IMG/VR virus record: IMGVR_UViG_3300042938_002271
Coordinates: 1-24,697 of that record
Direction: 5' to 3' (one strand)
Length of the DNA stretch: 24,697 nucleotides
From: a virus
The notes beneath the pieces were generated by a model, which was given only the letters and a program-made list of their open reading frames with translations, did no database searches and was not told the DNA's origin. How positions within the stretch are numbered: position 1 is the first letter of the stretch; every line of letters begins with the position of its first letter. A program made the translations under genes and the position numbers. Shown here piece after piece: positions 1 to 24,697 of this stretch.

Positions 1-2
1 CT

Positions 3-1301
3 AAAGTAATATTCTCAGCAGCTCCTGATATTACGACGGGGTGCCCGCCATCAAAAGGGGGCGAGGGCCCTGGTAAAATAGTAAGCGTGTGCGCCCCCCT
101 TAATCCAAGAGAAGCCTTGGGTCTAAGGGAATCTAAAAGCGCAGTGTCTATAGCATTTGACAGAAATGCGGATACACAGTCAACGTTTAAAGTTAGCGAG
201 AAAGTGGGGGCTACTGGGATAGTTACTTCTACCGGTAATGGATTTGCCAATATTGCTATAACAAACGGGGGTTCGTACACTTATTACGAAGGCAGCGCTG
301 TAGTCATTAAAGGCCCTGGAGACATAGAACCCTCTAGTAAAATGACAACCAAAGATATAGAAAATTCTACATTTGTAATTCATGGAATTGTAACTGAAGT
401 ACTCACTAAAGAAGAGTCAGCCTCTTTGTCTTTAGCCGAATCAGCGGCGGCTAACCCTCCACCGTGCGATGTAGGTGAGTGGGTTAAAGTACAAGATTGC
501 AGCCAAGGATGCGAAGCTGAAGACCAAAATTCTAGCACGTTTTTAGGTGAGCCAGTAAAAAAATATGTTAGAGTAGGCGTGCCATATAATGGAATATACC
601 ACTACGCAATTATATTAGCCCCTGAAGGGTGGGACCCATTAACTATGACTCCTAATGTTACGAAGTCTACAATGGGAATTCCTACAAATGCAATATATTT
701 TCCAACAGGAGGAACAGGAGGAAAAACTATAAATTTATCTACTTATTTTAATTCTGGTAATCGGATACCAGACCAAGATAGGCCGCTTACCGTAGATTTT
801 TCTGGGAGTAATGGGGGTATGCCATACCCTCCAGACTGTTCAGGTCCTCAAGGTGCCATGGATACCGGAGGAGTCGGTAAGCCAGATAACGGATTGGGAG
901 CATCATCTAAACGCAGGTATAAATGCGTAAAGTCCGGAGCTCCGTTAGGTTACGGCGATTTTACTGCTATAATAAAAAAAACACCTCGAAAAGAAAAAAA
1001 ACAAATTCCTTGCAAAAAAGGAGATTGTGATAAATTCTTTTCTACTTGGATGGCTCAGGCAGTAGGACCTCAAGATGAAAATAACTCATTTGAAGTAAAT
1101 TGGATATTATTAGAAGGATGCCCAGAGCCCTGTGTGAACAGTAAACCCGATAACAATGCAAGGATAGTAGAATCTACTTTAGTGGATATACCGTGCTCCT
1201 GCTATAAGTCGGAAGACACTCTAGGTAACAAAACTCCAGATGACAACGAACCAAAAAATGATTATGGTCTTTTTTCTTGGAAAAAGTTTTTTACTAAATA
1301 G
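3..1301 (+). CDS. Cys-rich protein, 5'-truncated, probable virion-associated
   Basis: The frame is open from the left edge of the window, so the true start is probably upstream. A GTG at 87 is the first start-like codon inside the window but has no convincing SD. The visible part is about 432 residues. An early Gly-rich stretch (ANIAITNGGSYTYYEGSAVV) recalls the NGG.SYT.AP.V repeats often found in phage structural proteins. The rest contains many scattered cysteines, several in close pairs (CDVGEW..., CSQGCEAE, CPEPC, CSCYK), and lysine patches. No signal peptide or membrane segment is visible. Two glycosyltransferase genes follow, 10 bases downstream. I do not recognise the family. A structural or tail-associated role is inferred from style and context only. 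Confidence 0.6.
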   Translation, partial: KVIFSAAPDITTGCPPSKGGEGPGKIVSVCAPLNPREALGLRESKSAVSIAFDRNADTQSTFKVSEKVGATGIVTSTGNGFANIAITNGGSYTYYEGSAVVIKGPGDIEPSSKMTTKDIENSTFVIHGIVTEVLTKEESASLSLAESAAANPPPCDVGEWVKVQDCSQGCEAEDQNSSTFLGEPVKKYVRVGVPYNGIYHYAIILAPEGWDPLTMTPNVTKSTMGIPTNAIYFPTGGTGGKTINLSTYFNSGNRIPDQDRPLTVDFSGSNGGMPYPPDCSGPQGAMDTGGVGKPDNGLGASSKRRYKCVKSGAPLGYGDFTAIIKKTPRKEKKQIPCKKGDCDKFFSTWMAQAVGPQDENNSFEVNWILLEGCPEPCVNSKPDNNARIVESTLVDIPCSCYKSEDTLGNKTPDDNEPKNDYGLFSWKKFFTK

Positions 1302-1311
1302 AAAGTAAAAT

Positions 1312-2418
1312 ATGAAAATAGGACTATGCGCAATTGTTAAAAACGAAGAATCTATAATAACAAGATGCTTAGATAGCGCCAAACCTTTGATAGATTACGT
1401 GTCTATAGTGGACACTGGGTCTAGCGATAATACCGTAAGGGTAATAGAAAAGTGGCTTATAGACAATAATGTAGAAGGAAAAGTGTTTAGTGAAGAATGG
1501 ATTAATTTTGGGGCTAATAGAACATCTGCATTAAAAAAAATAAGAGAAAAAAAAGAAATTGACTATGCTCTTATGATAGATGCAGATGAGATTTTATCTT
1601 ATGAAAAAAATAAAATAGATATAATTAAAAATCAAATAATACTAGATACACATAACATAATTACTGCTTCAGGTCCGATTAAATATCCAAGGCCGCATAT
1701 AACAAAAAACAGTATGGGTTTTTACTATGATGGGGCTATACACGAATTTGTAAGATGCAGTGATCCTATAAAAAGCCAAAATACTCTTACCGATATTGAA
1801 ATAAAATTAGGATCTGGTGGAGCTAGGAGTAAAAATAAAAGTAAATACGAAGACGACGCTGCCTTTATTGAAAAAGAATTAGCTAATATAAAAGACAAAG
1901 AGCTAATGCCAAGGTACACTTTTTATCTTGCTCAATCTTATAGAGACTGCGGAAAGCATACTAAAGCCCTTTACAACTACAACGTAAGAGCCTCATTAGG
2001 AGGTTGGAACGAAGAAGTATACATGTCTCTTTACGAAGCGGCTAGAATTAAAGAAATATTAAAATATCCTTCTGAAGATATTATACAGACATACTTAAAA
2101 GCCTCGGAATACTGCGCAGACAGAGTAGAGGCATTGCATGGAGCAGTAAGAGTCTGCAGAATGTCTGATAAAATGAATCAAGCGTATATTATAGGAAAGC
2201 ACGCCAAAAGCCTAAATAAAAAAATAAACGGCTTATTTGTTCAAGAATGGATATGGGATTGGGGAATAGACGATGAGTTTTCTTTAGCCTGCTATTGGAC
2301 TAATAGGTTTGAGGAAGGTTACGAAATTATAAGAAGACTAATATACGCTGCTCCGGAAGACCAACGTGAGAGACTTACTAAAGGTATTAAGTTTTTCGAA
2401 TCAAAAATAAAAGGTTAA
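1312..2418 (+). CDS. Glycosyltransferase family 2 with C-terminal TPR-like helices
   Basis: A 368-residue protein starting directly with the GT2 signature LCAIVKNEE (residues 5-13), followed by CLDSAKPLIDYVSIVDTGSSDNT (about 19-41), the nucleotide-sugar binding half of a GT-A fold. The metal-binding DxD motif is D90-A-D92 in LMIDADEIL. This is the arrangement of the GT2 proteins often annotated as SPBc2-type or WaaE-like. Residues about 200-350 are helical with repeated Tyr/Ala/Leu patterns (RYTFYLAQSYRDCGKHTKAL), consistent with tetratricopeptide-like repeats, common behind such domains. The enzyme should transfer a sugar in the cytoplasm; the acceptor is unknown (virion protein, phage DNA or host surface glycan). 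It lies 8 bases upstream of a second glycosyltransferase gene, probably in the same operon. Confidence 0.85.
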   Translation: MKIGLCAIVKNEESIITRCLDSAKPLIDYVSIVDTGSSDNTVRVIEKWLIDNNVEGKVFSEEWINFGANRTSALKKIREKKEIDYALMIDADEILSYEKNKIDIIKNQIILDTHNIITASGPIKYPRPHITKNSMGFYYDGAIHEFVRCSDPIKSQNTLTDIEIKLGSGGARSKNKSKYEDDAAFIEKELANIKDKELMPRYTFYLAQSYRDCGKHTKALYNYNVRASLGGWNEEVYMSLYEAARIKEILKYPSEDIIQTYLKASEYCADRVEALHGAVRVCRMSDKMNQAYIIGKHAKSLNKKINGLFVQEWIWDWGIDDEFSLACYWTNRFEEGYEIIRRLIYAAPEDQRERLTKGIKFFESKIKG

Positions 2419-2426
2419 TAAGGCAA

Positions 2427-4352
2427 ATGTCTAAAAAAACTGTAATACTTAGGCATAATCGAGCTGCGGGGGACATAATTGTTATGACCGCTGCTGTAAG
2501 GGATATCTATAAAGCCCATCACGAAACTTTGGAAATAGGAGTAGAGACTTCATTTTCAGAATTGTGGAATAATAATCCTTACATAGTTAAACTTAAAGAT
2601 AAAAGACTAGGGGCCTCTGTATACAACCTTAGCTATGGAGAAGGAATAACTAGAGCAGGAAGGGAGCCTATACACTTCCTCCAAGCCTTTCTTCACGACT
2701 TTGATGTAAAAACTGCAAGAGTTACTCCCCTGACAGCGCCTATTCCCGACATACACTTGTCGGAAGAAGAGAAGAACAATAGGATAATTAAAGAAAGGTA
2801 CTGGGTAGTTTTATCTGGGGGTAAAGTAGATTTCACTACCAAACACCCTAGGTTTTATGACGTTCAAGATACTGTAAACGTGCTAGGTTCTATGGGAGTA
2901 AAATGTGTCCAGGTAGGATACAAAGGAGGTAAACCTCTTAGCGTACATAGAACACTAGAGGGAGCTATAGACCTAAGGGGTAAAACTTCACTAAGAGATT
3001 TACTTTCTTTAATATATCACGCAGATGGGGTTGTTTGCTCTATAACTTTCGCAATGCATGCAGCAGCTGCATTAAACAAACCTTGTGTTGTTTTAGCAGG
3101 TGGAAGAGAGGAATGGTGGTGGGAAGGCTACGTAAGAGAAAACCCTGCATTCAAAGGGTTAAACTTAAAAGTACCACACAAGTACTTACATACTATAGGT
3201 TTACTGGATTGCTGTAAGGGCCCCAGAGCATGCTGGAAAAATAAAGTTCTTAAGAGTGAAGGGGATAAATCATTCTGTAACTACCCTTTCCTAGAGCCAG
3301 AAGGCCAAACTGTTCCTCTATGTCATCACATAATCGGCGTTAATAAAATACTAGAGTCAGTTTTATCGTACTATATGAGTGGGGATATAAGTCCATTACC
3401 AGAATGGGAGAGTAACAAAATGCTGCCAGCGGTGGATAAGCCTACCAGTTTAATACTTCCAGACGGAAGAAAAGTAAATATTTCGGTGTCTATATCAGAC
3501 GACCCTGCACTTAATGAGAGCAGACGTTTTTCGATACCTGTAATCAGTAAGCCGCCCGTTAATACGCCATTAGTATTAAACGCAATAGAGACGTCTCCAC
3601 GAGTATCCCCTATAGACCACCCTACAATAGGAGGGTCCGTTACTCTTTGCCTTCTTATGTATGGTGATTTTAAAGATATGCATAAAAGATGCCTTAATGC
3701 ATTATCAAATGCTCCAAAGGGAAAGATTGACTTAAGAGTGTACCTTAATGAAGCGTGCCCTGAGACTGTAGCGCTGGCAGAGGAGATGCATAAGTTTAAA
3801 GTAATATCCTGCCTGTATAAATCAAAAGAAAACAAGTTTAAATACCCTTGCATGAGAGAGATGTTTTACGATAAAGAAAACCCTATAAATAATAAATGGG
3901 TTATATGGTTTGATGATGATACTATGGCAGACGTAGATAATGACTGGTTAGAGAAAATATGCCAAGTAGCCATAGATGGGGTAAAGTCAGACCCTAGATT
4001 AGGGATGGTGGGACCTAGGTATTTTTTCAGTATGAACGACGCTCACATGGCTTGGATAAAAAAAGGATCTTGGTATAAGAATAAAAACTTCCGCGATAAG
4101 GTAGGTAACTCTTCACCTAACGGATTTAAAATACATTTTGCTTCTGGTTCCTGCTGGATGGCAAAAATAGACTGTATACGAGAATGTGATATACCCGATA
4201 CTAGGTTAAGCCATAATGGAGGGGACGTATGCATAGGGGAGCAGATGTGGCAAAATAACTGGAATTTAAAAAGCTGGAATGCGGATAAAAGAGTTATACT
4301 ATGGTCAAGTGTTCCTCGAAGAGGTCATAGTGAGAAAATATTCGGGGTGTAG
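2427..4352 (+). CDS. Two-domain glycosyltransferase: GT9 (heptosyltransferase-like) plus GT2-like
   Basis: A 641-residue apparent fusion. Residues 1-about 310 look like a GT9/ADP-heptose:LPS heptosyltransferase GT-B fold: an N-terminal RAAGDIIVMTAAVRDIY (13-29), and a second Rossmann half with VVLSGGKVDF, LRGKTSLRDLLSLIYHADGVV and MHAAAALNKPCVVLAGG, matching the family's GKTSL...L...AD.VV...S...H.AAA..KP pattern. Residues about 405-641 form a GT-A-like domain with an acidic triad D496-D497-D498 in WVIWFDDDT and later MVGPRYFF and ASGSCWMA segments, resembling GT2 enzymes. The linker (about 340-400) is rich in Pro, Ser and Thr. Heptosyltransferase-like genes occur in several large phages. The substrate cannot be told from the sequence. 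The intact frame across both halves argues for a real fusion. Confidence 0.8.
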   Translation: MSKKTVILRHNRAAGDIIVMTAAVRDIYKAHHETLEIGVETSFSELWNNNPYIVKLKDKRLGASVYNLSYGEGITRAGREPIHFLQAFLHDFDVKTARVTPLTAPIPDIHLSEEEKNNRIIKERYWVVLSGGKVDFTTKHPRFYDVQDTVNVLGSMGVKCVQVGYKGGKPLSVHRTLEGAIDLRGKTSLRDLLSLIYHADGVVCSITFAMHAAAALNKPCVVLAGGREEWWWEGYVRENPAFKGLNLKVPHKYLHTIGLLDCCKGPRACWKNKVLKSEGDKSFCNYPFLEPEGQTVPLCHHIIGVNKILESVLSYYMSGDISPLPEWESNKMLPAVDKPTSLILPDGRKVNISVSISDDPALNESRRFSIPVISKPPVNTPLVLNAIETSPRVSPIDHPTIGGSVTLCLLMYGDFKDMHKRCLNALSNAPKGKIDLRVYLNEACPETVALAEEMHKFKVISCLYKSKENKFKYPCMREMFYDKENPINNKWVIWFDDDTMADVDNDWLEKICQVAIDGVKSDPRLGMVGPRYFFSMNDAHMAWIKKGSWYKNKNFRDKVGNSSPNGFKIHFASGSCWMAKIDCIRECDIPDTRLSHNGGDVCIGEQMWQNNWNLKSWNADKRVILWSSVPRRGHSEKIFGV

Positions 4353-4378
4353 CCGTATAACTAAAAAGGGGAATATAA

Positions 4379-4846
4379 ATGCCACAAAGCGAATCATCTA
4401 GTTCTAACTCGAGCTCAAGCTACGGCTCAACAGTTCCATCCGTGAACCACGGAATTAAGCTTAAAAAACTAGTACAGACTAAGTTTACGACAAATAACGT
4501 AGACGGGTTTAGGATGAGGATAGAGGCGTATTCCGCAAATCTTATGAGTAACTCTATATTTAGATATATACGAGGCCCGGTCAATTCTCAAGCGATACAG
4601 ATAGATGAATTTGATGGAGTATGTTCTCCGTCAGATTTAGAGGAGTTCAATCAAGACGCTCCCGCTCAAGGGGCTAATCCAGCTTGGTTTAGAAAAAACT
4701 ATGTAGATCTAGTGTTCAGGTCGCAGCATGCCGCAAAAGATGCATGGAATCTTATAGTATCAGATGTTAAAATATTAGTAAGCACTTTAGACATTATGGA
4801 TACTATCGTGCAAGAAGAAGTTATAGGTATAGGCGACCCATTATAA
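4379..4846 (+). CDS. Hypothetical protein with Ser-rich N-terminus
   Basis: A 155-residue protein of unknown function. The first 20 residues are almost entirely Ser, Asn, Gly and Gln (PQSESSSSNSSSSYGS), a flexible low-complexity tail. The remainder is a mixed alpha/beta sequence without Cys clusters or membrane segments. It starts with ATG after an AAAAAGGGGA purine stretch 9 bases upstream. It sits between the glycosyltransferases and a set of small unknown genes. A Ser-rich exposed tail next to glycosyltransferase genes could be a glycosylation acceptor, but that is inference. A small virion or head-tail connector protein is also possible. Confidence 0.7.
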   Translation: MPQSESSSSNSSSSYGSTVPSVNHGIKLKKLVQTKFTTNNVDGFRMRIEAYSANLMSNSIFRYIRGPVNSQAIQIDEFDGVCSPSDLEEFNQDAPAQGANPAWFRKNYVDLVFRSQHAAKDAWNLIVSDVKILVSTLDIMDTIVQEEVIGIGDPL

Positions 4847-4859
4847 TAGGAGGGCTACG

Positions 4860-5183
4860 ATGGAAAATTTACCACTAATAGTTTTAGACGATGGAAAAAT
4901 AGCCTCCATGCTAAACGATGAATCTTTTTTATCTGAGTTTAAAAATATAAAAATGGCTCTAGAGGCCGGTAGGGCTCGTGCGGCGGCGGCTCCTAAAAAA
5001 GGCGGCTGTAAGCCATGTCAGGCAAAGGCTAGAAATGTAGCTGTTGACTTAATGTCTGTTAAAAAGTCTATAGCTAGAATGAGTGATGAAGATAAAATAA
5101 AAATGAAGAAATTTCTTAAAACAGAAAAAATAAGAATAGTATTTAAAGCGGAAGACGGTAAGCTGGTACAACTGACATTTTAA
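4860..5183 (+). CDS. Hypothetical protein with CxxC motif
   Basis: A 107-residue, Lys-rich protein, preceded by a strong SD (AGGAGGG, 4847-4853). The centre carries an Ala/Arg-rich helix followed by KKGGCKPCQAKA, a single CxxC about residues 50-57, then a helical, highly charged segment (SVKKSIARMSDEDKIKMKKF). The C-terminus ends in a predicted beta pair (RIVFKAEDGKLVQLTF). One CxxC could bind metal as a dimer or be a redox pair. I do not recognise the family. It is likely in one operon with the preceding gene (13-base gap). Confidence 0.7.
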   Translation: MENLPLIVLDDGKIASMLNDESFLSEFKNIKMALEAGRARAAAAPKKGGCKPCQAKARNVAVDLMSVKKSIARMSDEDKIKMKKFLKTEKIRIVFKAEDGKLVQLTF

Positions 5184-5239
5184 TGTTTCGCCTAGTTGGC
5201 GTAGCATAAATTGTCGTATATATAGAAAGGGATAATGTC

Positions 5240-5518
5240 ATGCTTAAAGCTGTTTCGCTTAAAAGCGAACGAGTAGGGTCTAAGGCTAACATAGTAGTTC
5301 AAGCCAAGAACATTGAAGAAGCCCACTCCAAAGAATCAAGAGAAACCGCATTAGAATACGGTAAGACCTCGATGGGTATGAACCGGCCAGGTATCTCGGG
5401 AACTCCTTGGATGGAATGGGTTGATTCTGAAGGAAAGCCGCTAAGCTCACAGAAAACGTTTGAAGCTACAAACGATAAAAGTGTGCACATTAGCTGGCCC
5501 GTACAAGAAGGCCTGTAA
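5240..5518 (+). CDS. Hypothetical protein
   Basis: A 92-residue protein of unknown function, with SD AAAGGGA 8 bases before the ATG. It is mixed in composition, with a Gly/Pro-rich middle (GMNRPGISGTPWMEWVDSEG) and no Cys or membrane segments. The stop TAA is immediately followed by the GTG of the next gene, so the two are probably translationally coupled. The 56 bases upstream (5184-5239) hold only a weak CGCC...GGCG inverted repeat. Confidence 0.65.
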   Translation: MLKAVSLKSERVGSKANIVVQAKNIEEAHSKESRETALEYGKTSMGMNRPGISGTPWMEWVDSEGKPLSSQKTFEATNDKSVHISWPVQEGL

Positions 5519-6244
5519 GTGGAAAATACAAGGAATAGGCAAGGTAGTAACAACGTTAAGCCACACGCTAATAAGGAAACTTTAAAGGCAGTGTGGCTTA
5601 GTGATCAATCGTACGCAACTACTCTAGTTATTTGTTTTATAGATACATATGGTACAGAGGGCCTAGACTGGGACCCTATGACTATACGTAAAGAAATAGA
5701 AGAAGACTTCTCTGTAAAAATTTCAAACACCGCCTTTAATAAACTTATGGCGGGTATTAACATAGTAACTACAGACCAGTTCTACTCTTCATTGCCAGAT
5801 TTTATAGACCTTTGTAATATACTAGACGGGGATATTCTAGACCCTAAGCTATTTGACCCTGCAGACCCATCAGAGTGCGCTTGGGGTATTACGGAAGCCT
5901 TGTTTATGTCACCTCCAGACGAAGGCGACGAAAACCCATTCTCTCAAGATATAGTAGGATACATAGCTGAAGTATGTAAATCTCACGGAATAAACAACCC
6001 TCCAGATGTATTAAAAATAGGGCTAAATGGTAACGCAGAAGAAGTTGCTCAAAACGTAGGGCAGGATTTTTCAGACGATCCAGAAATGTATTCAGCGATA
6101 TGGAAAAACCAACAAGAGAAGTCAGAAGAAATAGCGTCATTTATTAAATCAAGGCTTAGTCTTCTAGTAGATCAAATAAAAAGCTTAAATTTAAATAACG
6201 GTAATGTTTTAGATTCTATAAAGAAGTTTTCTGAAAACAGGTAA
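5519..6244 (+). CDS. Hypothetical acidic protein
   Basis: A 241-residue protein starting with GTG directly after the previous stop; GAAGG at 5507-5511, inside the preceding gene, is the probable SD. The sequence is acidic and mostly helical. An N-terminal half (LKAVWLSDQSYATTLVICF, then WDPMTIRKEIEEDF) is followed by a Pro/Asp-rich middle (LDGDILDPKLFDPADPSE) and a C-terminal coiled-coil-like segment (SEEIASFIKSRLSLLVDQIK). I do not recognise the family. It is the last gene before the terminator at 6341-6382. A chaperone or virion assembly role would fit its position but is unsupported. Confidence 0.7.
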   Translation: MENTRNRQGSNNVKPHANKETLKAVWLSDQSYATTLVICFIDTYGTEGLDWDPMTIRKEIEEDFSVKISNTAFNKLMAGINIVTTDQFYSSLPDFIDLCNILDGDILDPKLFDPADPSECAWGITEALFMSPPDEGDENPFSQDIVGYIAEVCKSHGINNPPDVLKIGLNGNAEEVAQNVGQDFSDDPEMYSAIWKNQQEKSEEIASFIKSRLSLLVDQIKSLNLNNGNVLDSIKKFSENR

Positions 6245-6282
6245 TAATACCCCTAATATTACAACAATACCCATACCCTTAA

Positions 6283-6311
6283 TTCAAGGCTATTTTGCGT
6301 CATAATATAGT
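6283..6311 (+). promoter_or_regulatory. Possible sigma70-like promoter
   Basis: TTCAAG at 6283-6288 and TATAGT at 6306-6311 are separated by 17 bases. Transcription would start near 6318, just upstream of a terminator hairpin at 6341, so the predicted product is either a roughly 65-base RNA or an attenuated leader for the gene at 6463. The -35 match is weak. Confidence 0.3.
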
Positions 6312-6313
6312 GT

Positions 6314-6327
6314 ACCGCTTTAGCGGT
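6314..6327 (+). other. Small stem-loop upstream of terminator
   Basis: ACCGC (6314-6318), loop TTTA, GCGGT (6323-6327): a perfect 5-bp stem 13 bases ahead of the terminator stem. A similar stem-then-terminator layout occurs at 21397-21453, and a looser one at 18640-18717. Confidence 0.5.
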
Positions 6328-6340
6328 TAACCACATAAGA

Positions 6341-6382
6341 CCCCGGGTCTCCTTTAACATGGAGACTCGGGGTTTTGTGTTT
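6341..6382 (+). terminator. Intrinsic terminator
   Basis: A 12-bp stem, CCCCGGGTCTCC (6341-6352) with GGAGACTCGGGG (6361-6372; one G-T wobble), an 8-base loop and a U-rich tail TTTTGTGTTTT. It ends the operon 1-6244. Confidence 0.9.
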
Positions 6383-6462
6383 TACTTTAGCCATTGGAGA
6401 AACAATAGAGAGAGTTGTTTGTATTGCGTTGTGTACTAGTAACTAGACCAGGAGCATGAAGC

Positions 6463-6732
6463 ATGAAGGTAGTTATAGTCAGGACTGACGGTAGCGTAGA
6501 GTATGTAGATTGCGTAAACCCTCCATTCTTAATCGAAGGCTGTTTGATTGAGAAAATAGACTTAAGCAAGGAGGTGGCGATGTTTCATGACGATCTGGCA
6601 GAAGCCAGAGAGAAGCGCGAGAACACGTGGGCAACGGCAATAGTGGAAGAGTTCACGGGAAGCTTCGTCCCAATTTTTGGAGACGTAGCTATAACTGGGT
6701 ACGGGGCGTACGGCTTAATAGGAGTAGCTTAA
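6463..6732 (+). CDS. Hypothetical protein
   Basis: An 89-residue protein. AGGAG at 6450-6454 favours this ATG over the out-of-frame ATG at 6456. The first half forms a beta-rich start (MKVVIVRTDGSVEYVDCVNPPFLIEG). The middle is helical and acidic (FHDDLAEAREKRENTW), and the C-terminal 25 residues are Gly-rich and hydrophobic (GDVAITGYGAYGLIGVA). The family is unknown. The stop TAA shares its last base with the next start (TAATG), so the next gene is translationally coupled. It is the first gene after the terminator at 6341-6382. Confidence 0.7.
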   Translation: MKVVIVRTDGSVEYVDCVNPPFLIEGCLIEKIDLSKEVAMFHDDLAEAREKRENTWATAIVEEFTGSFVPIFGDVAITGYGAYGLIGVA

Positions 6733-7316
6733 TGAGCATGCAGGAAGAAAAGCTTAAGAAGATTAAGAAAATAGGAGAGAGGACAGAGAAAAATACTCTT
6801 ATGGAAATAAGAGTGAATTTTGCAAAAGACATACTAATCCCTAAGACTATGAGAGTTCTAAGGGAGATCAAAGAAAAAGTATACCCGATGGATACGGCTA
6901 TACACAACGGGCTAGGCATAGCTTTAGCAAATGACACCGGTAAAACCTCAGTAGTTAATTTAGGAGGTATAACCGTGTGGATGGAGGACGGTCGAAAATT
7001 TTCAATGTATTCAGCGTACGACCCAGTGGAAGAGCTAGTAGAGTTCATCGTTGTGATTACTCCTCTCTTCCATATAGAAGACCTGTTTGAAGCAGCAGCG
7101 GTTTACTGTAACAAACCAATGCCTTCGATAGGAATGCCAGTAGAGTTTGATGCAGGAAGAAGCACATACATGACACCTCTAACAAACAAGGTAATGTATG
7201 TAGACAAACAAAAGATTAGCTGGCCTCTCGTAGACGGAGAAGCCTACGCTGATTACCTATGCGGAATGACCGAAAGTATAATGGAGCTGTGCTCCGAAAT
7301 TTGCGGAAAGGCATAA
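6732..7316 (+). CDS. Hypothetical protein
   Basis: 194 residues from the ATG overlapping the upstream stop (TAATG), with AGGAG at 6720-6724. A longer frame from 6627 would overlap the previous gene by over 100 bases and has no SD, so I reject that start. The N-terminus is a Lys-rich helix (EEKLKKIKKIGERTEKN). The rest is mixed alpha/beta, with GKTSVVNLGGITVWMEDG and ELVEFIVVITPLFHIEDLFE. No catalytic motif or membrane helix is evident, and I do not recognise the family. Confidence 0.7.
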   Translation: MSMQEEKLKKIKKIGERTEKNTLMEIRVNFAKDILIPKTMRVLREIKEKVYPMDTAIHNGLGIALANDTGKTSVVNLGGITVWMEDGRKFSMYSAYDPVEELVEFIVVITPLFHIEDLFEAAAVYCNKPMPSIGMPVEFDAGRSTYMTPLTNKVMYVDKQKISWPLVDGEAYADYLCGMTESIMELCSEICGKA

Positions 7317-7318
7317 TC

Positions 7319-8158
7319 ATGGATGAATACGAAAGAGAAGAGATTTTGTCGAAGGTAGCCGAAGAAATATTTGCTACCGTATCCGGTAAAGACGGTCCCC
7401 CAGAAGAGCCTACGGAGGATCAGGTTAGGCAGGTTAGGAAAATAGTCAATATTAATAATAAGGAAGCACTAAAGAAGTACAACATCCAACCATGGGAGGT
7501 AGTGGAGTACCTAGACCGGAAGACCCGAAAGGGTCTACCTGGATATAAAATAACAAAGGATATTGGTATGTGCACAGAGAGTTGGGTTATGGACAACTCT
7601 CTGATGCTTTCGGCTTTCACAATAGAGGAAGTCAGAAGGATAATTGCAAATAGGCTAATTGTAGAGAAGATGAGCGAAGATTGGATAGAGAGCCTAGTTG
7701 GAGGTTTCTGCAGCTTGGGCGCTCCTCCGAGAGCCAGCACATTTACCATATCCAACGCAGAAAACAAGCTAGAGGTAGATTTAAGAGTTTACTCTCTAAC
7801 TAGACCCTTCTTAAATGAAGAAGCGGTAGCTACGGAAGAAGGATCTAAAGCCCTTTTTGAGGTAGTGCAAGAAGAAGTAAAGAAAAGAAAAGAAGTGCTC
7901 GTATGTCTGACTCGTACCGACATAGGCTCACTTAAGATGGACTCCCAAGTAAGTGCGCTATTCAGCCACAGAGGGGAGATTGTAAAAGTAGCATACTACC
8001 TAGCAGGAGAGGTAGCCTACTGCATGGATAGGAAATTAAAATTTCCAAATCCTGTTAAGGTTCTAAGAACCAAAGAGGAGAACGTGGAGTATGCTAAAAA
8101 CCTCTACGGGGGAAGGACGGAAGAGAAACACGAGGAGATAAAGAGAAGGAGATTCTAG
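7319..8158 (+). CDS. Hypothetical protein
   Basis: 279 residues from ATG 7319, two bases after the previous stop; a start at 7259 would overlap the upstream gene without an SD. The sequence is charged and mostly helical, opening with MDEYEREEILSKVAEEIF and closing with a very basic tail (EEKHEEIKRRRF). The middle includes KITKDIGMCTESWVMDNSLM and a beta-like segment with KRKEVLVCLTRTDIGSL. The family is unknown. Its last codons (AAGGAG at 8146-8151) provide an SD for the following gene, which has no standard start codon. Confidence 0.7.
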   Translation: MDEYEREEILSKVAEEIFATVSGKDGPPEEPTEDQVRQVRKIVNINNKEALKKYNIQPWEVVEYLDRKTRKGLPGYKITKDIGMCTESWVMDNSLMLSAFTIEEVRRIIANRLIVEKMSEDWIESLVGGFCSLGAPPRASTFTISNAENKLEVDLRVYSLTRPFLNEEAVATEEGSKALFEVVQEEVKKRKEVLVCLTRTDIGSLKMDSQVSALFSHRGEIVKVAYYLAGEVAYCMDRKLKFPNPVKVLRTKEENVEYAKNLYGGRTEEKHEEIKRRRF

Positions 8159-8159
8159 T

Positions 8160-8510
8160 ATCAAAGAAATAACAACAAAGATACTAGTAAGGTTAAATAC
8201 ATCCGCTGTTAAGGAAAACAGGGAAAGGACTATATATGCGCTATATGCAAAACACTTAAAAAAGTTTGATAGTGAGTATCCTTGGTATATAGCACACGCC
8301 AGAGAGTGTCTAACAAGAAATGGCGTCGAAGTAGAGCCGTACATACGGCTTATAATAAACCCTAAGGGGTTAGATGAAAGTTCGATAAATATGCAGGTTA
8401 AAGACCTAGCACTTTTAATAAGTCTTAGTTCTTTCTCTATCGATATAGGGAAGAAGACTTATGAAAAATTATTTGGAAAATTCAAAGAGGAAGATTATTA
8501 TGGTAAATAG
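8160..8510 (+). CDS. Hypothetical protein with a non-standard start codon
   Basis: An uninterrupted frame of 116 codons fills what would otherwise be a 340-base gap. It begins after a TAA inside the previous gene and has no ATG, GTG or TTG before codon 79. AAGGAG at 8146-8151 lies 8 bases before an ATC codon at 8160, the best-placed candidate start (ATT at 8152 is too close to the SD). The product is protein-like: IKEITTKILVRLNTSAVKEN, YALYAKHLKKFDSEYPWYIA, then IRLIINPKG and an SSFSIDIGKKTYEKLFGKF C-terminus. Codon use resembles the neighbours. It overlaps the ATPase gene by 11 bases, as expected of a real operon member. The function is unknown. An AUC start, a sequencing error or a decayed start codon are all possible. 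Confidence 0.65.
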   Translation: MKEITTKILVRLNTSAVKENRERTIYALYAKHLKKFDSEYPWYIAHARECLTRNGVEVEPYIRLIINPKGLDESSINMQVKDLALLISLSSFSIDIGKKTYEKLFGKFKEEDYYGK

Positions 8511-9471
8511 CACAAGCGCAGAATCCATCAAGTCCGTAGTTAGCATGAACGAAGGAGATGCGTTCAGTTCTTCAGACGGCACTATTATCCCAGGTGTTGA
8601 CACATCATTTCACATCGAGCCAGACACCCTGTCGCTATTCTCGATCATCGAAAAAGAAAGAAAAGAAGGTAAGTCCCAGAACATTATGCTAAAGGGACCT
8701 TCGGGCTGTGGCAAGACAAGTACAGCTGAGCAGTACGCAGCTAGACATGGTCTTCCCATGTTAAAGATTAACTGTGCTCTTGTAGAGAGTGCAGCAGAAT
8801 GGTTCGGGCGTCTCGGTACCACCAGGTCCGGTGGCATGCGAGATATAGGATATATTGACACCCCTTTCACTCGAGTAGTCGAGAAGGGCAATGCTGTTAT
8901 CCTGCTGGATGAGATTAATCGTACGGGTAAAGAAGTTGTTAACGGCTTAATGAACCTTCTAGATCACACCCGAGCAGCATTCCTTATGGAACGTCGCCCA
9001 AATCCAGTTCTCAAAGATGGGGGCGGTATCGTATGGTTTGCAACTCTTAATGAAGGCAGATCCTACGTAGGAACGTCACGCATGGACTATGCGTTAACCA
9101 CACGATTTAGCGATATTGTTGAGGTAAACTACCTACCAAGAAAGGAAGAAACTGACCTGTTAGTTCTAAAGACAGGGGTAGATGTTAGCGTAGCTACTAA
9201 ACTAGTAGACTTGGCGAACACAATCCGCATGAAAAGCAAAGGCGTAGAAAGCATATTCTCAGCCGCCTTGGGCACGAGGGAGCTAATAACCGCAGCATCT
9301 AGGTATGCGAGTGGTGGCGTCTCCACACTTCGGTTTACAATAGTAAATCGATTTGGTAATGACGGCGGTGCTGACTCCGAGAGAGGCCAAGTTCTAGAGA
9401 TGATGAAAGGCAAGTTCGGTGCAATGGACTGCACTGCAGCTACAACCGCATCTGATTTGCTAAGCCTCTAA
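8500..9471 (+). CDS. MoxR/CobS-like AAA+ ATPase
   Basis: 323 residues from ATG 8500, chosen because GAGGAAG lies 8 bases upstream; an in-frame ATG at 8461 lacks an SD. Walker A is GPSGCGKTS (66-74) and Walker B is ILLDEINR (134-141). A sensor-1-like region is WFATLNEG, and an arginine-finger region is ALTTRFSDIVEVNYL. This is the MoxR/CbbQ/CobS branch of AAA+ ATPases, which act as remodelling chaperones, typically with a VWA-domain partner. That partner is the next gene. In phages such pairs are often labelled cobS/cobT-like, but real cobalt chelation is doubtful here: no other cobalamin gene is visible. A role in protein remodelling during replication or assembly is inferred. Confidence 0.9.
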   Translation: MVNSTSAESIKSVVSMNEGDAFSSSDGTIIPGVDTSFHIEPDTLSLFSIIEKERKEGKSQNIMLKGPSGCGKTSTAEQYAARHGLPMLKINCALVESAAEWFGRLGTTRSGGMRDIGYIDTPFTRVVEKGNAVILLDEINRTGKEVVNGLMNLLDHTRAAFLMERRPNPVLKDGGGIVWFATLNEGRSYVGTSRMDYALTTRFSDIVEVNYLPRKEETDLLVLKTGVDVSVATKLVDLANTIRMKSKGVESIFSAALGTRELITAASRYASGGVSTLRFTIVNRFGNDGGADSERGQVLEMMKGKFGAMDCTAATTASDLLSL

Positions 9472-9481
9472 TTTAATTACT

Positions 9482-9510
9482 CCGGTAGGGTAAATTTCTT
9501 ACCCTACCGG
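9482..9510. other. Perfect 12-bp hairpin between ATPase and VWA genes
   Basis: CCGGTAGGGTAA (9482-9493), a 5-base loop, and its exact complement TTACCCTACCGG (9499-9510). No T-run follows on either strand, so it is not a standard terminator. It could be an mRNA processing or stability element, or a partial terminator adjusting the ATPase to VWA ratio. Confidence 0.8.
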
Positions 9511-9546
9511 TAAATATAAAACAACAACAAGAAGGATTTAAAAAAC

Positions 9547-11514
9547 ATGGCTAGTGATTATTCAAGTGATTATTATCGAAGTTGGTATTCTTCCCCGTCC
9601 TACACACCTGCTAAGAAAAAGGTGAAAGACAATTGGAAGACATTCGGAGGCTGGGGTGGTAATACGTGGACAGATACGTACTGGGACTCTAGGTACGAGT
9701 ATCAGACGAAGTATTCTGAAAAGTCAGCAGAAGAGAAAAAGAAAGAGGCCGATGTAAAAATATGCAAAGTAAGCCTTGCATCAATCGGTAGAAGTGCGAA
9801 TGTAATACTAAACTCTCCGGATAACACTGAGAAGAGTATGACAGTGAAATTCTCTACGGGTAGAAACGTAAACACCCACAATGACACGGTGATCTACATA
9901 TCACCTGATAGAATCCTCGCAGCAGAAAACGAGGAAAAAAGGGGCGAGGTTATTGATGCCCTATGCGGAGAAGTGATGTTAGCATCACAGATCCGTAGAC
10001 AGATACCCATACCAGTAGTAGCGTCATTCAATCGGACAAAGAAACAAAGCGTAAAAGCTTTGTTCTCAGCAATCGAAACTGCCACTGCTAGAAATGCTGT
10101 GTCCCAAGAATGGGAGGGCTTCAAGCCATACTTTGACGCCTACAGTGACGTTATTGTAGAGGGAGAGTACGATGAAATTAAAAATCTAATCGCAGAGCAT
10201 GATGGTAATGACGGGAACCCTACATCATCGTATGCGTTCATACGAGCAGTGTCTTGGAACCTATATCATGTAAACCATCCTATACCTATTCCCGAGGTAT
10301 ACGCTAAGGCGAAAGAAATAATAAAAGTAGGATTGTGCTCTGCGGTTACCCCAGAAGAGCGGCTCGATATGTGTCGTACAGCGGTATACAAAATAGAGAA
10401 GATGTACGACAAAGATAAAGATCCTAAAGAAAATCCGGAGGGAGAAGAAAAGCCAAAGATTGACTGGTCATCCCCTATGCAAGGTATAGATAAAAACTTC
10501 TTTGGGTTCTCCAAAGTACAGATTGAGAATAAGGAGCTTCCTGCAGCTGCACTTATTGCAGAGGCTTCTGGGGAAGAAAAAGAAGACGAGGCATGCCCAG
10601 TTAAATTTGAAGGGCATGGGACTATAGACGAGTTGAGTATAGGAGAGAGGACCGTGCCTATATGGTGTGCTCCTGATCATAGCCCACAACTCGATTACTC
10701 CGATAGCGAAGTACGGGATATGGATGCAAAAGCGGAATCTCTTGCGTCTCTACTTTACTTAAGAGGGGTATCTGACTCTAGAAAAGTATACAACTCTTCT
10801 TACGGAAAAGTGAATACTAAAGCCATGCATCGATTTCTAGAGGAAGAAGAATCTATGGACTCAGACAAGGTTTTCTATCACAGAAAAGAAGATTCTTCAG
10901 ATAAGGCAAGCGTGTGTATACTAATTGACCAATCTGGATCAATGGACGCTAAGACGGATGGAAACAAGCGCATAGATTCAGCTAGGGAAATAGGATATAT
11001 AATCGCCAAGGTCTGCCAAAAATCTGACGACATAGATCTAAGCATCATAGGCTTCTCTGCGCAAGAGGGCACCATGGGAGCTAGAATCGCAAAAGTTTCT
11101 GGTAAGGGCGAGGTTAATCTTAGAATGGTGTATGATAATACCAAGGGAACAGATATTAAGAATATACTCCATATGGAGGCTCATTCTAATAATATCGATG
11201 GTTTCTCAATCTGGTATGCAGCACAAAAACTTTGCGAAAATAAAAAGCATTACGCTAAAAAAGTAATGATAGTCATTTCTGACGGCCAGCCCTGCGCTAT
11301 GGGGTACAGCGGAGATGTTGCTATAGCGCATGTTGGGCATGCTGTAAAAGATGTACGTAACAGATTTAACATGTCTGTTTACGGTATAGGCGCATGCTCC
11401 GCCTTCGACCCTAGAATAGGGGAGAAAATGTATGGCAAGAATAATTTTACTATAGTTCCAGGTATGACGCAGGTAATGCGCCCTATATCTAGGATCATAA
11501 GTAAGTTAGTATAA
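9547..11514 (+). CDS. VWA-domain protein, MoxR partner (CobT-like)
   Basis: 655 residues, with AAGAAGGA upstream of the ATG. The first 65 residues are Tyr/Ser/Trp/Lys-rich and probably disordered. Residues about 70-330 are a mostly helical domain (EVIDALCGEVMLASQIRRQIP) of the kind seen in VWA-like putative metallopeptidase and CobT-type proteins, ending in a Lys/Glu-rich linker. The C-terminal VWA domain carries the MIDAS motif D461-Q-S463-G-S465-M-D in CILIDQSGSMD, and a later VMIVISDGQP strand with the expected acidic residue. MIDAS sites bind Mg2+ and a protein partner. The gene follows the MoxR ATPase after a hairpin and its stop abuts the convergent gene's stop. A role as substrate adaptor for the ATPase is inferred from the family. 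Confidence 0.88.
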   Translation: MASDYSSDYYRSWYSSPSYTPAKKKVKDNWKTFGGWGGNTWTDTYWDSRYEYQTKYSEKSAEEKKKEADVKICKVSLASIGRSANVILNSPDNTEKSMTVKFSTGRNVNTHNDTVIYISPDRILAAENEEKRGEVIDALCGEVMLASQIRRQIPIPVVASFNRTKKQSVKALFSAIETATARNAVSQEWEGFKPYFDAYSDVIVEGEYDEIKNLIAEHDGNDGNPTSSYAFIRAVSWNLYHVNHPIPIPEVYAKAKEIIKVGLCSAVTPEERLDMCRTAVYKIEKMYDKDKDPKENPEGEEKPKIDWSSPMQGIDKNFFGFSKVQIENKELPAAALIAEASGEEKEDEACPVKFEGHGTIDELSIGERTVPIWCAPDHSPQLDYSDSEVRDMDAKAESLASLLYLRGVSDSRKVYNSSYGKVNTKAMHRFLEEEESMDSDKVFYHRKEDSSDKASVCILIDQSGSMDAKTDGNKRIDSAREIGYIIAKVCQKSDDIDLSIIGFSAQEGTMGARIAKVSGKGEVNLRMVYDNTKGTDIKNILHMEAHSNNIDGFSIWYAAQKLCENKKHYAKKVMIVISDGQPCAMGYSGDVAIAHVGHAVKDVRNRFNMSVYGIGACSAFDPRIGEKMYGKNNFTIVPGMTQVMRPISRIISKLV

Positions 11515-12633
11515 CTAGATAAAATCAGTCACTGTAATAGTGTTAAAGCTGGCTTCCTTGTAAGTAGTATTTATACCAAGGCTACTTACAAGGTTGTCAA
11601 AAAGATTAGCGTCATTTCTAGGGAGAGTAACCAACTCCTCCGCTAATTTTTCAGAGTCTACAAAAAGACCACCGCTGGATATTCTTTCAGCGAACTCGTC
11701 TCCGAAGACGCCTTTAAGCTCATCAAGCTTAATATCTTCTAGCTCTGCTTTTTTATAAACGGATCCGTTTGTTAGTTGAACATTATCTTTTATAATAGAT
11801 TCAGCTACCTTAGTAGATAAAGAGTATAAGTCGGTAGACTTTCCAAGACTGCTTATCCGGTAATGCTTGTCTACCGACTCTATTATATCTGCGGCTTTGT
11901 CTATATCAGAAGATCCTTTTTGAATGATACGTTGTGCAGCCTTTACTAACATCTCTTGAATGCCTACATCCTTCTTAAGAACTCTAAGAGCCTTAGCACG
12001 ATCAAATAGCATAGAGGCTGCTTTAGTCGTAGAGGCTAGTCCGTTAGCTGCCAATTTATTAAGACTGTCTTCGTTGTCTAAGCGCACATTAAACTCTGCA
12101 GATTTCTCTAAAATCTTTGATGCTATAACTTTACGATCACTAAATTTAAAATCTTCAGCAAACTTATCAATCCAAGAAGCTGCTGCTTTAAGTTCAAACT
12201 CGTTGCGTATAGGATAGTTCCTAGTCTTATTACCGTTATCATACTGAGTAACCAAAGCAAAACAGGAGTCGTCTAACTCTCGTTCCGAATGCATTTTTAG
12301 AGAAGCGTTCTTTTCAATTAAGGTATCGACGTGACCCCGAATACCAAAATAATCGGCGGCTTTAATAATCCTATCTTTTATACTAGAGGCCACTTTCCCA
12401 AGACTTGACTCTTGCTCTAAAAAATGAGACATTGATATATAGGTAGCAGGGGAACTATGGCAAGGGAATTTCAAATACCTAGGATCTCCGTACACGCTAG
12501 ATGGTAGAGTTGAGTCCGAGCCGGTAATGGCCTCATATGACGCATCTTTAACAAAACTAGGAAAGGCATAAACAATAGACATTCTGTGAAACTCTGTACC
12601 GGAGACGTCATCGGATTGGTCTAACACAGCCAT
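11515..12633 (-). CDS. Hypothetical protein, helical, possible virion protein
   Basis: 372 residues from the ATG whose complement is CAT at 12631-12633; a strong SD (GGAGG) lies just upstream on this strand. A longer frame to 12711 would run into the divergent gene and lacks support. The N-terminal 75 residues are mixed and Pro/Ser-containing (YAFPSFVKDASYEAITGSDS). The remainder is a long series of amphipathic helices rich in Ala, Lys, Asp and Leu (KVIASKILEKSAEFNVRLDN, RAKALRVLKKDVGIQEMLVK). No catalytic motif is visible. Its stop abuts the VWA gene's stop, and its start shares CATG with the primase-like gene. I do not recognise the family. Placement on the terminase strand suggests a structural or packaging role, but only weakly. 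Confidence 0.75.
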   Translation of the reverse strand: MAVLDQSDDVSGTEFHRMSIVYAFPSFVKDASYEAITGSDSTLPSSVYGDPRYLKFPCHSSPATYISMSHFLEQESSLGKVASSIKDRIIKAADYFGIRGHVDTLIEKNASLKMHSERELDDSCFALVTQYDNGNKTRNYPIRNEFELKAAASWIDKFAEDFKFSDRKVIASKILEKSAEFNVRLDNEDSLNKLAANGLASTTKAASMLFDRAKALRVLKKDVGIQEMLVKAAQRIIQKGSSDIDKAADIIESVDKHYRISSLGKSTDLYSLSTKVAESIIKDNVQLTNGSVYKKAELEDIKLDELKGVFGDEFAERISSGGLFVDSEKLAEELVTLPRNDANLFDNLVSSLGINTTYKEASFNTITVTDFI

Positions 12634-15082
12634 GGTAAATCCTCCACCAATATATAATAGTAATATTAAATTACACTGGGAAGAAGTAACTAAGCTATTT
12701 GATGTTTGCAAAAATCAAAGCGTTCTTCCGTGCAAATGCCAATGCCCCTGTTGCAGTAATTATATTACCATATGTGATGACATTTCTGCAACAGGCCAAT
12801 GGTTTTACTGCCTTAAATGTGGAAAGTCTGGAGACATGGTAGAGCTGGCTGCCGCCTACGCCAAAATAAGCGTAAGCGATGCTATCTCTATGCTGACGGC
12901 CAAAGGCCTATTAAGCCAAGAGCAAGAAGGGTTTTCTGAGGGTATTTCTAATTATTTCATTAACAACATTAATAGAAGGGAATCCATAAACTCTCTGTGG
13001 GAAAGGTGTAAAGAGAATAGCAGAAACCTAACTCCAAGCCGCTTAGAGCTACTAGCAAGGCTAAATATACAGGTAGGGCCAAACTGGGATAAGGTAGGTA
13101 GTAACCTTATAGGGTTTAATACAAAGAAAGACATGTCTGACTCTCTCAATGCAGGATGGAAAAGCCCTCAGGTTATTTTTACTGGAAGAGGTTGGCGAGA
13201 TGTATGCGTCATACCTGCATATTCAAGCCCTAATAAAATATCTGCATTCTTGATGATAGGGAGAAACTGCGAAACACATGACGATTTCTTAGTCAAAAGA
13301 ATATCATATAAGTCTAGAGGGTGCCTAGATAACGAATACGGTATGTTGTTTTTGAGCGACGCTATTCAATCAAAAAGCCAATCGGTAGTTATAACAGACG
13401 ACGCCATTAACTCTGTTAAAATGGTTTTAGACTATGCAGGCAAACACAGCTGCGCTCCTCCAGTGTGCGTGTTGCTTGACCATTTCGAAAAGCGCAGATC
13501 TATCAGAACTTCCGAGTCTTGGCGTTCTCTACACCAAGAAGGTAAAGAGGTAGTGGCTTCTGGATCAGCTGCAGATAAGTTGTGCCCTACTAGCTCTTTA
13601 ATAAAAAAATCAAATTACCTTTATGATTGGAAGGAAAGCTGGGTAGGTTCGGCTAAATGGGTTAACTTATCTATTTCTTCTAAAGAAGAAGAAAAGGTAA
13701 CTAAACTAACAACCAATAAAAACAAAGAGGTAGTACACGCTGGAATAAAATACGAGCAGAGACAAGATGGTATATACGTTAAGAACAGACTAGTTTCCGA
13801 TATAGTACTAAAAATAGAAAAAGTAGTTTCTAAAGACTATACAGTACACTACTCAGGCGTAATGCAAAAAGAAGGAAAGGAAATACAGTTTGTAGATTGG
13901 GCAAGTAACATGGAACAAAAATACCTTATCTGGTCTCGCCGCATGTGTTTAAAAAACAAACTAAAATCTCCTTACTGCTATAGAAGATACGCCCCTGTAG
14001 CCCTAGCTGTATCTATGCTATTTAATCCTCCAAAAATAACAGAGGTTTCTGAAAGCGTTGCAGCCTTTAAGATGGGAAAATTTGTAATACTAGAAAATGG
14101 AGAAGTAGAAAAAGATATTTCTTCTGCAGTATACGACACTGTTGCAAATAACGAGCCTCTTGACTTTTTTGAAAAACAAGAGATAGGTAGCAAAGACAGC
14201 GGTTTAGCTTGGGCGGCAATAATATGCTGCATGGCTAATGTACTAGCAAAGAAGAATAGGTACTACACATTAGGCATAGGAGTAGCTAACGAGTGCTTTT
14301 CTGATTTTGTTAGCATAAGCGAAAAAATAGGGTGTACCATAAATAAATCCAGACACCCTGGGAATGGTAAATCTATAATAGGATCTATGTTGCTAGAAGA
14401 AGAAAGAAGCTCGTGGCCTGTTGTAATAGCCCCATTAGACGCGGGCTGCCCTGCTAGACGAGTTATGATAGAGGCCGTATCGGGGGCAAGAAACTGCGCT
14501 GTAGCTATGGATAGACTGACATTGCTAGGTTGTAGAACTATATCTAGATGGGTTTATATTAACAGTAAACATATAATCTTAAGCGAATCTATCTTATCTT
14601 CCCTAAGCAAAATACCTCTTAACTTTCTTTCTTGGGTAATAAAAGAAAATAAAACCCCAGACGGATTAGACTACATATCTAAAATAACTAACTATTTAAA
14701 GGAGTGGTGCGAATATAATAATATAGGAATAGAGGGGTTATACGAAGGGGCGAGTATAATAGATTCAGATTTGCATCTTGGTATAAATAGATCAACGTCC
14801 GAATCCTTTAAGCAAATGTGCTCTAAGTTCGCATGCATGGGATTGTTTAGTGGAGACGTATCTATTAAAAGTACGAACAACAAAAATAGCGTATGGATGC
14901 AATGTAGAGAATTCTTCTTGTTGTGCAAAGACTACAATATACCAGTAGCAGAGCCCGGTAAGCTAGCACAGTCGCTATTGGCAACGGGTTGCATAGAAGA
15001 CTACACCGTAGACTACCGTAACCGCCAGCCTAGCTTTGTGATAGACCCTGTAAAATGGGAAGAGTGGTGCTCTAAAATCTAA
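12632..15082 (+). CDS. Primase-like protein with N-terminal zinc finger
   Basis: 816 residues. The N-terminus has a Cys cluster (LPCKCQCPCCSNYI, residues 32-45) and then WFYCLKCGKSGDMVELAAAY (57-76), the layout of CHC2/DnaG-type primase zinc ribbons, in which WFYC..CG..GD is typical. Around 238-285, MLFLSDAIQ...VVITDDAINSVKMVLDYAG...VCVLLD resembles a TOPRIM-like fold with a degenerate acidic signature. The C-terminal half is unclassified; HPGNGKSIIGSM (about 574-585) looks like a degenerate P-loop, so a helicase-like module is possible but unproven. No SD precedes the ATG, which overlaps the divergent gene's start. A role in priming phage DNA replication is inferred. The stop overlaps the convergent terminase stop by 3 bases. 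Confidence 0.72.
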   Translation: MVNPPPIYNSNIKLHWEEVTKLFDVCKNQSVLPCKCQCPCCSNYITICDDISATGQWFYCLKCGKSGDMVELAAAYAKISVSDAISMLTAKGLLSQEQEGFSEGISNYFINNINRRESINSLWERCKENSRNLTPSRLELLARLNIQVGPNWDKVGSNLIGFNTKKDMSDSLNAGWKSPQVIFTGRGWRDVCVIPAYSSPNKISAFLMIGRNCETHDDFLVKRISYKSRGCLDNEYGMLFLSDAIQSKSQSVVITDDAINSVKMVLDYAGKHSCAPPVCVLLDHFEKRRSIRTSESWRSLHQEGKEVVASGSAADKLCPTSSLIKKSNYLYDWKESWVGSAKWVNLSISSKEEEKVTKLTTNKNKEVVHAGIKYEQRQDGIYVKNRLVSDIVLKIEKVVSKDYTVHYSGVMQKEGKEIQFVDWASNMEQKYLIWSRRMCLKNKLKSPYCYRRYAPVALAVSMLFNPPKITEVSESVAAFKMGKFVILENGEVEKDISSAVYDTVANNEPLDFFEKQEIGSKDSGLAWAAIICCMANVLAKKNRYYTLGIGVANECFSDFVSISEKIGCTINKSRHPGNGKSIIGSMLLEEERSSWPVVIAPLDAGCPARRVMIEAVSGARNCAVAMDRLTLLGCRTISRWVYINSKHIILSESILSSLSKIPLNFLSWVIKENKTPDGLDYISKITNYLKEWCEYNNIGIEGLYEGASIIDSDLHLGINRSTSESFKQMCSKFACMGLFSGDVSIKSTNNKNSVWMQCREFFLLCKDYNIPVAEPGKLAQSLLATGCIEDYTVDYRNRQPSFVIDPVKWEEWCSKI

Positions 15083-16887
15083 GCGTTCCATCCGTCCATT
15101 CCGGCTTCTTGTGCTTGCTCTTTGGTTATCGAATACTTCTGTGTCTTAAAGTTAGGCCATGACCCAGTCATGTGCCATAAGCACAAACAGCCTATATTTA
15201 CAGCTTGAGCAAAATCGTCAGATAGAGCAGGGTTACGCTGAATAGTATATATGTCGGATCCTGTTGAGGTTGTGGCTTTGCTTTCTATTAAAGCTAAAAA
15301 ATCTTGAATGAGGCCCGGCTCTTCAGAGCTAATATAATCGTAAGCAAAAAATCTAACCGATCCCTTACGTATAGCCGAGCAAGTTGTAAGAAGGCTTCGA
15401 GTTTTGTCCGCCCTGTAATGGGCTCTAGGGTGTGCTGGTGCAGAAGGCACATAAGTGAACATTCCTTTGCTAGACGCCCTTATGTATTGGACTGGAAGTA
15501 AGTTAGACGCAGCTATACCGGACTGTACTAGAACTGTCTCGCGTAGAACTCCAGCTCCCGAGAAGTCGTGTGCTATAAACTCGCACTTAAACATCCGGTA
15601 TATTTTAAGGCATTCTCCTGCTTCTGCCATATGATCATGAGGGGTTAGAAGGCGCTTAGCCCATATGACCTCAATGACGCCGGATGCAGTAATACCCATA
15701 ACAGCTAGTACAGTAAGGGATACTCCCTTTGCTCCGCCGCCGCCCCAATCCACAGATAAAACTCTGTGCCTGTACTTTTTTATAATTTCGTCTTTGCAGT
15801 TTAAAGAAGGATCTCTTGGGTTATTTTTAAGGTCAGGATTTGAAGCAGCCTGTAGCTCTGGAAGAGAAACGAGTTGCAGGCCTGCTCCCGAGCTTTCTCC
15901 CAATACTTCGTTAAGAAATTTTTCATGTGTATAATTTCCCATACCTTCCTTCTTTGCATTCAGCTCTGCCCATTTATCTGGTCTAGAGTAATGAATGTGC
16001 ATTATCGGTTGAGGAATATGATACCCAGCGTAATTTATCCTTCTTTCTGGATGCTTGTGTATCCATCTTCCATCTTTAGGGTATATAACTCTAGAACACT
16101 TAGCGCAAATAGTTCCAGGGTTATCCCCAGAGATGTCGTTTCTAGGTGGGCCAATCATTCCCATGAGGTCGTTAAAAATAGACGACACATTTAAATATTT
16201 GCAAGCCCTACACACTATACACCATTCAGCCTGAGATGACGACAACCATTCTCTCTCTATGGTGTTGTCTAGGGTCTTAGGGGTGCCAGCTATCTTCATG
16301 GTGCCCCATTCACTTGCGGACATGGTCTCTCGAATTACCGGAATGTGATCACTATCCATATCCTGCACTTCGTCTATAATGACCTGATCCGCACGTATAC
16401 CTCGAATTCTGTCGGCGTCCAAGAGAGCAAAAGAAAACTGCATCATACTGTTGTTGCGAAAACTCCTCTGCAACACGCTGTTTTCTGTCTCAGGTCCTAT
16501 CAATATAGATTTGATAGGGGACTGCTCTATAAAGGGCCTAACATAATTACTGGACAAGCGCCTTACTTGTTCAAATAAGGGGGTTATATAAAGGTTTCTA
16601 AAATAAGGTATCGTGGCGCATATGATCACCCCATGCGCGGATATAACAGTGCTTTTACCGACTTGTCTACCAGTCTTCAATATGGTACGACGAGGCATAT
16701 GAAAATTGAAGAGAGATTCAAACTGAAAGTGTTTAGCAAGACCGTAAGGCTTTCCGTCGAGATTCAGGATTGCTGGCAGAAGAGAAGAAAGGTTAGGGAC
16801 AGCCCCCTTTCTTATTCTACTAATCACTTCGGATAGCATTGCTTTGTCGCTATTGGCACTACCAGTAGATTTATTTGAGGAAATCAT
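15079..16887 (-). CDS. terL: Terminase large subunit
   Basis: 602 residues from the ATG at 16887; an in-frame TTG at 16929 would add 14 residues, and neither start has a clear SD. The packaging ATPase has Walker A GRQVGKST (73-80), Walker B VIIDEVQ (169-175) with the catalytic Glu, and a coupling motif IAGTPKT. A zinc-ribbon-like insert (CIVCRACKYLNV ... CAKC, about 223-264) separates it from the RNase H-like nuclease, which opens at LSVDWGGGG (catalytic Asp about 380), continues with AHDFSGAG, and closes with an acidic segment near NPALSDDFAQAV. The protein cuts concatemeric phage DNA and pumps it into proheads. It is on the minus strand, while most neighbours are plus. No small terminase is recognisable nearby. 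Confidence 0.93.
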   Translation of the reverse strand: MISSNKSTGSANSDKAMLSEVISRIRKGAVPNLSSLLPAILNLDGKPYGLAKHFQFESLFNFHMPRRTILKTGRQVGKSTVISAHGVIICATIPYFRNLYITPLFEQVRRLSSNYVRPFIEQSPIKSILIGPETENSVLQRSFRNNSMMQFSFALLDADRIRGIRADQVIIDEVQDMDSDHIPVIRETMSASEWGTMKIAGTPKTLDNTIEREWLSSSQAEWCIVCRACKYLNVSSIFNDLMGMIGPPRNDISGDNPGTICAKCSRVIYPKDGRWIHKHPERRINYAGYHIPQPIMHIHYSRPDKWAELNAKKEGMGNYTHEKFLNEVLGESSGAGLQLVSLPELQAASNPDLKNNPRDPSLNCKDEIIKKYRHRVLSVDWGGGGAKGVSLTVLAVMGITASGVIEVIWAKRLLTPHDHMAEAGECLKIYRMFKCEFIAHDFSGAGVLRETVLVQSGIAASNLLPVQYIRASSKGMFTYVPSAPAHPRAHYRADKTRSLLTTCSAIRKGSVRFFAYDYISSEEPGLIQDFLALIESKATTSTGSDIYTIQRNPALSDDFAQAVNIGCLCLWHMTGSWPNFKTQKYSITKEQAQEAGMDGWNA

Positions 16888-17023
16888 GTTATATAAAATA
16901 TCAGATAGAGTAAAAGAAGAATACGGCAATAGTTACGAAAACGAAGCCGACGCTTGGGAGCCAGGAGCCCTAGCATGTTCTATCGCCCTAATTATAGTAA
17001 TATTAGTTGCGGCGGTCTCCTAA
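16886..17023 (+). CDS. Small membrane protein, single helix
   Basis: A 45-residue ORF: MLYKISDRVKEEYGN, an acidic middle (YENEADAWEPG), then a hydrophobic C-terminal helix (ALACSIALIIVILVAAVS). GAGG at 16877-16880 is well placed as SD. The ATG overlaps the terminase ATG head to head (CATG). It is probably a C-tail-anchored inner membrane protein of unknown function; a lysis-related role is possible but unsupported. Confidence 0.65.
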   Translation: MLYKISDRVKEEYGNSYENEADAWEPGALACSIALIIVILVAAVS

Positions 17024-17068
17024 AATGATATAGTAGCGTGAGTAATAACAAGAACAACGGACTTAAAC

Positions 17069-17269
17069 ATGACAAGCCGATCTCCTAAACGATTTATGGA
17101 AAGATACGGATTAATTGTAACCCAAAGACTGCCTTCAAGCCGAAGCGCACTGGGTAACCTACTTTCCCTAAAATATCCATTATCTCCACCGTACCCGGTT
17201 GAGTATAACCGAAAAAATGAAGGAGACCCTCCGCCGGATCGGGGAGTGTCTAGGGAATGGCCATACTAA
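17069..17269 (+). CDS. Small basic hypothetical protein
   Basis: 66 residues, rich in Arg, Pro and Ser (MTSRSPKRFMERYGLIVTQR, later PLSPPYPVEYNRKNEGDPPP). The SD is weak (CGGA). There are no Cys or membrane helices. It is followed 8 bases later by a small membrane protein gene whose SD spans its stop codon. Because of the weak initiation signal it could be spurious, but no better gene occupies the stretch. Confidence 0.5.
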   Translation: MTSRSPKRFMERYGLIVTQRLPSSRSALGNLLSLKYPLSPPYPVEYNRKNEGDPPPDRGVSREWPY

Positions 17270-17277
17270 GGAAAACA

Positions 17278-17547
17278 ATGGCTAAGTATAAAAGGTATAA
17301 TAGGCAGGACGATACTGACACGACTACATTCTGGTTATTAGCTGGGGGTTTAGTGGCCTCACTTGTTACTGGATCTTTGTCGATGATGCTGATTCCTGTT
17401 ATAGCAGTTTATTCTATATACAGAACTAATGATAATATGTCAAAAGGTAAACCCTTTTGGAATCCAGGTAATACTACTAGGCACTTGGATTCTTCTACTA
17501 CTAGACTTATTAGAAATGATTACAGGGGAAGATATAGAGTAAGGTAA
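17278..17547 (+). CDS. Small membrane protein
   Basis: 89 residues from ATG 17278, with AAGGA about 5 bases upstream; this is preferred over a start at 17257, which lies inside the previous gene. A basic N-terminus (MAKYKRYNRQDD) precedes one long or two short hydrophobic segments (FWLLAGGLVASLVTGSLSMM, LIPVIAVYSIY), then a polar, Arg-rich tail ending RGRYRVR. It is likely inserted in the inner membrane. The function is unknown. Confidence 0.65.
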   Translation: MAKYKRYNRQDDTDTTTFWLLAGGLVASLVTGSLSMMLIPVIAVYSIYRTNDNMSKGKPFWNPGNTTRHLDSSTTRLIRNDYRGRYRVR

Positions 17548-17556
17548 TTTTAAAAA

Positions 17557-17593
17557 GGCAGCTTTGCCTTAATCAATTAACAGCGGAGCTGCC
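17557..17593 (+). promoter_or_regulatory. Stem-loop that may mask the SD of the next gene
   Basis: GGCAGCT (17557-17563) is complementary to AGCTGCC (17587-17593). The downstream arm overlaps the only SD-like element (GGAG, 17585-17588) before the ATG at 17602, so folding would reduce initiation. Confidence 0.4.
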
Positions 17594-17601
17594 GATTTAA
17601 A

Positions 17602-17943
17602 ATGCAAACTATAATACTTATAATAGTAGCAGCGGTCTCTACAAAGGGGGCGCTAGACGCTTGGTTCGAGGGGTCCCTATTTGCAACCCCTAGGGCTCAC
17701 ACGGAGGCGTGGAAATACTCGGACAGTACATTCGTGTCCCTAATAGGGGAACTGTTTACATGTAGGTTTTGTTTAGGATACCACGTGGCATTCTACCTAT
17801 CCATAATATGCTGTTACAGCATTTCTGACTTTTCGATGCTCCCGCTTATAGCCCTTTCTGCTAGAGTAGTTGAGAGCGAACTTGAAAAAATTATAAGGAG
17901 ATTAGATGAGCCAAGAAATACCGGAGACCAAGATGCGGTCTAA
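17602..17943 (+). CDS. DUF1360-like membrane protein
   Basis: 113 residues with an N-terminal hydrophobic segment (MQTIILIIVAAVS), then LFTCRFCLGYHVAFYLSIIC, the CxxC-x-G(F/Y)-x-A hallmark of the DUF1360 family found in phages and Bacillus-type genomes, and a third hydrophobic region (MLPLIALSARVV). The function of the family is not known; it is expected in the cell membrane. The 3' end overlaps the next gene by 38 bases, out of frame. The family call rests on the CxxC-in-membrane pattern. Confidence 0.65.
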   Translation: MQTIILIIVAAVSTKGALDAWFEGSLFATPRAHTEAWKYSDSTFVSLIGELFTCRFCLGYHVAFYLSIICCYSISDFSMLPLIALSARVVESELEKIIRRLDEPRNTGDQDAV

Positions 17944-18271
17944 GGAAGTCACAGACGCGTTTGTTCTGCTGACAGATGATTTGTTCAAGACAGTGCCAGA
18001 GCTTAGATCCGTGGCAGTAGTTCTGGATTGGGAGATTGGTCAAAATGATTTTCCGTTCGGAGTTATGGTGGGCCGAAACGGCTCAGTAACGTCGCCGGTG
18101 GAGCTGCACAACATCATGCTGCAAACAGCAAAGATGTGTCGGCATCAATCAGAGGTCATGCTCCGAGCTATACTAACCGCTGACGAAATAGCGGGGGAGA
18201 TAGCTAAAAGAATAGAGGAGATGACCAAAAAGCTAGAAACTTTAGAAAGTAGCCATGCTGCAAAAACTTAG
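17906..18271 (+). CDS. Hypothetical protein
   Basis: 121 residues, with SD AAGGAGA 7 bases before the ATG and located inside the preceding gene. The sequence is mixed alpha/beta at the N-terminus (RSVAVVLDWEIGQNDFPFGV) and helical at the C-terminus, with a coiled-coil-like end (AGEIAKRIEEMTKKLETLES). The family is unknown. The good SD and long overlap with a coexpressed gene are typical of phage operons. Confidence 0.65.
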   Translation: MSQEIPETKMRSKEVTDAFVLLTDDLFKTVPELRSVAVVLDWEIGQNDFPFGVMVGRNGSVTSPVELHNIMLQTAKMCRHQSEVMLRAILTADEIAGEIAKRIEEMTKKLETLESSHAAKT

Positions 18272-18473
18272 AAAAAAAAGCAGGCAAAAGAAGGCAGAAC
18301 GGGTTATACTATTAAGTAGTAAAAGGATGGCGTTGCGTTTACGGATTTCTATCTCTAGCCACCAGCTTACGAACGAAGATTGGTGTGAAAGGGTGCGTGT
18401 CTTATATGAACGGAAGTACAAACTGCCGGACAGGTTAACGCGATCCTATGATCTTGCGAGCCTAGTCCGGTGA
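18255..18473 (+). CDS. Small basic hypothetical protein
   Basis: 72 residues, starting 17 bases before the end of the previous gene. It is very basic at the N-terminus (MLQKLRKKSRQKKAER), with a more ordered C-terminus (NEDWCERVRVLYERKYKLPD). It could bind nucleic acid through charge alone. The SD is weak (GAAAG). Unrecognised; moderate confidence that it is translated. Confidence 0.5.
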   Translation: MLQKLRKKSRQKKAERVILLSSKRMALRLRISISSHQLTNEDWCERVRVLYERKYKLPDRLTRSYDLASLVR

Positions 18474-18485
18474 GGACTGGGTAAC

Positions 18486-18647
18486 ATGAAGAGGGTTAAG
18501 ATAAAAAATATTAGGCTTCTAAAGTTTAATAAGTATTTAGTAATACCTACATGTGGTCATTCTTTTGTTAACGACACAAGCGTTACAAAAGTAAAAGACC
18601 TTCCAGTATATATAAATTGTATAAAGTGTATGCCCGATAAACCCTAG
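18486..18647 (+). CDS. Small putative zinc-binding protein
   Basis: 53 residues: a basic start (MKRVKIKNIRLLKFNKY), then TCGHSF and a C-terminal INCIKCMPDKP. The Cys-x-His plus Cys-x2-Cys spacing (C23, H25, C45, C48) fits a minimal zinc site. A GAGGACTGGG purine-rich stretch precedes the ATG. It is the last gene before the terminator at 18678, and its stop codon lies inside a stem-loop. The function is unknown. Confidence 0.6.
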   Translation: MKRVKIKNIRLLKFNKYLVIPTCGHSFVNDTSVTKVKDLPVYINCIKCMPDKP

Positions 18648-18676
18648 AGCTAATTTTGGCAGGTCGGCTCTGGGTT
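18640..18676 (+). other. Stem-loop upstream of terminator
   Basis: AACCC-T-AGAGC (18640-18650) pairs with GCTCT-GGGTT (18667-18676), a 10-bp stem with one bulged T, overlapping the stop codon of the preceding small gene. It lies one base upstream of the terminator stem. Confidence 0.5.
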
Positions 18677-18677
18677 A

Positions 18678-18717
18678 ATAAGCCCCCTACTTTAAAGTAG
18701 GGGGCTTATTTGTTTTA
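18678..18717 (+). terminator. Strong intrinsic terminator
   Basis: A perfect 13-bp stem ATAAGCCCCCTAC (18678-18690) and GTAGGGGGCTTAT (18697-18709), with a TTTAAA loop and a tail TATTTGTTTT. The stem is GC-rich and symmetric. It ends the operon of small membrane and zinc proteins. Confidence 0.92.
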
Positions 18718-18737
18718 ACATCTAAAAAGGAGAAGCT

Positions 18738-19181
18738 ATGGGTCTTGACATGTATCTAACTAAGAAGATCTATATCGGAGCCCCTTGGGAGCACCGAAAA
18801 GTTAAAGCAGCAGTAAAAATTTCCGTAGGTGAAAACAAAATAGCGATCAACCCCAAGAAAATTTCCTACATAGAGGAAGAAGTGGTGACGTGGAGAAAAG
18901 CAAATCAAATCCACGCTTGGTTCGTGGAGAACGTCCAGAAAGGAGTAGACGACTGCGCGGTGTACCAAGTTAGTAAAGAAATTCTAGAACAGCTAAAGGA
19001 GCTGTGCTTAAAAGTTAAAGCAGAAAAAAATTCTAACTTACTTCCTCCAGCTGATGGATTCTTTTTCGGGTCTACCGAGATCGATGATGGGTATTGGCAA
19101 GATATAGACCAGACCATAAAAAGTCTGGTAGATCTAGAAGATAGATTTGAAGTGACCTATCAATATCAAAGCTCATGGTAA
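18738..19181 (+). CDS. Conserved phage hypothetical protein (MGLDMYL family)
   Basis: 147 residues, with SD AAGGAGAAG ahead of the ATG. I recognise it as a widespread phage and bacterial hypothetical: MGLDMYLTKK at the start, a YIEEEVVTWRKANQIHAWFV core with ENVQKGVDDC, and a C-terminal GFFFGSTEIDDGYWQDI. The conserved Trp, His, Asp and Tyr residues look functional, but no activity is established to my knowledge. It is the first gene after the terminator at 18678. Its stop overlaps the next start. Confidence 0.8.
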   Translation: MGLDMYLTKKIYIGAPWEHRKVKAAVKISVGENKIAINPKKISYIEEEVVTWRKANQIHAWFVENVQKGVDDCAVYQVSKEILEQLKELCLKVKAEKNSNLLPPADGFFFGSTEIDDGYWQDIDQTIKSLVDLEDRFEVTYQYQSSW

Positions 19182-19579
19182 AAAAAATGAAATGCGAAAA
19201 ATGCGGAAAAATGTCTAAAGTTATTATCTTGAAAGACGGATCTCCAGGTTTATGCGTAGACTGTAGAAGTGATATAGATAGTAACGGAACCCTAGACATA
19301 ACAGCTATGAGAGAAAAGTTTCGTAGGTGGTGTTCAAAAAAATCGCTCAAAGACTTTTTAATTTTGTTTTTAGAAAACAAAATGATAAAAATAGGAACTA
19401 TGGATGTCTGGCCTAGTCAAATAAAAGTAAACGGAGTTTTCTACGAATTTCAGTTTACCGCTGGTAAAGAACTAGACGAAGACAGGGGATGGTGGTCGTC
19501 TAAAATAACTCTTACGGAAGAGCTTACAGCCTCTGATTTAGAACTAAAAATAATAAGGGAAAAACTGCATGATGCTTAA
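19175..19579 (+). CDS. Zinc-ribbon hypothetical protein
   Basis: 134 residues. The N-terminal ribbon has KCEKCGKMSKV and LCVDCRS (two CxxC pairs about 16 residues apart). It is followed by a helical basic segment (REKFRRWCSKKSLKDFLILF) and a beta-rich C-terminus (VNGVFYEFQF, WWSSKITLTEEL). The start overlaps the previous stop; the in-frame ATG at 19187 is an alternative. The family is unknown. A nucleic-acid or protein-binding ribbon is typical of this layout. Confidence 0.65.
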   Translation: MVKKMKCEKCGKMSKVIILKDGSPGLCVDCRSDIDSNGTLDITAMREKFRRWCSKKSLKDFLILFLENKMIKIGTMDVWPSQIKVNGVFYEFQFTAGKELDEDRGWWSSKITLTEELTASDLELKIIREKLHDA

Positions 19580-20030
19580 ATGTCGTGAATGTGAAAAAGA
19601 CTGGGACTGGGAAAAAGATGAGGACGACACTCCTGATTTTATTCCAAAAGTTTGCCCTGAGTGCGGTATAGACATGTTCAAAAGAGACATAGAGCACTCT
19701 AAAAAGAAATCCAAAGAAATAAGCTTCTTGCTCAGCCCAGGCTGGGAAGCGGAAGTATATAACGCCCCTAACTGCCATGAAGAAGGACAAGACTTCCTGT
19801 TCGTGGATATATACATGAACAAAGGCAAAAAAGGAATAAGCATAGGAATAAAGAAGAGGCGTGGCGCTTCGGACGATTTCCTAGTATGGATAGGAGACAA
19901 ACAATTTGTAGTTCGTATGGAAGAACAAGGGGATGAGGAAGAAGAAGACAGTCCTACCGGAAACGGTGTAGTAGTGTCTACTCACGGCCCTAAAGAGTTC
20001 CTCGACCCTTACGACGATGACGAGGAGTAG
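19569..20030 (+). CDS. Zinc-ribbon hypothetical protein, acidic tail
   Basis: 153 residues. The N-terminus (MMLKCRECEKDWDWEKDEDD, then KVCPECGIDMF) carries two CxxC pairs, a likely zinc ribbon. The middle is beta-rich (DFLFVDIYMNKGKKGISIGI), and the C-terminus is very acidic (EEEEDSPTG, DPYDDDEE), which suggests a DNA mimic or a flexible tail. The gene overlaps its upstream neighbour by 11 bases. Its last codons (GAGGAG) supply the SD of the small gene at 20032. Confidence 0.65.
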   Translation: MMLKCRECEKDWDWEKDEDDTPDFIPKVCPECGIDMFKRDIEHSKKKSKEISFLLSPGWEAEVYNAPNCHEEGQDFLFVDIYMNKGKKGISIGIKKRRGASDDFLVWIGDKQFVVRMEEQGDEEEEDSPTGNGVVVSTHGPKEFLDPYDDDEE

Positions 20031-20031
20031 A

Positions 20032-20196
20032 ATGATGACAACTAGATATCCTAGTAGCCGTGTATGGGCTAACGAGGGCACGTTCTCTAGCCTATTTTCA
20101 AATAGCTTACGGTATTCGACAAGCTGGAGAGATGGTAGGCGTAGCTCTAAATGGATAACTAGGCGCATGAGTTTGTACCTATGGGATTTGGAGTAA
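20032..20196 (+). CDS. Small Ser/Arg/Trp-rich protein, possible array relative
   Basis: 54 residues: MMTTRYPSSRVWANEGTFSS, then RYSTSWRDGRRSSKWITRR and a C-terminal LYLWDLE. GAGGAG at 20022-20027 is a strong SD. Composition (Ser, Arg, Trp), small size, doubled ATG start and a Trp close to the C-terminus all resemble the tandem Trp-rich units that begin at 21799. The GGAG near its end also serves the next gene (ATG 20200). It may be a solitary, earlier member of that family. The function is unknown. Confidence 0.6.
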   Translation: MMTTRYPSSRVWANEGTFSSLFSNSLRYSTSWRDGRRSSKWITRRMSLYLWDLE

Positions 20197-20199
20197 AAT

Positions 20200-20436
20200 A
20201 TGTGGGAGCCGGTAAAATCAGACATAGCATGGCTGGATAAATTATTCAATATGCTAAAAGAAGGGGGTAAGTGGATTGCCCCTATAACTGGTCAAGTGTT
20301 TGAAAAAAAAGGTAAATCCCTTATTCTAGTAAATGAGGGTATACCAGACTCAAACTTAATCTTTGAAAGATCAAAGATTATTGGTAGCAAAATTGGTATC
20401 AGTGTAATAAAGAAATCAGAGGAGGAACATGAGTAA
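20200..20436 (+). CDS. Hypothetical protein
   Basis: 78 residues, with GGAG (20190-20193) 6 bases before the ATG. The N-terminus is helical (SDIAWLDKLFNMLKEGGKW), and the remainder is beta-rich and Lys-rich (PITGQVFEKKGKSLILVNEG), ending KKSEEEHE. It overlaps the next gene by 8 bases, its 3' end carrying that gene's SD (GAGGAGG). The family is not recognised. Confidence 0.65.
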   Translation: MWEPVKSDIAWLDKLFNMLKEGGKWIAPITGQVFEKKGKSLILVNEGIPDSNLIFERSKIIGSKIGISVIKKSEEEHE

Positions 20437-21028
20437 GAATAAAGGGTATGAAGCGTGGGCCGCTCGGTTAGGATTCTTCCGAGGCGAGTTTGGGTTTGGG
20501 CCTATCAAGAGAATCCTCAATGAAGACGGGCGTCTTCATTGCGACAACGGTCCTGCCTACATTTCACCCACTCGGGTGATGTGGTACAGGAATGGTAAAC
20601 AGCACGGTCTAGACGCGGACAAGTTTGGTAGTATACTATACTACTATGAAGGTGTGAGGATACCACCTCACTTCTTCACAAAACCCGAAACGGTTACGCT
20701 GAAGGAAGTTCTTCAACATTCCAATTCGGAAGTGCGGTATGTGGGTATGAAGGTAATAGGACTCGACACTATAATGTCGAGCGACCAAACCAGAATAATC
20801 CATAAGGACGTAGACCAGTTTGGAAGAGAGCGTATACTCTTTCAAATACCAAAGGTGTTCGAAGAACCAACCTTGTACGTTAAGGTTGTAAACTCGACGC
20901 CAGAACCAGACGGTACGTACAAGAATTATTTCTTGTGCGTCCCTCCCACGATGAAGACATGCCAGCAGGCTGTCGCGTGGACAAATTACCTCACAGCGGA
21001 TAAGTATCATCCGTCACAAGAATCCTAA
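20429..21028 (+). CDS. DUF6745-like protein
   Basis: 199 residues, with SD GAGGAGGA before the ATG. It follows the layout I associate with DUF6745: a repeat of type RLHCDNGPAY...VMWYRNGKQHG, then YYYEGVRIPPHFFTKPETVT, and a leucine-rich segment (LKEVLQHSNSEVRYVGMKVI) preceding a beta-rich C-terminus. Members occur in bacteria and phages, often next to the protein type encoded by the following gene. No activity is established to my knowledge. The family assignment is from pattern memory, not a search. Confidence 0.65.
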   Translation: MSKNKGYEAWAARLGFFRGEFGFGPIKRILNEDGRLHCDNGPAYISPTRVMWYRNGKQHGLDADKFGSILYYYEGVRIPPHFFTKPETVTLKEVLQHSNSEVRYVGMKVIGLDTIMSSDQTRIIHKDVDQFGRERILFQIPKVFEEPTLYVKVVNSTPEPDGTYKNYFLCVPPTMKTCQQAVAWTNYLTADKYHPSQES

Positions 21029-21040
21029 GGAGCTAGTAGC

Positions 21041-21367
21041 ATGAAAAAGTTTCAATCAAGACAGGGCGACATTTTCTTTCGAGTAGTCAACAAGCCAAAA
21101 GATTTGGAAATGCTCAAAAAGCATGAGTCTAAAATCTTGGCGTTTGGCGAGGTGACCGGTCACAGTCATCAGATCACTTCGGAAACTGAAGTTGAGTCTT
21201 ATGTAAACAAAAATGGAGACATCTTCTTGTTCTCCAAGGATCCCATCGTAGTGGGCCATGACGAACACACATCAATCAACTTACCAAGCGGTAAGTGGGT
21301 ATGCGTTACTCGCCAACGAGAATATGATCCATTGGCAGCCGACAAAGAAAGAAAAGTTGCTGACTAG
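21041..21367 (+). CDS. Conserved hypothetical, GEVTGHSH/HDEH protein
   Basis: 108 residues, with AAGGAG upstream of the ATG. Key features are GDIFFRVVN (9-17), LAFGEVTGHSHQI (about 33-45), GHDEHTSINLPSGKW and VTRQREYDPLA. The conserved His/Glu residues (GEVTGHxH and HDEH) could form a metal site. This type commonly accompanies DUF6745 genes, as here, suggesting joint function. The biochemical role is unknown. It is the last gene before the terminator at 21424. Confidence 0.7.
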   Translation: MKKFQSRQGDIFFRVVNKPKDLEMLKKHESKILAFGEVTGHSHQITSETEVESYVNKNGDIFLFSKDPIVVGHDEHTSINLPSGKWVCVTRQREYDPLAADKERKVAD

Positions 21368-21394
21368 TTGATAGTTAGTAAGGCAAATTATAAA
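21368..21394 (+). promoter_or_regulatory. Possible promoter for the Trp-rich operon
   Basis: TTGATA (21368-21373) and TATAAA (21389-21394), with a short 15-base spacer. It begins right after the previous stop codon and precedes a hairpin and a terminator-like structure, so any transcript into 21482 and the array would first have to pass the terminator. Confidence 0.3.
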
Positions 21395-21396
21395 AG

Positions 21397-21411
21397 TAGA
21401 GCTTAGCTCTA
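21397..21411 (+). other. Small stem-loop upstream of terminator
   Basis: TAGAGC (21397-21402), loop TTA, GCTCTA (21406-21411): a perfect 6-bp stem placed 12 bases before the terminator stem, the same layout as at 6314-6372. Confidence 0.5.
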
Positions 21412-21423
21412 TATATCTCATGG

Positions 21424-21453
21424 GGGGCGGCAGATGTTCTGCTGCCCCTTTTT
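21424..21453 (+). terminator. Intrinsic terminator
   Basis: GGGGCGGCAG (21424-21433), loop ATGTT, CTGCTGCCCC (21439-21448; one G-T wobble), then TTTTT. It separates the DUF6745 operon from the gene and array downstream. Confidence 0.88.
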
Positions 21454-21481
21454 CGTTTAATTAGTTTAAGGAAATGACAAT

Positions 21482-21799
21482 ATGGCTAAGGTTAAAAGCA
21501 AAGTAAATTTGGTAGAGATCGATGGCGCTGCAGCTCAGTCAATGGCACAAGTAGCGCAGCAGTTCTTGGGGCAGCCAGTGGCGGTATTGTGCGCTCGGTA
21601 CAATTACCGAGGCATCCTTTCTCACGTAGGTGAGGATTGTTTGGTTTTGGCGCAGGCTCGCGCGGTAGAAACCTCGGGTGCTAGCAGCCAAGAGCAGCCC
21701 AATACGGAGGATCCAATAGGGTCATCTGTAATTATTTCACTTGGAGCAGTAGAGATCATTTATCAACCAAGATGGTGCTTTGCACCCTTGGATGCGTAA
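21482..21799 (+). CDS. Conserved phage hypothetical protein
   Basis: 105 residues, beta-rich, with AAGGA upstream of the ATG. The core VNLVEIDGAAAQSMAQVAQQ, then QPVAVLCARYNYRGILSHVG, TEDPIGSSVIISLGAVEIIY and a C-terminal QPRWCFAPLD, matches a hypothetical I have seen in many uncultivated phages. The short strands around RYNYRGILS..GEDCLVL recall small barrel folds such as Sm/LSm or ribosomal RimM-like domains, but that is a guess. It heads the stretch that contains the Trp-rich array. Its TAA shares a base with the first array start (TAATG). Confidence 0.75.
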   Translation: MAKVKSKVNLVEIDGAAAQSMAQVAQQFLGQPVAVLCARYNYRGILSHVGEDCLVLAQARAVETSGASSQEQPNTEDPIGSSVIISLGAVEIIYQPRWCFAPLDA

Positions 21800-22047
21800 T
21801 GAGAATGCATAGTAGATCAGGAAGGCCTTTTAACAACCCAATTCTAGGCCCGACTTTTTCATGGATGCAAGGTAGGCCAGATGGCTGGCCCTGCCCTGCT
21901 AAGTCCTGCGAATGGGCGAGGGGAATGAGATTTAATAGGGCTTGGAAATCAGCTGAGTTTCTATCCATATCAACACTGAATAGGGACTCAAGCTATTCTT
22001 GGTTAAAGGGTATTAGAGGATCCATTAACACGAGGGCGCATGGATAA
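21799..22047 (+). CDS. Trp-rich array unit 1 (atypical)
   Basis: 82 residues with 5 Trp, the longest unit. It starts at ATG 21799, overlapping the upstream TAA by one base, with MRMHSRSGRPF rather than the later MIRK. The body is rich in Arg, Gly, Pro and Ser (SWMQGRPDGWPCPAKSCEW) with two Cys, and the end (NTRAHG) lacks the Trp-x4 motif. It looks like the founder or boundary member. The function is unknown. Confidence 0.65.
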   Translation: MRMHSRSGRPFNNPILGPTFSWMQGRPDGWPCPAKSCEWARGMRFNRAWKSAEFLSISTLNRDSSYSWLKGIRGSINTRAHG

Positions 22048-22232
22048 TGAGAAAAAATAGAGGAGTCATCTTCACGTGGCCCAGAGCTAGACTCTGGGCC
22101 CAAGGATGGTGTTATAGTTCTTTAAAAACTCAAATAGCCGTATGGTCATTGTCAGCTAGTGCTAACAAGCCTTGGTGCGACAATTGGTCAATTACTACAC
22201 CCGTGTCTAATTCATGGAGTACTAATTTGTGA
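22047..22232 (+). CDS. Trp-rich array unit 2
   Basis: 61 residues with 7 Trp, starting MRKNRG. The ATG shares a base with the previous TAA (TAATG). It ends SWSTNL-stop, the first Trp-x4 ending; TGG-AGT gives the GGAG (22216-22219) used by unit 3. The +1 frame contains several stops, so only this frame is coding. Confidence 0.75.
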   Translation: MRKNRGVIFTWPRARLWAQGWCYSSLKTQIAVWSLSASANKPWCDNWSITTPVSNSWSTNL

Positions 22233-22426
22233 TTACTTCATCTAGATGGGACGGGTCCATGTCTTGGGAGGACTCTAGATACAAATCATCTGTACAACGA
22301 GAAACTTATTCCTACTCTTGGACTAGATCTGCTTGTGCTACTAGTTTTGGAACCGTCTCTTGGTCTAGGTCTTGGGGCAGAGAAAGAGCAGGCTACAAAT
22401 CATGGTGTTGGAGGATAGGAAGATGA
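22229..22426 (+). CDS. Trp-rich array unit 3
   Basis: 65 residues with 7 Trp, starting at GTG (GTGA overlap). The N-terminus is MITSSRWDGS; the body has SYSWTRSAC and SWSRSWGRE, and the end is CWRIGR-stop. Ser, Arg and Trp dominate. The +1 frame is also open for about 61 codons. Confidence 0.75.
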   Translation: MITSSRWDGSMSWEDSRYKSSVQRETYSYSWTRSACATSFGTVSWSRSWGRERAGYKSWCWRIGR

Positions 22427-22623
22427 TAATGAAATCAGTGTGGAGTGGGTCTAGGTCTTGGTCTAAACCCATCGGGTTTGAATCTCGCGTGTCTACTGCT
22501 TGGTCTGGGTCTAAGACTTGGTCTTTGGCTTGGGGTAAGTCTAGGTATACGTGGTCTAACTGTTGGCTCTGGCTTGACGCTATGTGCTGGAATAATTCTC
22601 TAAGTTGGAGAATACGCCAATGA
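22423..22623 (+). CDS. Trp-rich array unit 4
   Basis: 66 residues with 10 Trp, starting MIMKSVWSGSRSW at an ATG overlapping the unit 3 TGA. GGAGG at 22410-22414 is its SD. Spacing such as WSGSRSWSK and AWSGSKTWSLAW shows Trp every 4-6 residues. It ends SWRIRQ-stop. An in-frame ATG at 22372 would overlap unit 3 and is not preferred. Confidence 0.8.
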   Translation: MIMKSVWSGSRSWSKPIGFESRVSTAWSGSKTWSLAWGKSRYTWSNCWLWLDAMCWNNSLSWRIRQ

Positions 22624-22805
22624 TAAGAAAAATTAATGTAGATCCCGTATCTGCAGACTTTAGCCTTACCCGTACTTCGTCGTACGAGTGGGCAACAAAT
22701 AGGTGGGGTCTTAGCAGAACATCCGCCTGTTGGATGAGAAACCACGTTTGCTCTTATTCGCAGTTTTGGTTTGACCGATCTTATTGTTGGAGGAGAGTGC
22801 TTTGA
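22620..22805 (+). CDS. Trp-rich array unit 5
   Basis: 61 residues with 5 Trp, starting MIRKINVDP with ATGA overlap. It has a long Trp-poor first third, then SSYEWATNRWGLSRTSACW and an end CWRRVL-stop, in which TGG-AGG gives a full GGAGG SD for unit 6. Confidence 0.78.
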   Translation: MIRKINVDPVSADFSLTRTSSYEWATNRWGLSRTSACWMRNHVCSYSQFWFDRSYCWRRVL

Positions 22806-22921
22806 TAAGAAAATCTAACAACAACTATCCTGTTTGGGATTGGCCCGGCTCTAGACACTGGGTCAGGTCTTCAGCTAAATCGTCTTCTTGGTCTAGATGC
22901 TGGGCTCTATCTTCTGTGTAA
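22802..22921 (+). CDS. Trp-rich array unit 6, prematurely stopped
   Basis: 39 residues with 5 Trp, starting at TTG (TTGA overlap) and reading MIRKSNNNYPVWDWPGSRHW. It stops at TAA 22919-22921. The same frame then continues for nine sense codons (RTRNPNRWG) to a second TAA at 22949-22951, just before the next start. The TGGGGA there sits where the SD-forming Trp codon lies in other units. This is best read as a nonsense mutation in a unit of 49 residues. Confidence 0.7.
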   Translation: MIRKSNNNYPVWDWPGSRHWVRSSAKSSSWSRCWALSSV

Positions 22922-22955
22922 CGTACACGTAACCCTAACCGTTGGGGATAAACAA

Positions 22956-23126
22956 ATGATAAGAAAACTAGCACGCCCTAAAACTGTAGCTTGGTCAGAA
23001 TTTACGTGCAGTTCTTGGTGGTATGAATTTTTGATAACGAGCGGGGTTTGGCGTAGGCATGACTGTGACTCTGTATGTTGGACTAGGTCTGGGTCTTGTT
23101 CTTGGGTATGGAGGAATAACACATGA
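22956..23126 (+). CDS. Trp-rich array unit 7
   Basis: 56 residues with 7 Trp, starting MIRKLARPKTVAW. GGGGA (22944-22948) is its SD, and it is separated from unit 6 by 34 bases that are the untranslated remnant of that unit. The body has SSWWYEF and CWTRSGSCSW with three further Cys. It ends VWRNNT-stop. Confidence 0.78.
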   Translation: MIRKLARPKTVAWSEFTCSSWWYEFLITSGVWRRHDCDSVCWTRSGSCSWVWRNNT

Positions 23127-23311
23127 TAAGAAAACCAGCAACAACACAAGGGCGATCTGAGTGTTGGGCTTTTTCTGATCCAACATCGTGGACCATACGT
23201 AGGTACAGTCCTTGGCCTAGGTTTTCCCATTGTTGGACAATGGAATGGTGTTGGCATGCGCTTTGGAGTGAAGATGAAGTTTATTCAGAATCGTGGGAGG
23301 AAGATATATGA
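23123..23311 (+). CDS. Trp-rich array unit 8
   Basis: 62 residues with 8 Trp and 3 Cys, each Cys directly before a Trp (CW at three places). It starts MIRKPATTQ (ATGA overlap, SD GGAGG 23110-23114). Unlike most units the C-terminus is acidic (WSEDEVYSESWEEDI-stop), and TGG-GAG-GAA supplies the next SD. The +1 frame is open for about 67 codons. Confidence 0.78.
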   Translation: MIRKPATTQGRSECWAFSDPTSWTIRRYSPWPRFSHCWTMEWCWHALWSEDEVYSESWEEDI

Positions 23312-23520
23312 TAAGGAAAAATGCAAGAAGTGGAAATAAGATAGGTATAACTAATATTGGACATAGAACTTGGGCTTGGAGTGGGTTGGACCCTATGTCT
23401 GGAGAATGGTCTCAAGGGTGGGCTAAAAATGGAGATTGGAAAGGAGACCAAAATGAATCTTTTTCTTGGACGCAAACAATGTTGTGGACTAGGTCTACAG
23501 TTTGGAGTACATCCCAATGA
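23308..23520 (+). CDS. Trp-rich array unit 9
   Basis: 70 residues with 8 Trp, starting MIRKNARSGNKIG (ATA-AGG variant). It is Gly/Asn-richer than its neighbours (WSQGWAKNGDWKGDQNESFS) and has no Cys. It ends VWSTSQ-stop. The +1 frame opens at 23348 and runs through the junction to 23548. Confidence 0.78.
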   Translation: MIRKNARSGNKIGITNIGHRTWAWSGLDPMSGEWSQGWAKNGDWKGDQNESFSWTQTMLWTRSTVWSTSQ

Positions 23521-23729
23521 TGATAAGAAAAGCGTGGCCCTCGTCTAGGGGATGGTCTACGAACTGGAACAAACCTTGGCCCTATACTTGGCTATGGCCT
23601 TGGAATAAAACTGAATCTGGGTCTTGGTATAGAAGTAGATGTCGAGATCAAGATAAGTCAGGTGTCTGGTCTATGAGTAAAACTTGGTCTAAGTGTTGGA
23701 GTAGGTGGCTTTGGTGGAACGATGATTAG
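23517..23729 (+). CDS. Trp-rich array unit 10, highest Trp content
   Basis: 70 residues with 14 Trp (20 percent), starting ATG-ATG-ATA-AGA-AAA (MMIRK). Trp sits at positions 7, 13, 17, 21, 25, 27, 29, 37, 51, 57, 61, 64, 66 and 67, often every second or fourth residue (PWPYTWLWPWN, SKCWSRWLWW). The C-terminus (WWNDD-stop, TAG) departs from the Trp-x4 rule. An ATGATTAG overlap leads into the six-codon mini-ORF at 23722. Confidence 0.8.
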   Translation: MMIRKAWPSSRGWSTNWNKPWPYTWLWPWNKTESGSWYRSRCRDQDKSGVWSMSKTWSKCWSRWLWWNDD

Positions 23730-23742
23730 GAGAATACGATGA
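23722..23742 (+). CDS. Vestigial six-codon unit (MIRRIR)
   Basis: ATG-ATT-AGG-AGA-ATA-CGA-TGA. The start overlaps the unit 10 TAG exactly as the unit 12 start overlaps the unit 11 TAG (ATGATTAG), and its TGA overlaps the unit 11 ATG (ATGA). It looks like a unit whose body was deleted, keeping only start and stop, or a reinitiation relay. Whether it is translated is unknown. Confidence 0.4.
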   Translation: MIRRIR

Positions 23743-23936
23743 TAATGATAATGAAAGCTACCCCTAACGCCAAGATGGATAAGGTCATCTCCAAGTCTTG
23801 GACTCTAAACCGGCATTGGTCTAGGTTTAGGCCTTGGCCTTGGTCCAGCGTCTGGAGCAATATCTGGTTTTGGTCCGACTCTTGGAGTATAGATGAGGTC
23901 TGTTCAAATTCTTGGAGGAAGAGCAACAATGATTAG
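23739..23936 (+). CDS. Trp-rich array unit 11
   Basis: 65 residues with 9 Trp. The start is a tandem ATGATA-ATGATA-ATGAAA (MIMIMK), giving three in-frame ATGs; AGGAG at 23728-23732 is the SD. The first 20 residues lack Trp, then SWTLNRHWSRFRPWPW and VWSNIWFWSDSW follow. It ends SWRKSNND with TAG, so the overlap with unit 12 is 8 bases. Confidence 0.78.
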   Translation: MIMIMKATPNAKMDKVISKSWTLNRHWSRFRPWPWSSVWSNIWFWSDSWSIDEVCSNSWRKSNND

Positions 23937-24126
23937 AAAAGCTATAGGACCTGGGTCTGCGTCTTGGGCAAACGACAAAAATAGCAGTCCACTTGGTAGG
24001 TTAGGGCACTGGTCTTGGATGACAATTCTACCATTTTCATTTTGCCCTGGAGCGACTAAAGCCCTGTCGTTGTGGTTCGATGACGCCTTAAGCTACAGAT
24101 CTTGGAACTGGAGAAAACAAATATGA
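23929..24126 (+). CDS. Trp-rich array unit 12
   Basis: 65 residues with 6 Trp, starting MIRKAIGPGSASW (ATG-ATT-AGA-AAA). GGAGG at 23914-23918 is the SD. The middle is more hydrophobic than in other units (MTILPFSFCPGATKALSLWF). It ends NWRKQI-stop. The +1 frame is closed by several stops. Confidence 0.78.
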   Translation: MIRKAIGPGSASWANDKNSSPLGRLGHWSWMTILPFSFCPGATKALSLWFDDALSYRSWNWRKQI

Positions 24127-24314
24127 TTAGAAAAGCATGGGCGGAGTCTAAATGCTGGAATGTTGGTTGGCGTATGTCAAAGTCTACTTTCACTTTTACG
24201 TGCATCTCAGCTACTGGGCCTAACTTACGATTTCACTGCAGAGCTTGGTCTACTTCTGATTATTGGTGTTGTTGGAGAGTCTACGTAATTAACTGTTGGA
24301 GTAGCAACGTATGA
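24123..24314 (+). CDS. Trp-rich array unit 13
   Basis: 63 residues with 7 Trp and 6 Cys, the most Cys-rich unit (CW, CCW and a final CWSSNV-stop). It starts MIRKAWAESKCW (ATGA overlap, SD GGAG 24110-24113). A Thr/Phe-rich stretch (SKSTFTFTCISATG) lies in the middle. The +1 frame is open for about 53 codons. Confidence 0.78.
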   Translation: MIRKAWAESKCWNVGWRMSKSTFTFTCISATGPNLRFHCRAWSTSDYWCCWRVYVINCWSSNV

Positions 24315-24463
24315 TAAGAAAGTTTAATTGGCCTATTTCTGATTGCTGGTCTGAGATTAAACCCTGGTCTATCTCTTGGGATAGGTCGGTTACTGCTTGG
24401 AGTTGGACAGTTCACGAACTCTGGTCTAGTAACTGGTCTCGTTCTAAGGGATGGGGGAGCTAA
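24311..24463 (+). CDS. Trp-rich array unit 14
   Basis: 50 residues with 9 Trp at positions 7, 13, 19, 23, 30, 32, 38, 42 and 48, a fairly even 4-7 residue spacing. It starts MIRKFNWPISDCW (ATGA overlap, SD GGAG 24298-24301) and ends GWGS with TAA, whose last base begins the next ATG. The +1 frame is open through the junction for about 72 codons. Confidence 0.78.
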   Translation: MIRKFNWPISDCWSEIKPWSISWDRSVTAWSWTVHELWSSNWSRSKGWGS

Positions 24464-24645
24464 TGATAAGAAAAGCTTTAAAACCTATAGCTACTTCTTG
24501 GAGATTATGCCTACTTACAAGCTACCGCGGCGGTAGAAGTAATATGTCTTATTCTTGGAAAAAAGAAAGAAGCCTAAGTCTACAACAAAGAGAAGGCCGT
24601 ATTATAAACAGGTACCTTTCTAAGTCTTGGAGTGCTAACAATTGA
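24463..24645 (+). CDS. Trp-rich array unit 15, low Trp
   Basis: 60 residues with only 3 Trp, starting MIRKALKPIATSW. The middle is Arg/Lys/Gln-rich (KKERSLSLQQREGRIINRY), unlike its neighbours, but both ends keep the array signature: the MIRKA start and SWSANN-stop, with GGAG (24629-24632) as the next SD. This shows the ends are conserved independently of the body. Confidence 0.75.
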   Translation: MIRKALKPIATSWRLCLLTSYRGGRSNMSYSWKKERSLSLQQREGRIINRYLSKSWSANN

Positions 24646-24697
24646 TAAAGAAAACAAACGCACAGATTTTTGACCGTTCACAATGTTGGAAAGAAGA
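24642..24697 (+). CDS. Trp-rich array unit 16, cut by window edge
   Basis: Starts at TTG (TTGA overlap with the unit 15 stop) and reads MIKKTNAQIFDRSQCWKE to the end of the window. It shows that the array continues. Confidence 0.65.
   Translation, partial: MIKKTNAQIFDRSQCWKE

Follow-up and report, generated by a model that had tools for sequence, protein, structure and literature searches.

In one group of large, uncultured phages, a single locus contains as many as about 30 very small genes set back to back, each for a tryptophan-rich mini-protein, and from the comparison of orthologous sequences we strongly infer that these units form a translated protein-coding gene family. The array is due neither to chance nor to a contig-end artefact, and we know of no named counterpart. 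Our tentative reading is of a real, translated locus whose coupled, mostly cationic and Trp-faced mini-proteins may self- or co-assemble, in a putative assembly with a putative target. Beyond what an earlier sequence-only reading of this DNA had noticed, the analysis adds a two-residue alternation of Trp and Ser (W/S), a hexanucleotide ancestry, movement of units as cassettes and placement in an accessory island.

In the window (the whole stretch of DNA that was analysed, 24,697 nucleotides), the array occupies positions 21799–24697 and comprises 15 complete ORFs and one partial ORF, one after another on the same strand, and the same set had been recognised in the sequence-only reading. It is truncated because the 24.7-kb virus record ends at that point, with unit 16, which begins at 24642, passing the contig end as had been noted. 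Units are about 60 codons long and Trp makes up about 11% of the array proteins (110 of 932 residues in the window; the earlier tally had the same Trp count but 935 residues), whereas the closest large relative has 1.16% in its long ORFs. Nearly every stop had been said to overlap the next start, and 12 of the 14 junctions among complete units do so, mostly by 4 nt (ATGA), the remaining two being gaps of 34 and 15 nt; across the compared loci, 65 overlaps span exactly 4 nt and 12 span a single nucleotide. The near-identical MIRK starts reported earlier hold, with ATG initiation, for nine of the complete units, while the other six begin with MRMH, MRKN, MITS (GTG), MIMK (two units) or LIRK (TTG), and the partial unit with LIKK (TTG). 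The features of the array and its surroundings are as follows.

20429–21028, plus strand: gene for a DUF6745 protein of 199 aa, an island neighbour that accompanies the array in relatives.
21041–21367, plus strand: gene for a QGDIFF...GEVTGHSH protein (phrog_27831, unknown function), an island neighbour.
21422–21456, plus strand: intrinsic terminator with a 13-bp stem and T tract, upstream of the conserved 105-aa gene listed next.
21482–21799, plus strand: conserved 105-aa gene (MAKVKSK...), directly before the array and the syntenic anchor of the locus.
21799–22047, plus strand: unit 1 (MRMHSRSG...), 82 aa, 5 Trp; orthologues in L003 and L089 (family P).
22047–22232, plus strand: unit 2, 61 aa, 7 Trp.
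22229–22426, plus strand: unit 3, GTG start, 65 aa, 7 Trp.
22423–22623, plus strand: unit 4, 66 aa, 10 Trp; orthologue in L089 (family Q).
22620–22805, plus strand: unit 5, 61 aa, 5 Trp.
22802–22921, plus strand: unit 6, TTG start, 39 aa, 5 Trp (family D).
22956–23126, plus strand: unit 7, 56 aa, 7 Trp; orthologue in L095, of the other phage clade (family R).
23123–23311, plus strand: unit 8, 62 aa, 8 Trp; subfamily kept across clades.
23308–23520, plus strand: unit 9, 70 aa, 8 Trp.
23520–23729, plus strand: unit 10, 69 aa, 14 Trp (family S).
23745–23936, plus strand: unit 11, 63 aa, 9 Trp; orthologues in L003 and L089 (family F).
23929–24126, plus strand: unit 12, 65 aa, 6 Trp.
24123–24314, plus strand: unit 13, 63 aa, 7 Trp.
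24311–24463, plus strand: unit 14, 50 aa, 9 Trp.
24463–24645, plus strand: unit 15, 60 aa, 3 Trp, the weakest in Trp.
24642–24697, plus strand: unit 16 (LIKKTNAQ...), partial, interrupted where the contig ends.

The array forms part of an accessory island, next to the DUF6745 gene, for which nothing relevant was found in the literature. Homologues of the 105-aa MAKVKSK gene were found, many of them adjoining W-rich units, and the stem and T tract of the terminator recur at the corresponding place in L003. Six further distinct phages carry the array at the same locus, behind the same conserved gene, with differing complements of 8 to about 30 units, and more divergent versions were found elsewhere; the same locus in independent contigs rules out an assembly artefact. 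The array was not found by pattern in 47 terminase-related records, the accessory island is absent from the syntenic place in terminase relatives, and Salmonella phage Arash, distantly related through its terminase, has no comparable array annotated around that gene. A stricter DNA pattern recovered multi-unit arrays from viral contigs in the same clade only and single chance matches from 84,980 bacterial and archaeal genomes, a loose pattern gave only chance matches outside the known clade among the matches listed, and a viral scan with a unit of the divergent L321 type matched its own contig alone. A profile built from the 15-unit alignment was unsuccessful against viral contigs because the units have no conserved block. 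The units had no match better than E 0.17 in Pfam, PHROGs or PDB sequences, the array had none in Rfam, and tblastn with the units gave none among isolated phages (INPHARED), a weak test with the low-complexity filter on; the literature yielded nothing relevant on Trp-rich small phage proteins.

Signals for coupled translation accompany the units. A Shine–Dalgarno (SD) sequence, with a consensus at about −13 to −9 before starts, the start ATGATAAGAAAA and the tandem stop TGA-TAA are conserved across orthologous units. The start ATGATAAGAAAA (the unit start sequence is also written ATGATAAG) overlaps the stop of the preceding unit and also provides the tandem stop, which was found in 76 of 119 units versus 14 of 125 ordinary long ORFs. 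Each unit's ribosome-binding site lies within the final codons of the preceding unit (Ser-x-Ser/Cys-Trp-Arg/Ser; DNA TCTTGGAGG), and the start motif TGGAG-N(3,14)-ATGATHMGNAAR occurs six times in the window versus zero expected from shuffles. Overlapping stops and starts with an SD before each start are the marks of a translationally coupled operon, and their conservation agrees with the earlier proposal that the units are made as a coupled set.

The reading frame and its tryptophans bear the imprint of selection. Across orthologous units, in-frame TGG was kept at 95% versus 63% in a neutral simulation and Ser at 85% versus 73%, in retention tests on selected pairs (≥60% identity, open ORFs) that are biased towards conservation. 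TGG conservation was 92% in frame versus 38% and 57% off frame, the synonymous share of changes was 0.42 observed versus 0.23 simulated, and no in-frame stops were observed, versus 34 of 48 units expected to carry them under simulation. Pooled pN was 0.18 versus a pS of 0.28, consistent with purifying selection on an open frame in the orthologues. Unit 10 is 81% identical to its L003 orthologue (dN/dS 0.21), unit 6 has a dN/dS of 0.17 versus L003, and the unit 8 subfamily has invariant W15, W23, W38, W42, W48 and W58 across clades (alignment A3). In some orthologous units dN/dS is near or above 1, and non-Trp residues are therefore weakly constrained. Judged by these comparisons, the data show that selection maintains the production of the array proteins and their tryptophans. 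The sequence-only reading had proposed an expanded, fast-diversifying phage gene family that would be undermined by stops and frameshifts occurring freely in relatives or by neutral substitution; neither was seen, and the locus recurs with different unit sets, open frames and retained Trp, with weak constraint at non-Trp positions.

Spacing between consecutive tryptophans is overwhelmingly even (even:odd 78:13 in the window, 55:9 in L302 and 41:6 in the divergent L321), and among all Trp pairs in the window the even share is 0.69 versus a shuffle maximum of 0.59. Ser at odd versus other offsets from Trp numbers 3397:854, and Trp is found at i, i+2 and i+4, the arrangement of a Trp zipper or Trp-faced beta strand. 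With this even spacing and Ser at odd positions, the units have the appearance of degenerate (TCT NGG)n repeats, an ancestry that would give Trp-zipper-like alternation; the parity could be a by-product of this ancestry and not of beta structure. L098 and L321 have less degenerate versions, whose +1 frame reads GLGLGL. This frame was rejected as the true gene because stops crowd it in most of the window's units and off-frame TGG is not conserved. A start block, a W/S pattern and a C-terminal S-x-S/C-W-R motif are common to nearly all units. AlphaFold2 models of two conserved subfamilies were of low confidence (mean pLDDT 48.0 and 43.5), and the few strands in the first are not trustworthy.

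The units act as cassettes: they come and go, change place and pass between phages with far more diverged flanking genes (the orthologue of unit 6 lies elsewhere in L003), and recent duplication of a unit was seen by sequence comparison. Between the window and L003, flanking genes have diverged by 0.68 at 4-fold sites and shared units by 0.22, yet amino-acid change is greater in the shared units. An integron gene-cassette array was rejected, as most units abut or overlap by 1–4 nt and leave no room for attC. This exchange, the strongly different unit content between phages, the dN/dS near 1 in some units and the island missing from terminase relatives all suit the main rival explanation, an arsenal of separate host-directed inhibitors for anti-defence or host takeover, in which interchangeable cassettes would each reach their own target via a Trp-rich surface in an arms race, with no joint assembly. 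However, such an arsenal leaves unexplained the W/S alternation and composition common to all units, since classical inhibitor islands are compositionally diverse, and no target or homologue was found; we consider it possible, though on balance unlikely.

The mean net charge of +5, with 104 of 119 units positive, and the 11% Trp and 9% Arg recall membrane-active or antimicrobial-like peptides, whose cationic Trp/Arg-rich products would perturb host membranes. This is improbable, as 15 of the 119 units carry no net charge or a negative one, Ser (18%) is the commonest residue, Trp is the residue kept most strongly, and units of about 60 aa without an evident signal or hydrophobic segment are unlike known lytic peptides. 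A non-functional by-product, in which an expanding TCT NGG repeat is open in one frame by chance, would account for the clear hexanucleotide ancestry, the even spacing and the +1 frames of L098 and L321, but is disfavoured as very improbable: off-frame TGG is not conserved, the W frame lacks stops although TGG is one step from two of them and stops abound in the other frames of the window array, and the SD, start and tandem-stop signals are conserved. Least probable is a regulatory RNA or translational device, whose Trp-codon-rich frames would act by ribosome pausing or tryptophan sensing and whose products would have no role. Trp codons are indeed the most conserved element and for 4 of 14 units in the window folding is better than in dinucleotide shuffles (z about −2.7 to −3.2), but the mean z is −0.8, Trp codons are spread across every unit and Ser is likewise kept above neutral. 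The empty Rfam search, the lack of an attenuator-type terminator behind each unit and the absence of recognised trp genes among the window ORFs also speak against such a device, and on these grounds a Trp-sensing leader peptide or attenuator was rejected. As regards RiPP precursors, the conserved N-terminus consists of MIRK only, and the neighbouring genes comprise DUF6745, phrog_27831 and unknowns.

On the preferred reading of assembling mini-proteins, slippage and point mutation in a hexanucleotide (TCT NGG) repeat would create new W/S-alternating bodies, and coupled translation would deliver a locally concentrated set of mostly cationic products. Their tryptophans would lie on one face of extended segments, in Trp-zipper or silk-like alternation, and during infection the mini-proteins could build, by self- or co-assembly and perhaps together with nucleic acid or a host target, a fibrous or condensate-like product, with host takeover, anti-defence or a compartment as candidate roles. 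In its fullest form, this would be a new phage system, a self-renewing coupled library of Trp/Ser mini-proteins fed by hexanucleotide slippage and cassette recombination, whose products co-assemble in the host as a Trp-stacked fibre, gel or condensate; we regard that form as speculative and rather unlikely. A phage may build many new coding units fast from a six-base repeat, preserving not a sequence but a physical pattern, Trp on every second residue, and such loci can escape homology searches and standard gene callers with length cut-offs. If the products assemble, they may offer phages a new route to organising or disabling the host cell; should they be separate inhibitors, they would be a sizeable untapped store of small proteins directed at the host.

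Several known systems resemble the array in part. Phage accessory regions of small tandem host-takeover genes, such as the early genes of T4-like and T7-like phages, are alike in their short, coupled, one-strand genes, mostly ORFans, with content that varies between relatives, but these genes are unrelated in composition, whereas nearly every array unit has the common start block, W/S pattern and S-x-S/C-W-R motif. Silk-type repeats also derive a two-residue periodicity from short nucleotide repeats, but are built of Gly/Ala/Ser instead of Trp/Ser and belong to long secreted proteins. Tryptophan zippers are designed 12- to 16-mers, whereas the array has many naturally occurring units at one locus, each of about 60 aa and known here from sequence. 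These designed beta-hairpins share with the array Trp on alternate residues with Ser/Thr-type residues between. Self-assembling Trp-zipper peptides form gels (PMC10593748), which indicates no more than that W-alternating peptides are capable of assembly. Low-complexity domains of sticker-and-spacer proteins of the FUS type, with a [G/S]-aromatic-[G/S] pattern, include cross-beta regions (PMC12054801). They are likewise Arg-rich and cationic, with aromatics flanked by Ser/Gly and kept while spacer residues are freely replaced, but they differ in using Tyr (in FUS) instead of Trp and in being long eukaryotic domains, with no sequence homology expected. If its products do assemble, the array would represent a naturally occurring and genetically diversified analogue of Trp-zipper or sticker-and-spacer materials.

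The array (21799 to the end of the record, + strand) consists of 15 complete ORFs of 39–82 codons each and a 16th truncated by the contig end, as the window record (24,697 bases) stops inside it. Trp makes up 110 of the 932 residues of the array units (11.8%); in the nearest large relative, long ORFs contain 1.16% Trp. Many stops break both other + strand frames across the array. Of the 14 junctions between complete units, 12 overlap, mostly as ATGA. The sequence-only reading, which described a row of coupled Trp-rich mini-proteins with near-identical MIRK starts, was accurate on all but two points: gaps separate the units at two junctions, and 6 of the 15 complete units lack an exact ATG-initiated MIRK start. 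The Shine-Dalgarno region of the units is conserved (GGAGG at about −13 to −9), as is the start itself, where ATG is followed by the near-fixed codons ATA AGA AAA. Through its ATA, this block gives the unit before it a tandem stop, TGA-TAA; a second stop follows 76 of 119 units versus 14 of 125 ordinary long ORFs. Most units end in S-x-[SC]-W-[RSK]-x-x-x, a motif that is common because the TGGAGG encoding it doubles as the Shine-Dalgarno sequence of the next unit.

Features of the window
8461–11514: MoxR-like AAA ATPase, then a VWA-domain-like protein (identified by reading the sequence); synteny of the pair is conserved in terminase relatives
20429–21028: protein matching DUF6745 (E 5e-26), next to the array in relatives too
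21041–21367: second island neighbour
21422–21450: strong hairpin terminator GGGGGGCGGCAGATGTTCTGCTGCCCC, preceding the last conserved gene
21482–21799: conserved 105-aa gene
21799–24697 (+): array

The window terminase as query recovered phages as large as about 205 kb; gene 21482–21799 recovered relatives with 8 to about 30 units each and the array at the same place.

Relatives carrying the array at the corresponding position
L003/L090: 181-kb contig
L089: 102 kb
L091–L094: near-identical to each other, from several metagenomes
L095: 173 kb
L096
L097/L098: more diverged

About 18 W-rich units lie between 44.5 and 50 kb of the 181-kb contig and are confined to this locus there; units were also found upstream of the main array, between conserved genes. 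With the two small neighbours as queries, still more distant phages with units were identified (L302/L304, L308, L321 and others), in which units start with MILK, MIFK, MIIR or MITK and the body plan is unchanged (for example, MILKANTYSNNRCFGFNTPKSNCWSRSWSGSRS...SWSFWSKHWSANI in L321), and few or no units were detected in L311, L312, L320 and L325 despite the neighbour gene. The array and neighbours 20429, 21041 and 21482 are missing from terminase relatives L004–L009, which share the smaller neighbour 20200 with the window; on gene content, this makes the array part of an accessory island. The terminator hairpin, kept in L003, suggests that the 21482 gene is transcribed together with the array as a separate unit. 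Searches of isolated phages gave no close homologue of 20429 or 21041; the sole match was one of 28%, to the DUF6745 gene, and came from the record of an uncultured phage. A literature search found no paper naming DUF6745.

The unit families line up along a collinear backbone that has both insertions and losses; the family D unit differs in position between phages, the family R unit is shared across clades, and recent local duplications occur in L098 and L089. Between the window and L003, four-fold site divergence is 0.68 in flanking genes and 0.22 in shared units, and amino-acid differences are 0.25 in units versus 0.14 in flanking genes. The likeliest reading of these sequences is unit transfer between phages more recent than backbone divergence, with fast protein change, though the low synonymous divergence of units could be due in part to constraint on the repeat at the DNA level.

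Across 119 units, neighbouring Trp residues are 2, 4, 6, 8 or 10 positions apart in 540 cases and 3, 5, 7 or 9 in 66, and Ser–Trp distances are mostly odd (3397 versus 854). Most residues enriched at even offsets (G, R, E, K, Q, L) lie one or two steps from TGG, and most of those enriched at odd offsets (P, A, T, F, N, D, C) lie one or two steps from TCT. Descent of the units from (TCT NGG)n hexanucleotide repeats is the simplest reading. This repeat is nearly intact in L098 and L321, where the +1 frame reads GLGLGL. The subfamily of window 23123–23311 keeps W15, S22, W23, Y28, P30, W38, W42, W48, D51, S55 and W58 across two clades. Read in +1, the least degenerate units give long GLGLGLGL stretches, in ORFs that overlap W-rich units (L098 9204–9473; L321 16076–16423). 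Downstream of the L089 array is a second low-complexity region (10925–11236) of GEAWRG/GEVRRG-type repeats with no clear gene, of which the 181-kb contig has a shorter relative. The array-less relative G007 has other Trp-containing short-repeat ORFs, of types SPWIPLSPWIPL and LLLWTQ (L109 3182–3283, +; L112 156–326, −), which are probably chance frames of repeats within longer genes.

We strongly infer from sequence comparison that the units are translated. Pooled over 72 reciprocal-best unit pairs, the proportion of sites changed was 0.28 for synonymous and 0.18 for non-synonymous positions, with dN/dS of 0.04–0.5 in many pairs and about 1 in others. Frame-independent nucleotide alignments showed TGG unchanged at 92% in frame, versus 38% and 57% off frame. 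Relative to a neutral simulation with the number of changes set equal to that observed, retention was 95% versus 63% for Trp, 85% versus 73% for Ser and 76% versus 72% for all non-Trp residues pooled, and in-frame stops occurred in 0 pairs versus 34/48 expected. These pairs had been picked for open frames and an identity of 60% or more, a choice that favours conservation and affects the frame-specific Trp result least. Repeat junk with no functional product is disfavoured by the weaker keeping of off-frame TGG, the lack of in-frame stops and the retention of Trp above neutral; an RNA-only function is likewise disfavoured.

Sequence comparison shows a reading frame that is open, under selection and equipped with coupling signals; it also shows Trp retention, alternation and cassette dynamics. 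Hexanucleotide slippage may be the source of the units. Their products, mostly cationic (mean net charge +5) and Trp-faced, would assemble with themselves or one another, a proposal made by analogy with Trp-zipper peptides and aromatic-Ser/Gly low-complexity domains. The main rival, in which units are separate inhibitors in an arms race, accounts equally well for unit turnover but leaves the pattern common to the units unexplained. For two well-conserved subfamilies, AlphaFold2 gave pLDDT values of 48.0 and 43.5, as compatible with disorder as with a shallow alignment.

No match to the units was found in Pfam, PHROGs, PDB sequences, Rfam or INPHARED, where low-complexity filters and short lengths limit searches, and the literature search found no paper on such Trp-rich units. 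To our knowledge, no named system is built in this way. Low-complexity domains combining aromatic residues with Ser/Gly condense. Trp-zipper peptides with the alternation seen in the array units self-assemble (PMC10593748).
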